Assembly: GCF_037892425.1 (NCBI RefSeq)
Contig: NZ_JBBKTT010000001.1
Coordinates: forward strand, 2,604,001 to 2,668,000
Reading direction: 5' to 3'
Length of the DNA stretch: 64,000 nucleotides
DNA from: Lacibacter sp. H375
GTDB lineage: Bacteria > Bacteroidota > Bacteroidia > Chitinophagales > Chitinophagaceae
The notes beneath the pieces were generated by a model. That model saw only the letters and a list, made by a program, of their open reading frames with translations, did no database searches and had not been told where the DNA came from. Below are positions 1 to 64,000 of the stretch, piece by piece. Position numbers and translations under genes: made by a program. Position 1 is the stretch's first letter. Every line of letters begins with the position of its first letter.

Positions 1-1140
1 GCCTTCGTAACTGCCTGTGTATTCATGCGGAACCGTTTCATCACTTGCATCGACTTCCAATGTTGCACTGATATTCTTATCGCCAAACAACAAAAGGTCA
101 AGTTGTTCTTTTGGAAGTTTGTCAACCGGCACATCTAATTTGATTTTATATTTTTTTGCAAAAGCAATTACTTGTTGAAACACACTTGCATCACGTTCTT
201 CACCTAATGGTGCAATGCCACCTTCCTTTACAGTTAGTGTTTGATCAGGCAGCACGAGCTCCATATCTATGGTATACACATTACCCAATCCTTTACAGGT
301 TGGGCATGCGCCATAAGGAGAGTTAAATGAAAATGCATTGGGTGATGGTTCTTCATAACTCAGCCCGGTATCTTCACACATCAATTGTTTTGAATAAGAA
401 ACAACGCCACTCTTTTCTGTTTCAATAAACATCAGGTCTTTCCCGATTTTCAATGTTTGTTGCACGCTCTGGCTGATACGCACCCGAAAATCATCACTCA
501 CTTTCAAACGATCAACCACTACTTCAATATCATGGATCTTATAACGGTCAACCTGCATCTTAGGGGTAATGTCCTGTATCTCGCCATCAACCCTAACTTT
601 TACATAGCCTTTCTTACGAATGTCTTCAAACAATTCACGATAATGTCCTTTACGTCCTCTTACCAACGGAGCAAGTAATGAAACTTTTTGTCCATCAAAA
701 CGATTGAAAATATTTTCTACAATTTCTTCTTCACTCCACTTCACCATTTTCTTTCCTGTGTTATAGGAATAAGCTTCACTCGCTCTTGCATAGAGCAGGC
801 GAAGGAAATCATACACTTCAGTAATTGTTCCTACAGTTGAGCGTGGATTTTTATTGGTTGTTTTTTGTTCAATGGAAATAACAGGAGATAGGCCGGTGAT
901 CTTATCAACATCAGGCCGCTCCATATCGCCCACAAACTGCCGGGCATATGCGCCAAATGTTTCCATGTAGCGGCGTTGTCCTTCAGCATAAATTGTATCG
1001 AATGCCAAAGATGATTTTCCACTGCCGCTAATACCGGTAATCACCACCAGTTTGTTCTTGGGAATACTTACATCAATGTTTTTCAGGTTATGCACCCTTG
1101 CTCCCGATACTTCTATCTGATCATTAGTTGAGTCGCTCAT
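1..1140 (-). CDS. uvrA: Excinuclease ABC subunit UvrA (N-terminal part, cut by window edge)
   Basis: DNA damage recognition ATPase of nucleotide excision repair, acting with UvrB and UvrC in the cytoplasm. My translation from the ATG at 1140 reads through to base 1 without a stop, so about 380 N-terminal residues are present and the rest lies outside the window. Visible are the first Walker A (GISGSGKSS), the motif [14 protein letters not shown], the stretch [21 protein letters not shown], and further on a CPTCKGLG zinc-finger half followed by the UvrA insertion region. These are specific to the UvrA family. Many Bacteroidota carry more than one UvrA, so this could be either paralogue. It is transcribed away from the sulfur island and shares a 285-bp intergenic region with the next gene. 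Confidence 0.93.
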
Positions 1141-1425
1141 AATTTACTGCTGCCGACCTTTTACGACCGGATAGCGAATTTACAGTGAAATCCTTTACTA
1201 AAATTATTAGGTTTTAGAAATGCCCTTCTTTGGTTTCCAGAAGATTGGGTGTTTAATCAGACAGGGAGACTTAAAGCTGGATAGTTCAACGTAACTGAAG
1301 TGGGTCAATATTAAATAATTGTTATGTGGAAAACTAGGTCGTTTTCATATTTTGATTTGGCCGGCTTCATGCTAACTTAATGTTCAATTACGACCTGCCA
1401 ATCATACAAGCAAAAAACTTACACT
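1141..1425. other. Intergenic region between uvrA and the next gene
   Basis: This divergent gap should hold the promoters for uvrA (minus) and the hypothetical gene at 1426 (plus). I see no convincing ORF, hairpin or TAnnTTTG box in it. Confidence 0.4.
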
Positions 1426-1884
1426 ATGGGTATAGCCGTTTACAACGCCGTTCCGATGATACTTCACGACGGTCAGAGAGAACATCGCTTCACCTTAAAA
1501 TTAAACCCCGCAACCGAGAGCTTCCGACTTGAAAGCGGAATGATCAAACGCAGCATTTTCATTGGCAAACGTATGTTTAACCGTTTGTTTCAATTTGTGC
1601 GAAATGAGTATGGTTACACGTTGGGCCGCATCCAATATGACGATGATCAAATGAAAAAAGGTTCTGCGGTTACTGAAGAGCACGATCAGTTCAGGTTTAT
1701 TATCAATGAACAAGATGGCATTGAAGTAATGCTGGAAAATGAAGCTGTTCCATTAAAAAAGGTATCGGCATCTATTCCACTTCGTTACGAAAATGAAATG
1801 GAGAAAAAAGCACACCTGCGTGCACTCATCCCATCAGTAATTGCAGCATTGATCCTTACAAGGGAAATGCAACCGGCACTGTAA
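1426..1884 (+). CDS. Hypothetical protein, 152 aa
   Basis: I do not recognise this family. The ATG at 1426 is the first in frame and the product has 152 residues. It has no signal peptide; residues 135-146 (ALIPSVIAALIL) are hydrophobic but too short for a clear membrane segment. The middle is rich in charged residues with alternating hydrophobics, suggesting a small mixed alpha/beta cytoplasmic protein. It stands alone: uvrA diverges on one side, and the gene ends about 20 bp before the promoter of the SAM riboswitch on the other. Codon use looks like the neighbours, so it is probably a genuine resident gene. Function unknown. Confidence 0.65.
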   Translation: MGIAVYNAVPMILHDGQREHRFTLKLNPATESFRLESGMIKRSIFIGKRMFNRLFQFVRNEYGYTLGRIQYDDDQMKKGSAVTEEHDQFRFIINEQDGIEVMLENEAVPLKKVSASIPLRYENEMEKKAHLRALIPSVIAALILTREMQPAL

Positions 1885-1904
1885 CAACTGTTAGTGAAAG
1901 ATAT

Positions 1905-1936
1905 TTTGCATTTTGCAGTTTTTGCCGCTAACTTTG
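1905..1936 (+). promoter_or_regulatory. Promoter of the SAM riboswitch transcript
   Basis: A TTTG at 1905-1908 is separated by 20 nt from TAACTTTG at 1929-1936, matching the Bacteroidota -33/-7 consensus (TTTG and TAnnTTTG). Transcription would start near 1941-1945, about 30 nt before the riboswitch P1 helix. Confidence 0.6.
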
Positions 1937-1975
1937 CTGCAGTTCTTTTAACACCGGTATGAAAATACTGGTCCG

Positions 1976-2085
1976 CTTATCAAGAAAGGCAGAGGGTAAT
2001 GGCCCAATGAAGCCTTGGCAACCTCTCTCAATTGTTTTGCAACTGAAAGAAAGGTGCCAATTCCATCCTGAAAAGGGTAGATAAG
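1976..2085 (+). ncRNA. SAM-I (S-box) riboswitch
   Basis: S-adenosylmethionine-binding leader RNA. The P1 helix pairs CTTATC (1976-1981) with GATAAG (2080-2085). Between them lie the S-box landmarks in order: TCAAGAaAGGCAGAGGG, GGCCCAATGAAGCCTtGGCAACC, a variable P3 hairpin, then GGTGCCAATTCC. These match the known SAM-I consensus closely. A classic intrinsic terminator follows at 2126-2156, so SAM binding should end transcription before metY. The first coding gene downstream is metY, an expected SAM-I target. Confidence 0.93.
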
Positions 2086-2125
2086 TCAGATTTCAAGCTT
2101 AACAATGTTCAATTACATAGCAAAA

Positions 2126-2156
2126 GCTCATCTGATATTATCGGATGAGCTTTTTT
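2126..2156 (+). terminator. Riboswitch-linked intrinsic terminator
   Basis: GCTCATCTGA (2126-2135) pairs with TCGGATGAGC (2141-2150) in a 10-bp stem with a 5-nt loop, followed by six T. It is the expression platform of the SAM-I aptamer just upstream. Confidence 0.9.
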
Positions 2157-2293
2157 GTTTTGAACATGTTTGTTCTTACAACTGCTTCCGTTAAACTGTT
2201 TCTTAGATAGGTAAAAGAGAATGTAGAAAAACAAAAGCAGATGAAACAAACAATTGTTATTAAAAGCATTGACAAAACTTTTGCAAATGAGAA

Positions 2294-2325
2294 TTTGTAT
2301 AAATCAATAAAGCCGACTACTTTTG
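2294..2325 (+). promoter_or_regulatory. Second promoter, between riboswitch terminator and metY
   Basis: TTTG at 2294-2297, a 20-nt spacer, then TACTTTTG at 2318-2325, the same geometry as the riboswitch promoter. The -7 box overlaps CTACTttttGTtGGG (2317-2330), a degenerate form of the CTAC/GTAGG motif at other sulfur promoters in the window. Predicted start near 2330-2334, about 10 nt before the leader ORF at 2343. It would allow metY transcription that bypasses SAM-dependent termination. Confidence 0.5.
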
Positions 2326-2342
2326 TTGGGTTTAGAAACTTC

Positions 2343-2420
2343 ATGTACAACAGCAACAACAATACAAACCATTCTTTAACTGCAGCCATGCAGTGTTGTT
2401 GTATTTGTTGTATGCCGTAA
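2343..2420 (+). CDS. Cysteine-rich leader peptide upstream of metY (25 aa)
   Basis: A 25-codon ORF, ATG 2343 to TAA 2418-2420, ending in MQCCCICCMP: five Cys codons (2394-2402 and 2406-2411) and two Met codons in the last ten. An in-frame upstream ATG at 2241 would give 59 residues, but the promoter at 2294-2325 lies between the two starts and favours the short form. The product has no recognisable domain, and its position and Cys run suggest a leader peptide whose translation rate reports charged tRNA-Cys. A perfect 8-bp hairpin (2409-2428) has the stop codon in its loop. A second peptide of the same design precedes the TonB receptor at 16127. Established parallel: polycysteine leader ORFs that attenuate sulfur operons in mycobacteria. 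Translation here is inferred, not shown. Confidence 0.6.
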   Translation: MYNSNNNTNHSLTAAMQCCCICCMP

Positions 2421-2428
2421 GGCATACA
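2409..2428 (+). promoter_or_regulatory. Hairpin spanning the end of the Cys leader peptide
   Basis: TGTATGCC (2409-2416) pairs perfectly with GGCATACA (2421-2428) around the loop GTAA, which contains the leader stop codon. The 5' arm covers the last Cys, Met and Pro codons. No T-run follows, so it is not an intrinsic terminator. A ribosome waiting at the Cys codons or ending at the stop would affect its folding. Confidence 0.5.
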
Positions 2429-2440
2429 TATCATTTCCGA

Positions 2441-2455
2441 CCCTGCCTGTCAGGG
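2441..2455 (+). repeat. Small palindrome (CCCTG/CAGGG) in the metY leader
   Basis: CCCTG-CCTGT-CAGGG followed by AGG. It resembles the 20-nt element inserted in the tRNA-Cys-like gene at 18861-18880 (CCTGCC...GGCAGG...AGG), so both may be copies of one dispersed palindromic family. It lies 57 bp before the metY start. Confidence 0.4.
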
Positions 2456-2503
2456 AGGTAACACACACACTTCTTCTTTTTTACTTCATTCTTCAATCAT
2501 TAA

Positions 2504-3838
<1,335 letters not shown>

Positions 3839-3910
3839 GACCTCCTGATGATTGAATAGAAAGTTGAAATGCTTAATTACAAAAGATAAAAAATAGATAC
3901 CGCTCGGCCT

Positions 3911-3932
3911 CCCTTCTCCTTCAGGAGAGGGG
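3911..3932. repeat. Palindromic intergenic repeat between metY and metX
   Basis: CCCTTCTCC (3911-3919) pairs with GGAGAGGGG (3924-3932) around TTCA, followed by ACGAGGGGTAAGG. G-rich palindromes of this look are dispersed in Bacteroidota intergenic DNA. It has no T-run on either side and is probably not a terminator; it may act in mRNA stability. Confidence 0.45.
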
Positions 3933-3952
3933 AACGAGGGGTAAGGTTAAAA

Positions 3953-5005
3953 ATGTCGACACAAATTTTTACATACAATAAACCATTCAGACTTGAGTCG
4001 GGAGCTTTGCTCAATCAATATCATTTAGCATACACAACGCTTGGTGAATTGAATGAAACAAAAGATAATGCCGTTTGGATTTTTCATGCATTAACAGCCA
4101 ACAGCGATCCATCAGAATGGTGGAGTGGTTTGGTGGGCGAAGGAAAGTTATTTGATCCTGCTAAATATTTTATTGTATGTGTGAACATGCCCGGCAGTGC
4201 ATATGGCAGCATTGGTCCTTTGGATATTAATCCGTTAACAGACGAGCCATACTATCACGATTTTCCGTGGTTTACCACAAGGGACATGATCCGTGCATAT
4301 GATCCGTTACGCAAGTTTTTAGGTATTGAAAAAATATACATCGGTATTGGTGGTAGCATGGGCGGGCAACAATTATTAGAGTGGGCTATTGAAGAACCAC
4401 AGTTGTTTGAACATATTATTCCCATTGCAACAAACGCATATCACTCAGCTTGGGGTATTGCATTTAATGCATCGCAACGTTTGGCAATAGAAGCTGATTC
4501 AACATGGAAGAATAAAGCGGAGGATGCTGGCACTGAAGGATTGAAAGCTGCAAGAAGTATTGCATTGCTATCTTATCGTCATTATGATGCGTATGGCATC
4601 AGCCAGATCGAAGAAAGTAATGATGTGCTGGAATCATTCAAGAGTGAATCATATCAACGTTACCAGGGAGATAAATTAGTGAAACGCTACAATGCGTTCA
4701 GTTATTATTTTCTCAGCAAAGGAATGGACTCACACAATGTGGGCCGTAGCCGGGTTTCTATTGAAGGAGCGTTAAAAGAAATTACCGCCAAAACATTGGT
4801 GATCGGTATCAGCAATGATGTGTTGTTCCCTGTTAGTGAGCAGCAATTTCTGGCAAATATCATCAGCGGAGCAAGCTTTAAAAGTATTGAATCGTTTTAT
4901 GGTCATGATGGATTCTTGTTAGAGTACGATCAGATCAGCAAAGCCATCAACCATTTTTTGCAGCAAACACAGAAAACAGATTTAAAAAAACAATTAACAA
5001 GTTAA
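3953..5005 (+). CDS. metX: Homoserine O-acetyltransferase (MetX)
   Basis: Alpha/beta-hydrolase-fold acyltransferase that acylates homoserine, the first committed step of methionine synthesis; acetyl-CoA is the usual donor in this family. The 350-residue length fits. The nucleophile is S135 in GIGGSMGGQQLLEWA, with D289 (GISNDVLFP) and H318 (YGHDGFLLE) completing the triad. NMPGSAYGSIGPLDINP near residue 80 is the family loop. It follows metY and is separated from hom by a single base, so metX and hom are surely co-transcribed and probably translationally coupled. The product is the substrate of MetY at 2513. Donor choice (acetyl or succinyl) cannot be settled by eye in this family. Confidence 0.92.
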   Translation: MSTQIFTYNKPFRLESGALLNQYHLAYTTLGELNETKDNAVWIFHALTANSDPSEWWSGLVGEGKLFDPAKYFIVCVNMPGSAYGSIGPLDINPLTDEPYYHDFPWFTTRDMIRAYDPLRKFLGIEKIYIGIGGSMGGQQLLEWAIEEPQLFEHIIPIATNAYHSAWGIAFNASQRLAIEADSTWKNKAEDAGTEGLKAARSIALLSYRHYDAYGISQIEESNDVLESFKSESYQRYQGDKLVKRYNAFSYYFLSKGMDSHNVGRSRVSIEGALKEITAKTLVIGISNDVLFPVSEQQFLANIISGASFKSIESFYGHDGFLLEYDQISKAINHFLQQTQKTDLKKQLTS

Positions 5006-5006
5006 T

Positions 5007-6269
5007 ATGTCATCAGATAAACAATTGGTCATAGGACTGTTTGGATTTGGAGTAGTAGGAGAAGGGTTGTACAAAGTATTACAACAAACACCATCATTGA
5101 ATGCACGCATTAAAAAAGTATGTATCAAGAATCCGAATAAAAAACGCAATGCTCCCGAAGAATTATTTACAACAGACAGAGATGTATTGTTGAACGATCC
5201 TGAAATTAATGTGATCGTAGAAGTGATCAATGAAAGCGAACCGGCTTTTTACATCGTATCAACTGCATTAAAGAGTGGAAAAGAAGTTGTGAGCGCCAGC
5301 AAGAAAATGATCGCTGAGCATTTGCCTGAACTCCTTCGTTTGCAAACTGAAACAGGTATTTCATTCCTGTATGAAGCATCAGCTTGTGCTTCAATTCCTG
5401 TGATTCGTAACCTCGAAGAATATTATGATAATGATTTACTGCACGGCATACGTGGTATTGTAAACGGCAGCACCAACTATATCCTCACAAAAATGTTTGA
5501 AGAGAAACTCGATTTCAAACAGGCATTGTTACAGGCACAGCAATTAGGTTTTGCAGAGGCTGATCCTACATTGGATGTGGATGGCTGGGATGCAGTAAAC
5601 AAATGGGTGATCCTGTTATTACATGCATACGGAATTGTTTCGCATCCAAACGATGTATTGTTCACCGGTATTCAAAATATCCAGGGGTCAGATGCTACTG
5701 TTGGCCGTGAGAAAAATTTAGAGATTCGTTTGGTAGGTCAGGCTAAGAAATTGCAGAACGGTAAAGTAGCTGCGTTTTTGCTGCCACAGTTTGTAAAGCA
5801 TGATGATCATTTGAGTTTTGTAAAGAACGAATACAACGGAGCTGTTGTTGAAAGTTCTTTTTCTGATAAGCAATTCTTTTATGGTAAGGGTGCCGGTTCA
5901 TTCCCAACTGCGTCTGCAGTGTTGAGTGATATTTCTGCTTTGCGTTACGATTATAAATATGAATACAAGAAACTGTATTATCATCAACCAAATGAACTCA
6001 CCAACGATTACTACCTGAAAGTATATCTGAGCTTTGACGATTGGAATTATATTCCAAAAGATAAGTTTGAGTGGATCGAAGAGTGGCATGCAGAAAGTGA
6101 TCGTAAGTATTTAGTGGGTGTGTTGCATGCAACTGAGCTGAAAGAAAATACCTGGTGGAGAGAAAACGGAACGTCACTCATTCTTTCCCCCGAACCCATC
6201 ATTGAAGATGTAGAGGTTCGCAAGCTTAAAAAAAAGAGTCTTGAATTAGCAGGTTTAAATTTTAATTGA
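5007..6269 (+). CDS. hom: Homoserine dehydrogenase
   Basis: NAD(P)-dependent reduction of aspartate semialdehyde to homoserine, feeding methionine and threonine synthesis. The Rossmann signature GLFGFGVVGEGLYKVL lies at residues 9-24, and the substrate-domain motif GIVNGSTNYILTKM near 150 is diagnostic. The 420-residue product is a free-standing enzyme with no aspartokinase fused; the C-terminal 100 residues (KYEYKKLYYHQPNELTNDYYLKVYL...) sit where an ACT-like regulatory region is found in some family members, but I do not see a clear ACT motif. The ATG at 5007 is one base after the metX stop. The cysH start lies two bases after the hom stop, so metX-hom-cysH forms a tight unit that couples homoserine supply with sulfate reduction. 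Confidence 0.9.
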   Translation: MSSDKQLVIGLFGFGVVGEGLYKVLQQTPSLNARIKKVCIKNPNKKRNAPEELFTTDRDVLLNDPEINVIVEVINESEPAFYIVSTALKSGKEVVSASKKMIAEHLPELLRLQTETGISFLYEASACASIPVIRNLEEYYDNDLLHGIRGIVNGSTNYILTKMFEEKLDFKQALLQAQQLGFAEADPTLDVDGWDAVNKWVILLLHAYGIVSHPNDVLFTGIQNIQGSDATVGREKNLEIRLVGQAKKLQNGKVAAFLLPQFVKHDDHLSFVKNEYNGAVVESSFSDKQFFYGKGAGSFPTASAVLSDISALRYDYKYEYKKLYYHQPNELTNDYYLKVYLSFDDWNYIPKDKFEWIEEWHAESDRKYLVGVLHATELKENTWWRENGTSLILSPEPIIEDVEVRKLKKKSLELAGLNFN

Positions 6270-6271
6270 TC

Positions 6272-7006
6272 ATGAGTTTACAACAACAAATAACTGAGCT
6301 GGAAGGTCTGCTTCAGGGTAAAAGTCCTGCAGCGGCTCTCCAGTTGTTAAGCGAACGGTTTAACGGCAATATCGTTTTTTCAACCAGCTTTGGCTTGGAA
6401 GATCAGGCCATCAGCCATTTGATCTTTTCTGAAAAATTGCCGATTGATGTGTTTACGTTAGACACAGGCCGTATGTTCACCGAAACATACAGCACCTGGC
6501 GTTCAACACTGGAAGCATACAATCAACCCATTCACGCTTATTATCCCAATGCGGAAAAGTTGCAGTCTTTTGTAACTGAGAAAGGTCCAAATTCTTTCTA
6601 CGAATCAACTGATAACCGGAAAGAATGTTGCGGCATTCGTAAAGTCGAGCCATTGAAACGTGCATTAAAAGGCAAACAAGTTTGGATCACCGGTTTAAGG
6701 GCTGAACAAAGTTCTGATCGTCAGTCTACCTCTCAACTCGAGTGGGATGAAGGTAACCAGATTATCAAGTTTCACCCCATTCTGCATTGGACATGGGATG
6801 AACTGAATCAGTTCATTCGTGAAAATCATGTTCCCTACAATTCCTTACACGATAAAGGCTTTGTAAGCATTGGTTGTGCTCCCTGTACAAGAGCTATCCG
6901 CCCGGGCGAAGATTTCCGTGCCGGCCGCTGGTGGTGGGAGGATAAAAGCAACAAGGAATGTGGGTTACATGTACACACAGATGTAGAACAAGCTACAAAA
7001 TCCTGA
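6272..7006 (+). CDS. cysH: Assimilatory adenylylsulfate (APS) reductase, CysH family
   Basis: Thioredoxin-dependent reduction of activated sulfate to sulfite. Counting from the ATG at 6272, the protein has 244 residues with C119-C120 and C202-x-x-C205, the CC...CxxC set that binds a [4Fe-4S] cluster in APS reductases and is absent from PAPS reductases of the E. coli type. The catalytic cysteine is C230 in KECGLH. SFGLEDQ (39-45) and LDTGRMFTET (63-72) bind the nucleotide. No APS kinase (cysC) occurs in the island, which agrees with direct use of APS. A TTG six bases upstream is also in frame, but the ATG is preferred. The gene ends 112 bp before cysD. Confidence 0.93.
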   Translation: MSLQQQITELEGLLQGKSPAAALQLLSERFNGNIVFSTSFGLEDQAISHLIFSEKLPIDVFTLDTGRMFTETYSTWRSTLEAYNQPIHAYYPNAEKLQSFVTEKGPNSFYESTDNRKECCGIRKVEPLKRALKGKQVWITGLRAEQSSDRQSTSQLEWDEGNQIIKFHPILHWTWDELNQFIRENHVPYNSLHDKGFVSIGCAPCTRAIRPGEDFRAGRWWWEDKSNKECGLHVHTDVEQATKS

Positions 7007-7067
7007 TTTGCGCAAATGTTTGCGTAATTAAACCTCTTTAAAAACAAGTGTTAGGCACTTTGAGCCT

Positions 7068-7104
7068 TATATTTGCAGTCATACAACCCTACTCAGTAAG
7101 TAGG
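7068..7104 (+). promoter_or_regulatory. cysD promoter and CCTACT/AGTAGG inverted repeat
   Basis: TATATTTG at 7068-7075 matches the TAnnTTTG -7 box; a good -33 TTTG is not visible. Thirteen bases downstream, at the predicted start point, CCTACT (7088-7093) and AGTAGG (7099-7104) form a perfect 6-bp inverted repeat with a 5-nt spacer, followed by ATAATAA. The same arrangement recurs before cobA. It could be a repressor operator or an RNA hairpin in the 5' UTR. Confidence 0.5.
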
Positions 7105-7118
7105 ATAATAAGCAGATC

Positions 7119-8027
7119 ATGAGTCAATATCATTTAAATTATTTAGAGCAGTTGGAAGCGGAAAGTATCCAGATCTTCCGTGAGGTTGCGGCGCAGTTTG
7201 AAAAACCGGCCCTTTTATTCAGTGGTGGAAAGGATTCTATCGTGATGGTTCATTTGGCAAAGAAGGCATTTGCACCCGGCAAAATTCCTTTTCCATTAGT
7301 ACATGTTGATACAGGACATAATTTCCCTGAAGCATTGGAATTTCGTGATTGGTTAGCGAATCAAGTGGGTGCTACACTCGTTGTGCGTAAGGTAGAAGAT
7401 ACCATCAAGCAACGCAGCTTAACTGAGCCAAAAGGGAAGTTCCCAAGCCGTAACTGGTTACAGACATATACATTGCTCGATACCATTGAAGAATTTGCAT
7501 TTGATGCATGTATTGGTGGTGCCCGCAGAGATGAAGAAAAGGCCCGTGCAAAAGAACGCATCTTTTCTGTGCGTGATGAGTTTGGACAATGGAACCCCAA
7601 ATTGCAACGTCCAGAATTGTGGAATATTTACAATGGCCGTATTCACAAAGGTGAAAACGTTCGTGTGTTCCCGATCAGCAACTGGACAGAATTAGATATC
7701 TGGAATTATATCCGCAGTGAAAAAATTGATCTGCCTTCTATTTATTTCGCACACGATCGTGAAGTGATTGAACATGAAGGACAGTTGGTAGCAATGAGTG
7801 AGCATGTGCAACCATCAGCTGATGATAAGATTATCACCAAGCGTGTACGTTACCGTACTGTTGGTGATATGACTTGTACAGCAGCTGTTGAATCAAATGC
7901 TTCAAACTTAGATGAAGTCATTGAAGAGATCATTGCAACACGCATCAGCGAACGTGGTGAAACACGTATCGATGATAAAGTAACAGAAGCTGCAATGGAA
8001 GACAGGAAAAAGAATGGGTATTTCTAA
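7119..8027 (+). CDS. cysD: Sulfate adenylyltransferase subunit 2 (CysD)
   Basis: Small catalytic subunit of ATP sulfurylase: transfers AMP from ATP to sulfate to make APS, driven by GTP hydrolysis in CysN. The ATP-pyrophosphatase loop SGGKDS is at residues 35-40, and FDACIGGARRDEEKARAKERIFS, the family signature, lies near 129-151. The 302-residue length is standard. The start ATG at 7119 lies 14 bp after a CCTACT/AGTAGG inverted repeat that may control the unit. cysN follows after 92 bp that carry a heptamer repeat. APS made here goes to CysH. Confidence 0.95.
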   Translation: MSQYHLNYLEQLEAESIQIFREVAAQFEKPALLFSGGKDSIVMVHLAKKAFAPGKIPFPLVHVDTGHNFPEALEFRDWLANQVGATLVVRKVEDTIKQRSLTEPKGKFPSRNWLQTYTLLDTIEEFAFDACIGGARRDEEKARAKERIFSVRDEFGQWNPKLQRPELWNIYNGRIHKGENVRVFPISNWTELDIWNYIRSEKIDLPSIYFAHDREVIEHEGQLVAMSEHVQPSADDKIITKRVRYRTVGDMTCTAAVESNASNLDEVIEEIIATRISERGETRIDDKVTEAAMEDRKKNGYF

Positions 8028-8062
8028 AGAAGCGAGCGGTGAGTAGTAAATGGCAAGTATCT

Positions 8063-8090
8063 ATTCACAATTCACCATTGACCATTCACA
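8063..8090. repeat. Heptamer tandem repeat between cysD and cysN
   Basis: Four adjacent 7-mers: ATTCACA, ATTCACC, ATTGACC, ATTCACA. The same 7-bp periodicity, with other unit sequences, appears inside lnt (32530-32565 and 32647-32674) and queE (38392-38430). Confidence 0.75.
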
Positions 8091-8119
8091 ATTTTTTGAT
8101 TTTAATTTTTTAAGATAAC

Positions 8120-9361
8120 ATGGACTTACTAAGATTTATAACCGCAGGTAGTGTAGATGATGGCAAAAGCACATTGATCGGTCGTCTGCTATATGATAGC
8201 AAGAACATCCTCATCGATCAATTGGAAGCGTTGGAAAAATCAACCAAGAACCGAACTGATGGTTCTGTCGATCTTGCGTTGTTGACTGATGGCCTTCGTG
8301 CAGAAAGAGAACAAGGGATTACCATTGATGTAGCGTATCGTTATTTCACTACACCAAAACGTAAGTTCATTATTGCTGATGCTCCCGGTCATGTGCAGTA
8401 CACAAGAAATATGATCACAGGTGCAAGTAATGCCAATCTCATTATTATTCTGGTTGATGCAAGACAAGGTGTGGTGGAACAAACACGTCGTCATTCGATC
8501 ATTGCTTCTTTACTTAAGATCAAGCATGTGGTAGTAGCAATCAACAAAATGGATCTGGTTGAATACTCACAGGATGTGTACAACAACATTGTAATTGATT
8601 ATGCTGATGTAGCGAATCAATTAGGCTTGAAGGATGTGACTTATATTCCGATTAGTGCATTGAATGGCGATAACATCGTTGATAAATCTGAAACAATTAC
8701 TTGGTACGAAGGCAAGCCGTTGCTTGAGTTCCTTGAAGCTGTTGAAATTGACAACGACATTAACTTAACTGATCCACGTTTCCAGGTACAGTTGGTGATT
8801 CGTCCGCAAACAGAAGATCTGCATGATTACCGTGGCTATGCCGGACAGGTGACAAGTGGTATCTATAAAGTGGGTGATAAAGTAACGGTGTTGCCTGCTG
8901 GTATTGAAACAACCATCAGCACATTGGAAGTTGGAGGTAAATCTGTTAATGAAGTATTTGCTCCGCAAAGTGTAACGATTCAACTGGCCGATGATATTGA
9001 TATCAGCCGTGGCGATTCAATTGTAAAATCAGATAACCAGCCGCAGGTAAGCAATGAGCTTGATGTGATCCTTTGCTGGATGGATGATAAGCCATTGATC
9101 CCAGGAAACAAATATTACCTGCAGCATGGCAGCCGTTTGGTGCGTTCTGTTGTTAAACAGGTAGAATATAAATTGGATGTAAACAGTTTACAGCAACAAC
9201 CCGTTGAAGGAAATGTGAAATTGAATGAAGTGGTGAAAGCTGTGATCAAAACTGCATCACCATTGGTGTTCGATTCATACGATCGCTTAAACGAAAATGG
9301 AAGTGCAGTATTGATCGATGAAACAAGTAACAGCACAGTAGCTGCTGTTTTAATCAAATAA
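8120..9361 (+). CDS. cysN: Sulfate adenylyltransferase subunit 1, GTPase (CysN)
   Basis: Large GTP-hydrolysing subunit of ATP sulfurylase, related to EF-Tu. G1 is GSVDDGKS (10-17), G3 DAPGH (87-91), G4 NKMD (142-145). At 413 residues it ends after the beta-barrel domains and lacks the C-terminal APS kinase domain of NodQ/CysNC fusions, in keeping with an APS reductase-type pathway. The ATG at 8120 gives MDLLRFITAGSVDDGKST, the normal N-terminus. It follows cysD and is followed by a short terminator-like hairpin and then cobA. Confidence 0.95.
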   Translation: MDLLRFITAGSVDDGKSTLIGRLLYDSKNILIDQLEALEKSTKNRTDGSVDLALLTDGLRAEREQGITIDVAYRYFTTPKRKFIIADAPGHVQYTRNMITGASNANLIIILVDARQGVVEQTRRHSIIASLLKIKHVVVAINKMDLVEYSQDVYNNIVIDYADVANQLGLKDVTYIPISALNGDNIVDKSETITWYEGKPLLEFLEAVEIDNDINLTDPRFQVQLVIRPQTEDLHDYRGYAGQVTSGIYKVGDKVTVLPAGIETTISTLEVGGKSVNEVFAPQSVTIQLADDIDISRGDSIVKSDNQPQVSNELDVILCWMDDKPLIPGNKYYLQHGSRLVRSVVKQVEYKLDVNSLQQQPVEGNVKLNEVVKAVIKTASPLVFDSYDRLNENGSAVLIDETSNSTVAAVLIK

Positions 9362-9381
9362 AAAAGCCGAAAGGTTTTTTT
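9361..9381 (+). terminator. Terminator-like hairpin after cysN
   Basis: AAAAAGCC pairs with GGTTTTTT around GAAA, directly at the cysN stop codon, and the 3' arm is itself a T-run. Probably partial, since cobA and the sulfite reductase genes follow in the same direction only 47 bp on. Confidence 0.55.
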
Positions 9382-9394
9382 ATGATCTTAAACC

Positions 9395-9409
9395 CTACTT
9401 ACAGAGTAG
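9395..9409 (+). promoter_or_regulatory. CTACT/AGTAG inverted repeat before cobA
   Basis: CTACT (9395-9399) and AGTAG (9405-9409), preceded by AACC and followed by AATAATAA. It aligns with the element before cysD in both arms and flanks. No TAnnTTTG box is visible upstream, so here it may act as a leader hairpin or processing site rather than a promoter operator. Confidence 0.5.
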
Positions 9410-9428
9410 AATAATAAAGAGACGAAAC

Positions 9429-10238
9429 ATGTCAAACCAACCTCATACAACAAGCGGCAAAGTAATTCTTGCAGGAGCTGGTCCCGGTGATGCCGACCTC
9501 ATTACGGTAAAACTGCAACAGCGTTTGGCAGAAGCAGATGTAATTATAGTTGATCGACTGGTAAACCCGGAGATCACTGATTTGTATGCACGTCCTGATG
9601 CGTTGGTATTGATGACAGGCAAACAAGGTTATCATGATGGGTCAGTTGCACAGGAAGATATCAATAAGCTCCTGGTTGGTCATGCAAAGAATGGTAAAAC
9701 AGTTTTACGTTTAAAAGGTGGCGATGTTGCTTTCTTCAGCAATGTGCTTGATGAATTACAAAGTTTGCAGGAAGAAAATATTCCGTTTGAAATTATTCCC
9801 GGTATTACTGCTGCATCAGGTGCATCGGCTTATGCAGGCATTCCGTTAACAGCAAGGGGTTATGCCAAGGCTGTTCAGTTCATCACATTTAATCCATGCA
9901 GTTTTTACAGCCGTGATCAATGGAAGGCATGGGCAACGTCAACCGACACATTGGTATTTTACATGGCTGCACGTAACCTCGATGGTTTAACGGAGTTGCT
10001 GTTGCGTCATTCAAAAAAACCAAACACTCCGCTTGCAGTTATTGAGCAGGCTACAACAAAATTTCAACAGGTCCATATAACAACAGTTAGCGATTGCGCC
10101 ACCGATTTTGCAACAAAAAAGTTCAGCTCACCTTCATTGGTCATCATTGGTGATGTGGTGAAACTGCATGAGCAATTCAGCTGGTACGAAGCCAGTAAAG
10201 CAGGTTCTGTTTTTCATGAATTAGTGACTGTTAAATAA
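9429..10238 (+). CDS. cobA: Uroporphyrinogen-III C-methyltransferase (SUMT)
   Basis: Makes precorrin-2 from uroporphyrinogen III using two SAM, the entry to siroheme, the prosthetic group of sulfite reductase. The SAM-dependent tetrapyrrole methylase signature GAGPGDADLITVKLQQRLAEAD lies at residues 16-37, the VLRLKGGD loop near 90, and EIIPGITAASGASAYAGIPLTARG near 121-144. The length, 269 residues, is that of a single-domain SUMT without CysG dehydrogenase/ferrochelatase domains. Those missing steps are supplied by the fusion gene at 14346. Its stop overlaps the first possible cysJ start (TAATG), so it is coupled to sulfite reductase. Confidence 0.93.
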   Translation: MSNQPHTTSGKVILAGAGPGDADLITVKLQQRLAEADVIIVDRLVNPEITDLYARPDALVLMTGKQGYHDGSVAQEDINKLLVGHAKNGKTVLRLKGGDVAFFSNVLDELQSLQEENIPFEIIPGITAASGASAYAGIPLTARGYAKAVQFITFNPCSFYSRDQWKAWATSTDTLVFYMAARNLDGLTELLLRHSKKPNTPLAVIEQATTKFQQVHITTVSDCATDFATKKFSSPSLVIIGDVVKLHEQFSWYEASKAGSVFHELVTVK

Positions 10239-11965
10239 TGCATTTTATGATTGGTGATTTACGATTAAAAAAATTACACGAGTTTTTCGAAGGCTATTCC
10301 AAAGAAGAATTGATTTGGGTGAATGGCTATTTGTCCGGGCTTGTAAGCAATGGCAAACTGAATGGTACTTCTGATGCGAATGGCCAGGATCATAAAGCCG
10401 TGTCAACAAAAAAGATCACACTTGCTTTTGGTACCGAAACAGGCAATTCAAAAAAACTCGCAACACAATTAGCTGCTGCCGGTAAGAAACATGGCGTGGT
10501 TGTAAAGCTTACTGATCTGAGCCAATACCGTGTTGCAGATCTTGCAAAAGAAGAATTCTTTTTTGTGGTAATCAGCACACAGGGCGAAGGTGAGCCTCCA
10601 ATTCCTGCAAAGAAGTTTTACGATTATATTCATGAAAATGAATTGTCGCTTCCCAATTTAAAATTCAGTGTGTTGGCATTAGGCGATACTTCTTACCCGA
10701 TGTTTTGCAAAACAGGTGAAGATGTAGATGCTCAATTCTTGAAGTTTGGTGCAAAGCAAGTGGTGCCATTGCAAAAATGTGATGTGGATTATGAAGAAGA
10801 CGCACAGGCATGGTTTAATAAAGTATTGCAGGTAGTGGAAAATCAAACTGCAGTTGCTCCCGCTATTGCAGAACCTGCACCTGCTGCGAAAAAAGCAACT
10901 GGTAAAAAACATTACCACGGTACGATTCTGACCAATATCAATTTGAACGATCGTGGATCGAAGAAAGCAACTTATCATATTGAAATAGGAACAGATGAAC
11001 CGATCGCTTATGAACCAGGCGATACCATTGGTATTGTTCCCAACAACAGAGCCGATGTAGTAGATCGTATTTTATCACTCACAGGTATTGCAGCAGATAA
11101 AATAATTGTAACTGCAAAAGCAGAAGGAACAGTCAAAGAGCTGTTGTTACATAATCTGAACATCTGTTATCTGTTAACTTCAACTATAAAAAAATACGCA
11201 ACACTTACACAGCAGGAAATTCCTGATACAAGAATGGATCTTGTTGATCTCTTGCGTATCTATCCCGTAAAAGATGCCGATCAGTTTGAAGATGTGATAA
11301 AAATATTGATGCCGATTGCACCTCGTTTGTACTCCGTATCATCTTCACCTGCAGCGCATGGCGAAAATGAAATTCATATTACCGTTGCAAAGAATGCATT
11401 TTTATCGCAGGATGAACAACGTTGGGGTTTGTGCAGCGAGTTCCTTGGTGATTTGCCGGTTGGTTCGCCAATTACATTCTATGTGCACAAGGATAAAAAT
11501 TTCAAATTACCTGCTGCTGATAAAGATGTGATCATGATTGGTCCCGGTACTGGTGTTGCACCTTTCCGTTCATTTCTTGCAGAAAGAGATGCAACAGGTG
11601 CAAATGGTCGTAACTGGTTCTTCTTTGGTGAACAACATTTCACAACTGACTTTTTGTATCAAACAGAAATGCAGAATTACGTAGAGACAGGTGTGTTAAC
11701 GAATATTGATCTTGCTTTCTCGAGAGATCAACAGGAAAAAATATATGTGCAACATCGCATCAAAGAAAAGGCCGGTGAGTTTTTTCAATGGATCGATGGC
11801 GGTGCTTCTGTTTACATCAGCGGAACAAAGGATCCAATGAGTAAGGATGTGGAGCATATATTATTGCAGATCATTGAAGAGCATGGAAAGAAAACAACTG
11901 AAGAAGCACATCAATACCTTGAGCAATTGAAGAAAGAAGGTAGATACGAAAAGGATGTGTATTGA
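10238..11965 (+). CDS. cysJ: Sulfite reductase (NADPH) flavoprotein subunit (CysJ)
   Basis: Carries electrons from NADPH through FAD and FMN to CysI. Domains in order: flavodoxin-like FMN domain (about 60-200, phosphate loop GTETGNSKK at 65-73), an Ala/Pro/Lys linker (about 204-222), FAD domain (RLYSVSSSP at 362-370) and NADP domain (GPGTGVAPFRSF at 434-445). The 575-residue length fits. The first ATG at 10238 overlaps the cobA stop; a second ATG at 10247 is also possible. About 55 extra N-terminal residues precede the flavodoxin fold. The cysI gene follows directly. Confidence 0.92.
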   Translation: MHFMIGDLRLKKLHEFFEGYSKEELIWVNGYLSGLVSNGKLNGTSDANGQDHKAVSTKKITLAFGTETGNSKKLATQLAAAGKKHGVVVKLTDLSQYRVADLAKEEFFFVVISTQGEGEPPIPAKKFYDYIHENELSLPNLKFSVLALGDTSYPMFCKTGEDVDAQFLKFGAKQVVPLQKCDVDYEEDAQAWFNKVLQVVENQTAVAPAIAEPAPAAKKATGKKHYHGTILTNINLNDRGSKKATYHIEIGTDEPIAYEPGDTIGIVPNNRADVVDRILSLTGIAADKIIVTAKAEGTVKELLLHNLNICYLLTSTIKKYATLTQQEIPDTRMDLVDLLRIYPVKDADQFEDVIKILMPIAPRLYSVSSSPAAHGENEIHITVAKNAFLSQDEQRWGLCSEFLGDLPVGSPITFYVHKDKNFKLPAADKDVIMIGPGTGVAPFRSFLAERDATGANGRNWFFFGEQHFTTDFLYQTEMQNYVETGVLTNIDLAFSRDQQEKIYVQHRIKEKAGEFFQWIDGGASVYISGTKDPMSKDVEHILLQIIEEHGKKTTEEAHQYLEQLKKEGRYEKDVY

Positions 11966-11994
11966 TAAACAATCGAACTAAGTTATATACTGAA

Positions 11995-13677
11995 ATGGCG
12001 GAGCAAGTAAAAAATAAAGAGAAGGTGGCATTATCACCTGTTGAGCGTATCAAAACTGCAAGTGAGGGTTTGAGAGGAACGTTGAAAGAAAGTTTAACAA
12101 ACCAACTCACAGGTGCATTGTATGAAGATGATCAATCGTTGATCAAGTTTCATGGCATGTACCAGCAAGATGACCGTGACAGGAGAGAAGAGCGTACAGC
12201 AAAGAAATTAGAATGGCTGTTCTCATATATGATCCGTTTGCGTTTGCCTGGTGGTTTCTTGTCACCTAAGCAATGGGTTGCTTTGCACGAAGTGGCTGGT
12301 GAACATTCAACCGGCACTATTAAGATCACCACAAGACAAACCGTGCAATTACATGGTATTTTAAAATCACACATCAAACCAACGATCTCCGATTTCAATT
12401 TAGCTAAGCTGGATTCAATTGCAGCTTGTGGTGATGTGAATCGTAATGTTACCTGCAGTGCACATCCAAACGAATCGGAAATTCATGAGCAAGTATTTGC
12501 TTTTGCAGATAAGATCAGTGTGATGGCTTTGCCAAAAACAAGGTCGTATTACGAAATATGGCTTGATGAAGAAAAGCTGGTGGAGAAAACAGAAGACGAT
12601 CCATTATACCAGGATCGTTATTTGCCACGTAAATTTAAGATCGGTATTGCCATTCCTCCAAACAACGATGTGGATGTGTTAACGAATGATGTAGGATTGA
12701 TTGCAGTAATTGAAAATAATAAACTCATTGGTTTCAATATTGCTGCAGGTGGTGGTTTAAGTTCAACACACGGGAACCCGAATACTTATGCACGTTTGGC
12801 AACGGTGTTGGGTTTTGTTACCGTAGAGCAAACATTGAAGGCAGTTTATGAAGTGATCACGATTCAACGTGATTATGGAAACAGAAGTGACCGTAAACTG
12901 GCACGTTTGAAATATACCATCGATCGTTTAACTGTTGAGGGATTAAAAGAAGAACTGGAAAAGCGTTGTGGTTTTAAACTCGGTGAGATCAAACCGTATA
13001 CTTTCACTTCACGTAAAGATCATTATGGTTGGAAAAAGAATCATCAAGGCAAATGGTATTTCACACTGTTTGTAGAAAATGGCCGTGTGTTAGATGATGA
13101 ACAGGTGGCAATGAAAACAGCGTTACTGGAAATTGCAAAAACCGGAAAAGCAAATTTCCGTTTTACCGGCAACCAGAATGTGATCATTGCTGATGTGCTG
13201 GAGGCAGATAAACCTGCCATTGAAAAAATATTGAAAGAATTTAAACTGGATGAACATACTGCAAATGCCGGTGCACTTCGTAAAAATGCAATAGCATGTG
13301 TGGCGTTCAATACGTGTCCATTAGCATTGGCAGAAGCACAACGTTATTTACCAACGTTGATCGACAAGATCGAACCTATACTCTCAAAACATGGTTTACA
13401 GGATGATGAAATTATTCTGCGTATGACCGGTTGTCCCAATGGATGTGGTCGTTCACCTGCAGCAGAGATAGGGTTTGTGGGTACAGCGTATGGTCAATAC
13501 AATTTGCATATTGGTGGCGACAGGGAAGGGGAGCGCTTGAATACAAAATATAAAGACAGCTTAAACGAAGAAGAAATTCTTGCAACACTCGATGAGTTGT
13601 TTGAAGTATATTCCAAAGAACGCAACAGTGGCGAAACGTTTGGCGATTTTTCACAGCGTAAATGGATATTGAATTAA
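11995..13677 (+). CDS. cysI: Sulfite reductase hemoprotein subunit (CysI)
   Basis: Six-electron reduction of sulfite to sulfide at a coupled siroheme/[4Fe-4S] centre. From the ATG at 11995 the protein has 560 residues with cluster ligands C435 and C441 (ACVAFNTC, C-x5-C) and C480 and C484 (TGCPNGCGRS, C-x3-C), the invariant pattern. The N-terminal GGFLSPKQW and TTRQTVQLHGI segments bind siroheme and sulfite. A TTG overlapping the cysJ stop would add 11 residues, but the ATG is the more likely start. The sulfide product is used by MetY and the MetZ-like enzyme; siroheme comes from cobA and the fusion gene at 14346. Confidence 0.95.
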   Translation: MAEQVKNKEKVALSPVERIKTASEGLRGTLKESLTNQLTGALYEDDQSLIKFHGMYQQDDRDRREERTAKKLEWLFSYMIRLRLPGGFLSPKQWVALHEVAGEHSTGTIKITTRQTVQLHGILKSHIKPTISDFNLAKLDSIAACGDVNRNVTCSAHPNESEIHEQVFAFADKISVMALPKTRSYYEIWLDEEKLVEKTEDDPLYQDRYLPRKFKIGIAIPPNNDVDVLTNDVGLIAVIENNKLIGFNIAAGGGLSSTHGNPNTYARLATVLGFVTVEQTLKAVYEVITIQRDYGNRSDRKLARLKYTIDRLTVEGLKEELEKRCGFKLGEIKPYTFTSRKDHYGWKKNHQGKWYFTLFVENGRVLDDEQVAMKTALLEIAKTGKANFRFTGNQNVIIADVLEADKPAIEKILKEFKLDEHTANAGALRKNAIACVAFNTCPLALAEAQRYLPTLIDKIEPILSKHGLQDDEIILRMTGCPNGCGRSPAAEIGFVGTAYGQYNLHIGGDREGERLNTKYKDSLNEEEILATLDELFEVYSKERNSGETFGDFSQRKWILN

Positions 13678-13681
13678 TCGC

Positions 13682-14362
13682 TTGAACAAATTGCTTACGA
13701 TAGGATTAGTTGCGCTTTCAGCACGAGCTTACACTCAAACCCCGTCTGCTGAGTTGTGGATTGGTGCAAATGTTACTGTAGCGTTTCAAAATAATTGGCA
13801 ATGGCATAATGATGCAGGCTACAGGACAAATGGTGTAAATCTTGTTCCTCATCAATATCTTTATCGTACAGGTATCCGTAAAATATTTTCAACGAAATGG
13901 AACGCAGCTTCTGGTGCTGCATTTTTTTCAACCAGGATATCATATAACAAAGACGACCATGAATTTGGAAATGAATACCGGGCATGGCAGGAAGTAAATC
14001 ACCAGCATGAATGGAAAAATGGTTTCAGTTTGCAGAACCGGTTCAGGACTGAAGAGCGTTTTTTTGAAGAGGTGAGTAACAGGGATGCCTACAATGCATT
14101 GCGGTTGCGTTATCGTGTTGCTGTTACAAAGCGGTTTTCGGAAAAATGGACAGTTCAGGTGGCAGATGAGTATATGCGCCAGTTGCAGCAGAAACAATTT
14201 TTATTTAATCAAAACAGAACATTGATTTCCCTTGGGCATGATTTAAAAAAACATGTACAATTGCAGGCCGTTTATATCTGGCAACAGCGACCAACGGGAT
14301 CACAACATATTTTGGCACTCTTATTTCAAAAAACAATTACGGCAGATGGAAACAAGAACTGA
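13682..14362 (+). CDS. DUF2490-like outer-membrane protein (sulfur operon copy)
   Basis: Product of 226 residues starting at a TTG with a signal peptide (MNKLLTIGLVALSARAYTQ). The mature part alternates aromatic and polar residues and carries WQWHNDAGYRTNG and the repeated NRFRTEERF and LRYRVAVTKRF patterns usual in DUF2490 beta-barrel proteins, so I place it in the outer membrane. It sits five bases after cysI and overlaps the next gene by 17 bp, so it is a full member of the sulfite-reduction operon. A second such protein lies at 18917 in the same island, close to a TonB receptor. Function is not known; a channel for sulfate or an organosulfur compound is a guess from context. Confidence 0.65.
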   Translation: MNKLLTIGLVALSARAYTQTPSAELWIGANVTVAFQNNWQWHNDAGYRTNGVNLVPHQYLYRTGIRKIFSTKWNAASGAAFFSTRISYNKDDHEFGNEYRAWQEVNHQHEWKNGFSLQNRFRTEERFFEEVSNRDAYNALRLRYRVAVTKRFSEKWTVQVADEYMRQLQQKQFLFNQNRTLISLGHDLKKHVQLQAVYIWQQRPTGSQHILALLFQKTITADGNKN

Positions 14363-15833
14363 TGCAGATAAAAAAAACAGGCTCTATCCTGTTTTCCTGA
14401 AGCTGGAGGAATTACGCATCCTGCTGGTTGGAGCAGGGAATGTGGGCTTAGAGAAGCTGCATTCGTTGCTGGCAAATTCACCGGAAGCAAGTATTACGAT
14501 CGTTGCTCCAATTGTAAAAGATGAAGTAAGAAAGTTAGTATTTAAGCATCCTGCATCAGTTATTGTTCAACGGGAATTTGAAGCGTCTGATCTTGAACAG
14601 AAAGACATCGTTATTCTTGCCACTGATAATCGCAAGCTGCATGAAGAAGTAAGAATATTGGCAAAGGAAAAAGGCATGTTGGTGAACGTAGCCGATACGC
14701 CTGATCTTTGCGATTTTTATTTGGGAAGTATTGTACAGAAAGGAAATCTGAAAGTAGCTATTTCAACAAATGGCAAATCGCCAACTGTTGCAAAACGAAT
14801 CAAAGAAGTATTAAATGATGCATTGCCCGGTGAACTGGATGAAGTGATCGAAAATCTCCACCATGTAAGAAACAAGTTGAATGGTAATTTCGAATACAAG
14901 GTAAAGAAGCTTAATTCAATCACAAAGGTATTGGTTGAAAAAGATCGAATAGGTACAGAACGCCAATGGAAAAAAATTGCCACATACTCATTGATCGCTT
15001 TTGCATTAATGCTGGTTGGACATTTTATTTTCTCCTACATTCCATTCGGCCAAATTGCCACTGATACTGTTGCCTGGTACAAAACACTTGATGAAAATTT
15101 TCATTGGCTGGTATTAGCTGGTTTCCTTGCCCAGTTAGTTGATGGTGCTTTAGGAATGGGTTACGGTGTTACGAGTGCTACCGTTTTATTATCGGTAGGT
15201 GTGAGCCCTGCTGCTATCAGTGGAGCAGTGCATACAGCTGAAGTTTTTTCGAGCGCAGCATCCGGCTACAGTCATTATAAATTCGGAAATGTAAATAAGA
15301 AACTGTTCAAAGCGTTAGTAATACCCGGTGTAATCGGCGCCATCTTAGGCGCAGTCTTACTTACATGGCTCGGTAATGCAAATGCTACATGGTTAAGGGC
15401 GATACTCGCAACTTATACGATGTTTCTTGGTGTGAAATTTTTGATCAATGCTTTTCGTGAACAACGTCGTCAGAAAAAATTCAAGCACTATAGTGCATTG
15501 GCGGGTGCCGGTGGTTTTCTTGATTCTTTTGGCGGTGGTGGTTGGGGACCATTAGTTACTACAACACTTATTAATAAAGGAAGAAGTCCGAAATATGTTA
15601 TTGGTTCAGTAAGTTTAACTGAGTTCTTTGTTACACTGGCAAGTGCCTTTACATTTTTTACACTATTAGGTGTAAGTCATTGGCAAATTATTGCAGCATT
15701 AATGATCGGTGGTTTTATTGCAGCTCCAATTGCAGCTAAACTGGTAGGCAAAATGCCAAGAAAAACGGCCTACATTTTATTAGGTATTCTTGTTATTATC
15801 TGGAGTCTACGTATTCTTATAAAAGTTTTCTAA
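14346..15833 (+). CDS. Fusion: siroheme synthase (precorrin-2 dehydrogenase) domain plus TSUP/TauE-like permease
   Basis: Two unlike parts in one 495-residue chain. Residues 1-200 match the CysG/Met8 N-terminal region: RILLVGAGNVGLEKLHSLL (24-42) is the NAD site, and DTPDLCDFYLGSIVQKGNLKVAISTNGKSPTVAK is the conserved core, giving precorrin-2 oxidation and probably iron insertion to siroheme. From about residue 218 the chain becomes hydrophobic, with some eight membrane segments and the TSUP/TauE-SafE look (DGALGMGYGVTSATVLLSVGVSPAAISGAVHTAE and GGGGWGPLVTT). TSUP members move sulfite, sulfate or sulfonates. The ATG at 14346 overlaps the DUF2490 gene by 17 bp; upstream in-frame starts lack homology. 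No other sulfate transporter occurs in the window, so this may be the importer. It ends the operon at a strong terminator. Confidence 0.85.
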   Translation: METRTDADKKNRLYPVFLKLEELRILLVGAGNVGLEKLHSLLANSPEASITIVAPIVKDEVRKLVFKHPASVIVQREFEASDLEQKDIVILATDNRKLHEEVRILAKEKGMLVNVADTPDLCDFYLGSIVQKGNLKVAISTNGKSPTVAKRIKEVLNDALPGELDEVIENLHHVRNKLNGNFEYKVKKLNSITKVLVEKDRIGTERQWKKIATYSLIAFALMLVGHFIFSYIPFGQIATDTVAWYKTLDENFHWLVLAGFLAQLVDGALGMGYGVTSATVLLSVGVSPAAISGAVHTAEVFSSAASGYSHYKFGNVNKKLFKALVIPGVIGAILGAVLLTWLGNANATWLRAILATYTMFLGVKFLINAFREQRRQKKFKHYSALAGAGGFLDSFGGGGWGPLVTTTLINKGRSPKYVIGSVSLTEFFVTLASAFTFFTLLGVSHWQIIAALMIGGFIAAPIAAKLVGKMPRKTAYILLGILVIIWSLRILIKVF

Positions 15834-15854
15834 GAAGTATTTCTTTTTCAATAA

Positions 15855-15898
15855 GGGTTACATAAACAAAGCATCATGCCGTTTATGTAACCCTTTTT
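15855..15898 (+). terminator. Terminator of the cysteine biosynthesis operon
   Basis: GGGTTACATAAAC (15855-15867) pairs with GTTTATGTAACCC (15881-15893), a perfect 13-bp stem, followed by five T. Confidence 0.93.
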
Positions 15899-15927
15899 CG
15901 TGCAAGCTAAAAATAAAAGTCTATAAA

Positions 15928-15962
15928 TTTGGTAGGAAATAAATACTCTACTATTTTTGTAG
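15928..15962 (+). promoter_or_regulatory. Promoter with CTAC/GTAG operator before the TonB receptor
   Basis: TTTG at 15928-15931, a 20-nt spacer, then TATTTTTG at 15952-15959: the same geometry as the promoters before the riboswitch and before the metY leader. CTACT (15948-15952) and GTAG (15959-15962) flank and overlap the -7 box, followed by GGTAATGA, which resembles the GATAATAA after the cysD repeat. The start point would fall at about 15963-15967, so the leader peptide ATG at 15967 is at or almost at the 5' end. Confidence 0.55.
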
Positions 15963-15966
15963 GGTA

Positions 15967-16047
15967 ATGAAAAATGTCAATCATCTCAACATTCACATGA
16001 TCATGCGATTCGCATCGGCTACACGATGTTGTATGTGCAACTGTTGA
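15967..16047 (+). CDS. Cysteine-rich leader peptide upstream of the TonB receptor (26 aa)
   Basis: A 26-codon ORF, ATG 15967 to TGA 16045-16047, ending in TRCCMCNC: four Cys codons (TGT TGT ATG TGC AAC TGT) in the last six. It has no recognisable domain. The predicted promoter places the ATG at the transcript 5' end, so it may be read leaderless. It shares M1, N3, N5 and H10, overall length and a Cys-rich tail with the peptide at 2343. The gap of 79 nt to the receptor start holds a weak CGCT/AGCG hairpin and no T-run, so control could be by coupling or RNA stability rather than termination. Inference: a cysteine-supply sensor that tunes receptor expression. Translation is not demonstrated. 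Confidence 0.6.
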   Translation: MKNVNHLNIHMIMRFASATRCCMCNC

Positions 16048-16126
16048 TCATTTGCTCCTCCATATAACTGTCATTCTTTTCGCTCTTAATAGCGGTCTAT
16101 CTATTTATTTCTAAAAACTAATTATA

Positions 16127-18709
16127 ATGAGAAGGTGTTTTCTTTTTGTTTTATTGCTAACAGCACTTACGCAGGTTTCGTTTGGACAGAGTGTGTTAAA
16201 AGGAATTATTAAAGATGGTAAGGGGCAGCCCGTTGAGGCAGCCAGTATCAAGGTAAAAGGAACTGCAATTAATGCTGTTGCTGATGGTAAAGGACATTTT
16301 AATATTCCTGCGCCAAGGGAATTGCCTTTTACGTTACTTATTTCTTCAGCTGGGTATTACCCAAGCGAAGTAGAGATCACTGAGTTAAAGGAAGCTGAAT
16401 TAAATATTGTTTTAATTGACAACAATCAATTGTCGGAAGTTGTGATTACTTCACGTCGCCGTATTGAAACAGCACAGAATGTTCCTATTGCTATTTCAGT
16501 AGTAGGAGGTGCACAAATTGAAAATGCAGGTGCGTTTAACGTAAACCGTTTGAAAGAGCTTATACCAAGTGTGCAACTTTATACCTCCAATCCACGTAAC
16601 ACCGGTATTAATATCCGTGGACTGGGATCACCATTCGGACTTACCAACGATGGTCTTGATCCGGGTGTAGGTTTTTATGTTGATGGTGTATATTTTGCAC
16701 GCCCTGCCGCAGCAACACTTGATTTTATCGACATCGAGCAAATTGAAGTATTGCGTGGTCCACAAGGAACACTGTTTGGTAAGAACACGACTTCAGGTGC
16801 ATTCAACATCACTACCCGTAAACCAAGTTTTAATCCCGGTGCAAATTTCGAAGTGAGTTATGGCAACTATGGATATATACAAGCCAAAAGTTCAATAACA
16901 GGTGCATTAACGAAGAAGATAGCCGGACGTCTTTCTTTCTCTGGTACACAACGTAATGGTTTAATTGAAAATGTCAAAACAGGAAAGTACACGAATGATA
17001 TCAATAACCTCGGCTTACGTGGCCAGTTATTATTCAAACCTTCAGTTAATACCTCTATAACACTTGCCGGTGATCTGTCCCGTCAACGTCCTGATGGTTA
17101 TGCACAAGTAGTAGCCGGTGTGGTGCAAACAAAACGTGCAGCGTACCGCCAATTCAATGCAATCATTGCTGATCTTAATTATTCATTGCCCAGCCAGAAT
17201 GCATTCGATCGTAAAATAGATCATGATGTTCCGTGGAATTCCGGTAACGATTTAGGTGGAGCTTCATTGAATATTGAACAAAAGATAGGATCAGGTACGC
17301 TTACAGCAACTACAGCTTGGCGTTATTGGAATTGGGATCCATCTAATGATAGAGACTTTACAGGTTTGCAAGCATTGGCTAAGTCTCAAAATCCGGCTAA
17401 GCATCAAAACTGGTCACAAGAAGTTCGTTATGCAGGTCAGTTGTCTTCACGCTTGAGTGGTGTTATTGGTTTGTTTTATATTGACCAGGAAGTTAAGATC
17501 AATGGTACAGAGGAATCAGGTTCTGCTCAGTGGCGTTTTTCACAAAGCTCAACCAGTAATCTTTGGAAAACACCGGGTCTGTTCGAAGGTTTTGGAATTA
17601 ATACAAAAGCTTCTATCAAATCGAAGAGCGCTGCCGTATTCACAAATATTGATTGGGAAGTATTTGAAGGATTTCACATTTTGCCGGGGTTACGCTACAA
17701 TTACGATGAAAAAGATGTTGTTTACAACCGTATAGCATATGGTGGTTTGGATACAGCTACTTACAATGGTTCTAAAGGAGATAAAACTACTTTGCAAGGA
17801 TTTAAAAACGGAGTATACACCAGCCAGGCTTATGTGGCCAATGCGAATGAAAATAATCTTACTTACCAGCTTACACTTTCTTACAGAGCAAATAAACATA
17901 TCAATACATTTGCAACTTATTCAACCAGCTTTAAGCCAGTTGGTGTTAACGTTGCAGGTTTGCCAACTGTAAACGGTCAGGCAGCAACTGATCTGGCAGT
18001 AATAAAACCGGAAGATGTAAGACATTTTGAAGTTGGTGTTAAAACAAATCCAACAGACAACTTTATTTTGAATGCCGTATTCCACAATACGAATATTCAG
18101 AACTATCAAACGAATGTTCAATCGGCAGAGTTAGGTGTTAACCGTGGTTACATTGCCAATGCAGAAGAAGTGAATGTAAAAGGAGTAGAGCTTGATGCAA
18201 ACTATAAAGTAAATAGCCACTTCTTATTCTATGGAGCGTTGGCTTATACCGATGCGAAGTATGTGAAGTTTGCAAATGCACCGCTTCCACTTGAAGAAAC
18301 AGGGTTGACTGAAAATGGCGTGCAGAAAGCATTCAAAGATATTTCAGGTGGCGTACTTCCCGGTATTTCAAAATGGTCAGGATCATTGGGCGGTGAGTTT
18401 ACAAAAGCATCTACTTTCTTGAATAAACCTGCAAAATTCTTTATTGCATTGGAAAGTTTTTATCGCTCTTCTTTTTCGTCGAGTCCATCTCCATCAGCTT
18501 ACCTGAACATTGATGGTTATGCACTTGTGAATGGACGAGTAGGCTTCCGTTGCGTTAACACAGGCTTTTCTGCTTTTGTATGGGGTAGAAATATTTTCAA
18601 TAAAAACTACTATGAACAACTTTTGCCGGCAGGTGGTAATGCAGGTCAATATGGAGCTGTTCTTGGAGATCAGGCTACTTATGGAGTAACGTTGCGCTAC
18701 TCACTTTAA
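16127..18709 (+). CDS. TonB-dependent outer-membrane receptor in the sulfur island
   Basis: An 860-residue energy-coupled importer. Order: signal peptide (1-20, ending SFGQ), carboxypeptidase-like regulatory domain (about 21-105, VLKGIIKDGKGQPVEAASIKVKG), plug (about 110-235, with RGLGSPFGLTNDGLDPGVGFYVDGVYFARP and EVLRGPQGTLFGKNTTSGAFNITTRKP), then a 22-strand type barrel ending in the aromatic YGVTLRYSL. It has no SusD partner, so it resembles siderophore/vitamin-type receptors more than the SusC class. Its leader carries a promoter and CTAC/GTAG motif like those of the metY leader, plus a Cys-rich peptide. That context suggests uptake of an organosulfur compound under cysteine shortage; the substrate cannot be read from the sequence. 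A terminator hairpin lies 66 bp downstream. Confidence 0.85.
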   Translation: MRRCFLFVLLLTALTQVSFGQSVLKGIIKDGKGQPVEAASIKVKGTAINAVADGKGHFNIPAPRELPFTLLISSAGYYPSEVEITELKEAELNIVLIDNNQLSEVVITSRRRIETAQNVPIAISVVGGAQIENAGAFNVNRLKELIPSVQLYTSNPRNTGINIRGLGSPFGLTNDGLDPGVGFYVDGVYFARPAAATLDFIDIEQIEVLRGPQGTLFGKNTTSGAFNITTRKPSFNPGANFEVSYGNYGYIQAKSSITGALTKKIAGRLSFSGTQRNGLIENVKTGKYTNDINNLGLRGQLLFKPSVNTSITLAGDLSRQRPDGYAQVVAGVVQTKRAAYRQFNAIIADLNYSLPSQNAFDRKIDHDVPWNSGNDLGGASLNIEQKIGSGTLTATTAWRYWNWDPSNDRDFTGLQALAKSQNPAKHQNWSQEVRYAGQLSSRLSGVIGLFYIDQEVKINGTEESGSAQWRFSQSSTSNLWKTPGLFEGFGINTKASIKSKSAAVFTNIDWEVFEGFHILPGLRYNYDEKDVVYNRIAYGGLDTATYNGSKGDKTTLQGFKNGVYTSQAYVANANENNLTYQLTLSYRANKHINTFATYSTSFKPVGVNVAGLPTVNGQAATDLAVIKPEDVRHFEVGVKTNPTDNFILNAVFHNTNIQNYQTNVQSAELGVNRGYIANAEEVNVKGVELDANYKVNSHFLFYGALAYTDAKYVKFANAPLPLEETGLTENGVQKAFKDISGGVLPGISKWSGSLGGEFTKASTFLNKPAKFFIALESFYRSSFSSSPSPSAYLNIDGYALVNGRVGFRCVNTGFSAFVWGRNIFNKNYYEQLLPAGGNAGQYGAVLGDQATYGVTLRYSL

Positions 18710-18774
18710 TAAAGTATGAGAACAAATTTTTGAATTTAGTTTTCCCTATAGCAAGCAATCGTAAAGAAAGCCGC

Positions 18775-18803
18775 GCATCCCGATTCTTCGGGATGCATTT
18801 TTT
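18775..18803 (+). terminator. Terminator hairpin after the TonB receptor
   Basis: GCATCCCGA (18775-18783) pairs with TCGGGATGC (18788-18796), loop TTCT, then A and six T. It ends only three bases before the tRNA-like sequence, which leaves no room for a promoter between them. Confidence 0.85.
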
Positions 18804-18806
18804 CAA

Positions 18807-18897
18807 AGCTGTATGGCCGAGTGGTTAGGTAAAAGTCTGCAAAACTTTTTACGTTGGTTCCCTGCCCGATGGCAGGCGAGGAATCCGACTGCAGCGT
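18807..18897 (+). tRNA. tRNA-Cys(GCA)-like gene with a hairpin inserted in the T-loop; possible pseudogene
   Basis: Folding by eye gives: acceptor 18807-18813 with 18890-18896 (six of seven pairs, A1-G72 mismatched); D arm GCCG...GGT from 18816; anticodon stem AAAGT/ACTTT with loop CTGCAAA and anticodon GCA (18839-18841); variable loop TTAC; T stem GTTGG (18853-18857) with CCGAC (18885-18889). The discriminator is T18897, as tRNA-Cys requires; CCA is not encoded. The T-loop should read TTCGAAT, but TTC and GAAT are split by 20 extra bases (18861-18880). Without them the gene has the usual 71 nt. Either the element is tolerated or removed, or this is a decayed copy; the A-G pair and AU-rich anticodon stem favour decay. 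It lies between two genes of the sulfur island, 20 bp before a DUF2490-like start. Confidence 0.65.
18861..18880 (+). repeat. 20-nt palindromic element inserted in the tRNA T-loop
   Basis: CCTGCC-CGAT-GGCAGG-CGAG: a 6-bp perfect hairpin plus a 4-nt tail, placed exactly between tRNA positions 56 and 57. The palindrome in the metY leader (2441-2458) looks like a relative. Confidence 0.65.
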
Positions 18898-18916
18898 CAA
18901 ATGAAACAAAATGCAA

Positions 18917-19672
18917 ATGAAACGTAAATATTTTTCAACCCTGCTGATGCTGTTAAGCATGCAATCGATAATAGCACAATTGAAAACTACAACTGATGTA
19001 AGGCAGATATGGACTGGATATTTTAATCAAACACGTTTAACCGATAAATGGGGTTTTTGGGCTGATGTTCACTTGCGTACAAAAGACAACTACTTTAATA
19101 ATCTTTCACAAGGAATTGTTCGTTTAGGTTTAACCTATTATCTCACAGACGATTCAAAGCTTACAGCTGGGTATGCTTTTATCAACCATTTTCCTGCGGA
19201 GAATCATAAAAATATTTCACAACCTGAGCATCGCCCCTGGCAACAAATTCAATGGCACACCAAATATCCTAAGCTGAAGCTGATGCAGTGGTTCAGGCTA
19301 GAAGAACGTTACCGAAGGAAAATTAAGAATAACGATGAGCTGGCAGACGGTTATAATTTCAACTTCAGGCTTCGATATAATATTCTGTCGCAGTTTCCAC
19401 TGAGTAAGAAACGGTTTCAGCCACATACGTTTTCATTTGTGTTAAGCAATGAAGTGTTTGTAAATTTTGGAAAACAGATCGTTTATAATATGTACGATCA
19501 AAACAGGTTCTTCGCCGGGTTTCATTATCATGTAAACAAACATGATAATCTGCAAGTCGGTTATATGAACGTTTATCAGCAATTGGCTGCGGGTAATCAA
19601 TACCGAAGTACACATGCGGCCCGGGTCTTCTATTTCCATAATCTTGATTTACGAAAAAGCATACAACACTGA
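18917..19672 (+). CDS. DUF2490-like outer-membrane protein (second copy)
   Basis: Product of 251 residues from the ATG at 18917 (an ATG six bases upstream is also possible). Signal peptide MKRKYFSTLLMLLSMQSIIAQ. The mature chain has the DUF2490 pattern: RQIWTGYFNQTRLTDKWGFWADVHLRTKDN, WFRLEERYRRK, NFRLRYN, and a final aromatic strand, suggesting a small outer-membrane barrel. It shares the LEERYRR/RTEERF arrangement with the copy at 13682 but is clearly diverged. It begins 20 bp after the tRNA-Cys-like sequence, so both may lie on one transcript. The MetZ-like gene follows after 126 bp. Function unknown. Confidence 0.65.
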   Translation: MKRKYFSTLLMLLSMQSIIAQLKTTTDVRQIWTGYFNQTRLTDKWGFWADVHLRTKDNYFNNLSQGIVRLGLTYYLTDDSKLTAGYAFINHFPAENHKNISQPEHRPWQQIQWHTKYPKLKLMQWFRLEERYRRKIKNNDELADGYNFNFRLRYNILSQFPLSKKRFQPHTFSFVLSNEVFVNFGKQIVYNMYDQNRFFAGFHYHVNKHDNLQVGYMNVYQQLAAGNQYRSTHAARVFYFHNLDLRKSIQH

Positions 19673-19763
19673 TCTTTCTTTATGCTTCCGTTCGTTCGTA
19701 AGAAAATGGTAAAACCATTGCGCAGAATACCATCTTTCTGATGTCTTAAAAGTCTTTCTGCCC

Positions 19764-19771
19764 TAACTTCG
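19764..19771 (+). promoter_or_regulatory. Possible -7 box before the metZ-like gene
   Basis: TAACTTCG differs from TAnnTTTG by one base and lies 28 bp before the start codon. No good -33 box at the usual distance, so this is weak. A small AATGGT/ACCATT palindrome precedes it near 19705-19719. Confidence 0.3.
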
Positions 19772-19798
19772 CAGCTCATTCAGAAGAACAATAAAGAT

Positions 19799-20974
19799 AT
19801 GAGTAAGTATCATCCACAAACGGACGCCATCCGGTTACAAATGAGCCGTACCAACGAAAAAGAACATAGTACTCCTTTGTTTTTAACCAGCAGTTTTGTG
19901 TACGATAGCGCAGAAGATATGGCGGCGGCTTTTTCTGATGATAGTCTTGATGTAAATATCTATTCCCGTTTTTCAAACCCAACGGTTGATGAGTTCATTG
20001 ATAAAATAGCAGTGCTTGAAGGTGCTGAAGCTGGTATTGCAACAGGTACAGGTATGGCTGCTGTGTTTTCAACCTTCATGACATTTTTAAGTAAAGGTGA
20101 TCATATCATTTCTGCATCTGCAGTATTTGGTTCAACACATACAATCCTTACAAAGTATTTACCTAAGTGGGGTTTTGAATCGAGTTATTTTGATATGAAC
20201 GCACCGGAAACAATTGAAGCATTGATTAAACCCAAGACCAAGTTGCTGTATGTTGAAACTCCATCAAACCCCGGGCTTGATATTATCGATCTTGAATATG
20301 TTGCAAACATTTGTAAGAAGCATAATATCCTGTTTGTAGTTGATAACTGTTTTGCAACACCTGCAGTTCAGCAACCTATTAAATTCGGTGCTGATCTTGT
20401 ATTGCATTCAGCAACAAAATTTATTGACGGGCAAGGAAGAGTATTGGGTGGAGTAGTGGCAGGAAGAAAAGAACTGGTGCATGAAATGTATTTATTTGTA
20501 CGTAACACCGGTCCGTCACTCAGTCCGTTTAATGCATGGGTATTGACGAAGAGTTTAGAAACATTATTCATCCGTATGGATAAACATGCAGATAATGCAT
20601 TGAAACTTGCACAACGCCTGGAAGGAAATGCAAAACTCAACTCGGTAAAATATCCCTTTCTCTCATCGCATCCGCAATACGAAATTGCCAAAAAGCAAAT
20701 GAGTAATGGCGGTGGTATTGTTACGTTTGAATTGAAAGGTGGAATTGAAAGTGGTCGTAAGTTTTTAAATGCACTGGAAATGTTATCGATGACAAACAAT
20801 CTTGGCGACAGCAGAAGTATTGCATCGCATCCTGCATCAACCACGCATTCTAAGTTGTCAGTAGATGAAAAGAAAGCTGTTGGTATTACAGACGGGCTGG
20901 TGCGTATTTCTGTTGGCCTGGAACATATTGATGATATTATTGCAGACATTGAACAAGCATTGGAAAAGTGCTGA
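19799..20974 (+). CDS. metZ: Homoserine sulfhydrylase, MetZ-like PLP enzyme
   Basis: PLP enzyme of the Cys/Met metabolism family, 391 residues. The PLP lysine is K207 in HSATKFIDGQGRVLGGVVAG; this FIDGQGR-LGGVVAG version marks O-succinylhomoserine sulfhydrylases (MetZ) rather than MetY ([12 protein letters not shown]). D182 in VVDNCFATPAVQQP binds the cofactor ring. EHSTPLFLTSSFVYDSAEDMAAAF near the N-terminus is also MetZ-like. It probably makes homocysteine from sulfide and an acylated homoserine; cystathionine gamma-synthase or methionine gamma-lyase activity cannot be excluded. It closes the sulfur island, on its own promoter, and is the second homoserine sulfhydrylase of the window after metY. 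Confidence 0.75.
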   Translation: MSKYHPQTDAIRLQMSRTNEKEHSTPLFLTSSFVYDSAEDMAAAFSDDSLDVNIYSRFSNPTVDEFIDKIAVLEGAEAGIATGTGMAAVFSTFMTFLSKGDHIISASAVFGSTHTILTKYLPKWGFESSYFDMNAPETIEALIKPKTKLLYVETPSNPGLDIIDLEYVANICKKHNILFVVDNCFATPAVQQPIKFGADLVLHSATKFIDGQGRVLGGVVAGRKELVHEMYLFVRNTGPSLSPFNAWVLTKSLETLFIRMDKHADNALKLAQRLEGNAKLNSVKYPFLSSHPQYEIAKKQMSNGGGIVTFELKGGIESGRKFLNALEMLSMTNNLGDSRSIASHPASTTHSKLSVDEKKAVGITDGLVRISVGLEHIDDIIADIEQALEKC

Positions 20975-20996
20975 TGCAAGAATATAGTAATAAAAA

Positions 20997-21022
20997 GAGC
21001 CACGTTTTGCGTGGCTCTTTTT
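20997..21022 (+). terminator. Terminator of the metZ-like gene
   Basis: GAGCCACG (20997-21004) pairs with CGTGGCTC (21010-21017) around TTTTG, with five A before and five T after. It may work in both directions. Confidence 0.9.
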
Positions 21023-21045
21023 ATTTGCGAATACAACATGCTTAA

Positions 21046-21077
21046 AATAAAAAGCCCCGCCACCTAAAGGACGGGAC
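21046..21077 (-). terminator. Terminator of the minus-strand gene at 21108
   Basis: Read on the minus strand, GTCCCGT pairs with GCGGGGC (two G-U pairs), followed by TTTTTATTTT. Located 31 bp after the stop codon of the gene it would end. Confidence 0.7.
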
Positions 21078-21107
21078 CGTTATTACCTGATAAAACCAAA
21101 ACACTCT

Positions 21108-21596
21108 TTAGCGGGTTGGCATAGTTTCGTTCGTGCCTTTTACTTTTTTCAGAAGTAAAATATAACCGCAACATTCTTTATTCTTTTTATTAACCTGTAC
21201 TGGTTTGATCATGTGCCACTCACTGATCTTCGGCATATAACCATAGCTGATGATATTGCCATCCAGTTCAGGTTTTAATTTTTTATAGAACACTTGCTTC
21301 TCATCATAGTCATACATACGCACTTCCTGGATCTTGCTGCTGGGGTCGCCAATAAAAACAATATGGTACCAGGAGCCTTGTGTCATGGGAACAATAACCG
21401 GCATTTCAAATTCACTTTCCATGGTCATGCTGGCTTCTTTCAAAACCATAAACCCACTCTGTTCAAATGATTTCTTTAAACTATCTACTTGTAAACTGAT
21501 TGATTGATTGGTGCAACTCCGTTGGCGGATAACATCCTGTGCGGAAGCAAATGTGCACAGTAACGCAAATGTGCAGATGAAAAATAAGTTTTTCAT
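21108..21596 (-). CDS. Secreted hypothetical protein, 162 aa
   Basis: I do not recognise the family. The ORF is open to 21698, but the ATG at 21596 begins a clean signal peptide (MKNLFFICTFALLCTFASAQ), so I take it as the start. The mature part (about 142 residues) has mixed alpha/beta character, with SFEQSGFMVLKEASMTMESEFEMPVIVPM and a Cys pair near the C-terminus (KECCGYILL). It stands alone between the convergent end of the sulfur island and the SDR gene. A periplasmic or exported location is likely; function unknown. Confidence 0.65.
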   Translation of the reverse strand: MKNLFFICTFALLCTFASAQDVIRQRSCTNQSISLQVDSLKKSFEQSGFMVLKEASMTMESEFEMPVIVPMTQGSWYHIVFIGDPSSKIQEVRMYDYDEKQVFYKKLKPELDGNIISYGYMPKISEWHMIKPVQVNKKNKECCGYILLLKKVKGTNETMPTR

Positions 21597-21785
21597 ACTA
21601 GTACGGATTATTAGGGTTTTAATGCTGTTTTTCAGCAGGATTTGGTACGATTTACAGTACAAGATACTGTATATATTATGATATTGGAGTCTTTTCAATG
21701 CTATGTTTTACTACTACGTAGTTTCCCTTATGATGGTTTATGATTTTTACCTGCTGAATATACCAATAATTGTGCCTCAATATTC

Positions 21786-22547
21786 CTAAGATCCCTTATA
21801 GGTATAAAAAGAATTTGCCTGGGCGGTACAGGTAAGAACAAGGTCGTTGATGCACACGTGCGCAGGCAGGTTGGCCGCATAAAAAATGACATCGGCCACA
21901 TCTTTCGCAGACAATGGCTTGTAGCCTTCATATACAGAAGCCGCCTTCTGCTCATCGCCTTTGAAACGGATCATAGAAAACTCTGTTTCAGCCGCTCCGG
22001 GGTGAATAGCAGTAACTTTTATCTTATGTTTTAATAAATCTATGCGCATTCCTTTGCTAACACTGTCAACCGCCGCTTTGCTGGCACAATACACATTGCC
22101 GTTTTCATACGCTTCCTTGCCGGCAGTCGAGCCAAGGTTTATTACATGACCTCCATTTCGTTTGATCATATACGGCAATACAGCACGGCTCACATATAAC
22201 AATCCTTTAAGGTTTGTATCGATCATGATCTCCCAATCGTCCATATCAGCTACATCAAAATGATCTCGACCCAAAGCAAGACCTGCATTGTTCACCAATA
22301 CATCAATACTCTGCCATTCTTCCGGCAAACTGTTGATGGCCACAAACACTTCATCTTTCTGCTGCACATCAAAAGGCAACAAAAAAATGTTAACGCCATA
22401 CTGTTCTTCTAACTGTGTTTTGATTTCCTGCAAGCGATCGAGCCTGCGACCATTTAAAATAATATTCCAGTTGTTGGAAGCAAATACTTCTGCACAGGCT
22501 TTTCCAAAACCTGATGTGGCACCGGTAATAAAAACAAGTTTACTCAT
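21786..22547 (-). CDS. Short-chain dehydrogenase/reductase (SDR)
   Basis: NAD(P)-dependent oxidoreductase of the classical SDR family. From the ATG at 22547 it has 253 residues; the ORF runs further upstream but those residues overlap the neighbouring gene and show no homology. Motifs: cofactor loop TGATSGFGKA (8-17), NNAG near 86, and the active site YCASKAAVDS (YxxxK) near 154-163. GRRLDRLQEIKTQL after the second strand suggests NADP preference. The pattern is close to YdfG-type 3-hydroxy acid/serine dehydrogenases, but substrate cannot be fixed from sequence. It lies downstream of an oxidoreductase in the same direction, 52 bp away. Confidence 0.85.
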   Translation of the reverse strand: MSKLVFITGATSGFGKACAEVFASNNWNIILNGRRLDRLQEIKTQLEEQYGVNIFLLPFDVQQKDEVFVAINSLPEEWQSIDVLVNNAGLALGRDHFDVADMDDWEIMIDTNLKGLLYVSRAVLPYMIKRNGGHVINLGSTAGKEAYENGNVYCASKAAVDSVSKGMRIDLLKHKIKVTAIHPGAAETEFSMIRFKGDEQKAASVYEGYKPLSAKDVADVIFYAANLPAHVCINDLVLTCTAQANSFYTYKGS

Positions 22548-22599
22548 GCCGTGAATGTACAGAGAAACTGAATTGAGCGAACGGGATGTGATTGATTTT

Positions 22600-23976
22600 T
22601 TAAAGCTTAATATCTTCGATCGTCCGGTTCTGGCGGCTGCGTTCGGCACCAAAAGCCATGAGATGACTTTCAACCGAAACTTCAATGGAAGAACTGAGTA
22701 AATCTTTGTTTTGTTGATACACGGCCTGCACCCAATCTTTCACCAGTCGATGATCTCCGCCACCATGTGCATCTGTTTTTAAACTCCAGGAAGTTTGCTT
22801 GCGGGTTTTAAAATCTGTGAGTACAAAACTTTCCATATCGCCGATAATATCACCCTTCGATCCCATGATACGGGTCTTTCTTCCTTCGTAGGATACATGG
22901 GCTTCCATAGAAAAAGCAGCAGTGGTTCCGTTTTCGAACAGCATGTTTACGGTAAGATGATCGGGCTGATCATTATCCATCCTGTAAACACAACGACCGT
23001 AGTCACTTGTTTTTAATTGTTCTAAAATGAAAGGCCCTTGATCTTCTTCATCTTCGGGCAGATCAAACACATATGTGCGTTTACGGTCACGGTAATAGAT
23101 CTGCAGGGCAGAATAGGCACAACTATCTTCCACTTTGCAACCATCGGTGCAACGTTCAGTGCTTCCTTCAGGTGCATTGGCATTTTTGAACCAGCGTAGA
23201 TTACCAAAACAATGCACATCATGCACCGGACTGTTCACCAACCAACGGATGATATCAGTATCGTGTGATGATTTTGCTAAGATGATAGGAGCAGCCATTT
23301 TGCTGTTGCGCCATTTGCCACGTACATATGAATGACTCATGTGAACATGCTCAATAGGTTCCATATGTTGGATACTGATGATCTCACCAATAAGCCCTGC
23401 GTCGATCACTTCTTTTAATTCACGGAAATAAGGTGAGTAACGCAACACATGGCAAACGCCCACAATGCGGCCGGTCTCTTTTGCTCTTTTTAGTATAAGC
23501 CTGCATTCTTCTTCAGTAGGTGCAATTGGTTTTTCGAGCAACACATCATAACCGGCATTCAATGCAGCAAGACAAGGAGCTGTGTGCAATTGATCAGGTG
23601 TTGCTATAATGACAGCATCTGCAATCTTCTCTCTAATAAAAACTTCTTTCCAGTCTTTATAACAATGGTCGGCTGATATTTTATGTTTGCGTGCTGTACG
23701 TTTTCTTCGTTCAGGATTATTATCTGCAACAGCTACAATTTGTAATTCATCGGGGTTTTGTGAAGCATAGTCTGCATAGATGGTACCACGGTGTCCTGCA
23801 CCAATAAGAATTGCCGTTACCGGCTTTTCAATTTTACAATGATTGGGATTATAAAATACATCATCGTGCAGACCAAGCAAATTTGCTACCTCTTTCCAGC
23901 CAAGTGTGGCAATATTGGTAAGCGATTCAACGTGACGTAAAAACTTTCGTGAAGCAATAAACTGGCGTAACGACAT
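22600..23976 (-). CDS. Gfo/Idh/MocA family oxidoreductase
   Basis: NAD(P)-dependent sugar/inositol-type dehydrogenase of 458 residues. Residues 1-50 form an N-terminal extension before the Rossmann domain, which starts at AILIGAGHRGTIYADYASQNPDELQIVAVADNN (about 56-88). The EKPIAP motif (LLEKPIAPTEEECRLIL) holds the catalytic lysine of the family, and PDQLHTAPCLAALNAG precedes it. A Cys-rich segment (RCTDGCKVEDSCAY) is seen in a subset of the family. There is no Tat or Sec signal, so it is cytoplasmic. Substrate unknown. The neighbours (SDR, glycerate kinase, second Gfo/Idh protein) suggest sugar-acid catabolism. Confidence 0.85.
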   Translation of the reverse strand: MSLRQFIASRKFLRHVESLTNIATLGWKEVANLLGLHDDVFYNPNHCKIEKPVTAILIGAGHRGTIYADYASQNPDELQIVAVADNNPERRKRTARKHKISADHCYKDWKEVFIREKIADAVIIATPDQLHTAPCLAALNAGYDVLLEKPIAPTEEECRLILKRAKETGRIVGVCHVLRYSPYFRELKEVIDAGLIGEIISIQHMEPIEHVHMSHSYVRGKWRNSKMAAPIILAKSSHDTDIIRWLVNSPVHDVHCFGNLRWFKNANAPEGSTERCTDGCKVEDSCAYSALQIYYRDRKRTYVFDLPEDEEDQGPFILEQLKTSDYGRCVYRMDNDQPDHLTVNMLFENGTTAAFSMEAHVSYEGRKTRIMGSKGDIIGDMESFVLTDFKTRKQTSWSLKTDAHGGGDHRLVKDWVQAVYQQNKDLLSSSIEVSVESHLMAFGAERSRQNRTIEDIKL

Positions 23977-24062
23977 AGATAAACAATTCTTCTTTTAAAA
24001 ATAAATTCCTTTCTCACAACAACAGTTCATCGGTTACGATACCTTAAAGTTAAAACAAGAAT

Positions 24063-25370
24063 TTATTTATCAAGCAATACAATGACAATATCCATCACAT
24101 TTGTCAGCGTAGCCCCGGTTTTTAGTAAACCATTCACGTTTTCAAAGAAATGATAGGCGTCATTTTGATTGATAGCATCATTAATGGATAGTTGTTGTTC
24201 ATCTGCTGCTTTCAGTAACTCATGATCTGCAAAGGCACCTGCTGCATCAGTGGGTCCATCTGTGCCATCGGTTCCGGCGGAGAGAAGAGTAATGTTTTGC
24301 GTATTGTTTCTTAAATGTTCTAATATACATAAGGCGAGATGTTGGTTGCGGCCGCCTTTTCCATTGCCTGTTACTGTAACAGTTGTTTCTCCACCAAAAA
24401 GTAAACAGACAGGATTGTTTGTGCGATGCTCCGTTGCTTTTTGAATAATGTATGATGCAGCCTCGGCTGTTTCGCCGGTTAATAATTCTTCCTGCACAAT
24501 AACGTTGTAACCCAATTCCTGTGCTTTTTGTTTGGCGGCAACAATGGCTGTTTTGTTACTACCGATGATTGTATTGCTTACTTGGTTTAATAACTGATCA
24601 CCGGGTTTGATGCTGTCTGCAAATTGTCTCTTCATTCCTTTTTGCAGGTAGTGTAAAACAGATGCCGGTAATTGCTGTTGCAGCTGATACTTGTTGATCA
24701 CATTCATCGCATCAGCAAAGGTTGTTGCATCGGCAGTTGTTGGCCCGCTGGCGATATCCTGTAATTGATCACCAGGTACATCTGAGATGATTAGTGTGAA
24801 CCAATTTGCTTCAGGAGCATAACGTAATAACTGTCCGCCTTTTATTTGTGAGAGATGACGACGTACACAATTCATTTCATCAATGGATGCACCGCTGCGG
24901 AGCAGGAGTTGAAATGTTTGCTGCAGTTCTGGCAAACTAAGATCAGCAGGCGTATCAACCCAAAGGGAAGAAGCACCACCACTGAGCAGACAAATGATCA
25001 CATCATTTGCTTTTGTTTGCTTGAGTAAGTTGATCGTTTGTTCAACTGCCTTCACACTGTTTTCATCAGGCACCGGATGTGCAGCTTCAAAACAGTTTAT
25101 TTTTTCGAGACGCAACGCATGCTCGTATTTGGTTGTAACAATTCCTGCTTTGATGTGATCGCCAAGAATTGATTCAACAGTTTGTGCCATAGCTGCAGCC
25201 GCTTTTCCTGCGCCGATCACATACAAGTTGGTGTTTGCCAAAGGAATTGTTTGGGTGCCGATCTGTAATACATGACCATTCAGTTGCAGGTATTGCGGCA
25301 ACAACGCAGCAGGTTGAACTGCTGCCACTGCCGCACGAAAAATTGCTTCTGCATGAATTCTGTTTTGCAT
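24063..25370 (-). CDS. Glycerate 2-kinase (GckA/MOFRL family)
   Basis: Phosphorylates D-glycerate at the 2-position. The 435-residue protein has the two parts of the MOFRL-type glycerate kinase: an N-terminal DUF4147-like domain with VIGAGKAAAAMAQTVE, HPVPDENSVKAVE and CLLSGGASSLWVDTP, and a C-terminal MOFRL domain with LLFGGETTVTVTGNGKGGRNQHLAL and LSAGTDGTDGPTDAAGAF. These are strong family signatures. It is unrelated to the GlxK/GarK glycerate kinases. Its place between two Gfo/Idh oxidoreductases suggests a pathway that drains sugar acids or hydroxypyruvate into glycolysis, which is inference. Confidence 0.9.
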   Translation of the reverse strand: MQNRIHAEAIFRAAVAAVQPAALLPQYLQLNGHVLQIGTQTIPLANTNLYVIGAGKAAAAMAQTVESILGDHIKAGIVTTKYEHALRLEKINCFEAAHPVPDENSVKAVEQTINLLKQTKANDVIICLLSGGASSLWVDTPADLSLPELQQTFQLLLRSGASIDEMNCVRRHLSQIKGGQLLRYAPEANWFTLIISDVPGDQLQDIASGPTTADATTFADAMNVINKYQLQQQLPASVLHYLQKGMKRQFADSIKPGDQLLNQVSNTIIGSNKTAIVAAKQKAQELGYNVIVQEELLTGETAEAASYIIQKATEHRTNNPVCLLFGGETTVTVTGNGKGGRNQHLALCILEHLRNNTQNITLLSAGTDGTDGPTDAAGAFADHELLKAADEQQLSINDAINQNDAYHFFENVNGLLKTGATLTNVMDIVIVLLDK

Positions 25371-25425
25371 GATTAATATTGATAGAATAAACTTACGTAA
25401 TGATATCGGATGCCGACAATTGAAA

Positions 25426-25461
25426 CCCCGATGCTCCCTTTATTTGTCGGAGGCATCGGGG
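25426..25461 (-). terminator. Terminator after the Tat-exported oxidoreductase
   Basis: CCCCGATGC (25426-25434) pairs with GCATCGGGG (25453-25461), 9 bp. On the minus strand the stem is followed by TTTC; it lies 38 bp after the stop of the gene at 25499. Confidence 0.6.
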
Positions 25462-25498
25462 CAAATAGTAATAATTATCAGCCGTAGATATATGCTGC

Positions 25499-26830
25499 TT
25501 ATAGTTTTATTCCCCACTCATTTAACATGGGTCTGCCAAGAAGCGCATTTGCCTCTGCATCGTTTTTGAATTTTTCTTTTTTCGGATTCCATTTTAAAGG
25601 GCGTTTCAGTTGGTAGGCAATGTTAGCAATATTACATACCGAGGCTGTACGATGCCCGATTTCAACATCAGATATTGGTTTCACACGTGTGCGCATCGCA
25701 TTCAGGAAATCTTTGTAATGATTTTCGCTTTTGTACACATGCTTTTGAGCATCACCAATGACCTGACTTTTTAATGATGCAGGTGTGGTTTCAAGTTTAC
25801 CACGTCCAATTCGAAGTTCGCCTTCAGTGCCGGTAAATAACAAAGCATTATTCCATTCCCACTTTTCATGGGTCATGATAACACCGTTTTTATACTTAAA
25901 CGTCAGAACCGGATGGTTAGCGTCGGGAGCAAAAATTTCCACCGGGCCGCTCTTATCCATATCCAAAGCCCATTGAGCAATATCAAACATATGTGCACCA
26001 AAGTCGGTTACCATGCCGCCACCAAATTCTTTGTACAGTCTCCAGTTGGGATAAACATCTTTTGTTATGGGTGGAGCCAGTTCAGCATTAAAGGGTTTGT
26101 ATTCATTCGGGCCAAGCCATTTCTGCCAGTCTAAACCTGCGGGTACAACCTCTTCCGGTAAATTATACGGAACTGGTGGTGTGCCGATATTTACTTTAAT
26201 ACTTTTTACTTCACCGATATAACCATTGCGGATCAATTCAACAGCCTGCCTGAATTCGGGCCATGAGCGTTGCATATTGCCTGTTTGAAAAATACGATTG
26301 TGTTTGCGTGTAGCATCCACCATTGCCCTTCCTTCTTTTACAGTAAGCGACAATGGCTTTTCACAATAAATATCTTTACCTGCTTCAGCTGCCTTTACCG
26401 CCATGGCAGCATGCCAATGATCGGGTGTGGCAATTACAACCGCATCAATATCTTTTCTTGAAAGCAATTCCCTGTAATCAGTATAAACTCCAATATCGTT
26501 TTGGTTACCCGTTTGCTTGTACTTTTCCTGGTTCGCTTTTACTGTTTTCAGCATCAGTTCGGTCTTGTCTTTATACACCTCACTCAATGCCAGTATCCTG
26601 ATCTCGTTTGTCGATAGGAAATAATTACTGAGGATACGACCTTGTTTACCACAACCAATAAAGCCAAGAGAGATCATATCACTTGGAGCGATGTATTTCG
26701 AGCCATCGGGACGGTTGCCACCTAAAACATAACGGGGTACAATTATGAACCCTGCAAGAGCAGTAGCCGAGTGTTTGATGAAATCTCTGCGGCTGTTGTT
26801 TGACGGGGTTTCGTTTTTCTTATCGGTCAT
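25499..26830 (-). CDS. Tat-exported Gfo/Idh/MocA family oxidoreductase
   Basis: 443 residues with a twin-arginine signal: SRRDFIKHSATALAGFIIVP at 13-32. The Rossmann domain begins MISLGFIGCGKQGRILSNYF, with ATPDHWHAAMAVKAAEAGKDIYCEKPLSLTVKEG holding the EKP catalytic motif. The C-terminal half has GGGMVTDFGAHMFDIAQWALDMDKSGP, usual in Bacteroidota periplasmic members, and the final IAYQLKRPLKWNPKKEKF and ANALLGRPMLNEW segment. NAD(P) would be loaded before export. Such secreted members often act on glycans; the substrate here is unknown. It starts upstream of glycerate kinase in the same direction, 128 bp apart. Confidence 0.88.
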   Translation of the reverse strand: MTDKKNETPSNNSRRDFIKHSATALAGFIIVPRYVLGGNRPDGSKYIAPSDMISLGFIGCGKQGRILSNYFLSTNEIRILALSEVYKDKTELMLKTVKANQEKYKQTGNQNDIGVYTDYRELLSRKDIDAVVIATPDHWHAAMAVKAAEAGKDIYCEKPLSLTVKEGRAMVDATRKHNRIFQTGNMQRSWPEFRQAVELIRNGYIGEVKSIKVNIGTPPVPYNLPEEVVPAGLDWQKWLGPNEYKPFNAELAPPITKDVYPNWRLYKEFGGGMVTDFGAHMFDIAQWALDMDKSGPVEIFAPDANHPVLTFKYKNGVIMTHEKWEWNNALLFTGTEGELRIGRGKLETTPASLKSQVIGDAQKHVYKSENHYKDFLNAMRTRVKPISDVEIGHRTASVCNIANIAYQLKRPLKWNPKKEKFKNDAEANALLGRPMLNEWGIKL

Positions 26831-27280
26831 TGGTTGAAGATTTTTAATGGTAAGACAATCGGTTGCTAAAAACGCAACTGAAAATACGAAGATTAGGTTA
26901 ACCGGAATTACATGAATTTTTACAAGAACCTGTTTTTTAACGCTACCGGGAATGTCGAATGATTCTACCTCAATGGTTCACTTGCTGCCGTTAAGGAGAT
27001 GATGTTTGAAACGCTGCTTTTCTGAAGCAGTGTGAGTGTGTAGAGATTCTCATCCCATATTAACCGCTACAAGTTCAGCACTAATAATAACGGCATTAGA
27101 AATGACGGACCCCGATTAAGTAAAAGCCGCCTTTACTCTAACTTTTACCCCGTCATGTCGACGACAGGAGACATCTCTAAAGTTTTAGTGGGCAGAATGT
27201 TGTCAATCATATTTATTTATTGGGGAGAATAAGAAAGAGACCTGGCACAAAATAGAGGTATGTTGTTGAAGATTGATCGA
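26831..27280. other. 450-bp intergenic region with a nested inverted repeat
   Basis: No ORF or promoter is convincing. It contains the nested palindrome at 27102-27156 (listed separately). The rest shows no feature I can name and could be the remains of a deleted gene. Confidence 0.4.
27102..27156. repeat. Nested inverted repeat (ATGACGG/CCGTCAT outside GTAAAAG/CTTTTAC)
   Basis: Outer arms ATGACGG (27102-27108) and CCGTCAT (27150-27156) enclose inner arms GTAAAAG (27120-27126) and CTTTTAC (27142-27148), giving a two-stage cruciform of 55 bp. It is followed by GTCGACGACAGGAGACATCTC-like sequence, a type often dispersed in Bacteroidota genomes. It is of a size and shape compatible with a small non-autonomous mobile repeat. 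Confidence 0.5.
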
Positions 27281-27985
27281 CTAGAGCGAAAACTGCTTCC
27301 ATTCTTTGTTTTGTTCATTGTCAATAATTTCGAACATTTCAAATTTACCTTTGCTGATTTTTCTTACTCGCTTTTCTTTGTCTGGTTTCATAAAGTTTAT
27401 ATCAAATGTGCATATGCCAATTTTTTTCCATTGCTTGTTTGTTAACGTGTATGCAATGAGAGACTTAAATCGGCTTACGCAACTTGAATAAAAAATGCAG
27501 ATTTCTGAAACCCCATCTTCGTCTATGTCGCCTATAGAAAATAAATTTTCAGGATTGCAACAATAAGAGTCCGTAAACAATCGGGGTAATGTTGTATCAA
27601 AAAAGGAGTAGGAATAACCTTCGTCGCAAAAGTTAAACGGAGGAACTACAAAAACAGTGTCAGAAATTTTGTCACCGTTAATGTCGCCGATGTTTTTAAT
27701 TCCTTCAAATCCTGAACGCAATGTTGTGTCTTCGTAGGAAATTATTACGCAGGTATCGGGTTGATAGTTCTCAATATATTTCTTTAAAAGAAACGTCTTG
27801 CCATCTAATAAACTGTCGCCAATGAAATGCAAATTTTCATTGAGTTTTTGCTGCAAACTGTCTTTGTTGATTTTTCGGGTGTAGAAAGATTTAGCTGATT
27901 CTGACCCGTTGCTTGTTTGATTTTTGCAGGAGCTAAATGAAATTATCAACAGAAAGGAAATACCTATAAGGTTATAATGTATCAC
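27281..27985 (-). CDS. Hypothetical lipoprotein, 234 aa
   Basis: Signal peptide with a lipobox (LIISFSSC-K, Cys at residue 20), so a lipid-anchored envelope protein. Two segments, IGDINGDKISDTVFVVPP and IGDIDEDGVSEICIFYSSC, resemble the D-x-N/D-x-D-G calcium loops of FG-GAP/VCBS-type beta repeats, which suggests a small partial propeller. I do not recognise the whole family. It lies between an intergenic repeat region and the end of a T9SS cargo gene in the same direction; base composition is slightly more A/T-rich than the neighbours. Function unknown. Confidence 0.65.
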   Translation of the reverse strand: MIHYNLIGISFLLIISFSSCKNQTSNGSESAKSFYTRKINKDSLQQKLNENLHFIGDSLLDGKTFLLKKYIENYQPDTCVIISYEDTTLRSGFEGIKNIGDINGDKISDTVFVVPPFNFCDEGYSYSFFDTTLPRLFTDSYCCNPENLFSIGDIDEDGVSEICIFYSSCVSRFKSLIAYTLTNKQWKKIGICTFDINFMKPDKEKRVRKISKGKFEMFEIIDNEQNKEWKQFSL

Positions 27986-28044
27986 AGAATTACAGCAGCT
28001 TAAGTAAAATTATCAATGATATTAGTTGTTACTACAAACCTCTC

Positions 28045-30693
28045 TTACCGTATCAACACCACCGTCCCTTTCTTACTAATTCTTCTTCCCAAATAATCAG
28101 TACCACTCACCATCCACACATAAGCACCGGGATCTTGTTGAATACTTTTGAATGTACCATCCCAACCTTCATTGGTTTTTGTAGTGGCAAAAATTTCCTG
28201 TCCCCACCTGTTAAACACACGGAAGTAATGGAACTGTGCAATACCAACAGGATAAGGCGTCAATACATCATTCAGGTTATTGCCATCGGGAGTAAAACCG
28301 GTAGGCACTAAAATGTCAGGTGAAATTTTAAAGATGCGGATATTAATGGTATCAAATGCAAAACAACCTTCCGGCGTTTCCGTACGCATGATGTAACTGA
28401 AGTTTTCTCTTGATGCATCAAAAATGGCAAGAGGATCAGATATGAACGGATCATTTAAAAAGTCAGGAGGTATCCATTGATAAATAGTGCCGCCACTTCC
28501 ATTCAATTGTAATGGCTGACCAACAACAACTGCTGTATCATTTCCTGCAAAGGCAGGAACAGGTGGAACAACTCTTACCTGCACGGTATCAAACACCGGT
28601 TTGGGACAACCTAAACTTGATGTACCTCTTAAAATATAATTGGTTGTTGTTAATGGAAAAGCAGTGGTAACTGCATTGGTGGGCGAACCTAATGTTGAAG
28701 CAGGCGACCATAGCCAATTCTCTGCATCACCAACGGCGGTGAGTGTTAATGTATCATCATAGCAAATCGCATCATCTGGTCCTGCATTTACCAAGGGATA
28801 AGGAACTGTGTTAACGGTTACAGTTCTTGTTTGGTTACACTTCCCAATAGTTGATACAACGGTGAACACCGTTGAAGGCGCAGTTGGTATCGCAACTGCA
28901 TCACGAACATTCGGGTCAATAAATAAATTCGGCGGACTCCATGCATACTGCAAACCATCGGTGCTCGGTTTCAATACAACTGTATCGCCACGACAAATAG
29001 TTGTATCGTTTGGTGCACGCAATGTTACAAAATCAACCACATTCACTAATACCGAATCAGTATTAAAACAACCCGGTGCCAATGTAAGTGTTACATAATA
29101 TTTTGTCGGCACATCCGGACTCACCAATGGGTTGGCAATTGATTGATTGTTGATATTATAAGCCGGCGACCATTGGAATGTTCCCTGTCCGAATGCATTT
29201 AATTGCAACGTATCAATCGAACAAATGAGTGTGTCATTCGTGAGTTGCAGTGTTGGTTTATCCGTTATGTTGATCGGTTTGGTTATCGTATCCAAACAGC
29301 CTTTGGTACTGCCTGCAATGAGTTGCACATTATACGTTCCGTTTAATGGATACGTGTATTGCGGATTTCGTAGCCTCGATGTATCTGCTAAGGTTGCAGG
29401 ATTACCGAAATTCCATTTCCATGAATTGGGGACACCATACACAGAAGTAGTGTTATCTGTAAATTGTATTGGAACGTCTTTGCAGCCATCATAACTATTA
29501 AAATCAGGGAAAAAACCGGGGAACACATAAATATCAGAATAGGAAGTATCGGTACAAACATTGCCACGATTAACAATGAGCATTACTTTGTACACACCGG
29601 TATCAGCATACGTGAATGAGGGAACGCTTTGATTTGATGTATCGTTTGTTGCTGATCCAACACCAAAATCCCAAAACCAGGTTTTTATTTCGGTGCTGGG
29701 CGTAAGGTTTTGGAATGTTTGCGTAAACCCATCGCAAGTACGGTTCTCTAATGGTAATTCTGCATCAGCAAAATCACAATCAGAAATACGGATGGTGAAA
29801 TCTTTACGATGAACAGAAATAGGCACACCTCTTCGCCACTCGGTAACACATACATTCACTACAAAAAAAGATGCACCGCTTGGGTTTACTACACCTGTTG
29901 GCGCAACACCGGATATAACGCCTGTTACAGGATGAATAGTAACACCTGAACCGAGGGGTGATGCACCGCTGTAACCACCGGTGTAACCAACCGAATTATA
30001 AGGAGGAGGTAGAGGTTTACGATTGGTTGAATTTGGGAGTCCATCGGTATCGTATGCTTCACAAAAACTGTAGCTTAATGAATCGCCAAGATCGGGATCA
30101 GTTGCACTGAAGGGTAATACAAAACGTTTATTACGGCATACCAAAGCAGTATCTTTTGTATCAAAAACAGGGCTTGAATTTTTTTCAGCACCTAAAAGAG
30201 CTGTGCCCGGAATATTGGCAACATAAGTTGAACCGGTGCTTGCGCCACTCACGTTTGATAATCCATTAATCCGGCAACAGGTTTCAAATGCAACAGTATA
30301 ACCTTGCGCAGTGTTGGGTAATTCTATAGTGGTGGAAAACAATCCTACTTCATAACAAACCGGAGGTGCATTAATGATGCATGAAAAAGGACTTTGCAAA
30401 CTGAGCGTTCTGAAATCGGTTCGACTTACAGATACACTATCGATATATGCGGTATTACTTCCCCTGTTAAAAACCCCCAACGTAACAACAGATGGAAGAG
30501 GCGCAATTTGAGCGCCGCCGGTATTATTCAACGGATTACAATCACGAAATAATCGAAGCGTAATGCGAAAAATGCTGCCGCCATTTGGTCCCGGTCCAAC
30601 ATAGGCATAATACATCTCTCCACCAGAGATATGACCTGCTTGGGTTTCTTGTAATAACAGTAAAGTGAATACGATCAGTATAATTCGTTTCAT
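28045..30693 (-). CDS. Large secreted protein with PKD domains and type-B T9SS (gliding motility-associated) C-terminal domain
   Basis: 882 residues from the ATG at 30693, which begins the signal peptide MKRIILIVFTLLLLQETQAG; upstream in-frame codons belong to the preceding gene. The N-terminal part (HISGGEMYYAYVGPG..., FRITLRLFRDCN) is a surface beta domain common in these cargo proteins. In the middle are PKD-like repeats (WFWDFG...SFTYADTGVYKVMLIV; WKWNFGNPA...YTYPLNGTYNVQLIA), then repeated Ig-like blocks with TLTLTAVGDAENWLWSP. The end, VPTGFTPDGNNLNDVLTPY...FRVFNRWGQEIF...GWDGTFK...GAYVWMVSGTDYLGR, is the CHU_C/type-B sorting domain, so it leaves by T9SS and is surface-attached. Its start overlaps the stop of the hydrolase gene by ATGA. 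Confidence 0.9.
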   Translation of the reverse strand: MKRIILIVFTLLLLQETQAGHISGGEMYYAYVGPGPNGGSIFRITLRLFRDCNPLNNTGGAQIAPLPSVVTLGVFNRGSNTAYIDSVSVSRTDFRTLSLQSPFSCIINAPPVCYEVGLFSTTIELPNTAQGYTVAFETCCRINGLSNVSGASTGSTYVANIPGTALLGAEKNSSPVFDTKDTALVCRNKRFVLPFSATDPDLGDSLSYSFCEAYDTDGLPNSTNRKPLPPPYNSVGYTGGYSGASPLGSGVTIHPVTGVISGVAPTGVVNPSGASFFVVNVCVTEWRRGVPISVHRKDFTIRISDCDFADAELPLENRTCDGFTQTFQNLTPSTEIKTWFWDFGVGSATNDTSNQSVPSFTYADTGVYKVMLIVNRGNVCTDTSYSDIYVFPGFFPDFNSYDGCKDVPIQFTDNTTSVYGVPNSWKWNFGNPATLADTSRLRNPQYTYPLNGTYNVQLIAGSTKGCLDTITKPINITDKPTLQLTNDTLICSIDTLQLNAFGQGTFQWSPAYNINNQSIANPLVSPDVPTKYYVTLTLAPGCFNTDSVLVNVVDFVTLRAPNDTTICRGDTVVLKPSTDGLQYAWSPPNLFIDPNVRDAVAIPTAPSTVFTVVSTIGKCNQTRTVTVNTVPYPLVNAGPDDAICYDDTLTLTAVGDAENWLWSPASTLGSPTNAVTTAFPLTTTNYILRGTSSLGCPKPVFDTVQVRVVPPVPAFAGNDTAVVVGQPLQLNGSGGTIYQWIPPDFLNDPFISDPLAIFDASRENFSYIMRTETPEGCFAFDTINIRIFKISPDILVPTGFTPDGNNLNDVLTPYPVGIAQFHYFRVFNRWGQEIFATTKTNEGWDGTFKSIQQDPGAYVWMVSGTDYLGRRISKKGTVVLIR

Positions 30694-31511
30694 GTGGTTA
30701 CAGTAGTTAAGTCTTGTACCGTTGTACAAAATTCTCCAATGGTAAGGTTCAGTTCTGTTGTTGCTTCAAGCATGCCCATATGTGCAATACCCAGTATAAG
30801 TTTGGCCATGCATACAGTTGGTAAAGCTGTTTGCGCCAATGCATCTGCAGGGTTTACGGCTTTATCTTCTTCGCCAATAAAGAACAAAACAGGTACGGTT
30901 GTTTTTTGCAGGATATGTGAACGGTTGGGTCGGTTGATCATGGCCGTATAATATGCTATTAACGCTTCGGCAGTAAATTGATTGCCTTGCTCAATCAGTT
31001 CATCTACCTGCTCCTTGTGCTCGCTGTTGAAGCTTTGTGAAAAAAGATTGGGAATGGTGGTCTTCATAAATTCAGCTGCACCATGTTCTTTGATAAACGT
31101 AATTGATTTTTGTCGTGCTGCTTTTTTCTCGTCACTATCTGCATAAGCAGTTGAATGAATCAAGCCAAATGCTGTTAAACGTTCCGGATATAATTCAGCA
31201 AAAGCTAATGTAACATAACCACCCATTGAATGACCAACCATAATGCACTGATCGATCTTTTCTTCATCAAGCATTTGTTTGGTGGTTTCGGCCATTGATT
31301 CCATCGATAATTCCCTATTACCAATTGGAGATTGACCAGTGCCGGGTAGATCGGGGACGAGCAAACGAAAATCATTTTCGAGATAGCTGATCTGATGTTT
31401 CCAGATACGGCTGTCCTCGCCAAACCCATGAATCAATATGATCGGTTGATTGCCTTTTCCTGTAATGAAATAAGATAGCGAATGATTGTCCTCCAGCTTC
31501 TTTTGTAGCAT
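30690..31511 (-). CDS. Alpha/beta hydrolase
   Basis: 273-residue alpha/beta-hydrolase-fold enzyme. The oxyanion motif ILIHGFGEDSRIW starts near residue 26, and the nucleophile elbow is VGHSMGGYVTLAFAE (Ser near 95). The acid is probably D in FFIGEEDKAVNP, and the His is in ILGIAHMGMLEAT. No signal peptide, so cytoplasmic. The family covers esterases, dehalogenases and C-C hydrolases; substrate not assignable. It overlaps the downstream T9SS cargo gene by four bases (ATGA), so the two are translationally coupled, an odd pairing of a soluble enzyme and a giant surface protein. Confidence 0.85.
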   Translation of the reverse strand: MLQKKLEDNHSLSYFITGKGNQPIILIHGFGEDSRIWKHQISYLENDFRLLVPDLPGTGQSPIGNRELSMESMAETTKQMLDEEKIDQCIMVGHSMGGYVTLAFAELYPERLTAFGLIHSTAYADSDEKKAARQKSITFIKEHGAAEFMKTTIPNLFSQSFNSEHKEQVDELIEQGNQFTAEALIAYYTAMINRPNRSHILQKTTVPVLFFIGEEDKAVNPADALAQTALPTVCMAKLILGIAHMGMLEATTELNLTIGEFCTTVQDLTTVTT

Positions 31512-31589
31512 GCGGGTAAATTACAAAAAATAACAGGGCGGCAAAACCGTTGTGGAGCAATTGGCCGAATTTTACCAGATGTTTTACAA

Positions 31590-33212
31590 CTATTTCCGCT
31601 GTTTAGCAGCAATAGTTTGGTAGATAGCAAACAGGATGAGGATGCCAGTCAATATCAATGCAAGTTTACTGAGCAGATCGCCATAACATACGAAGAATGT
31701 TTGTTGGTCATTAACAGGTATATGCATCTTGGTGGAAGCAGCTACCCACCAGGGTTGCGGTTGAAATACTTCGCCCATCGGATCAATAAAACAACTGATG
31801 CCGGTGTTGGCACTACGCAACACCCATTTTCTTGTTTCGATTGCACGCAGTTTTCCATACAACATGTGATGTTTGTAGCCGGGTGTGTTGCCCCACCATC
31901 CATCGTTGGTGATCACAGCAATAATATTGGCGCCACCCCGAACATACTTGCTCATGTACTCGCCATAAATACTTTCATAACAGATTGCAGGTGCAATTAC
32001 ATACCCATTTGTTGTGTTGATGGGTGTACGTTCATCCTGTTTAGCATAACCACCTGCAGTTCCCCCGAATTTTTCAAACACAGGTGCAAGAAATTTTAAG
32101 AAGCCGGGTAATGTTTCTACGCCGGGCACCAACATTGATTTATGATAGAATTGTTTTGGGCCGGTACTGTCGAACAATACACTGCCATTATACACTTCGT
32201 AAAAATTGGAAGTGCCGTCAATTGGTCGTGCATCATTTGAAATACGTTCGCTGAATACACGATAACTTTCAATGCCTGTAAATAAATTAAGCTTTGGATG
32301 ACGTTTTAAAAATGCAAACAATGGATTCAAAAAGAAATTCTGTTGCAGAGATGTTTCATCAAAACCATTTGGTGCATACAACGCTGTCTCGGGCCAAACT
32401 AATAAAGTTGTGTTGCTATCGATCTGTTGTTCACTTAATCGGATGAGTTGTTGTAACTGTACATCAAAAATTTCAGTTGTTAATTTCTTGTAAGGATCGA
32501 TGTTGGGTTGAACGATGACGATGTTGGAAGATGTCGGATTTTTGATGTCTGATTTTGGATATGATGTGCTTCGATTATTATTGATGAGTAGTGATACAAT
32601 GATCGGTAGTGCAAGCAGTGCTGAAATAAGCAGGAGTGATGACATTCGTACATCGTACATCGTACCTCGTATATTATCTTTCCCACTTCTAACACGAATT
32701 AGCTGGAACAGCAACACATTCACTAACAACACCCACAATGTTCCGCCACTTGTTCCTGTGTATTCATACCATTGAATCCAATTTGTTCGACCCGCAAATA
32801 CATTGCCTAATGTGAGCCAGGGCCAGCTTAGTCCCCAATCTTGTAAGTGGATGTATTCAAAACTCATCCAGAAAATGATGAATGATGAATAACCGATGAG
32901 TGAACCAAAACGTTTGTTCATGAAGCGGAAACCCATCAATGGAATGCACATCAATAAACTGTTGACGATAATGGCCAGCCAAGCACCTAACATGTCTGCA
33001 TTCCAGATCCACCAGGTGGTGCTGATGTTCCAGGTGAAGAGTGCTAGATACATCAACCCGAAAAACTTAATACCTGAATAGTTCTTTTGTTCAATGATGA
33101 ATAATGGAATGAATGCAATGAACACTGCAACAGAGATATTGATCATGGGCCATGCTATAAAGAACAACAAGCCCGAGAGTAGCGAAAGCAGAATGGGTTG
33201 GAACTTTTTCAA
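31590..33212 (-). CDS. lnt: Apolipoprotein N-acyltransferase
   Basis: Integral inner-membrane enzyme that adds the third acyl chain to lipoproteins. About seven membrane segments fill residues 1-210, followed by a nitrilase-like periplasmic domain. The catalytic triad is visible: E275 (LLVWPETALYAP), K358 (FYHKSMLVPGVE), C411 (APAICYESIYGEY). A final membrane helix lies at the C-terminus (LALILTGILILFAIYQ). At 540 residues it fits the family. Two short insertions, residues 180-189 and 216-228, are encoded by 7-bp-periodic repeats and fall in the linker between the membrane and nitrilase parts, where length is not conserved. Confidence 0.92.
   Translation of the reverse strand: MKKFQPILLSLLSGLLFFIAWPMINISVAVFIAFIPLFIIEQKNYSGIKFFGLMYLALFTWNISTTWWIWNADMLGAWLAIIVNSLLMCIPLMGFRFMNKRFGSLIGYSSFIIFWMSFEYIHLQDWGLSWPWLTLGNVFAGRTNWIQWYEYTGTSGGTLWVLLVNVLLFQLIRVRSGKDNIRGTMYDVRMSSLLLISALLALPIIVSLLINNNRSTSYPKSDIKNPTSSNIVIVQPNIDPYKKLTTEIFDVQLQQLIRLSEQQIDSNTTLLVWPETALYAPNGFDETSLQQNFFLNPLFAFLKRHPKLNLFTGIESYRVFSERISNDARPIDGTSNFYEVYNGSVLFDSTGPKQFYHKSMLVPGVETLPGFLKFLAPVFEKFGGTAGGYAKQDERTPINTTNGYVIAPAICYESIYGEYMSKYVRGGANIIAVITNDGWWGNTPGYKHHMLYGKLRAIETRKWVLRSANTGISCFIDPMGEVFQPQPWWVAASTKMHIPVNDQQTFFVCYGDLLSKLALILTGILILFAIYQTIAAKQRK
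32530..32565. repeat. Heptamer repeat inside lnt (first)
   Basis: Five 7-mers each starting GAT: GATGTCG, GATTTTT, GATGTCT, GATTTTG, GATATGA. On the coding strand it yields residues 216-228 (SYPKSDIKNPTS), in a linker that is not part of the catalytic fold. Confidence 0.75.
32647..32674. repeat. Heptamer repeat inside lnt (second)
   Basis: Four 7-mers: CGTACAT, CGTACAT, CGTACCT, CGTATAT. Coding-strand product is residues 180-189 (NIRGTMYDVR), just before the last membrane segment of the N-terminal part. Confidence 0.8.
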
Positions 33213-33236
33213 GTAACTGATTTTTGTAAAAATAGG

Positions 33237-33262
33237 AATGCCGGACGAATACGTCCGGCATT
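33237..33262 (-). terminator. Hairpin between guaB and lnt
   Basis: AATGCCGGAC (33237-33246) pairs with GTCCGGCATT (33253-33262), a perfect 10-bp stem. It follows the guaB stop by 47 bp on the minus strand; the T-rich stretch after it (TCCTATTTTT) is imperfect. Confidence 0.7.
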
Positions 33263-33309
33263 TTGTAAGTTAAAAGATTTTGACTTCGCTATGGGGCAAT
33301 GCCCTTTGG

Positions 33310-34806
33310 TTATCTTGAATAGTTCGGGCTTTCTTTTGTAATGATCACATCATGTGCATGGCTTTCTTTCATCCCTGCATTGCTGATCTTGATGAATTGT
33401 GCGCCTTGCAGATCTTTGATGGTTTGTGCACCGCAGTAACCCATCCCTGCACGAAGACCACCTGTGAACTGGTGAACGATCTCACTCACATTTCCTTTGA
33501 ATGGTACACGGCCTTCAATTCCTTCAGGGACTAATTTCTTGATGCCATCTTCCACATCCTGGAAATAACGATCGCCACTTCCTTGCTGCATGGCACCAAT
33601 GGATCCCATACCACGGTATTGTTTGAACTTTCTTCCTTCGTAAATAATTGTTTCACCCGGACTTTCTTCTGTTCCTGCAAACACACTTCCCATCATGACG
33701 GTTGATGCACCTGCGGCTAATGCTTTTACAAGATCACCTGTGTAACGGATACCACCATCTGCAATTACAGGAACACCTTTTGTTTTTAAAGCAAAGGCAG
33801 CTTCCATAATAGCTGTCAATTGAGGAACACCTGTACCGGCAACAATACGTGTTGTACAAATAGAACCTGGGCCAATACCAATTTTCACTGCATCTGCACC
33901 AGCATCAGCTAATGCTTTTGCTCCAGCGCCTGTTCCTGCATTACCTGCAATGACTTGTAGTTTCTTGAAATTCTTTTTCAGTTTCTTCAATGAATCAATA
34001 ACACCTTTACTATGTCCATGTGCACTGTCGAGCGTTACTATATCAACACCTACATGTTGTAATGCGGCTGCACGATCAAGCATATCGCCTGTAATACCAA
34101 GGGCAGCACCAACCAATAAACGTCCGTATGAATCTTTTACTGCATTGGGGTGACTTTGCACCTGCAGCATATCACGGTAAGTAATAAGCCCTGCAAGCGT
34201 ACCGTCTTTTTTTACAACCGGGAGCTTTTCAATTTTATGATGACTGAGAATGGTTTGTGCTTTTTTGAGATCAGTTCCTTCAGGTGCTGTAATGAGATTT
34301 GTTGAGGTCATTACTTCACTTACTTTCTTCTTAGTATTTGTTTCAAACCTGAGATCACGGTTGGTGAGGATGCCCACCAGTTTATTTTTCATGTCAACAA
34401 TAGGAATGCCACCGATCTTGTTTTCTTTCATCAGTTGCAAGGCATCAGCCAAAGTAGCATCAACATGTAATGTAATTGGATCGATGATGAGGCCGCTTTC
34501 ACTACGTTTTACTTTGCGCACCTGCGCCGCCTGTTCTTCAATACTCATATTCTTATGCAGGATGCCGATACCGCCTTCACGTGCCAGGGCAATGGCCAAA
34601 CCTGCTTCGGTAACGGTATCCATTGCTGCAGAGAGCATGGGAATGTTAAGCCGAAGTGATTTTGTGAGATTTGTGCTGATATTGGTTTCTCTCGGGAGAA
34701 CCTGTGAATAGGCCGGCATGAGTAAGACATCATCAAATGTGTAACCTTCGCCGAAAAATTTGTTGAGAACCGCTTTGCTGAGTGGGGAATTATTTCTTGT
34801 TGCCAT
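33310..34806 (-). CDS. guaB: Inosine-5'-monophosphate dehydrogenase
   Basis: Converts IMP to XMP with NAD, the committed step of GMP synthesis. From the ATG at 34806 (a second ATG two codons upstream is less likely) it has 498 residues. A TIM barrel is interrupted by two CBS domains (about 95-210, with [16 protein letters not shown] and [26 protein letters not shown]). The catalytic cysteine lies in [21 protein letters not shown], the mobile flap in [22 protein letters not shown]. All family landmarks are present. It follows dprA by 47 bp in the same direction. Confidence 0.96.
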
Positions 34807-34853
34807 GTGCAAAGATAAGGGAGCGGATATATTGCTTCCAAATCGGGGAGAGA

Positions 34854-35954
34854 TCAGCTTAATTTATAGATTTTTCCGGGCAGGCTTTTTACCAGTCCGT
34901 TCATTTCCATCATTAGTAAAGCCGCTGAAACAGCGCTGCTGTTGATGTTGCTTTGCAGGTTGATTTCATCAATATGCATTTGTTCCTGTGTTTGTAATAG
35001 TTGGGCAATCATCTTTTCGTCTGCCGTTAAATCAACAAACAACTGTTTTTGAATTGTTTTTTTCTTTTGTTTTTCTTCCCAATTCATTTGCTCAACAATA
35101 TCTTCTCCGTTTCTGATCAATACCGCTTTATTACTTTGAATTAAATAATTGCAGCCTTCACTTTTGCTATCGGTTGTTTTGCCGGGGATTGCAAATACGT
35201 CACGGTTGTAACTGTAAGCAAGATTTGCAGTGATCATGCTGCCGCCTTTTATTCCGGTTTCAATGACTATGGTTGCATCGCACATGCCTGCTACTATCCT
35301 GTTTCGTTCAGGAAAGTTGTGACGATCAGGTTTGGTATCTTTTCTGAATTCAGTCAGAATGCCACCGCCTTCAGCAATCATTTCTTTGGCTAGTGCCGTG
35401 TGTTGGGGCGGATAAATTGTATCTAAGCCATGTGCTAATACTGCAACGGTGGGTAGTTGTTGTTTCACACTGTATTTGTGTGCAATGGCATCGATGCCAT
35501 AAGCAAGTCCGCTTACAACCAGTGGTTGATGTGGCGCAAGTGATGCAAGAATCTTTTCCGTCATCATCTTTCCATAATCAGAATTACTACGTGTGCCGAT
35601 GATGGAAATAATTTTTGATGTATTGAGATTAGCTGTGCCTCGGTAAAATAAAAGAGTAGGAGGATCGTAACAATGAAGTAACCGTTTTGGATAATCATCA
35701 GCCGTTAAGAACAGTGGTTTGATCTTGTATTTTTCAATAAAGCTGATCTCTTCTTCCTGTTCTGAAAAGCCATCAAATTTCTTGATGCTGTTGGCACGCA
35801 CTTCACCAATGCCTTCAATTTTTTCCAGCGTTGATTTCTTTGCTTTAAAGATAGCTTCTGCACTGCCGAATTCTTCGGCAAGTAATTTCGCTTGTACATT
35901 GCCGATATGCGGCACCCGGGTTAATGCAAGTTGGTAGATCAGGTCGGTGTTCAT
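34854..35954 (-). CDS. dprA: DNA processing protein DprA
   Basis: Loads RecA on incoming single-stranded DNA in natural transformation. From the ATG at 35954 it has 366 residues: an N-terminal helix-hairpin-helix-like part (LTRVPHIGNVQAKLL, LEKIEGIGEVRANSI), then the Rossmann-like Smf domain with ISIIGTRSNSDYGK, VVSGLAYGIDAIAH, VLAHGLDTIYPPQH, and GGGILTEF...NFPERNRIVAGMCDATIVIETG. A winged-helix DML1-like tail ends the protein (INSSAVSAALLMMEMNGLVKSLPGKIYKL). It sits 24 bp after the PorE-like gene, probably co-transcribed with it. Confidence 0.95.
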   Translation of the reverse strand: MNTDLIYQLALTRVPHIGNVQAKLLAEEFGSAEAIFKAKKSTLEKIEGIGEVRANSIKKFDGFSEQEEEISFIEKYKIKPLFLTADDYPKRLLHCYDPPTLLFYRGTANLNTSKIISIIGTRSNSDYGKMMTEKILASLAPHQPLVVSGLAYGIDAIAHKYSVKQQLPTVAVLAHGLDTIYPPQHTALAKEMIAEGGGILTEFRKDTKPDRHNFPERNRIVAGMCDATIVIETGIKGGSMITANLAYSYNRDVFAIPGKTTDSKSEGCNYLIQSNKAVLIRNGEDIVEQMNWEEKQKKKTIQKQLFVDLTADEKMIAQLLQTQEQMHIDEINLQSNINSSAVSAALLMMEMNGLVKSLPGKIYKLS

Positions 35955-35978
35955 CTTATTTCTAAGATAACACAAAAA

Positions 35979-37901
35979 TTATTTTGCGATGACCTTCAAT
36001 TCTGTTCTCCTGTTTTTTGCACGGCCGGTTTCAGTGGTATTCTCTGCCAACGGTTTTGTTTCACCAAATCCCTTGCTTGTAAGCCTGTCGGCAGTAACGC
36101 CTTTATAAAGGAAATAATTGATCACCGCTTTTGCACGGTTGTTAGAGAGTGTTAAGTTGTCAGCTGGTTTGCCCACGTTATCGGTGTGGCCCTCGATCTC
36201 AATTTTCAAGGTTGGATTTTCTTTCAGCAACTGCACCACTTTATCCAGCTCGATCATTGATTCCGGTTTTACTTCTGCTTTATTCACATCAAAGAAAATA
36301 TTTTTCAACACTATACTTGCATTTACTTCAATTGGTGTAAGCGGAATGTCGATGGTGTAAGTTGTATCGGTGCTCGATGCTTTCAGGAAAAAGTTTTCAG
36401 AGTAGAATAAATAACCTTTGCGGTTTACATTAAAAGCATAATCGTTACCAACAGGTAATGTAATCAGATAATTTCCGGTTTCATCCGTTTGCACTTTACT
36501 GATGGTTTGTGCAGTAGAAAAATTGATCAGCTCTACTGCTGATGGCAACCCTTGTTTTGTTTTTGCATCAAACACATTTCCTTTTACCCATAATGTTTTG
36601 AAGGGACGCACATGATCAGGCATTTCAAAACTGTAAATATCCAAACCACCTCTGCTGTCGGCACCATCACTTGCATAGTAAGCTGTTTTGCCATCGCTGG
36701 TAATCACCAATGATCCTTCTTCATCAATTGTATTGACAGGATAACCCAGATTGACCGGCTTGCCCCAACTGCCATCAGCTTGTTTGCGGCTCATAAACAG
36801 ATCAGCTTCGCCATACCCTGGATGTCCTTTTGATTTAAAGTAAAGTGTTTGGTTATCGGGATGAATAAACGGACAACCCTCATCTGCACTTGTATTAATA
36901 CCTGCACCAAGATTACGTGCCGATCCCCATTGACCATTTGGTTGCAATGTACTTACATAAATATCACTGCCACCTAAACCTGAAGGATCACTCGCCGTAA
37001 AATACAATGTGCGTTTATCTGGAGAGAGTGATGGTTGTGTTTCCCAATATTCAGTATTGATTGCACGACCAAGATTTATTTTTGGTCCCCAACCAGTTTT
37101 GTTAAGGTTCGACATGTAGAGATCAAAGTTTCCTTCGCCTTCATTGCCGTAGTTGGCCGCAAAGAATAACAACTTGCCATCAATGGAAATATTTTGTGCA
37201 CCTTCGTTCGATTCAGTATTTAATTCGCCAGGCAATGCAGTGGCGTTACCCCAAATGCCATTCTTACGTTCACTCACATAAAAATCTTCGTTCAAATGCG
37301 AACCACCTGTTTTTACTCTGCGGGTGAAGATGATGGTGTTTGCATCAAGTGTTAATGATGGCAAATATTCTGATAGATTGGAATTGATGCTATCGCCCAT
37401 GTTTTGCGGTTTGAACACATAACTGCCAACAGGGAATTGTTTTTTATAACCTACTGCAAACTCATAACAACCCTTACGATACAAAGCCGATTTAGCAACT
37501 CGTTCATTCAGATTTGGTTTCTGTAAAAAACGATCAATAGATGAAAGTGCTTCTTCAAATTCACCATTGCCTGCTAATGCAATCGAGTAAGGCAATAAAA
37601 AATTGCTGAAATAAACGGAATCAAGATTTTTTCCTATTCTGTATGTTTCAACAGATTGTTTGTATTTCTTCTGTTCAGAATAGACACCTGCTTTACTTAA
37701 ATACGCATCTACAAACCTTGCATCAGTTTTAATGCATTCATCAAGAAGTTCGATTGCTTTTGGATAATTTCTGTACCTGGCTTCGTTTAAAGCTTCTGCA
37801 TATTTGTATCCAAGTTTTACTTCTACTTTTTGTGGATTATACCATTGAGCGGTTGAAAAAAGACTGAGGAGTAAACATATGGCTGTAAGGCGAGTTTTCA
37901 T
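35979..37901 (-). CDS. OmpA-family protein with TPR, beta-propeller and regulatory domain; PorE-like T9SS component
   Basis: 640 residues from the ATG at 37901, with signal peptide MKTRLTAICLLLSLFSTAQ. Order of parts: TPR repeats (about 30-140, LGYKYAEALNEARYRNYPKAIELLDECIK), five PD40/WD40-like blades (about 180-430, e.g. LPSLTLDANTIIFTRR, PSLSPDKRTLYFTASDPSGLGGSDIYVS), a carboxypeptidase-like regulatory domain (VKGNVFDAKTKQGLPSAVELIN), and an OmpA C-terminal domain (NIFFDVNKAEVKPESMIELDKVV...IEGHTDNVGKPADN...NRRTEL). The last binds peptidoglycan. This order is that of PorE, the T9SS periplasmic anchor of Porphyromonas, but many Bacteroidota have several such paralogues, so the T9SS role is inference. 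Confidence 0.75.
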   Translation of the reverse strand: MKTRLTAICLLLSLFSTAQWYNPQKVEVKLGYKYAEALNEARYRNYPKAIELLDECIKTDARFVDAYLSKAGVYSEQKKYKQSVETYRIGKNLDSVYFSNFLLPYSIALAGNGEFEEALSSIDRFLQKPNLNERVAKSALYRKGCYEFAVGYKKQFPVGSYVFKPQNMGDSINSNLSEYLPSLTLDANTIIFTRRVKTGGSHLNEDFYVSERKNGIWGNATALPGELNTESNEGAQNISIDGKLLFFAANYGNEGEGNFDLYMSNLNKTGWGPKINLGRAINTEYWETQPSLSPDKRTLYFTASDPSGLGGSDIYVSTLQPNGQWGSARNLGAGINTSADEGCPFIHPDNQTLYFKSKGHPGYGEADLFMSRKQADGSWGKPVNLGYPVNTIDEEGSLVITSDGKTAYYASDGADSRGGLDIYSFEMPDHVRPFKTLWVKGNVFDAKTKQGLPSAVELINFSTAQTISKVQTDETGNYLITLPVGNDYAFNVNRKGYLFYSENFFLKASSTDTTYTIDIPLTPIEVNASIVLKNIFFDVNKAEVKPESMIELDKVVQLLKENPTLKIEIEGHTDNVGKPADNLTLSNNRAKAVINYFLYKGVTADRLTSKGFGETKPLAENTTETGRAKNRRTELKVIAK

Positions 37902-37987
37902 GCACATTGAATTTGAGGTTCAATATACAAATGAATTAACAAAGCAGTGGCCAGATGGCTGATAAAATGCTGCTAAAGTATAAACGG

Positions 37988-38653
37988 TCAGGGTACGTTG
38001 ATGTATTTATGCAGCTGAAGACTCAGTTCCCACTGCGGATTAGATTTGATATAGTCGATAATAAGCGGAGTCATTTGAGCGGCTTTATCCCATTCAGGTT
38101 GCAGGTAAAGCTTGCATGTTGGTGAAACCAGTGCTGCATATTCTTCGGCCCATGCAAAATCGCTTTTATTGAAGATCACCACTTTTAATTCATTTGCATG
38201 CGGCACTACTTCAGGTAACGGTGCTTTGAATTTTTTAGGCGATAAACAGATCCAATCCCATTCACCACTCAACGGAGATGAGCCCGATGTTTCAATATTA
38301 GTTTCAAATCCTGCTGTATGAATTGCTTTTGTGAGCTCAGTAAGATCATGCATCAATGGTTCTCCTCCTGTAACAACAACAATAGGTAAGGTTGGAATTT
38401 GGGTTTTGGAATTTGGGTTTTGGAATTTGGCTTCTTCATTCAGCTTATCTACAATTTCACTAACACCAAACTTCGGATGCTTGCTTGCATCCCAACTTTC
38501 TTTCACATCACACCAAACACAACCCACATCACATCCGCCAAGGCGAATGAAATAGGCAGCACGGCCCTGATGGTATCCCTCACCTTGTAAGGTGTAGAAC
38601 GATTCCATTACAGGCAATACCTGTTGTGTTGTTTCAATTAATGTTTCACTCAT
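37988..38653 (-). CDS. queE: 7-carboxy-7-deazaguanine synthase (QueE)
   Basis: Radical SAM enzyme of queuosine/7-deazaguanine synthesis: converts 6-carboxytetrahydropterin to 7-carboxy-7-deazaguanine. From the ATG at 38653 it has 221 residues. The cluster cysteines are C41, C45, C48 in GGCDVGCVWCDVKESWD, and the SAM motif is VVVTGGEPLMHDL. FYTLQGEGYHQGRAAYFIRLGG is the family N-terminus. Residues 75-88 (AKFQNPNSKTQIPT) are encoded by a 7-bp-periodic tandem repeat and fall in a loop before the TGGEP strand; they look like an in-frame insertion. It lies 22 bp after folD in the same direction. Confidence 0.93.
   Translation of the reverse strand: MSETLIETTQQVLPVMESFYTLQGEGYHQGRAAYFIRLGGCDVGCVWCDVKESWDASKHPKFGVSEIVDKLNEEAKFQNPNSKTQIPTLPIVVVTGGEPLMHDLTELTKAIHTAGFETNIETSGSSPLSGEWDWICLSPKKFKAPLPEVVPHANELKVVIFNKSDFAWAEEYAALVSPTCKLYLQPEWDKAAQMTPLIIDYIKSNPQWELSLQLHKYINVP
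38392..38430. repeat. Heptamer repeat inside queE
   Basis: TTGGAAT and TTGGGTT alternate: TTGGAAT, TTGGGTT, TTGGAAT, TTGGGTT, TTGGAAT, then TTGG. Translated on the minus strand as residues 75-88 of QueE, a surface loop not conserved in the family. Confidence 0.85.
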
Positions 38654-38675
38654 GAAATGCAAAGATAACGAAGGC

Positions 38676-39551
38676 TTACTGCTTCTTCATGTAAGCATTG
38701 TAGGTATTCATCAACAAACCTGCAATGGTCATAGGGCCTACGCCACCAGGTACGGGTGTGATAGCACTACTTTTCGGAGCAACTTCATCAAACTTTACAT
38801 CGCCTTTTAATGCAAAACCACTTTTCTTGCTTGCATCTGTCACACGTGTAATACCCACGTCAACAATCACAGCACCTTCTTTCACCATATCGGCAGTTAA
38901 AAATTCTGCCTGACCCAATGCAGCTACAATAATGTCGCCTTGCAAACAGATCTCTTTGAGATTGGTAGTAGCGGAATGACAAATAGTAACGGTACAATTA
39001 CCGGGATATGCTTTACGACTTAATAAAATACTCATGGGTGTGCCCACAATATGACTGCGGCCGATCACCACTGCATGTTTTCCTTTTGTTTCTATTTTGA
39101 AATGTTCTAACAACAAAAGAATGCCATAAGGAGTAGCTGGAATAAAAGTTGGTGTTCCACTCACCATATTACCTACACTCACCGGGTGAAATCCATCCAC
39201 ATCTTTCGACGGATCAATCGCATTGATCACTTTATCATCACTGATATGTTTTGGCACTGGTAATTGCACAAGAATGCCATCCACATCTGCATTGTTATTT
39301 AACTCTTCAATTTCACGCAACAGTTCTTCTTCGCTGATGGTAGACGGGAAACGTTTTAAGGTTGATTCAAACCCAATCTCGGCGCAGGTTTTCACTTTGG
39401 ATGCCACATATGTTTCACTGGCACCATCGGTACCAACCAATATCGCTGCCAAATGGGGCGAACGTTTCCCCTGTTCCTGTAATGTTGAAGTTTTTTTCTT
39501 GAGATCTTCCTTAATGGCTTGGGCCGCCAGTTTACCGTCGAGTAGTTGCAT
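38676..39551 (-). CDS. folD: Bifunctional methylenetetrahydrofolate dehydrogenase/cyclohydrolase
   Basis: Interconverts methylene-, methenyl- and 10-formyl-tetrahydrofolate with NADP. The 291-residue protein shows [20 protein letters not shown] (active-site Y and K), [14 protein letters not shown], the cofactor loop [17 protein letters not shown], and [16 protein letters not shown] at the C-terminus, all FolD signatures. The ATG at 39551 is followed by [16 protein letters not shown], the normal N-terminus. queE is 22 bp downstream, so these two pterin/folate-linked genes share a transcript. Confidence 0.96.
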
Positions 39552-39662
39552 GGCGCAAAAATAACGCAGCAGGCGATTGTTTCAAGACAGTTCTAAAAAA
39601 TTAAACACTAATATTTTACCTGCAGGAATAAATGATTAAATTTCTGATCCAAAACCTTCTGC

Positions 39663-40493
39663 TTGAAAACATCTATACTATTCCTTTCTTTCTTTTCATG
39701 TTGCTTTCTGTGTGCCCAAACGGTGCGGCAGCCTTTGGTAAATAGCTATCCCGGGCTTGGAGCATATAGCAAAAACGCATCTGATGCATTCTCGTTTATG
39801 GTGAATCCTGCCGCTTTGGCCAATATTCAACAAACAGGGGCAGGGGTTTACAGCGAAAGGCGTTTCCTGCTGAATGCGTTAAGTCAATACACAGCTGTTG
39901 CAGGTTTTCAAACCAACTCAGGATCCTTTGGATTGCAGGCCGATTATTTTGGTTATTCAAATTACAACGAAACACAGATCGGTCTTGGTTATGCAAGGTC
40001 GTTGGGAAAGAAAATAGATGTTGGAGCGAAATTCAATTATTACAATCTGCGTATACCTGCTTACACATCTGCTTCTGCATTTCATTTTGAAGCAGGAGTG
40101 TTGATGCACTTGAGTGATAAACTGCATGCGGGTTTCAGTGTATTCAATCCGGTTGGCGGAGAGTTGAATAAAGCAGCCTATGAAAAAATTGCTTCGGTAT
40201 ATCGTGGAGGATTGGGTTATGAAGTGAGTGATCGCTTTTTCATCAGCGCTGAATTGATAAAGGAAGAAAATAAAAATGCCGGTGTGAATGCGGTGTTTCA
40301 ATATGAACTGTTGAAACAATTATTGATCCGTGCAGGTATCAATACAGTCAATACTCAGCCATTTGTTGGCGTAGGTTTAAAGTTTGGCGCTTTCAGGGTT
40401 GATGTGGCAACGGCATATCATCCTCAGTTAGGTATTTCACCAGCGGTAATGATCTTATTCAATGGTAAAAAGAAAGAGAAGAACGAGGAGTGA
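39663..40493 (+). CDS. Outer-membrane beta-barrel protein (PorV/PorQ-like)
   Basis: 276 residues from a TTG start, signal peptide MKTSILFLSFFSCCFLCAQ. The mature chain has the run LGAYSKNASDAFSFMVNPAALANIQQTGAGVYSERRFLL, resembling the N-terminal part of PorV/PorQ/FadL-like barrels (NPA motif), then repeated amphipathic strands ending LKFGAFRVDVATAYHPQLGISPAVMILF. The last nine residues are a charged tail. It overlaps the next gene by four bases (GTGA), so both outer-membrane proteins are coupled. Assignment to the T9SS PorV/PorQ group is tentative; a general FadL-like barrel is the alternative. Confidence 0.6.
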   Translation: MKTSILFLSFFSCCFLCAQTVRQPLVNSYPGLGAYSKNASDAFSFMVNPAALANIQQTGAGVYSERRFLLNALSQYTAVAGFQTNSGSFGLQADYFGYSNYNETQIGLGYARSLGKKIDVGAKFNYYNLRIPAYTSASAFHFEAGVLMHLSDKLHAGFSVFNPVGGELNKAAYEKIASVYRGGLGYEVSDRFFISAELIKEENKNAGVNAVFQYELLKQLLIRAGINTVNTQPFVGVGLKFGAFRVDVATAYHPQLGISPAVMILFNGKKKEKNEE

Positions 40494-42538
40494 AAAAAGA
40501 AATCATCATACTCGTTTTTTGTTTTTGTTATGCAACCGGTATAGCACAGGAAACACAAACCACTGAACAGCAGATCGAGAATATTACCGAAGTAAATGAA
40601 TCTGAAACGGAAGATGATTCTTACTTGCAATCGCTCAGGCATTATCAACGCAATAAACTTAATCTCAATAGTGCTTCCGAAACTGAATTAAAGGAATTTA
40701 CTTTTTTATCGCCTTTACAAATAGCAAATTTTCTTAACTACCGACGCCTATTTGGAAAGTTCATCAGCATTTATGAATTGCAGTCAATACCAACATGGGA
40801 CAATGAACTAATTCAAAAAATATTGCCGTTTGTAATGGTTGGTCCTGCAATATCGTTGAGAGAAGATGTTGGCCGAAGGTTGCTTGATGGTGAGCATACA
40901 ATTCTTTCACGCATCACTTATGTACTGGAAGAATCAGAAGGATTCAGAAGAAGAAAAGATACAGCAGCAACAAGTTATTATCCCGGAAGCAGAGAACGTT
41001 TCTTGTTGCGTTACAAATATGTGTACAGGAATCTATTGCAGTATGGTATCACCGCTGAAAAAGATCCGGGTGAGCAATGGTTTAAAGGTGCACAGCGTAA
41101 TGGGTTTGACTATTATTCGGCTCATTTGTTTGTTAGAAATGTGGGGATCATTAAAAATCTTGCTATTGGTGATTACACGGTGAATATGGGGCAGGGGTTG
41201 ATTCAATGGCAATCGTTAGCGTTTAAGAAAAGTGTTGATGTGGTGAATACAAAACGACAGGCATCTATTCTTCGCCCGTTCAATTCAACTAATGAATATT
41301 TCTTTAATCGTGGTGCAGCAATCACGTTGGAAAAGAACCGTTTTCAGGTAACAGGCTTCGCATCTGTTCGAAAGGTGAGTGGCAATCTTACTGTTGATAC
41401 ATTGAATGCAGAAGATTATTTTTCTTCACTCGTTACATCAGGCCTGCATCGCACACCTAATGAACAAGCTGATAAGAATGCTGTGCAAATGAATTCTTTT
41501 GGCGGAAATATCAGCTACAATACCGGCAATCTTCATTTAGGTGCAAACGCTGTGCATTTTCAGTTTGACAAAGAATTGAAAAAAGATAACCAGCCTTATA
41601 ACAATTATGCATTTAACGGTAAGCAACTCACCAACATGAGTGTTGACTGGAGTTACACTTGGCGAAACATGCATTGGTATGGCGAAGTAGCAAATCATAA
41701 CAATAATAATTATGGGATGATGAGTGGTTTGCTTGTTAGTGCTGATCCAAAAGTTGATCTGTCGTTTGTTTACAGGAATATTCAGAAAAGTTATCAATCA
41801 ATATTTGGTAATGCATTTACTGAAGGCACGTATCCCACTAATGAAAAAGGATTGTTTGCAGGAGCTTCCATCAAACCAAATGCAAAATGGAGACTTGACG
41901 CCTACATGGATTTCTATCGGTTCCCTTATTTGCGTTTCCGTATTGATGCTCCATCAAATGGACAGGATTACCTTGCACAGTTAACATATCGCCCAAACAA
42001 GCAAATTGAAATTTACACACGTTTCCGACAGGAAAGCAAGGCACTTAATTATACCAATGATGGTGAGTTGGTAACGGCATTGGTCGAACCTGTAACCCGA
42101 AAAAACTGGAGAACACAAATTCAATACAAGGTGAATCAGTCTATAACACTTCGGCAGCGGTTGGATGCGATGTGGTACGATGTGGGCGGCCCATTAGAAA
42201 GCCGAGGCTTTCTTGCTTTTTTTGATGTGTTTTATAATCCTCAACTAAAGCCTATTTCGGCCAACCTGCGCTTGCAATATTTTGAAACAGACGATTATAA
42301 CAGCCGTATTTACGCATATGAAAATGATGTACTTTATGGGTTTTCTATTCCTCCCTTTTCCGATAAGGGCTACCGCTACTACTTGAATTTGAACTACGAT
42401 GTATCTAAAAAGCTGGTACTTTGGGTACGGTGGGCACAGGTTATCTATAGAAACAAAACTGTAATTGGCTCCGGGCTTGATGAAATTGCAGGTAATCAAC
42501 GCAGCGAGGTAAAGGTGCAGATGATATGGCGTTTGTAA
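40490..42538 (+). CDS. Helix-hairpin-helix protein with outer-membrane barrel, 682 aa
   Basis: Starts at a GTG overlapping the previous stop. Signal peptide MKKEIIILVFCFCYATGIAQ. Residues 50-105 (NKLNLNSASETELKEFTFLSPLQIANFLNYRRLFGKFISIYELQSIP) match the ComEA-type tandem helix-hairpin-helix motif (LNxNxAxxxEL). From about 110 to the end the chain is aromatic and strand-rich (FLLRYKYVYRNLLQYGITAEKDPGEQWF...LVLWVRWAQVIYRNKTVIGSG...KVQMIWRL), ending in an aromatic residue-rich strand like outer-membrane barrels. Such HhH-barrel proteins are found across Bacteroidota and have no fixed role. In other bacteria ComEA HhH units bind DNA. Coupled to the preceding barrel gene. Confidence 0.7.
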   Translation: MKKEIIILVFCFCYATGIAQETQTTEQQIENITEVNESETEDDSYLQSLRHYQRNKLNLNSASETELKEFTFLSPLQIANFLNYRRLFGKFISIYELQSIPTWDNELIQKILPFVMVGPAISLREDVGRRLLDGEHTILSRITYVLEESEGFRRRKDTAATSYYPGSRERFLLRYKYVYRNLLQYGITAEKDPGEQWFKGAQRNGFDYYSAHLFVRNVGIIKNLAIGDYTVNMGQGLIQWQSLAFKKSVDVVNTKRQASILRPFNSTNEYFFNRGAAITLEKNRFQVTGFASVRKVSGNLTVDTLNAEDYFSSLVTSGLHRTPNEQADKNAVQMNSFGGNISYNTGNLHLGANAVHFQFDKELKKDNQPYNNYAFNGKQLTNMSVDWSYTWRNMHWYGEVANHNNNNYGMMSGLLVSADPKVDLSFVYRNIQKSYQSIFGNAFTEGTYPTNEKGLFAGASIKPNAKWRLDAYMDFYRFPYLRFRIDAPSNGQDYLAQLTYRPNKQIEIYTRFRQESKALNYTNDGELVTALVEPVTRKNWRTQIQYKVNQSITLRQRLDAMWYDVGGPLESRGFLAFFDVFYNPQLKPISANLRLQYFETDDYNSRIYAYENDVLYGFSIPPFSDKGYRYYLNLNYDVSKKLVLWVRWAQVIYRNKTVIGSGLDEIAGNQRSEVKVQMIWRL

Positions 42539-42619
42539 TATTTTTCCGTCTTAAAAGCAGCTATACGGTATAAAGACTTGTCAGAGTAGGAATAAGCCTT
42601 TTATAAAAATTAACAATTT

Positions 42620-42649
42620 TTTGTTAGTATAATAGAAGGCTTATATTTG
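42620..42649 (+). promoter_or_regulatory. Promoter of the susC/susD-like pair
   Basis: TTTG at 42620-42623, an 18-nt spacer and TATATTTG at 42642-42649, matching the Bacteroidota consensus. The start codon at 42678 is about 20 nt after the predicted start point. Confidence 0.55.
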
Positions 42650-42677
42650 AGACGTCTTTTTAACTAAATCAATCAAC

Positions 42678-45600
42678 ATGAGAAAAATTGCAACAGTCTT
42701 AGTCCTGCTGTTAAGTTGTGGGCTGACCTTTGCCCAACAAAGGACTGTAACCGGAAAAGTTACATCTGAAGACGGATCACCACTTGCTGGCGCTACCGTC
42801 TCTGCGAAGGGTGGAAATTCATCCACAACTACAGATGTGGCCGGACGCTTCAGTCTGGCTGTCGGTCCAAAAGTCAAAACTTTAATTTTCAGTTATGTAG
42901 GTTTAGCTACAACTGAAGTTGACATTGAAGGAGGGGAAGTGAATATCTCCTTAAAAAATCAAAGTGCCGAGATTAGTGAAGTAATTGTTACAGGTGTTGC
43001 CGGTGCAACATCTAGAAAAAAGATGACAGTTTCTGTAACTAAAGTAGGTGCAGAACAACTGCAAACTGTGCCCGCTTCTTCCGCAGCCAATGCTTTGGCA
43101 GGTAAAGTGGCCGGTTTAAAAACTTCTTCAGTGAACGGTAATCCTGGACAGGGTGCCGATTTGTTGTTAAGAGGTGACAATAACCTTGGAACCAGTTCGG
43201 CTCCACTCATTCTAGTTGATGGAGTAATCTTATCAGGTAGCCTTGCCGACATCAATATTGATGACGTTGAGTCAATCGAAGTGGTTAAAGGTGCCGCTGC
43301 AGCAGCTGCATATGGTTCAAGAGCCGGTAATGGTGTAATTTCTGTTATTACTAAAAGAGGTAAAGGGCTTGGGCTTAATAAACCAGCTATAACAGTGAGA
43401 AACGAAATAGGAATGCAAGACCTATCCCACTACCTGAAAACATCAGAGTCTCACTACTATAGGTTAGCAACTGATTGGCAAACAGCGCAGGGTAAATACA
43501 CTAAGTACGCAGGTGTTACCTATCCTGCTAATTACATTGGTGCCGGTTTCGACCCTGGAATCAGTGGTTCAAGAGGTATTGATCCTGATGGCTATATGGA
43601 TAATCCATTTGGTGTTTACCGTAACCCCCAAGCCGAGTTCTTCAGAACGGGTGTGAATATGGTAAACTTCATTTCAGTAGCAAACCGTACAGAAAAGAAC
43701 AACGTCTATCTTTCTTTTGAAAATAATAAGCAGGAAGGTGTTGTAAAACTGACTGATGGATACGAAAGACAGAACTTCAGATTTAATATCGATCAGAATA
43801 TTACTCCATGGCTACGTTTCAGTGCCTCAAACTTATTTATCAATAGGTCTTCAAGCACGGCTGGGGCGTCAAGTGGATTGTTTTACAATATTGCCCGTAT
43901 GGAAAAAGATGTTAATCTGAGTGCTCCAAATCCAGACGGACAGCCCTATTACCTGCGTATCAATAACTTTAATGCGGAAGTAACCAATCCTTTGTATCCA
44001 TTGTACAAGCAAAAAAACAGCTCTAAATCACGTAGATGGGTGGCTAATTATAACGTCAACATTCGATTTACACAATGGGCTGACCTGGATGTAATTCAAA
44101 CAATGGAGACTGATAACTTCAGATCTTCAAGTATTAACCCTCAGGATACTTGGACTAGATCAGGCGGTACGGCTGCAACCATGGGTATGTCTTATACACA
44201 GGGTAGTATGTCCCAATCTACCAGCGAATCCAGAGTCAACAATACGCAAATCAATCTTAACCTCAACCATAAATTCGGTGATTTCTCTACCAGAGGTAAA
44301 TTGTCTTATCTCTACGAAAACAGAAATTACGAGAGCAATTTCATTAGTGCTTCTCAATTCAGAATCTCTGGTATTGAAAACTTTGAAAATTTTTCAAGCA
44401 TCAATGACGCATCTTCTTACGTAGAAAGCGAAAAGGCGCAAAACTATTTTGCAATCTTAGGCTTGGATTGGAAAGACAAGATCCTTTTTGATGGTATGTT
44501 CCGTTATGATGGTTCTTCTTTGTTTGGCCCTGATGCTCGTTGGAACCCTTATTACAGGGCATCTGCTGGTTATCGAATTTCTGAAGATTTCAAAATCAAA
44601 GGAATTGATGAATTAAAAATTAGAGCTGCATATGGTACAGCCGGTATCCGTCCTGGTTTTGATTGGCAGTATGAAGTTTATAATCTCTCAAACGGTAATG
44701 CCGTAGCAAGCCAAAAAGGGAACACATTCCTGAAACCTTCGACAACTGAAGAAAAGGAAATTGGCTTAAATGTTGATTTCTTAAAGAAATTCAGCTTAGA
44801 GGTTACTTATGCTGAGTCTGTAACAAGAGATCAGTTTTTGAATGTGCCATTGATTCCTTTTTTGAATGATGGTTTTAACAGCCAGTGGCAAAATGCCGGT
44901 ACAGTAAAATCTAACACGCTTGAATTGACATTTGGAGCGAATTGGATAAAGAAGAAAGACTTCTCATGGAAATCAACCGTTGTATTCTCAAGAGTGAAAC
45001 AAAGAATTACTGACTTGCCAATCGCTCCATATTTAGCGGGTGGTCAGGATTTCAATGGCGATCAGAATATCTTCTATGTTAAAGGAGGCGAAGTATATGG
45101 TGCAATCTACGGATACAGGATGGTACGTACATTAGAAGAAATGGCTACTCAGCTCCCTGCTGGTAAAACAATTTCTGACTACGTTATCAACAGTGAAGGA
45201 TATGTAATTCCGAAAGGAACTGAAGGAACAACTTCTGAATTGCCGATCAAGCGTTTGAATTCCGATGGTTCTTTATGGTATGGTAAAATTGGTAATGGTA
45301 ACCCTGATTTTGTGGCGGGTATTACTAATACATTAACCTACAAAGGTTTCCAGCTCTACATTTTGTTAGATTGGAAGCAAGGCGGTGATATTTACAATGG
45401 TAAAGAGCAACGTTTGGTGTTTAACTATATCAGCCAAAAACAGGATATGACCAATGTACCTGCCGGTCAGAAAAAAGCTGCTGCATACTGGGGTACAGGA
45501 ATGTATGATGCTAACAATGCCAATGCTTATTGGGTTGAAGACGGTACTTATTTAAAGGTTCGTGAAATTGCCTTAGGTTATTCAGTGCCTACAAAAGCAC

Positions 45601-45785
45601 TAAGTGGAATTTTCAATGGTTTTGTCAAGGGGATCAATGCGAAAGTGATTGGCCGTAACCTGTTAACCTTTACTAATTATTCAGGTTATGATCCTGAAGT
45701 AGGTACAATCAGATATCCGGTGGATGGCATTTATGCCAACCCGATTTACCGGAATATTGCATTCTCACTTCAGTTTAATTTTTAA
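42678..45785 (+). CDS. SusC/RagA-family TonB-linked outer-membrane protein
   Basis: 1035 residues. Signal peptide MRKIATVLVLLLSCGLTFAQ, a carboxypeptidase-like domain (TVTGKVTSEDGSPLAGATVSAKG...), the SusC linker ISEVIVTGVAGATSRKKMTVSVTKVG, plug with NPGQGADLLLRGDNNLGTSSAPLILVDGVILSG and IDDVESIEVVKGAAAAAAYGSRAGNGVISVITKRGK, and a long barrel ending YRNIAFSLQFNF. It pairs with the SusD protein 18 bp downstream to form a TonB-driven importer of oligosaccharides or peptides. No glycoside hydrolase, sulfatase, sigma or anti-sigma gene adjoins the pair, so the substrate is not indicated. Confidence 0.95.
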   Translation: MRKIATVLVLLLSCGLTFAQQRTVTGKVTSEDGSPLAGATVSAKGGNSSTTTDVAGRFSLAVGPKVKTLIFSYVGLATTEVDIEGGEVNISLKNQSAEISEVIVTGVAGATSRKKMTVSVTKVGAEQLQTVPASSAANALAGKVAGLKTSSVNGNPGQGADLLLRGDNNLGTSSAPLILVDGVILSGSLADINIDDVESIEVVKGAAAAAAYGSRAGNGVISVITKRGKGLGLNKPAITVRNEIGMQDLSHYLKTSESHYYRLATDWQTAQGKYTKYAGVTYPANYIGAGFDPGISGSRGIDPDGYMDNPFGVYRNPQAEFFRTGVNMVNFISVANRTEKNNVYLSFENNKQEGVVKLTDGYERQNFRFNIDQNITPWLRFSASNLFINRSSSTAGASSGLFYNIARMEKDVNLSAPNPDGQPYYLRINNFNAEVTNPLYPLYKQKNSSKSRRWVANYNVNIRFTQWADLDVIQTMETDNFRSSSINPQDTWTRSGGTAATMGMSYTQGSMSQSTSESRVNNTQINLNLNHKFGDFSTRGKLSYLYENRNYESNFISASQFRISGIENFENFSSINDASSYVESEKAQNYFAILGLDWKDKILFDGMFRYDGSSLFGPDARWNPYYRASAGYRISEDFKIKGIDELKIRAAYGTAGIRPGFDWQYEVYNLSNGNAVASQKGNTFLKPSTTEEKEIGLNVDFLKKFSLEVTYAESVTRDQFLNVPLIPFLNDGFNSQWQNAGTVKSNTLELTFGANWIKKKDFSWKSTVVFSRVKQRITDLPIAPYLAGGQDFNGDQNIFYVKGGEVYGAIYGYRMVRTLEEMATQLPAGKTISDYVINSEGYVIPKGTEGTTSELPIKRLNSDGSLWYGKIGNGNPDFVAGITNTLTYKGFQLYILLDWKQGGDIYNGKEQRLVFNYISQKQDMTNVPAGQKKAAAYWGTGMYDANNANAYWVEDGTYLKVREIALGYSVPTKALSGIFNGFVKGINAKVIGRNLLTFTNYSGYDPEVGTIRYPVDGIYANPIYRNIAFSLQFNF

Positions 45786-45803
45786 TACCATAAATGTTTT
45801 AAT

Positions 45804-47297
45804 ATGAAAAAGATTAACAGATACCTATTTTTTATAGCCTTACTGTCAGTTGGTCTGGCCGGCTGTAAAAAAGATTTGTTGGATGTTCCCAATGGAAATG
45901 ATCCTGACTTTTTGAAAGTATACGCAAAAGGTGAGGATGTCGAAAATGTTGCAGCAGGTCTTTTTAACACAGTGTTTCATGGTGAACATGATTTTACCGG
46001 TGTGCAAATGATGATGGCTGTAGCTGCAGACCACGCTACCTGTTCGTGGGGTAACGCAGGGATGAGAGATATGTCATGGGAGCCACGTAACAATGGTTGG
46101 AATAATTCACCCAGCTATGGTAATGGTCCGGTATTAAAGGCTACATATGATAAAATGTACTCAGCTATTTCAACTGCCAGTAAAGTAATAAAGGCAATTG
46201 ATAACGGAGTTGACATTGGTACTAACGGTGCAAATAATGCCAGGGCTATTGCTGCCGCACGATTTGTTCAGGGTTTGGCTTATGGTAATTTGGCTTTATT
46301 GTTCGATAAAGCACATGTTGTTGATGAAGCAACTTCTGTTGAAGGCGTTCTTGAAACTGCATTGACTTACAAACAGGTTGCAACTGCAGCACTAGGTTAT
46401 ATTGACAAGGCGATTACAGAAGCGAATTCAACTTTTACAATTCCTGCAAGCTGGTTTGGTACTCCTGCAGATATTTCAAGCGCAGATTTTAAAAAGATGT
46501 GTAATACAGCTGCTGCACGAATTCTTGCTTATCTTCCGAGGAATAAAACAGAACTAGCGGCTGTTGATTGGGCGAAAGTGAAGACTTATGCAGACAATGG
46601 TATTACTTCAGACTGGAAAATTGCTATGGATGGCACAAGCACATGGTATTTTGAGGCTGGTGATTACCTTACATATCCAGGCTGGGGCCGTACTGATATG
46701 TATGTTGTGAATTTGATGGATCCAACACAACCAAAGCATTGGGACGATTCACCAACTTTCCCTCATCCGCCGGCATCAACCAACCCGGTTGACCAACGTC
46801 TGAATACAGATTTTGAGTTTCTCGCATCAAATGATTTTCTTGCTGCAAGAGGTTACTACCATTTCTCTAACTACAGAAATAAGCGTTATGACGCTATTTA
46901 TGTAGCTGCGATTGGTGAGAAAGCTGAAGTAATGAAAGCTGAAAATGATCTTCTCAGAGCTGAAGCAAGGGCTTACACCAACGATTTAGCTGGTGCAGCA
47001 GCAATCATCAATGCAGGTAGCCGTGTTACAAGAGGTGGCATGGCTCCGGTAGCTCCTGTGCTTGCTGATATAGTAAAAGCTATTCACCACGAAAGACATG
47101 TAGAACTTTATACAACCGGTATGGGTATTCAGTTTTTCGAAATGCGCAAGTTGAACCTTTTACAAAAAGGTACTCCTCTGCATTTTCCTATTCCTGCAAA
47201 AATATTAGAGCTATTCCGCTTATCACCTCCATTCTATACGTTTGGAACTGAGGCTAAAGCTGATGGTATCGGGACATCAAATGCAGGTTGGAGATAA
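45804..47297 (+). CDS. SusD/RagB-family substrate-binding lipoprotein
   Basis: 497 residues, surface lipoprotein that caps the SusC barrel. Lipobox LSVGLAGC-KKDLLDVPNGND with the lipid-bearing Cys near residue 21. The helical TPR-like body shows YDKMYSAISTASKVIKAID, ARAIAAARFVQGLAYGNLALLFDKA and, near the C-terminus, NDLLRAEARAYTNDLAGAAAIINAG and AIHHERHVELYTTGMGIQFFEMRKLN, the hallmark SusD C-terminal motif. It is 18 bp after the SusC gene and followed by a strong terminator, so the two form a two-gene operon. Confidence 0.93.
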   Translation: MKKINRYLFFIALLSVGLAGCKKDLLDVPNGNDPDFLKVYAKGEDVENVAAGLFNTVFHGEHDFTGVQMMMAVAADHATCSWGNAGMRDMSWEPRNNGWNNSPSYGNGPVLKATYDKMYSAISTASKVIKAIDNGVDIGTNGANNARAIAAARFVQGLAYGNLALLFDKAHVVDEATSVEGVLETALTYKQVATAALGYIDKAITEANSTFTIPASWFGTPADISSADFKKMCNTAAARILAYLPRNKTELAAVDWAKVKTYADNGITSDWKIAMDGTSTWYFEAGDYLTYPGWGRTDMYVVNLMDPTQPKHWDDSPTFPHPPASTNPVDQRLNTDFEFLASNDFLAARGYYHFSNYRNKRYDAIYVAAIGEKAEVMKAENDLLRAEARAYTNDLAGAAAIINAGSRVTRGGMAPVAPVLADIVKAIHHERHVELYTTGMGIQFFEMRKLNLLQKGTPLHFPIPAKILELFRLSPPFYTFGTEAKADGIGTSNAGWR

Positions 47298-47329
47298 CAG
47301 AAATATTTAATCAGTTAATGAAATACACG

Positions 47330-47356
47330 GGCCACCTCAAAAGAGGTGGCCTTTTT
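47330..47356 (+). terminator. Terminator of the susC/susD-like operon
   Basis: GGCCACCTC (47330-47338) pairs with GAGGTGGCC (47343-47351) around AAAA, followed by five T. Confidence 0.95.
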
Positions 47357-47412
47357 CATTAATATTGCAGCTCAATCTGTTAATTTTAGCACTCTAATAT
47401 TCTTTATATATT

Positions 47413-48387
47413 ATGCCATCACTCGAAAACCGTCAGTTCATCGAAATCGAAAAGCCCATTAAGGACTTGGTTGATGAGCTAAAGGAATTACGCCATAAGG
47501 CAGAGAAAAATCCGAAGATCGACTATTCGGCAACTATTCAACAACTTGAGCAAAGCATCATTGATAAACGTAATGAAATTACCCAGCACCTTACGAGCTG
47601 GCAAAAAGTACAACTGAGCCGTCACCCCGACAGACCTTATACATTGAAGTACATCGATAAAATGTGTACCAATTTCGTAGAATTATATGGCGACAGAGGT
47701 GTGAAAGATGATAAAGCCATGGTTGGCGGTTTTGCACAACTGGACGGAGAAACGGTCATGGTCATTGGTCAACAAAAAGGGATCAATACAAAAATGCGTC
47801 AGCTGAGGAACTTTGGAATGGCCAACCCTGAGGGTTACCGCAAAGCATTACGTTTAATGAAGCTTGCGGAGAAATTCAATAAACCTGTTATTACATTGAT
47901 TGATACACCGGGTGCGTTTCCCGGTCTTGAGGCCGAAGAACGTGGACAAGGCGAAGCCATCGCCCGTAATATCTATGAAATGATCCGCTTGAAAGTGCCT
48001 GTTATCTGTGTAATCATTGGCGAGGGAGCGAGTGGCGGTGCATTAGGAATTGGTGTGGGCGATAAAGTATTAATGCTGGAAAATACATGGTACACGGTGA
48101 TCTCTCCTGAAAGTTGCAGTTCGATTTTATGGCGCAGCTGGGAAAAGAAGGAAGTTGCTGCAGAGCAATTGAAGCTTACGCCTGAGCATATGTACAAATT
48201 CGGTATTGTAGATGGTATTGTACCAGAACCTGCCGGTGGTGCTCATTGGGATTATGATGCTGCTGCACAAATGCTGAAAAAGGAGTTGATTCCAGTATTG
48301 CAACAATTAAAAACAATTGCTCCTGAAGATCGCATCAATCAACGGATTGAGCGTTACAGTAAGATGGGCTTTTGGGACGAGCTATAA
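47413..48387 (+). CDS. accA: Acetyl-CoA carboxylase carboxyltransferase subunit alpha
   Basis: Transfers the carboxyl group from biotin to acetyl-CoA, forming malonyl-CoA for fatty acid synthesis, with AccD (not in the window). 324 residues. The N-terminal [18 protein letters not shown] helix, [65 protein letters not shown], and [39 protein letters not shown] are all AccA signatures. It has its own leader after the susD terminator and lies 48 bp before dapA. Confidence 0.96.
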
Positions 48388-48435
48388 CAAAACATTGCAC
48401 TTAAACACAACTATTAATATTTCTTCTAATCAACT

Positions 48436-49323
48436 ATGAGCTTTAGAGATCAACTGCGTGGAACCGGTGTGGCATTGGTTACTCCATTTAAAGACAACAT
48501 GGAGATCGATTATCCAGCCCTAGAACGTGTTATTGATTTTGTGATCGATAACGGAGTAGAATATGTTATTACTCTCGGAACAACAGGTGAAACACCAACC
48601 CTGAGTAAGGACGAAAAGATTGAACTGATTCTTTTTACCTATGAAAAGGTGGCCGATCGTGTTCCTGTTGTAGTGGGCATTGGCGGTAACAATACTTTGT
48701 CGTTGATCAAAGATCTTGAAACATTCCCTTTACAAAAAGCGGCAGCTGTTTTGAGTGCGAGCCCATATTACAATAAGCCTTCACAGGAAGGTATTTATCA
48801 ACATTACAAAGCATTGGCGGAAGTATCACCGAAGCCAATCATCCTATACAATGTACCTGGTCGTACTGGTAGAAACATGACCGCTGGAACAACGTTGCGA
48901 TTGGCACATGATTTCGAAAACATCATTGGTATTAAAGAAGCGAGTGGTGATATGGCCCAGTCGATGCAAATACTCAAAGACAAGCCAGCCGATTTCCTGG
49001 TGGTAAGTGGTGATGATAATTTAGCAATGCCTCAGATCGCTTGCGGAATGGATGGTGTTATTAGCGTTGCTGCCAACTGTTTGCCAAAACAATTCAGTGA
49101 AATGGTGAGACTTTCATTAAAAGGGAATTTCGCTGCTGCAAAATTGCTGAACGATCAGATGCTTGAAGCGTATGATCTTCTGTTTGCAGAAAATAATCCC
49201 GCCGGCGTTAAAGCATTCATGACTGAATTGAATTTGCTTGAAAACAAACTTCGATTACCTGTTGTTCCATTAAGTGAAGGTTTACACAAATCTGTAAAAA
49301 ACTACCTGCAACGTTTGGGATAA
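48436..49323 (+). CDS. dapA: 4-hydroxy-tetrahydrodipicolinate synthase
   Basis: Condenses pyruvate and aspartate semialdehyde at the start of the lysine/diaminopimelate branch. 295 residues with the DapA motif set: LGTTGETPTLSKDEK (48-61), ILYNVPGRTGRNM with Y138, and the Schiff-base lysine K167 in IIGIKEASGDM. SGDDNLAMPQIACGMDGVISVAAN follows. Aspartate semialdehyde is also the substrate of Hom at 5007, so the two enzymes compete for one pool. It follows accA and precedes a secreted esterase by 23 bp. Confidence 0.95.
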   Translation: MSFRDQLRGTGVALVTPFKDNMEIDYPALERVIDFVIDNGVEYVITLGTTGETPTLSKDEKIELILFTYEKVADRVPVVVGIGGNNTLSLIKDLETFPLQKAAAVLSASPYYNKPSQEGIYQHYKALAEVSPKPIILYNVPGRTGRNMTAGTTLRLAHDFENIIGIKEASGDMAQSMQILKDKPADFLVVSGDDNLAMPQIACGMDGVISVAANCLPKQFSEMVRLSLKGNFAAAKLLNDQMLEAYDLLFAENNPAGVKAFMTELNLLENKLRLPVVPLSEGLHKSVKNYLQRLG

Positions 49324-49346
49324 GAAAACCTTCTTCTCATAACAAT

Positions 49347-50492
49347 ATGTACAACTATTGCTGGCGGTTTATTCTTTTATTGATAACAGTTTCCTGTTGC
49401 CACAGTTTATCCTTTGCGCAGTTCACGGTTAAGTTTGAGGTAATTAATCAGCCAATAGCTCATAACGCAGATACACTTTTTGTTGCAGGAAATTTTAATG
49501 GTTGGAATCCCGGACTACAATCTTTTAAGTTTTTTAAATCAGCCAATGGCAATTTAGTTTCTGAAGTCAAAGCAGTTGCAAAGGGCTTGCTTGAATACAA
49601 GATCACTAGAGGAAGCTGGTCAAAAGTAGAATGTGCAGCAAGTGGTACATCAATCGCTAACCGGGTTGCACAAATTAATTCCGATACAACATTACCAATT
49701 CAAATAGAGGGCTGGGCTGATGATATACCAGGCCGCCCACCTGTTTCAACCCGTACCAAGAATGTATTTGTAATGGATACGGCATTTTTCATTCCTCAAC
49801 TCAACAGGAAAAGAAGAGTGTGGGTTTATTTACCGGCAGATTATGCGTTCAACAAAAAGGAATATCCTGTTTTGTATATGCACGATGGTCAGAATCTTTT
49901 TGATGCACTCACTTCTTCGTTTGGAGAATGGGGGGTGGATGAAATGATGGATAGCGTAAGGCAAAGAAACCAAAGTATTATTGTTGGTATTGATCATGGC
50001 GATAGTAAACGGCTTACAGAATATAACCCTTACTCATCAAGGTTTGGAGATGGGGAAGGCGATGCCTATGTGGATTTTCTTGCACAAACTTTAAAGCCAT
50101 ATATCGATAAACGTTTTCGTACTAAACCTGGACCGGCAAATACTTCAATTGCCGGTAGTTCTATGGGAGGCCTCATCTCTTTTTATGCTGTGTTGAAATA
50201 TCCTGCCGTATTTGGAAGGGCAGGTGTTTTCTCACCCGCATTCTGGATTGCTCCGGACTTAATCACAAAAGTTGAAAAAACATCATCCATCAAGTCGCCT
50301 TTTTACTTTGTTTGTGGTGAGTTGGAAGGGGAGCAGATGACAAAAGACATGCAGCTTGTTTATCAGCAGGTGAAAAAGAAAGGATCAACTAAATCCATCT
50401 ACCGAGTTGTTGCAAATGGCCAACATAATGAACGTTTCTGGCAGAAAGAGTTACCTGCTTTTTACATGTGGCTAATTAATCAAACCAAGTAA
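49347..50492 (+). CDS. Secreted esterase with N-terminal carbohydrate-binding-like domain
   Basis: 381 residues. Signal peptide ends near SFAQ (residue 25). Residues 27-110 resemble a CBM48/early-set domain (DTLFVAGNFNGWNPGLQSFKF). The rest is an esterase-D-like alpha/beta hydrolase: VWVYLPADYAFNKKEYPVLYMHDGQNLFD, IIVGIDHG, nucleophile elbow IAGSSMGGLISFYAVLKYP, and terminal His in NGQHNERFWQKELPAF. Related proteins hydrolyse acyl or feruloyl esters or ferric-siderophore lactones; the CBM-like domain hints at a polysaccharide ester. Its 3' end overlaps the convergent rnz gene by 13 bp. Confidence 0.85.
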   Translation: MYNYCWRFILLLITVSCCHSLSFAQFTVKFEVINQPIAHNADTLFVAGNFNGWNPGLQSFKFFKSANGNLVSEVKAVAKGLLEYKITRGSWSKVECAASGTSIANRVAQINSDTTLPIQIEGWADDIPGRPPVSTRTKNVFVMDTAFFIPQLNRKRRVWVYLPADYAFNKKEYPVLYMHDGQNLFDALTSSFGEWGVDEMMDSVRQRNQSIIVGIDHGDSKRLTEYNPYSSRFGDGEGDAYVDFLAQTLKPYIDKRFRTKPGPANTSIAGSSMGGLISFYAVLKYPAVFGRAGVFSPAFWIAPDLITKVEKTSSIKSPFYFVCGELEGEQMTKDMQLVYQQVKKKGSTKSIYRVVANGQHNERFWQKELPAFYMWLINQTK

Positions 50493-51382
50493 GTAACACC
50501 TTCAGTTGCCAGTTCTGTATTTGGAAAAACCTCTCTTGCTTCTGTTCCAAATTGCTCAATTATCTCAAATTTCGCCGAGAAATGCCCGATCAATAATCTT
50601 CCCGCATTTGCTTTTAAGGCAATGGTAGCTGCCTGCTTACTGGTAGAATGAAAGCGTTCTGTTGCTTTTTCAGTTAAGGCAGCAGGGTAAGTACTTTCAT
50701 GATAGATGAGATCAGCATGTTTTACAATTGGCACGAGGGCTTCATCATAAATGGTATCAGCACAAAAAGCATAGCTTTTTGATTTTACGTTTTCATCGGT
50801 AAGTAATTCATTTTTGATCATTCCTCCGTCGCCGGTAACAAAATCTTCACCTGCCTGCAGACTGCCGAAAGCAGAAGTAGGAATGTTATAGAAAGAAGTT
50901 TTCTCAATATTTATCTTTCTTGGTTGTCGTTTTTCTCGTACGATAAAGCCCCAGCACTCAATGCGGTGTTGAGTAGGGAAACATTCCACGGTGTAGCTTT
51001 TAGAATCAAGCAATAAGCCAGCTTTATCAATTGGATGAAAGGTGAATGAGAATGGTAATGATGTATTTGAAATGCGGAACTGCAAGTTGATTACCTCAAT
51101 TAATGCTGCCGGTCCGTATACGTGCAATGGTTGAATACGGCCAAGCAAGGCAAAACTGTTGAGCAAACCAATTAAGCCGAAATAGTGATCGCCATGCAAA
51201 TGTGAAATAAAAATATGATTGATACGGCTACGTTTGATACGGTAGTTAAGGATCTGAATTTGACTTCCTTCACCACAATCGAACATTAACAGATCATCGG
51301 CAGTAGTAATAATTTGAGCGGTGGGGTGTCTGCCGAAAGCAGGTATAGCAGAGTTATTTCCAAGAATGGTTACAGCCAGCAT
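50480..51382 (-). CDS. rnz: Ribonuclease Z
   Basis: Zn-dependent endonuclease that trims tRNA 3' ends, needed where CCA is not encoded, as in the tRNA-like gene at 18807. 300 residues of the metallo-beta-lactamase fold: ITILGNNSAIPAFGRHPTAQ, FDCGEGSQIQ, HxHxDH motif SHLHGDHYFGLIGLL, FCADTIYDEALVPIVKHADLIYHESTY, and the C-terminal LLIGHFSAKF histidine. The length and the central exosite-like segment match short-form RNase Z. It lies 50 bp after the STAS gene in the same direction. Confidence 0.95.
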   Translation of the reverse strand: MLAVTILGNNSAIPAFGRHPTAQIITTADDLLMFDCGEGSQIQILNYRIKRSRINHIFISHLHGDHYFGLIGLLNSFALLGRIQPLHVYGPAALIEVINLQFRISNTSLPFSFTFHPIDKAGLLLDSKSYTVECFPTQHRIECWGFIVREKRQPRKINIEKTSFYNIPTSAFGSLQAGEDFVTGDGGMIKNELLTDENVKSKSYAFCADTIYDEALVPIVKHADLIYHESTYPAALTEKATERFHSTSKQAATIALKANAGRLLIGHFSAKFEIIEQFGTEAREVFPNTELATEGVTYLV

Positions 51383-51432
51383 GAAGGCAATTGGTTTAGT
51401 TGTTTGGTGAAGTTTTGTTTAAGGTAACACGT

Positions 51433-51807
51433 TTATTCATCTTCAAAAAGCTCACGTTCAATTTCTTCCATTTGAACAATGTCCCATGCTTCGCTTTCTG
51501 TTGGTGTATAATTCAGCAGATCAAGGATTTCAACTTTGTCGAGAAATTCTTCCAGCTCAGGTTTCATTTCACAAATAACAAAGGATAATTCCAAATCATA
51601 GAATTCCTGTTGACTATTTAAAATAATTTGAGCGACCTGTTCGTCCATATTTGTCACTTGGCTCAGGTTAAGGATTACGTTTTTGACTTCCTTTTCACGG
51701 CAGGTAAGCAACAATTGGCTGATTTCGGCTGTCATATTTTCCGAAAGTGTTGTTTCCATGGGTGTCAGTACATGAAATTTTTCCTTGGTATCAATTTTGA
51801 CATTCAT
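51433..51807 (-). CDS. STAS-domain protein without the phosphorylatable serine
   Basis: 124 residues: beta start KIDTKEKFHVLTPMETTLSENMTAEISQLLL, then KNVILNLSQVTNMDEQVAQIILNSQQEF, the STAS core. In SpoIIAA/RsbV antagonists the site reads D-S-S/T-G and the serine is phosphorylated by a switch kinase; here it reads DEQVA, so that control is absent. The last 30 residues form an acidic tail (QMEEIERELFEDE). No anti-sigma factor or kinase gene is near. It probably forms a unit with rnz downstream. It may act as a constitutive partner-binding domain; the partner is unknown. Confidence 0.8.
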   Translation of the reverse strand: MNVKIDTKEKFHVLTPMETTLSENMTAEISQLLLTCREKEVKNVILNLSQVTNMDEQVAQIILNSQQEFYDLELSFVICEMKPELEEFLDKVEILDLLNYTPTESEAWDIVQMEEIERELFEDE

Positions 51808-51892
51808 AGTTATTATTAACAGATAGTGTGTAACTTATAGTAAACTTCAGTCAAAATTATTCGTTATAATTGTAAAAACCGAATATCCATCT

Positions 51893-54430
51893 ATGGATCA
51901 TAATTTTTCAACCCAAGTAAAAGAAATCATTTCGTTCAGCAGGGAAGAAGCATTGAGGCTTGGAAATGATTTTATCGGAACTGAACATCTCGTGTTAGGG
52001 ATGATCAGGGAAGGAGAGAACACTGCCATTAAAGTATTAAAAAATCTGCATGTTGATCTTTACGAGCTGCGAAAGGAAATTGAATTGGCAGTGAAAGACA
52101 AAACAGGAAAGAACATTGCCAATATCAACAGCTTGCCTCTAACGAAACAGGCAGAAAAGGTAATACGTGTAACTGTGCTTGAAGCAAAAGCACTTAAAAG
52201 TCCGCAGGTGGAAACAGAACACCTGATGTTATCAATATTAAAAAACAAAGAAAATATTGCTACTCAGATTTTAAACCAATTTGAAATTGATTACGATATT
52301 TTCAGAAATGAATTAGGTATGGTAAAATCAAACGAACCCCGTGCCGAGTATGATGATCCCGGCGAAGAAGACTTTGATGATGAAAAATCGAAGTATTCAC
52401 AATCTCGTTCTAAACAACAAGCTGGTGCAAAAAGTAAAACACCTGTGCTTGACAATTTCGGAAGAGATATTACACGATTAGCTGAGAACGGGTCATTGGA
52501 TCCAATTGTTGGTCGTGAAACAGAAATTGAGCGTGTATCACAAATCCTCTCCCGAAGGAAAAAGAACAATCCAATATTAATTGGTGAACCTGGTGTTGGT
52601 AAAACAGCCATTGTTGAAGGTCTTGCACTTCGTATTGTACAACGTAAGGTTTCACGTGTGTTGTATGATAAGCGTGTTGTATCGCTTGATCTTGCAGCAT
52701 TGGTTGCCGGAACAAAATATCGTGGACAGTTCGAAGAGCGTATGAAAGCAATCATGAATGAATTGGAGAAAAACAGAGATGTTATTCTTTTCATTGATGA
52801 GATTCATACAATTGTTGGAGCGGGTGGTGCAAGTGGTTCACTTGATGCTTCAAATATTTTTAAACCTGCGTTATCCAGAGGTGAATTACAATGTATTGGT
52901 GCATCTACATTAGATGAATACAGAATGTACATTGAAAAAGATGGTGCATTAGACCGTCGTTTTCAGAAAGTAATTATTGATCCTCCAAGTATTGATGAAA
53001 CAATTCAGATCCTTCATAATATCAAATCGAAATATGAAGAGTTTCATAATGTAGCTTATAACGATGAAGCAATTAACGCTTGTGTTAAGTTGAGTGATCG
53101 TTATATGACCGATCGTTTATTACCGGATAAAGCGATTGATGTGCTGGATGAAGTTGGTGCAAGAGTGCATTTAAAAAACATAAACGTGCCACAGGAAATT
53201 CTTGATCTTGAGAAAAAGATCGAAGACATCAAACAGGAAAAGAATAAAGTGGTGAAAAGTCAGCGATTTGAAGAGGCTGCATCACTTCGTGATACTGAAA
53301 AACGTTTGGGTGAAGAATTAGAAAAAGCAAAAGCGAAATGGGAAGAAGAAAGTAAGCACAAACGTTATCCGATAGACGAAGAAGCAATTGCTGAAGTGGT
53401 GAGTATGATGACGGGTATTCCGGTTAAACGCATGGTACAGGCTGAAACTGATAAGCTCCGCCGTATGGCAGATGATTTGCAAGGGGCAGTAATTGGCCAA
53501 GATGAAGCGATCAGCAAAGTGGTGAAAGCAATTCAGCGTAACAGGGTAGGGTTGAAAGATCCAAAGAAGCCGATTGGTACATTTATCTTCCTGGGTCCTA
53601 CAGGTGTTGGTAAAACTGAGTTAGCCCGTGCATTAGCTAGGTATATGTTCGATAGTGATGATGCTCTCATTCGTATTGATATGAGTGAGTACATGGAGAA
53701 ATTCACTGTGAGCCGTTTGATTGGCGCACCTCCCGGCTATGTTGGTTATGAAGAAGGTGGTCAATTAACTGAACGTGTACGCCGTAAGCCATACTCAGTT
53801 GTGTTGTTAGATGAAATTGAAAAAGCACATCCGGATATTTATAATATTTTATTGCAAGTGTTGGATGATGGTCAATTAACCGATGGACTTGGCCGTAAGG
53901 TTGATTTTAAGAACACACTGATAATTATGACATCTAATATTGGTGTTCGTCAATTGAAAGATTTTGGTGAAGGTGTAGGTTTTGCAACAGCAACACGTAT
54001 GCAGAATGCGGAAGAGAATAACAAGGCGGTGATTGAAAAAGCCCTGAAGAAAACATTTTCTCCTGAATTCCTGAACAGGATCGATGATGTGATGATCTTT
54101 AATTCTCTCACAAGAGATCATATCTTCCGCATTATAGATATCCTGATGAAAGGCGTAAGTGCCAGGTTAAAAAATCTTGGATTTGCACTTGAGCTCACTG
54201 AAGAGGCAAAAGAATTCATTTCTGATAAAGGATATGATGCACAGTTTGGCGCCCGTCCTTTGCACCGTGCAATTCAAAAATATCTCGAAGATCCGTTAGC
54301 AGAAGAGATATTGAATATGAATATTAAAGATGGTGATGTGTTGATCGCTGATCTGGATAAAGAGAATCAGAAAATAAAATTCTCTTTTAAAGAAAAGGCG
54401 AAAAAATCAGCAAAATCATCAGAAGCATAA
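51893..54430 (+). CDS. clpC: ATP-dependent Clp protease ATP-binding subunit ClpC
   Basis: Hsp100 unfoldase that feeds ClpP and handles stress-damaged proteins. 845 residues: two Clp-N repeats (1-145), an acidic linker (150-170), AAA1 with Walker A GEPGVGKT (231-238), a middle coiled-coil region containing a UVR-like [19 protein letters not shown]2 with [14 protein letters not shown] near 568, and a C-terminal D2-small domain ([26 protein letters not shown]). The M-domain length fits ClpC rather than ClpB. It is transcribed divergently from the STAS/rnz pair and ends at a strong terminator. Confidence 0.95.
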
Positions 54431-54453
54431 AGAAATACACTTCTCAATACCTC

Positions 54454-54480
54454 AAACCCCGCTCTTGCAGCGGGGTTTTT
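54454..54480 (+). terminator. Terminator of clpC
   Basis: AAACCCCGCT (54454-54463) pairs with AGCGGGGTTT (54469-54478) around CTTGC, with the 3' arm running into a T-run. Confidence 0.95.
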
Positions 54481-54495
54481 AATTAGTTTTGCTTT

Positions 54496-55179
54496 GTGGA
54501 GAAAAATAAAAAAATTACGATAGCTATCGATGGGTGGTCGAGTTGTGGTAAAAGCACATTGGCAAAGCAATTGTCGAAAGAGCTTGGCTATATATACATT
54601 GACAGCGGGGCAATGTACCGTGCTATAACGCTTTATTTTCTACGCAACCATATTGACTGGACTAATGAAGCGGAAGTAGATGAGGCGCTGACTAATATCA
54701 CACTGGAATTCAAGTCAAACAATAAAACAGGCGACTCAGAAATCTTCCTCAATGAAGAAAATGTAGAGTATGTAATCCGTGATCTTGTTGTAGCTGAAAA
54801 GGTAAGTGAGGTCGCTGCTATTAAAGCCGTTCGTTCATTTGCTGTGGCCCAACAACAGAAAATGGGTGCAGAAAAAGGCATTATTATGGACGGCCGTGAT
54901 ATTGGCACAACCGTATTCCCCAATGCTGAATTGAAAATTTTCATGACCGCTGATAATGCCATCAGGGTTGAGCGACGTTTCAAAGAACTCTTCGAGAAGA
55001 ATCCCAATATTACAATTGAAGAGGTAAAGTCAAACCTGGAGATGAGAGACTATATCGATTCGCATAGAGAAGTAAGCCCGCTTCAAAAAGCAGCCGATGC
55101 AGTGGTAATTGACAATACTGATCTTACACAATCCCAGCAACTACAAATTGCACTTAAGTATGTAAGGATGAAGCAGTAA
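54496..55179 (+). CDS. cmk: Cytidylate kinase
   Basis: Phosphorylates CMP and dCMP with ATP. 227 residues starting at GTG (54496), only 16 bp after the clpC terminator, so its promoter must overlap that hairpin or lie inside clpC. The P-loop is AIDGWSSCGKSTLAKQL (GWSSCGKST), followed by YIDSGAMYRAITLYFL, IIMDGRDIGTTVFPNAELKIFMTA and the lid RRFKELFEKNPNITIEEVKSNLEMRDYIDSHREVSPLQKAADAVVIDNT. All are standard Cmk features. Confidence 0.95.
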   Translation: MEKNKKITIAIDGWSSCGKSTLAKQLSKELGYIYIDSGAMYRAITLYFLRNHIDWTNEAEVDEALTNITLEFKSNNKTGDSEIFLNEENVEYVIRDLVVAEKVSEVAAIKAVRSFAVAQQQKMGAEKGIIMDGRDIGTTVFPNAELKIFMTADNAIRVERRFKELFEKNPNITIEEVKSNLEMRDYIDSHREVSPLQKAADAVVIDNTDLTQSQQLQIALKYVRMKQ

Positions 55180-55479
55180 TAGCTCGCATGCCAAAAAGTA
55201 TTTTCAAAAATTTCTAAAAAAAGCTTTGCATTTTCAAAACCTACGTATATCTTCGCCCTACCATCTAATCCTGATATCCCAAGAACTTCCCCTAAATCCG
55301 TTCATCCGAACAATCCAATTTTTCTCTTTTAAGAACTTAATTTCTGGTTATACTGTCCATCTTCCTGTGATGAGCTATGTCGTTTTACGACACAGTAATC
55401 ACTATATCCTCCATTGAATAGCTTTTTCAAAAGGTGTCCTTTGAACCGCCAATCTATTTTTTACCTCTAAACCTTTTTT
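55180..55479 (+). promoter_or_regulatory. Leader of the first T9SS cargo gene, with start-codon complement
   Basis: No gene. CTTTTTCA at 55422-55429 is the exact complement of TGAAAAAG at 55481-55488, which overlaps the start codon. The block CTTTTTCAAAAGGTGTCCTT recurs almost identically at 56710-56729 before the next paralogue. Pairing would hide the AUG. Confidence 0.45.
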
Positions 55480-56430
55480 ATGAAAAAGTTTTTACTCTCT
55501 TCGGCTTTTGCTCTTTTAATCGCTGCAGCGTTTGCTCAGCCAGTTCCTTGCCCTACTAGTTTCAAGCGTAACAACGGTAACAATTGCGCACTTGGTGGCG
55601 GAATTACATTGACATTTGCAGCCAATGCAGTTATTCCTGCAAATCTTCAGATTTTATTAGTTACGCCTGTTGGATTTCCAGGTTCAGCTACTGTTATTGA
55701 AACTACAAAGTCAGTTACTCCCAATGGTACAGGAATAACGTGGTGTTTTGAAACGGACAACTTGCCGCCTGCAAATAACACATCAGCATATCAGGTAACT
55801 TTTTACATTGATGGCTCTCTTGATGGCGTTATAAATAATCAGTTTGATCCAGGCGAGAAACAAAGTTCATGTACTGAAGGTACGTTACCTGTAACTTTAG
55901 TTGGTTTCAATGCTGCTCAAAGAAGCAATAAAGTAAATCTTTCTTGGGAAACTTTATTTGAATTGAATAACGATGGTTTTGAAATTGAGCGTCGTATTGG
56001 TGGTGGTGCATATCAAAAGATTGCTTTTGTTGATTCAAAAGCGCCAGGTGGTAATGGGGATGCATTCTCTTACAGTTTCGAAGATGCTACGAGCCTCCCT
56101 AAAGGTGTAACATACTATCGCCTTCGTCAGGTTGATCTTGACGGTCGTGCAACTTATAGCGAAATCAAAGCAGTAAGAACTGGTAATGGAACTATCATTT
56201 TATCAGTGTATCCTAACCCTAGTCGTGGAACAACAAATGTTGCTCTTCCTTCAGGTGTTGGAACTTACGATGTATCACTCGATGACTTTACTGGTAAATC
56301 AGTTCAACGTTTCAGTGGTCTTACTTCAAGTAATCTCCAGTTGAATAATTTGAAACCAGGTATGTACATGCTGCGTGTAAGCATCCGTGCAACTGGTGAA
56401 ACCATCACAGAAAGAATTGCAGTGCAATAA
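55480..56430 (+). CDS. Secreted protein with type-A T9SS sorting domain (paralogue 1)
   Basis: 316 residues. Signal peptide MKKFLLSSAFALLIAAAFAQ. The N-terminal 120 residues are a small beta domain with Cys pairs. Residues 140-225 (LPVTLVGFNAAQRSNKVNLSWETLFELNNDGFEIERRIGGGAYQKIAFVDSKAPGG...) are an FN3-like module often placed before sorting tags. The last 75 residues (SVYPNPSRGTTNVALP...GKSVQRFSG...LKPGMYMLRVSI...ITERIAVQ) form the type-A (Por secretion) C-terminal domain. It is thus exported through T9SS. It is the shortest of three paralogues in tandem; the first two also share leader and trailer sequences, so they arose by duplication. Confidence 0.9.
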   Translation: MKKFLLSSAFALLIAAAFAQPVPCPTSFKRNNGNNCALGGGITLTFAANAVIPANLQILLVTPVGFPGSATVIETTKSVTPNGTGITWCFETDNLPPANNTSAYQVTFYIDGSLDGVINNQFDPGEKQSSCTEGTLPVTLVGFNAAQRSNKVNLSWETLFELNNDGFEIERRIGGGAYQKIAFVDSKAPGGNGDAFSYSFEDATSLPKGVTYYRLRQVDLDGRATYSEIKAVRTGNGTIILSVYPNPSRGTTNVALPSGVGTYDVSLDDFTGKSVQRFSGLTSSNLQLNNLKPGMYMLRVSIRATGETITERIAVQ

Positions 56431-56436
56431 AATACG

Positions 56437-56456
56437 GGACAGGAAAAACCAGATAA
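56437..56456 (+). repeat. Shared trailer block, copy 1
   Basis: GGACAGGAAAAACCAGATAA, identical to 58373-58392 after the second paralogue. It lies between stop codon and terminator in both, so the duplication unit covered the whole transcription unit, or the block has a role in the 3' UTR. Confidence 0.8.
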
Positions 56457-56469
56457 GATCAAAACAAAT

Positions 56470-56502
56470 GAAAGCCTCACGTAAGTGGGGCTTTCTGTTT
56501 TT
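56470..56502 (+). terminator. Terminator of T9SS cargo gene 1
   Basis: GAAAGCCTCAC (56470-56480) pairs with GTGGGGCTTTC (56485-56495) around GTAA, then TGTTTTT. Confidence 0.9.
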
Positions 56503-56709
56503 ATAGAAAAAAAATAACACAGTTCATTTGCATTTATAAATAATCCACTCTATTTTTATGTCCTAATCTATTCTCCATCCTACGAACACTCAATTACTTT
56601 ATCTCCAATTTTCCATTCCAAATTTTATTTCATTACTAACTCCAAGCTTCCTTTGAATGATCTGATTTTGTTCAGATAAATTTCTATTCACCTATATCCC
56701 ATTGATTAA

Positions 56710-56729
56710 CTTTTTCAAAAGGTGTCCTT
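56710..56729 (+). promoter_or_regulatory. Leader element of T9SS cargo gene 2
   Basis: Second copy of the CTTTTTCAAAAGGTGTCCTT block. Its first eight bases (56710-56717) are the exact complement of TGAAAAAG at 56769-56776, overlapping the start codon of the gene at 56768. The rest of the 56503-56767 gap holds nothing I can name. Confidence 0.45.
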
Positions 56730-56767
56730 CGAATTACCTCTGATTTCTTCACCTCAAAAACCTTTTT

Positions 56768-58363
56768 ATGAAAAAGTTTTTACAAATCTTGATTTTCTTT
56801 TTTTGCTTAATTTCCTCAAATCATTTAAAAGCTCAGTGCACAGTAAATAATGTAGTGATAGAGAAATTCAGTTTCTCGCCTGGGATAGGAGGGACTAATG
56901 TTACTATTGATGTTTCTTTTACAGCATCTACAAACGGTGGGAACAAACTGGTTTTTTTTCATGTTTGGAAGCAATTGGAATATCCACAGGCACAAATGCA
57001 CCCGAGCCCTTTTAATTGTGACGGTAATCAGTCCGTGGCTCCTGCTCCCGTAAGAGTTAGCGACGGCAACTCAGAAATTGATGTGCTGGACAATGCATTT
57101 TTGAATTATGGCTTCAATATTAATACCGTTTCCTCTACGGCCCATACTACAGCCGGCATAATCACCAGCTACTCAGCTTATGATCTTAATGTGCCTTTAA
57201 ATCACACTGGTTCTACAATTAAGAAAACAAATATTAGCACTGACGTTGATCGCATTTCAATTCTTAATTTAAGTTTCTTTATTCCTGGTTATGATTACCA
57301 AGTTGACCCGTTCATACAAGTACGTGCGTTTAACTGGTCAACAAACGGGACAGGTGGTAAACCGCAATGTTGGGGTTGTACTCCAACATTTACAGTTGGA
57401 GATCCGATTGTTGGCGGATCAGTTGTATGTTCACAACCAGGTGGTGGTAGTCAGCCAAAATATAATTTGTTTATTGATAGCAAATATGATGACCTTGCCA
57501 CACTGGGCATCCAAACTATTCAAGGAAATTATACATTGTATGCTGACGTGAATGGAAGCCAGTTGTTTGAAGAGGGTGTTGACTTATTGGTTAAAAATAC
57601 GACTAACTTCATTACCTCTATCGAAGATCCAAATACTCCAGGGCAAGAAGTTCCAACCGGGTTCAATAGCAGGTATGCAGAATTTAATGCTTCGTTTGGC
57701 GTGAACCTCCCCGCTGGTTTCAACGGAAAGATTTTTGCAAAAGTAATTGTCACAACCACAGGATATTTGGGTGCCGGCGTGGTTGGAGATTTGCCAAATA
57801 ATTGTGCTCCGCTTCCTGTTTCGCTCAAATCATTCAATGCCACACAAAGAAGTAACAAAGCATTCTTAACATGGGAAACTGACCTTGAAAATAACAACGA
57901 CGGATTTGACGTTGAAAGACGTTCTGCCGGTAACAGTCAGTACCAAAAAATAGGGTTTGTTGATTCAAAAGCTCCAGGTGGAACAGGCAGTGCTTATTCA
58001 TACAGCTTTGATGACAACCAGGCATTGGCAAAAGGTGTTACGTATTATCGTTTGCGCCAGGTTGATCTTGATGGCAAAGCCACATATAGTGAAGTAAAAG
58101 CAGTGCGTACCGGTAATGGCGGATTGCTTACAATTTCCATCTATCCAAATCCAAACCGTGGCGCCGCTAATGTAACTATTCCTGAAAGCGCTGGTAAAAT
58201 GGATGTATCATTAGATGATTACACAGGCAAGTCTATTCAACGATGGAGTGGCATAAGTGTACGTAATCTTCAATTGAATAATATGCGGCCTGGTATTTAT
58301 ATGCTTCGCATAAATTTCCGTGAAACGGGTGAAACTATAACTGAACGAATTATTGTTCAATAA
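56768..58363 (+). CDS. Secreted protein with type-A T9SS sorting domain (paralogue 2)
   Basis: 531 residues. Signal peptide ends near HLKAQ (residue 22). The N-terminal 330 residues form a domain not in paralogue 1 but shared with paralogue 3: QCTVNNVVIEKFSFSPG..., GGNKLVFFHVWKQLEYPQAQM, and CWGCTPTFTVGDPIVGGSVVC, with conserved Cys pairs and a DxNG-like loop (YADVNGSQLFEEGVDLL). Then come the FN3-like module (LPVSLKSFNATQRSNKAFLTWETDLENNNDGFDVERR) and the type-A sorting domain (SIYPNPNRGAANVTIP...ITERIIVQ). I do not recognise the N-terminal domain. Sorting domain and FN3 module are about 80 percent like those of paralogue 1 by eye. Confidence 0.9.
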   Translation: MKKFLQILIFFFCLISSNHLKAQCTVNNVVIEKFSFSPGIGGTNVTIDVSFTASTNGGNKLVFFHVWKQLEYPQAQMHPSPFNCDGNQSVAPAPVRVSDGNSEIDVLDNAFLNYGFNINTVSSTAHTTAGIITSYSAYDLNVPLNHTGSTIKKTNISTDVDRISILNLSFFIPGYDYQVDPFIQVRAFNWSTNGTGGKPQCWGCTPTFTVGDPIVGGSVVCSQPGGGSQPKYNLFIDSKYDDLATLGIQTIQGNYTLYADVNGSQLFEEGVDLLVKNTTNFITSIEDPNTPGQEVPTGFNSRYAEFNASFGVNLPAGFNGKIFAKVIVTTTGYLGAGVVGDLPNNCAPLPVSLKSFNATQRSNKAFLTWETDLENNNDGFDVERRSAGNSQYQKIGFVDSKAPGGTGSAYSYSFDDNQALAKGVTYYRLRQVDLDGKATYSEVKAVRTGNGGLLTISIYPNPNRGAANVTIPESAGKMDVSLDDYTGKSIQRWSGISVRNLQLNNMRPGIYMLRINFRETGETITERIIVQ

Positions 58364-58372
58364 AATTTCTTT

Positions 58373-58392
58373 GGACAGGAAAAACCAGATAA
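58373..58392 (+). repeat. Shared trailer block, copy 2
   Basis: GGACAGGAAAAACCAGATAA, identical to 56437-56456; the third paralogue lacks it. Confidence 0.8.
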
Positions 58393-58401
58393 AACCGAAG
58401 A

Positions 58402-58434
58402 GAAGAGGCCTCCGAAAGGAGGCTTCTTTATTTT
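58402..58434 (+). terminator. Terminator of T9SS cargo gene 2
   Basis: GCCTCC (58408-58413) pairs with GGAGGC (58418-58423) around GAAA, followed by TTCTTTATTTT. Confidence 0.8.
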
Positions 58435-58650
58435 ATATACCTGCATGATGACAATCATACGGCAATTAGTTTCTTCAAATGCAAGTCATTGTTTTCATCT
58501 ACTTGTAGTAATATCTTTCGATAAAATTAATTACATGGAATATTCATTTGGATTTGATGCTGCTCTTTAATCTTCAGCCAGCTCTAAAATGAACGGCATC
58601 ATCTGGCAACGAGCCGGGCTGAAAATTGTTCATTTCTCAATTTGTATTTT

Positions 58651-60204
58651 ATGAAAAAGTATATACTCCTGTTACCGGTAGTGATATTTCTTTCAGGCTA
58701 TAACATCCTTTTCGCCCAATGCAATGTTACAAACGTAATTGTAAGTAATGTTCGAACATCCCCATCCGGCACTGATAGTTTGTTGTACACCATAGATCTT
58801 CAATTTAATGCTACAGTAAACGGCGGCAATAAAGATGTGTGGCTCCATATGTGGCGTGAGGAGGACTATCCTACTTCAGCAATGCAACGATATAATTGCA
58901 CGAGTCAACAAAGTACGGCACCCGCACCTTCTACATTTAGTGAGGCAAATAACAATCTTGATGTCTTAGATAAAGCGTTTCTTACTTTCGGATTTGATGA
59001 TAATGCCATTAATACGGATGTTCCCGGATTAACAGGCATTTTTACCGATTACCACTATGATGCTGCTGTTACGCCTAATTACCTTGGGGCTACTATTTAT
59101 AGAATTGCACATAGTACCGACCCTAATGTGGACCATGTTTATATTCAGGATCTGTCATTTAAAGTTAGTAACACTGCACTTGATTTTTTACAGGTTCGGG
59201 CATTCAGCTGGTCAACTGTGGGCGATCAGCGTCCGCAATGTTGGGGATGTGGTGAAACGTTTGTAGTAGGTGACCCAACTGTATCAGGTTCTGTTAACTG
59301 TACAGCAACAAGAACATATAACTTAAATATCCAAAGTAAATTTGACGATGTAACTGTTCCGGGTATTGAAACTATTTCAGGCTATTATCGTTTGTATATT
59401 GATGTAGACAGAAGTGGATCAATTAATGAAGGAATAGACATTCTTGCGCAAACAACTACAAATTTCAACACAGGGTTTGTTCCAGGTACAGTTCTTCCCG
59501 GATTCAAAAGTGCTTATGTAGGGTCAGTACTGTCGTTCAATAACTATACATTTCAAAATGGCGACACTAACTCGAATAAGTCGTTGATTGCATTGGTAAA
59601 TATTACCACTCCGGGTTACCTTGGAGCCGGTGCAACAGGAATTCTGAATAACCCCTGTACAGTGTTGCCGGTTGAGATGTTGGATTTTAAAGCTCAGCGG
59701 TTGTTTAACAATGTAAACCTCACTTGGGAAACTGCACAGGAATTTAATTTCAGTGGGTTTGATGTGCAACGAAAAATTGGTAAAGGCGCATATACAAGTA
59801 TTGGATTTGTAACAGCTAAAGCAAATGAAGGTAATGGTGCTGCTTACAATTTTACCGATGCTGATCTTGCTTCCGGAACGAATGTATTGTATCGCTTGCG
59901 CATTGTAGATAAAGATGGAGCTTACAGTTACAGTGATATCAGAGCTATTCGTAATAACGCTCAAAAAATTGATGTATCTGTTTATCCTAATCCATGTAAT
60001 GGATTCTTTGCAATAGCTGTTCCTGCCGATGCAGGTCTATATGATGTAATACTAACTGATGTGGCAGGAAAAACTTTGAAATCAATGAACGGCTTGCGTA
60101 GTCAGTCATTACAAATGAATAGTCTCAACCCAGGAATATATATTATAAAGATATGGTTCCGTGAAACTAGCGAAGCCATCACAGAAAGGATAGTTGTAAA
60201 ATAA
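58651..60204 (+). CDS. Secreted protein with type-A T9SS sorting domain (paralogue 3)
   Basis: 517 residues from the ATG at 58651 (an in-frame TTG three codons earlier is less likely). Signal peptide MKKYILLLPVVIFLSGYNIL ends at FAQ. The N-terminal domain matches paralogue 2: QCNVTNVIVSNVRTSPSG, GGNKDVWLHMWREEDYPTSAM, and CWGCGETFVVGDPTVSGSVNC. It continues with LYIDVDRSGSINEGIDILAQ, an EF-like D-x-D-x-S-G loop. The FN3-like part (LPVEMLDFKAQRLFNNVNLTWETAQEFNFSGFDVQRK) and the sorting domain (SVYPNPCNGFFAIAVP...ITERIVVK) close it. It is the most diverged member and has a different leader, without the CTTTTTCA block. Confidence 0.9.
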   Translation: MKKYILLLPVVIFLSGYNILFAQCNVTNVIVSNVRTSPSGTDSLLYTIDLQFNATVNGGNKDVWLHMWREEDYPTSAMQRYNCTSQQSTAPAPSTFSEANNNLDVLDKAFLTFGFDDNAINTDVPGLTGIFTDYHYDAAVTPNYLGATIYRIAHSTDPNVDHVYIQDLSFKVSNTALDFLQVRAFSWSTVGDQRPQCWGCGETFVVGDPTVSGSVNCTATRTYNLNIQSKFDDVTVPGIETISGYYRLYIDVDRSGSINEGIDILAQTTTNFNTGFVPGTVLPGFKSAYVGSVLSFNNYTFQNGDTNSNKSLIALVNITTPGYLGAGATGILNNPCTVLPVEMLDFKAQRLFNNVNLTWETAQEFNFSGFDVQRKIGKGAYTSIGFVTAKANEGNGAAYNFTDADLASGTNVLYRLRIVDKDGAYSYSDIRAIRNNAQKIDVSVYPNPCNGFFAIAVPADAGLYDVILTDVAGKTLKSMNGLRSQSLQMNSLNPGIYIIKIWFRETSEAITERIVVK

Positions 60205-60229
60205 GTAGTGACGGGGATTGATAACAGCA

Positions 60230-60255
60230 GCGGGGCTCTAAGAGCCCCGCTTTTT
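60230..60255. terminator. Bidirectional terminator between cargo gene 3 and ispH
   Basis: GCGGGGCTC (60230-60238) pairs with GAGCCCCGC (60242-60250) around TAA, then five T on the plus strand. On the minus strand the same stem lies right after the ispH stop. Confidence 0.92.
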
Positions 60256-61480
60256 ATTGGTAAGTTTCTTTTAACTGTTGAAATGAATCGGCCGCCTTGC
60301 ATATTAAAGCAAGTTTATCCATCACCGCTTCCACCAATGAATCAGGACAGGAAGCTCCGCTGCTGATCAGAATTTTAACCGGTCGTTTTGCAGGCAAAAA
60401 ATCTTTCGTAACGTATTCTTTCTTATCATGAAAATTGAAATGCATGATCTCGGTTTCAGAAAGAATCTTATCTGTACTGTTAATAAAATAGGTCGGTAGT
60501 TTTTCTTCACATAACTCAACAAGGTGTGTAGTATTTGAACTGTTATATCCACCAACAATCACCGCAATATCAGCATCAGTTTCCAGCATACCTGTTATTG
60601 CAGTCTGGTTATCGTTGGTAGCATAACAAAGTGTATCTCTTGTATCAGCAAATCGTTCTCCTATGTTTTGTGCATTTAAATTGTAATGCTTCATCACCAG
60701 CGATTTCAAATATTCTGCTATTGCCTGTGTATCGCTGGCAAGTTGTGTAGTTTGATTTACCACGCCAAACCGTTCAAGGTCTTTTGTAATATCAAATCCA
60801 TTTGAATAAAGTCCTTTAAACTCTTCATAGAACTGTTCGGCTGGTTTTTCGCCAGTGATATATTTTCCCAGCTCAATGGTTTCTTTCATATCATTCACGA
60901 TCACAGTAGGTGTGTGTGAACTTGCATGCGAAAAAGTTGCTCTTGTTTCTTCGTGTTTTGGCTTACCGTGTACCACAATTGAATAGCCTTTGCCAGCGAT
61001 CTGTTCGCTTCTGTTCCATACTTTTTCTACGAAAGGGCAAGTTGTATTATATTTTTCTGTGGCAATACCTTTTGCATTTAACATCTTTTCAATATCGAGC
61101 GTTGTACCAAATGCAGGAATAATCACAACATCATCACTGGTGATCTCATCGAATGGAATGATTTGTTTGCCATAAGTGTCTTGCAGAAACTGTACACCAC
61201 GCTCAATAAGCGTTGCATTTACTTGCGGATTGTGGATCATTTCACTCAACAAAAAAATGCGTTTGCCTTTGTTTTCTTCAATTGTTTTAAACGCGATTTC
61301 AATTGCATTTTCTACACCATAACAAAAGCCGAAATGGCGGGCAAGATAAAATTGAACCGGACCCAGATCAAGAAGAGTAGGCGAGAAGTCTTTTTTTAAC
61401 TTGTCTTGTTCTTTTCGTTTTGCCTTAATGCCCGTAATAAGTTGGCTACGGTAGATATTTGGTACTTCAAACTTTTTCAT
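60254..61480 (-). CDS. ispH: 4-hydroxy-3-methylbut-2-enyl diphosphate reductase
   Basis: [4Fe-4S] enzyme that makes IPP and DMAPP in the last step of the MEP isoprenoid pathway. 408 residues, longer than the E. coli form (316) and typical of the Bacteroidota type with N-terminal and internal extensions. Cluster cysteines: C53 in RHFGFCYGVENAIEIA, one in NTTCPFVEKVWN, and one in FADTRDTLCYATNDNQTAITGM. IFLLSEMIHNPQVNATLIERGV and VVGGYNSSNTTHLVELCEE are further family signatures. It stands alone, convergent with the T9SS cargo genes. Confidence 0.94.
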   Translation of the reverse strand: MKKFEVPNIYRSQLITGIKAKRKEQDKLKKDFSPTLLDLGPVQFYLARHFGFCYGVENAIEIAFKTIEENKGKRIFLLSEMIHNPQVNATLIERGVQFLQDTYGKQIIPFDEITSDDVVIIPAFGTTLDIEKMLNAKGIATEKYNTTCPFVEKVWNRSEQIAGKGYSIVVHGKPKHEETRATFSHASSHTPTVIVNDMKETIELGKYITGEKPAEQFYEEFKGLYSNGFDITKDLERFGVVNQTTQLASDTQAIAEYLKSLVMKHYNLNAQNIGERFADTRDTLCYATNDNQTAITGMLETDADIAVIVGGYNSSNTTHLVELCEEKLPTYFINSTDKILSETEIMHFNFHDKKEYVTKDFLPAKRPVKILISSGASCPDSLVEAVMDKLALICKAADSFQQLKETYQ

Positions 61481-61614
61481 GTCGTTTTATAACAGTTGCA
61501 AAGGTACATGGTTTACAAGTGGCCAACGGTATTTTGCCTGAGGTTTGATTTTCTATTGCTTACTAAAGGCTGTTTGCTGATTGGTTCGTATCATTGAGGC
61601 GAATTATAACTACT

Positions 61615-62895
61615 ATGTCCACTGAATTCAGGCCCGCTGCTTGGGTAAGCTCCACGAATATTTATGAAGTGAATCTTCGTCAGTATACGGCTGAAGGTAC
61701 TTTTCTTGCATTTTCAAAACATCTTACAAGGTTAAAGGATATGGGTGTTGAAGTGATCTGGTTCATGCCTGTAACACCTATCTCAGAAAAAAACAGGAAG
61801 GGAACGCTTGGAAGCTACTATGCCTGCTCCAGTTATGTAAACACAAATCCTGAGTTTGGGACGGTCGATGAGTTTAAAGCATTAGTGAAATCGATCCATG
61901 CATTGGGAATGAAGGTGATCATTGATTGGGTAGCCAACCACACCGGATGGGATCATGAGTGGACTATTTCTCATCCTGATTATTATACACAGGATTACAA
62001 AGGAAACTTTAAGCCACCGGTTGAGAATTGGGAAGATGTGATCCATCTCAACTTTTATAATGCTGCATTGCGCAGAGCAATGATTGATGCGATGAAGTTT
62101 TGGGTAAATGATTGCGGCATTGATGGTTTTCGTTGCGATATGGCTATGCTGGTGCCTGTCGATTTTTGGAAAGAGGCAAGAACTGAATTAGATATGATTC
62201 GTCCTCTTTTTTGGTTGGGTGAATTTGATCAATGGAATGATGAAGCCTATGCTCATGTATTCGACATCAGCTATACCTGGCACTGGATGCATATATCAGA
62301 AGAATTTTACAAGAATCATCGAAGAATGGTTGAATTAGATAAAGCGCTGACCGGTTACAAGCAAAAGCAACCTTCACATCACCTGCATTCTTTTTTCACA
62401 AGCAATCATGATGAGAACAGTTGGAATGGATCTGAATATGAAAAGTATGGAGCTTTTGCTTTACCATTGGCGGTATTCAGTTGCACATGGGATGGCGTTC
62501 CGTTATTATACAGCGGCCAGGAACTGCCAAATAATAAAAGATTGGCATTTTTTGATAAGGATGAGATTGAATGGACAGATCAACCCGTATTGCATACATT
62601 CTATCGAAAACTGCTTGGGCTTCGTAAAGACTATCCATCTTTATTGGGCCACGATGAACATAGTTTTACGTGGCGAATTGCCACAGACCGCCCAGATGAA
62701 GTGTTTTGTTTCGTGAGAAAGAATAAAGAAAAGGAACTTTTGGTGTTGTTGAACTTTTCCGAGAAGCCTATGAACTTTGTTTTACATGATTTGCGGGTTA
62801 GGGGTGAATTCAACGATATCTTTTCAACCGACAAAAAAGATGCAGCCGATACATTTACACTTGAACCGTGGGGTTATAAAGTAATGATCAAATAA
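61615..62895 (+). CDS. GH13-family alpha-amylase-like glycosidase (cytoplasmic)
   Basis: 426 residues from the ATG at 61615; an in-frame start 21 bp upstream is less likely. The TIM barrel shows the four GH13 regions: DWVANHTGWDHEW (region I), GIDGFRCDMAMLVP with the nucleophile Asp (II), FWLGEFDQWN with the acid/base Glu (III), and FFTSNHDENSW (IV). A beta-sandwich C-terminal domain follows (LLVLLNFSEKPMNFVLHDL). There is no signal peptide, so it acts on cytoplasmic alpha-glucans or sugars. Substrate and linkage are not assignable. Convergent with the protease gene. Confidence 0.9.
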   Translation: MSTEFRPAAWVSSTNIYEVNLRQYTAEGTFLAFSKHLTRLKDMGVEVIWFMPVTPISEKNRKGTLGSYYACSSYVNTNPEFGTVDEFKALVKSIHALGMKVIIDWVANHTGWDHEWTISHPDYYTQDYKGNFKPPVENWEDVIHLNFYNAALRRAMIDAMKFWVNDCGIDGFRCDMAMLVPVDFWKEARTELDMIRPLFWLGEFDQWNDEAYAHVFDISYTWHWMHISEEFYKNHRRMVELDKALTGYKQKQPSHHLHSFFTSNHDENSWNGSEYEKYGAFALPLAVFSCTWDGVPLLYSGQELPNNKRLAFFDKDEIEWTDQPVLHTFYRKLLGLRKDYPSLLGHDEHSFTWRIATDRPDEVFCFVRKNKEKELLVLLNFSEKPMNFVLHDLRVRGEFNDIFSTDKKDAADTFTLEPWGYKVMIK

Positions 62896-62930
62896 AAAAA
62901 ATCCCTCGCTTTTAAACGAGGGATTTTTTT
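62894..62930. terminator. Bidirectional terminator between the GH13 gene and htrA
   Basis: AAATCCCTCG (about 62899-62908) pairs with CGAGGGATTT (62917-62926), flanked by A-runs and T-runs on both sides. It serves both convergent genes. Confidence 0.95.
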
Positions 62931-62951
62931 ATGAGGTATCTGCGTTTTTAT

Positions 62952-64000
62952 TTATGGCTCATTACGCAGATCGTTAATTGCATATTGGTAAACACCTTCA
63001 TATCCGGGATAAATACCTTCAATGATGATGCTGTTACCTGCATTATCAATTGCTTTCTTGAGATCATCTACAGACTTAACAGCTTTGCCACCTGCACGAA
63101 CAATAATAAATCCTTTTTTGATCGTTGTTTGTTCTGCAATTAAACCATCGCTTAAAGCCTGCACAACCACACCGCCTTCAACACCATACTCTTTTGCTTT
63201 CTTAGCATCGAGTGTAGATAAATCTGCACCTAAACGATCGATTGCAGATGTTTTAACGATCTCTGTATTACCGCTGCTGTTTTTTAATGTAAGTACAGCT
63301 GTTCCTTCTTTACCATTTCTCAGGTAAGTAACATTTATTTTCTGACCAGGACGATAGCTCGCAACAGTACCGGTTAATTCATACCAGGTAGCAACTGTCT
63401 TGTTATCAAGTTTAATAATCTTATCTCCTTTCTTTAAACCTGCATCTTCAGCTGCGCTATTACTCATTACTTCACCAACAACAACACCATCGCCTTCTTT
63501 AATTTGTGAATCAGTATTCTCGTCTGCATTTGCTTCGGGGCGAATACCAAGAAATGCACGTTGTACAGTACCGAACTTAATTAAGTCATCAACTACTTTC
63601 TTTACAATGTTTACTGGAATTGCATAAGAATACCCTGCGTATGTTCCGGTAGGTGATGCGATTGCTGCGTTAATACCAATCAGCTGTCCGCTTGTATTTA
63701 CCAATGCGCCACCACTGTTACCTTGGTTTACAGCAGCATCTGTTTGAATAAAGCTTTCAACCACATTTGCATTACGTCCTGCTTTACGTTGATTGATACC
63801 AAGGAAGCGATATTTGGCACTAACAATACCCGCAGTAACAGTAGTTTCTAATGTCAAGGGATAACCAACTGCTAATACCCATTGGCCAAGTTTCACTTCA
63901 TCAGAATTTCCATATAATAAATAAGGGAAACTAGTGCCTTCAATTTTTACAACAGCCAGATCAGTATTTGCATCTGTTGCAATTACTTTCGCTTTGTATT
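62952..64000 (-). CDS. Do/HtrA-family serine protease with two PDZ domains (N-terminus outside window)
   Basis: Periplasmic quality-control protease, S1C family. The reading frame continues to base 64000 (YKAKVIATDANTDLAVVKIEG...), so the N-terminal signal and catalytic His are cut off. The catalytic Asp is in TDLAVVK and the Ser in QTDAAVNQGNSGGALVN. The first PDZ (about GVVVGEVMSNSAAEDAGLKKGDKIIKLDNK) and the second (GVVVQALSDGLIAEQTTIKKGFIIVRAGGKAVKSVDDLKKAI) follow. A GTG at 63896 could start an ORF, but homology upstream shows the gene is longer. Roughly 350 residues lie in the window. Confidence 0.93.
   Translation of the reverse strand, partial: YKAKVIATDANTDLAVVKIEGTSFPYLLYGNSDEVKLGQWVLAVGYPLTLETTVTAGIVSAKYRFLGINQRKAGRNANVVESFIQTDAAVNQGNSGGALVNTSGQLIGINAAIASPTGTYAGYSYAIPVNIVKKVVDDLIKFGTVQRAFLGIRPEANADENTDSQIKEGDGVVVGEVMSNSAAEDAGLKKGDKIIKLDNKTVATWYELTGTVASYRPGQKINVTYLRNGKEGTAVLTLKNSSGNTEIVKTSAIDRLGADLSTLDAKKAKEYGVEGGVVVQALSDGLIAEQTTIKKGFIIVRAGGKAVKSVDDLKKAIDNAGNSIIIEGIYPGYEGVYQYAINDLRNEP

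Follow-up and report, generated by a model that had tools for sequence, protein, structure and literature searches.

In the window, by which we mean the whole 64-kb stretch of DNA analyzed, a TonB-dependent receptor gene in a sulfur island is preceded by a short ORF whose last codons are rich in cysteine. Is this ORF a product of chance, or is it a translated leader, and if so what could its cysteine codons sense on behalf of the receptor gene, which is presumed to be the gene under its control? The features needed below are as follows.

15855..15898, + strand: terminator-like hairpin, arms GGGTTACATAAAC and GTTTATGTAACCC, then TTTTT; read by eye
15918..15935, + strand: operator-like inverted repeat AGTCTATAAATTTGGTAG, overlapping the -33 TTTG
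15928..15959, + strand: predicted promoter of Bacteroidota type, TTTG (15928-15931)-N20-TATTTTTG (15952-15959); read from the sequence
15948..15965, + strand: further operator-like repeat, CTACTATTTTTGTAGGGT, spanning the -7 box; conserved in the genus
15967..16047, + strand: leader ORF of 26 codons, MKNVNHLNIHMIMRFASATRCCMCNC; ATG at 15967, stop TGA at 16045-16047
16024..16031, + strand: CGATGTTG, codons CGA-TGT-TG., joint commonest 8-mer in receptor leader regions
16048..16126, + strand: leader-receptor spacer of 79 nt, with 17 C and 6 G
16127..18709, + strand: TonB-dependent receptor gene, 860 aa; best NCBIfam match TIGR01783 (7.4e-31, under the cut-off)
2343..2420, + strand: companion leader of metY, MYNSNNNTNHSLTAAMQCCCICCMP, 13.6 kb from the receptor leader

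The Cys codons of the receptor leader start at 16027, 16030, 16036 and 16042; all four lie in its last six codons and they extend to the stop. We take TTTG-N20-TATTTTTG to be a promoter of the Bacteroidota type, and 7 nt separate its predicted -7 box from the leader ATG. The position of the ORF, these promoter elements and the metY peptide 13.6 kb away could be read in the sequence as an earlier note on this DNA had described them. The leaderless layout suggested in that note may apply in the genus, where the gap between -7 box and ATG is 7-8 nt, but the gap is longer elsewhere, for example in L008 and L015, and the putative layout would be genus-specific. The hairpin at 15855-15898 has a 13-nt loop, above the limit of the terminator scan, and is absent from the scan list. 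It probably ends the upstream sulfur operon, so that leader and receptor would form a transcript of their own.

The 64 kb contain 13 ORFs that start with ATG, span 8-40 codons and have three or more Cys among their last 10 residues. A Markov-1 model of this sequence predicts 8.25, and the count in this one window was therefore rejected as a sign of significance. Because a single ORF could be due to chance in one sequence, orthologous loci were collected. Receptor orthologues, 59-94% identical, are present in 9 of 14 genus genomes, 23 of 117 family genomes and 16 of 395 class genomes. The family is equated with Chitinophagaceae, and the family labelled f55 is taken to include Flavobacterium, on the strength of named relatives.

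Six of the nine genus genomes with the receptor, that of the window included, have a leader of exactly 26 codons without indels. L384 has a shorter form ending in DRCC, and no leader was found in the receptor-bearing genomes G569 and G575. The residues invariant in the six leaders of 26 codons include His-10, Met-13, Ser-17, Ala-18, Thr-19, Arg-20, Cys-21 and Cys-22, and the tail is reduced to RCCAFAC in G083 and to RCCFCMR in G564. Variable columns at the first, second and third codon positions number 13, 7 and 19, and pN/pS lies between 0.22 and 0.54 in all 15 pairs. The fixed length without indels, the codon-position pattern and the pN/pS values imply that the ORF evolves as coding sequence in the genus. 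By this comparison the 26-codon ORF is real and under purifying selection. The resemblance to the metY peptide reported in the earlier note fared less well: neither N3 nor N5 is retained across the genus; His-10, although kept in the six receptor leaders, is Ser in the metY peptide of G083. These matches look coincidental.

Recurrence across Bacteroidota was assessed with a count restricted to ATG starts and ORFs of 10-45 codons within 300 nt upstream, in which an ORF qualified if it held two Cys adjacent or one apart; 100 shuffles were made per set. A qualifying ORF precedes 23 of 49 receptor orthologues and is lacking at the other 26. Dinucleotide shuffles of the 49 loci gave 2.25 (sd 1.50, maximum 7 in the 100 sets), the antisense strand of the 49 regions gave 4, and the regions upstream of the unrelated gene clpC gave 2 of 61. 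The Fisher value for receptor versus clpC, 5.5e-8, is too optimistic because related loci were counted separately. Before metY, 19 of 30 loci in the family and 46 of 67 in the wider class had a qualifying ORF. The samples comprised 30 of 52 metY loci in the family, 67 of 92 matching genomes for metY in the class (three others being already in the family set), 30 of 37 cysH loci in the Flavobacterium genus and, for clpC, 61 loci from 278 matching genomes, two of 63 having been dropped for short upstream sequence. The count omits L003 (TTG start, RC-stop), L010 (a longer ORF with RCW) and L012 (a single tail Cys), and it includes two doubtful loci, L014 and L004, the latter with a start codon that falls within the -7 box.

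Among 80 named receptor relatives, 13 are counted in the 49. Twelve further ones outside the 49, with 42-54% identity, have a Cys-pair ORF in two cases (L035 and L036), and the other 55, which are more distant TonB proteins together with L026 (no upstream sequence), lie outside the scan. L035 and L036 are titled as Acidobacteria MAGs; their receptor relatives are 47-48% identical, and the upstream Cys-rich ORFs are MRVSLRCRNCCRS and MRLLLICCCPCHAMATCRLVCTRPTTVQ. L037, titled as a Klebsiella pneumoniae MAG and possibly a mis-binned contig, has a receptor 54% identical.

Frame conservation in six species and enrichment across loci uphold the earlier view that the ORF at 15967-16047 is a conserved Cys-rich leader and did not arise by chance. 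The two refuting conditions set in that note both came out in favour of the leader: such ORFs are rare ahead of an unrelated gene, as the clpC count shows, and no break in the frame occurs in the six species with 26 codons, although the leader is absent from two genus genomes and from 26 of the 49 loci.

The tails among the 23 leaders include MMCMC in Flavobacterium, PYCCCPQ in Dyadobacter, KRMCC in Sphingobacterium and SRCCC in Niabella. A scan for MMCMC in 61 genomes of the Flavobacterium-type genus returned 16 matches in 16 genomes, against one for the reversed control; 12 precede the receptor, three precede cysH or metY (the metY of L185 being named by eye) and one is apparently due to chance. 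Eighteen Flavobacterium-type receptor leaders of 34-39 codons, 11 of them found via the tail pattern itself, keep the frame, the MK start and the MMCMC tail, and vary in the middle. Mean pS and pN in this set are 0.335 and 0.213 over the 78 closer pairs, and pN exceeds pS in 5 of the 11 closest non-identical pairs, so that selection within the 18 is weak. The class metY loci sampled come from 25 families. By our own tally, for which 400 nt were used and Met/Cys runs counted as well, 18 of these families show a clear leader at one or more loci, and two more have doubtful ones.

Between genera the N-termini are not conserved, and what recurs is Cys codons, often accompanied by Met codons. Cys spacing varies (RCC, CCCC, CMCCCCC, MMCMC). 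Met is the commonest residue between the first and last Cys in the metY leaders of the class (46 of 170) and in receptor leaders (11 of 43); in the metY leaders of the family it is Ile, not Met (10 of 34). The varying spacing, the unconserved N-termini and the Met between Cys look like the counting of sulfur amino-acid codons and not like a fixed metal site.

The reading that we consider likely from these comparisons is that the receptor leader is a translated peptide through which the TonB receptor gene senses cysteine. Transcription would start at or just before the leader ATG, from a promoter lying under the operator-like repeats, and a ribosome would translate the leader. With Cys-tRNA(Cys) scarce, it would stall at Cys codons 21, 22, 24 and 26, near the stop, and the stalled ribosome would keep the receptor gene on. 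With ample cysteine it would finish the leader and leave the 79-nt spacer free, and expression would fall, most likely by Rho-type termination in the C-over-G spacer or otherwise through lost translation of the receptor. A ribosome parked at the leader end would keep Rho away, as in the model published for the CruR uORF, in the excerpt of PMC9426467. We infer that the leader has a regulatory role, that stalling acts in the direction given, and that a Rho step and a repressor take part. Once made, the peptide itself probably does nothing further.

The RNA analyses revealed no output step for the receptor leader. The fold of this leader is not unusual (z -0.44), and RNA structure as its output was rejected on that basis; pairing in the small hairpins of G000 is not apparent, by eye, across all six aligned species. 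Between receptor leader and receptor the terminator scan found only a 5-bp stem at 16080-16095; shuffles of the 701-nt region gave 0.5 terminator-like sites. With this one candidate and the ordinary fold, an intrinsic-terminator attenuator was rejected for this leader. Terminators follow 0 of 19 leaders of the metY family set, 7 of 47 of the metY class set and 1 of 18 receptor leaders, in a survey whose leader criterion and 400-nt region differ from those of the 300-nt enrichment count. Since no convincing terminator was found at the receptor leader, the output would be Rho-type or translational.

Twelve leader-receptor spacers measured 70-188 nt. The five genus spacers near 80 nt hold C and G in the numbers 17/6, 18/12, 18/9, 18/5 and 14/12. 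Mean C-G skew is +0.33 in the genus receptor spacers and +0.37 at 17 metY loci with a leader, versus -0.03 at clpC. Seven other receptor-leader spacers are low in G and not high in C (0.129 vs 0.141 at clpC), and the difference in C skew between metY loci with and without a leader is marginal (p 0.054).

A different output is suggested in some Flavobacterium genomes. Leaders before cysH, present at 4 of 30 loci, and the metY leader of L185 show the layout of a classical attenuator, with Cys/Met codons, an intrinsic terminator and a T run. L185 and L221-L224, of the Flavobacterium-type genus, have Cys/Met leaders with intrinsic terminators before metY or cysH. Seven Flavobacterium attenuators contain a segment that could pair with the terminator's 5' arm, with duplex energies of -8.1 to -14.6 kcal/mol computed without a chance control. 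Two leaders stand in a row in L185, L221, L223 and L224; behind the second one, no terminator was detected in L223 or L224.

The companion metY leader ends in a putative hairpin of its own. Its stop codon sits in the loop of the hairpin GTATGCC-GTAA-GGCATAC, and the fold z is -3.69. The conserved hairpin TATGCC-NNNN-GGCATA, at 2410-2427 in the window, lies at the end of metY leaders. The pattern AUGCC-NNNN-GGCAU has 12 exact matches in 117 genomes, 11 before metY and one (L195) inside another ORF. Its stem hardly varies among 16 sequences, which include L108, a locus that lacks a Cys leader. No covariation was found among the 16, and therefore what is conserved is the sequence, and the structure is only putative. 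At gathering score, Rfam gave a single match in the window, the SAM riboswitch RF00162 at 1974-2087, which also precedes metY; RF00162 (S box) has no match at the receptor leader. Window positions 1974-2200 hold the riboswitch and, behind it, a terminator-like hairpin recognized by eye; the Cys leader comes next, with a second promoter. Control of metY thus seems to have two layers, riboswitch and Cys leader. Some metY loci of the family appear, by eye, to carry the riboswitch only.

In classical ribosome-mediated attenuators of the trp/his type, a leader ORF carries the regulatory codons. The Flavobacterium cysH and metY leaders, with terminators and competing complementary segments, resemble them; the receptor leader of the window differs in that no convincing terminator was found and the Cys codons extend up to the stop. 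Closer to it, judging from the excerpts available of the papers cited, are the polycysteine leaderless short ORFs of mycobacteria (Canestrari et al. 2020, as cited in PMC9094748 and PMC9031893; candidates in PMC4633059). Common to both are Cys codons near the stop, an ORF at or near the 5' end of the transcript (here a predicted one) and cysteine or sulfur genes downstream, and actinobacterial cys leaders were reported in 2005, in the part of PMC1262725 consulted, to be without conserved terminator hairpins. The Bacteroidota leaders differ from what these excerpts describe in phylum, in the Met codons mixed in, in the CGA-Cys-Cys core, in the TonB receptor as target and in the conserved hairpin around the stop of the family metY leaders. 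The receptor leader may act in the same way as those of mycobacteria, with no claim of common descent. The uORFC-8-2 motif before cysS in Rhodobacterales is, in the excerpt of PMC8632094, likewise a tandem-Cys uORF near a Cys-related gene, with an intrinsic terminator and a conserved fold, before another gene in another phylum. A transcriptome of Flavobacterium psychrophilum reports leader-peptide attenuation before amino-acid operons, and the section concerned does not name cysteine (PMC9723704). Cys-codon leaders are thus described, in these excerpts, for actinobacteria (PMC1262725) and for cysS of Rhodobacterales (PMC8632094). No description of Cys leaders in Bacteroidota was found in the literature searched, a body that leaves most subscription journals outside. 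New here are the lineage, the TonB target and the fixed rare CGA codon before Cys-Cys.

Cys and Met are also ligands of Cu(I), and a Cys/Met-rich nascent peptide could bind a metal (Cu(I) or Zn) or sense redox and thereby control the TonB receptor in the manner of CruR. In Bordetella pertussis the CruR (DUF2946) uORF lies before the TonB transporter gene bfrG and acts through Rho and ribosome stalling in response to copper, which is sensed by a CXXC in the nascent protein, in the excerpt of PMC9426467. A uORF ahead of a TonB-dependent transporter gene, its presumed target here, is common to both cases. CruR, however, is in that excerpt a protein of 145 residues with predicted export, a CXXC and a C-terminal RAPP, and it senses copper; neither motif, nor any of the other traits, is present in the 26-residue leader. 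Its Cys spacing is not fixed across loci, the same kind of leader precedes metY and cysH, and the receptor lies within a sulfate-assimilation island. Metal or redox sensing is on these grounds unlikely.

The Arg codon before Cys-Cys is CGA in 13 of 13 family-type receptor leaders, a codon that makes up 8.3% of Arg codons in 30 long ORFs of the window. CGATGTTG, which contains it, occurs in 16 of 31 family-type receptor leader regions versus 0.11 expected by composition, and it persists in L010, L022 and L003, where the codon that follows is TGG or a stop. Since it is kept without a second Cys codon, codon sensing alone is insufficient as an explanation; either the rare CGA is part of the stalling signal, or CGATGTTG has a second role at the nucleotide level. 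The same excess, the fixed rare codon and the retention at the three loci that lost the second Cys codon could also mean that CGATGTTG is primarily an RNA or DNA element, the binding site of an sRNA or a protein, and the reading frame secondary. Against such an element, selection at the protein level spans the 26 codons, receptor leaders of other families that lack the 8-mer keep their Cys codons (L031, L139, L148), and no full 8-nt complement common to the 14 loci tested was found nearby; partial complements, scored without a chance control, are 4-7 nt long and differ among these loci. We regard this possibility as improbable.

Purifying selection on the ORF would equally be expected of a small functional protein, secreted or metal-chelating, and spacers of the lengths measured would permit mere delivery of ribosomes to the receptor start, with no sensing in either case. 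Outside the genus, however, the N-terminal part is hardly conserved while the Cys codons recur, and an NCBIfam search with five leaders gave no match at E up to 1. In the leaders, a set chosen for its Cys pairs, Cys makes up 21-38% of the 12 C-terminal residues, versus 0.8% of codons in 30 long window ORFs. A small protein or a delivery ORF is accordingly very unlikely. That the ORF arose by chance in an operator and promoter region, as the 8.25 such ORFs expected and 13 seen in 64 kb might allow, is contradicted by the enrichment across loci and the conserved frame in six species, and is extremely unlikely.

The cysteine sensor would be joined by a transcriptional layer. A permissive operator pattern (AGTCTAY-N-GTAG type) overlaps the promoter in 20 of 23 family receptor regions, a count made without a chance control, and the 8-mer TTTGGTAG occurs in 16 of 31 receptor regions. 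In the genome of the window a looser operator pattern has 26 matches vs 57 for the reversed control, and the strict repeat AGTCTAYN{5,9}GTAG has 2 vs 22, so that no regulon is shown there by operator patterns. CTACTATTTTTGTAGGGT is the sole match without mismatch among the 26, the metY site is one of three with 1 mismatch, and only the receptor and metY leaders provide a Cys ORF beside a promoter. A scan with bare TGYTGYNNNTGY was uninformative (1783 matches). ORFs of the leader type are strongly enriched before metY and the receptor and also precede some Flavobacterium cysH genes (4/30), but for the regulon suggested in the earlier note the support from the own genome is weak. Palindromes of CTACT-N-AGTAG type that resemble the receptor operator lie at 7086-7103 and 9392-9409, before cysD and the uroporphyrinogen methyltransferase gene. 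At all eight Flavobacteriaceae-type loci examined, the gene upstream of the leader or receptor encodes a similar small protein, and the one compared with Pfam, from Flavobacterium saccharophilum, is an Rrf2 protein (PF02082, 3.8e-32). By synteny in these loci the repressor may belong to the Rrf2 family, and it would bind the repeat.

A broader generalization, to which we give about an even chance, is that sulfur amino acids across the Bacteroidota class are under the control of fast-evolving leaders of Cys and Met codons that arose apart from the actinobacterial ones. They would have two outputs, terminator attenuators in some Flavobacterium and a terminator-free form with Cys abutting the stop, would govern metY, cysH and TonB import, and in the window's family would include CGA in the stalling signal. 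Leaders of the Cys type extend beyond metY to an outer-membrane receptor. Bacteroidota initiate translation without Shine-Dalgarno sequences, and the generalization, if true, would name a control layer for sulfur supply in such a phylum, offer in the leaders a way to find sulfur-uptake receptors, and provide a test case for how, with no intrinsic terminator present, a ribosome halted at a run of codons close to the stop can control a gene.

The island around the receptor holds the SAM riboswitch, metY, a hydrolase-fold gene, a homoserine dehydrogenase-like gene, cysH, cysD and cysN. Then come the uroporphyrinogen methyltransferase gene, cysJ, cysI, a DUF2490 gene and a CysG-N/TauE fusion, followed by the TonB receptor at 16127, a second DUF2490 gene and O-succinylhomoserine sulfhydrylase. 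In the fusion, at 14253-15833, a siroheme-synthase N-terminal domain is joined to a TauE/SafE permease domain; the DUF2490 proteins are encoded at 13682 and 18911.

At 9 of 38 loci scanned (L002, L005, L007, L008, L016, L382, L383, L384 and L386) the receptor gene is closely followed, on its own strand, by a tRNA-Cys (GCA), which favours the cysteine-sensor reading; all nine belong to the window's family. ARAGORN called no tRNA anywhere in the window. Positions 18807-18898, downstream of the receptor, resemble a tRNA-Cys with about 20 extra nt in the T loop, an insert made up of the palindrome CCTGCC-CGAT-GGCAGG at 18861-18876 and a few more nt. The congener G573 has a tRNA-Cys without the insert in the same place.
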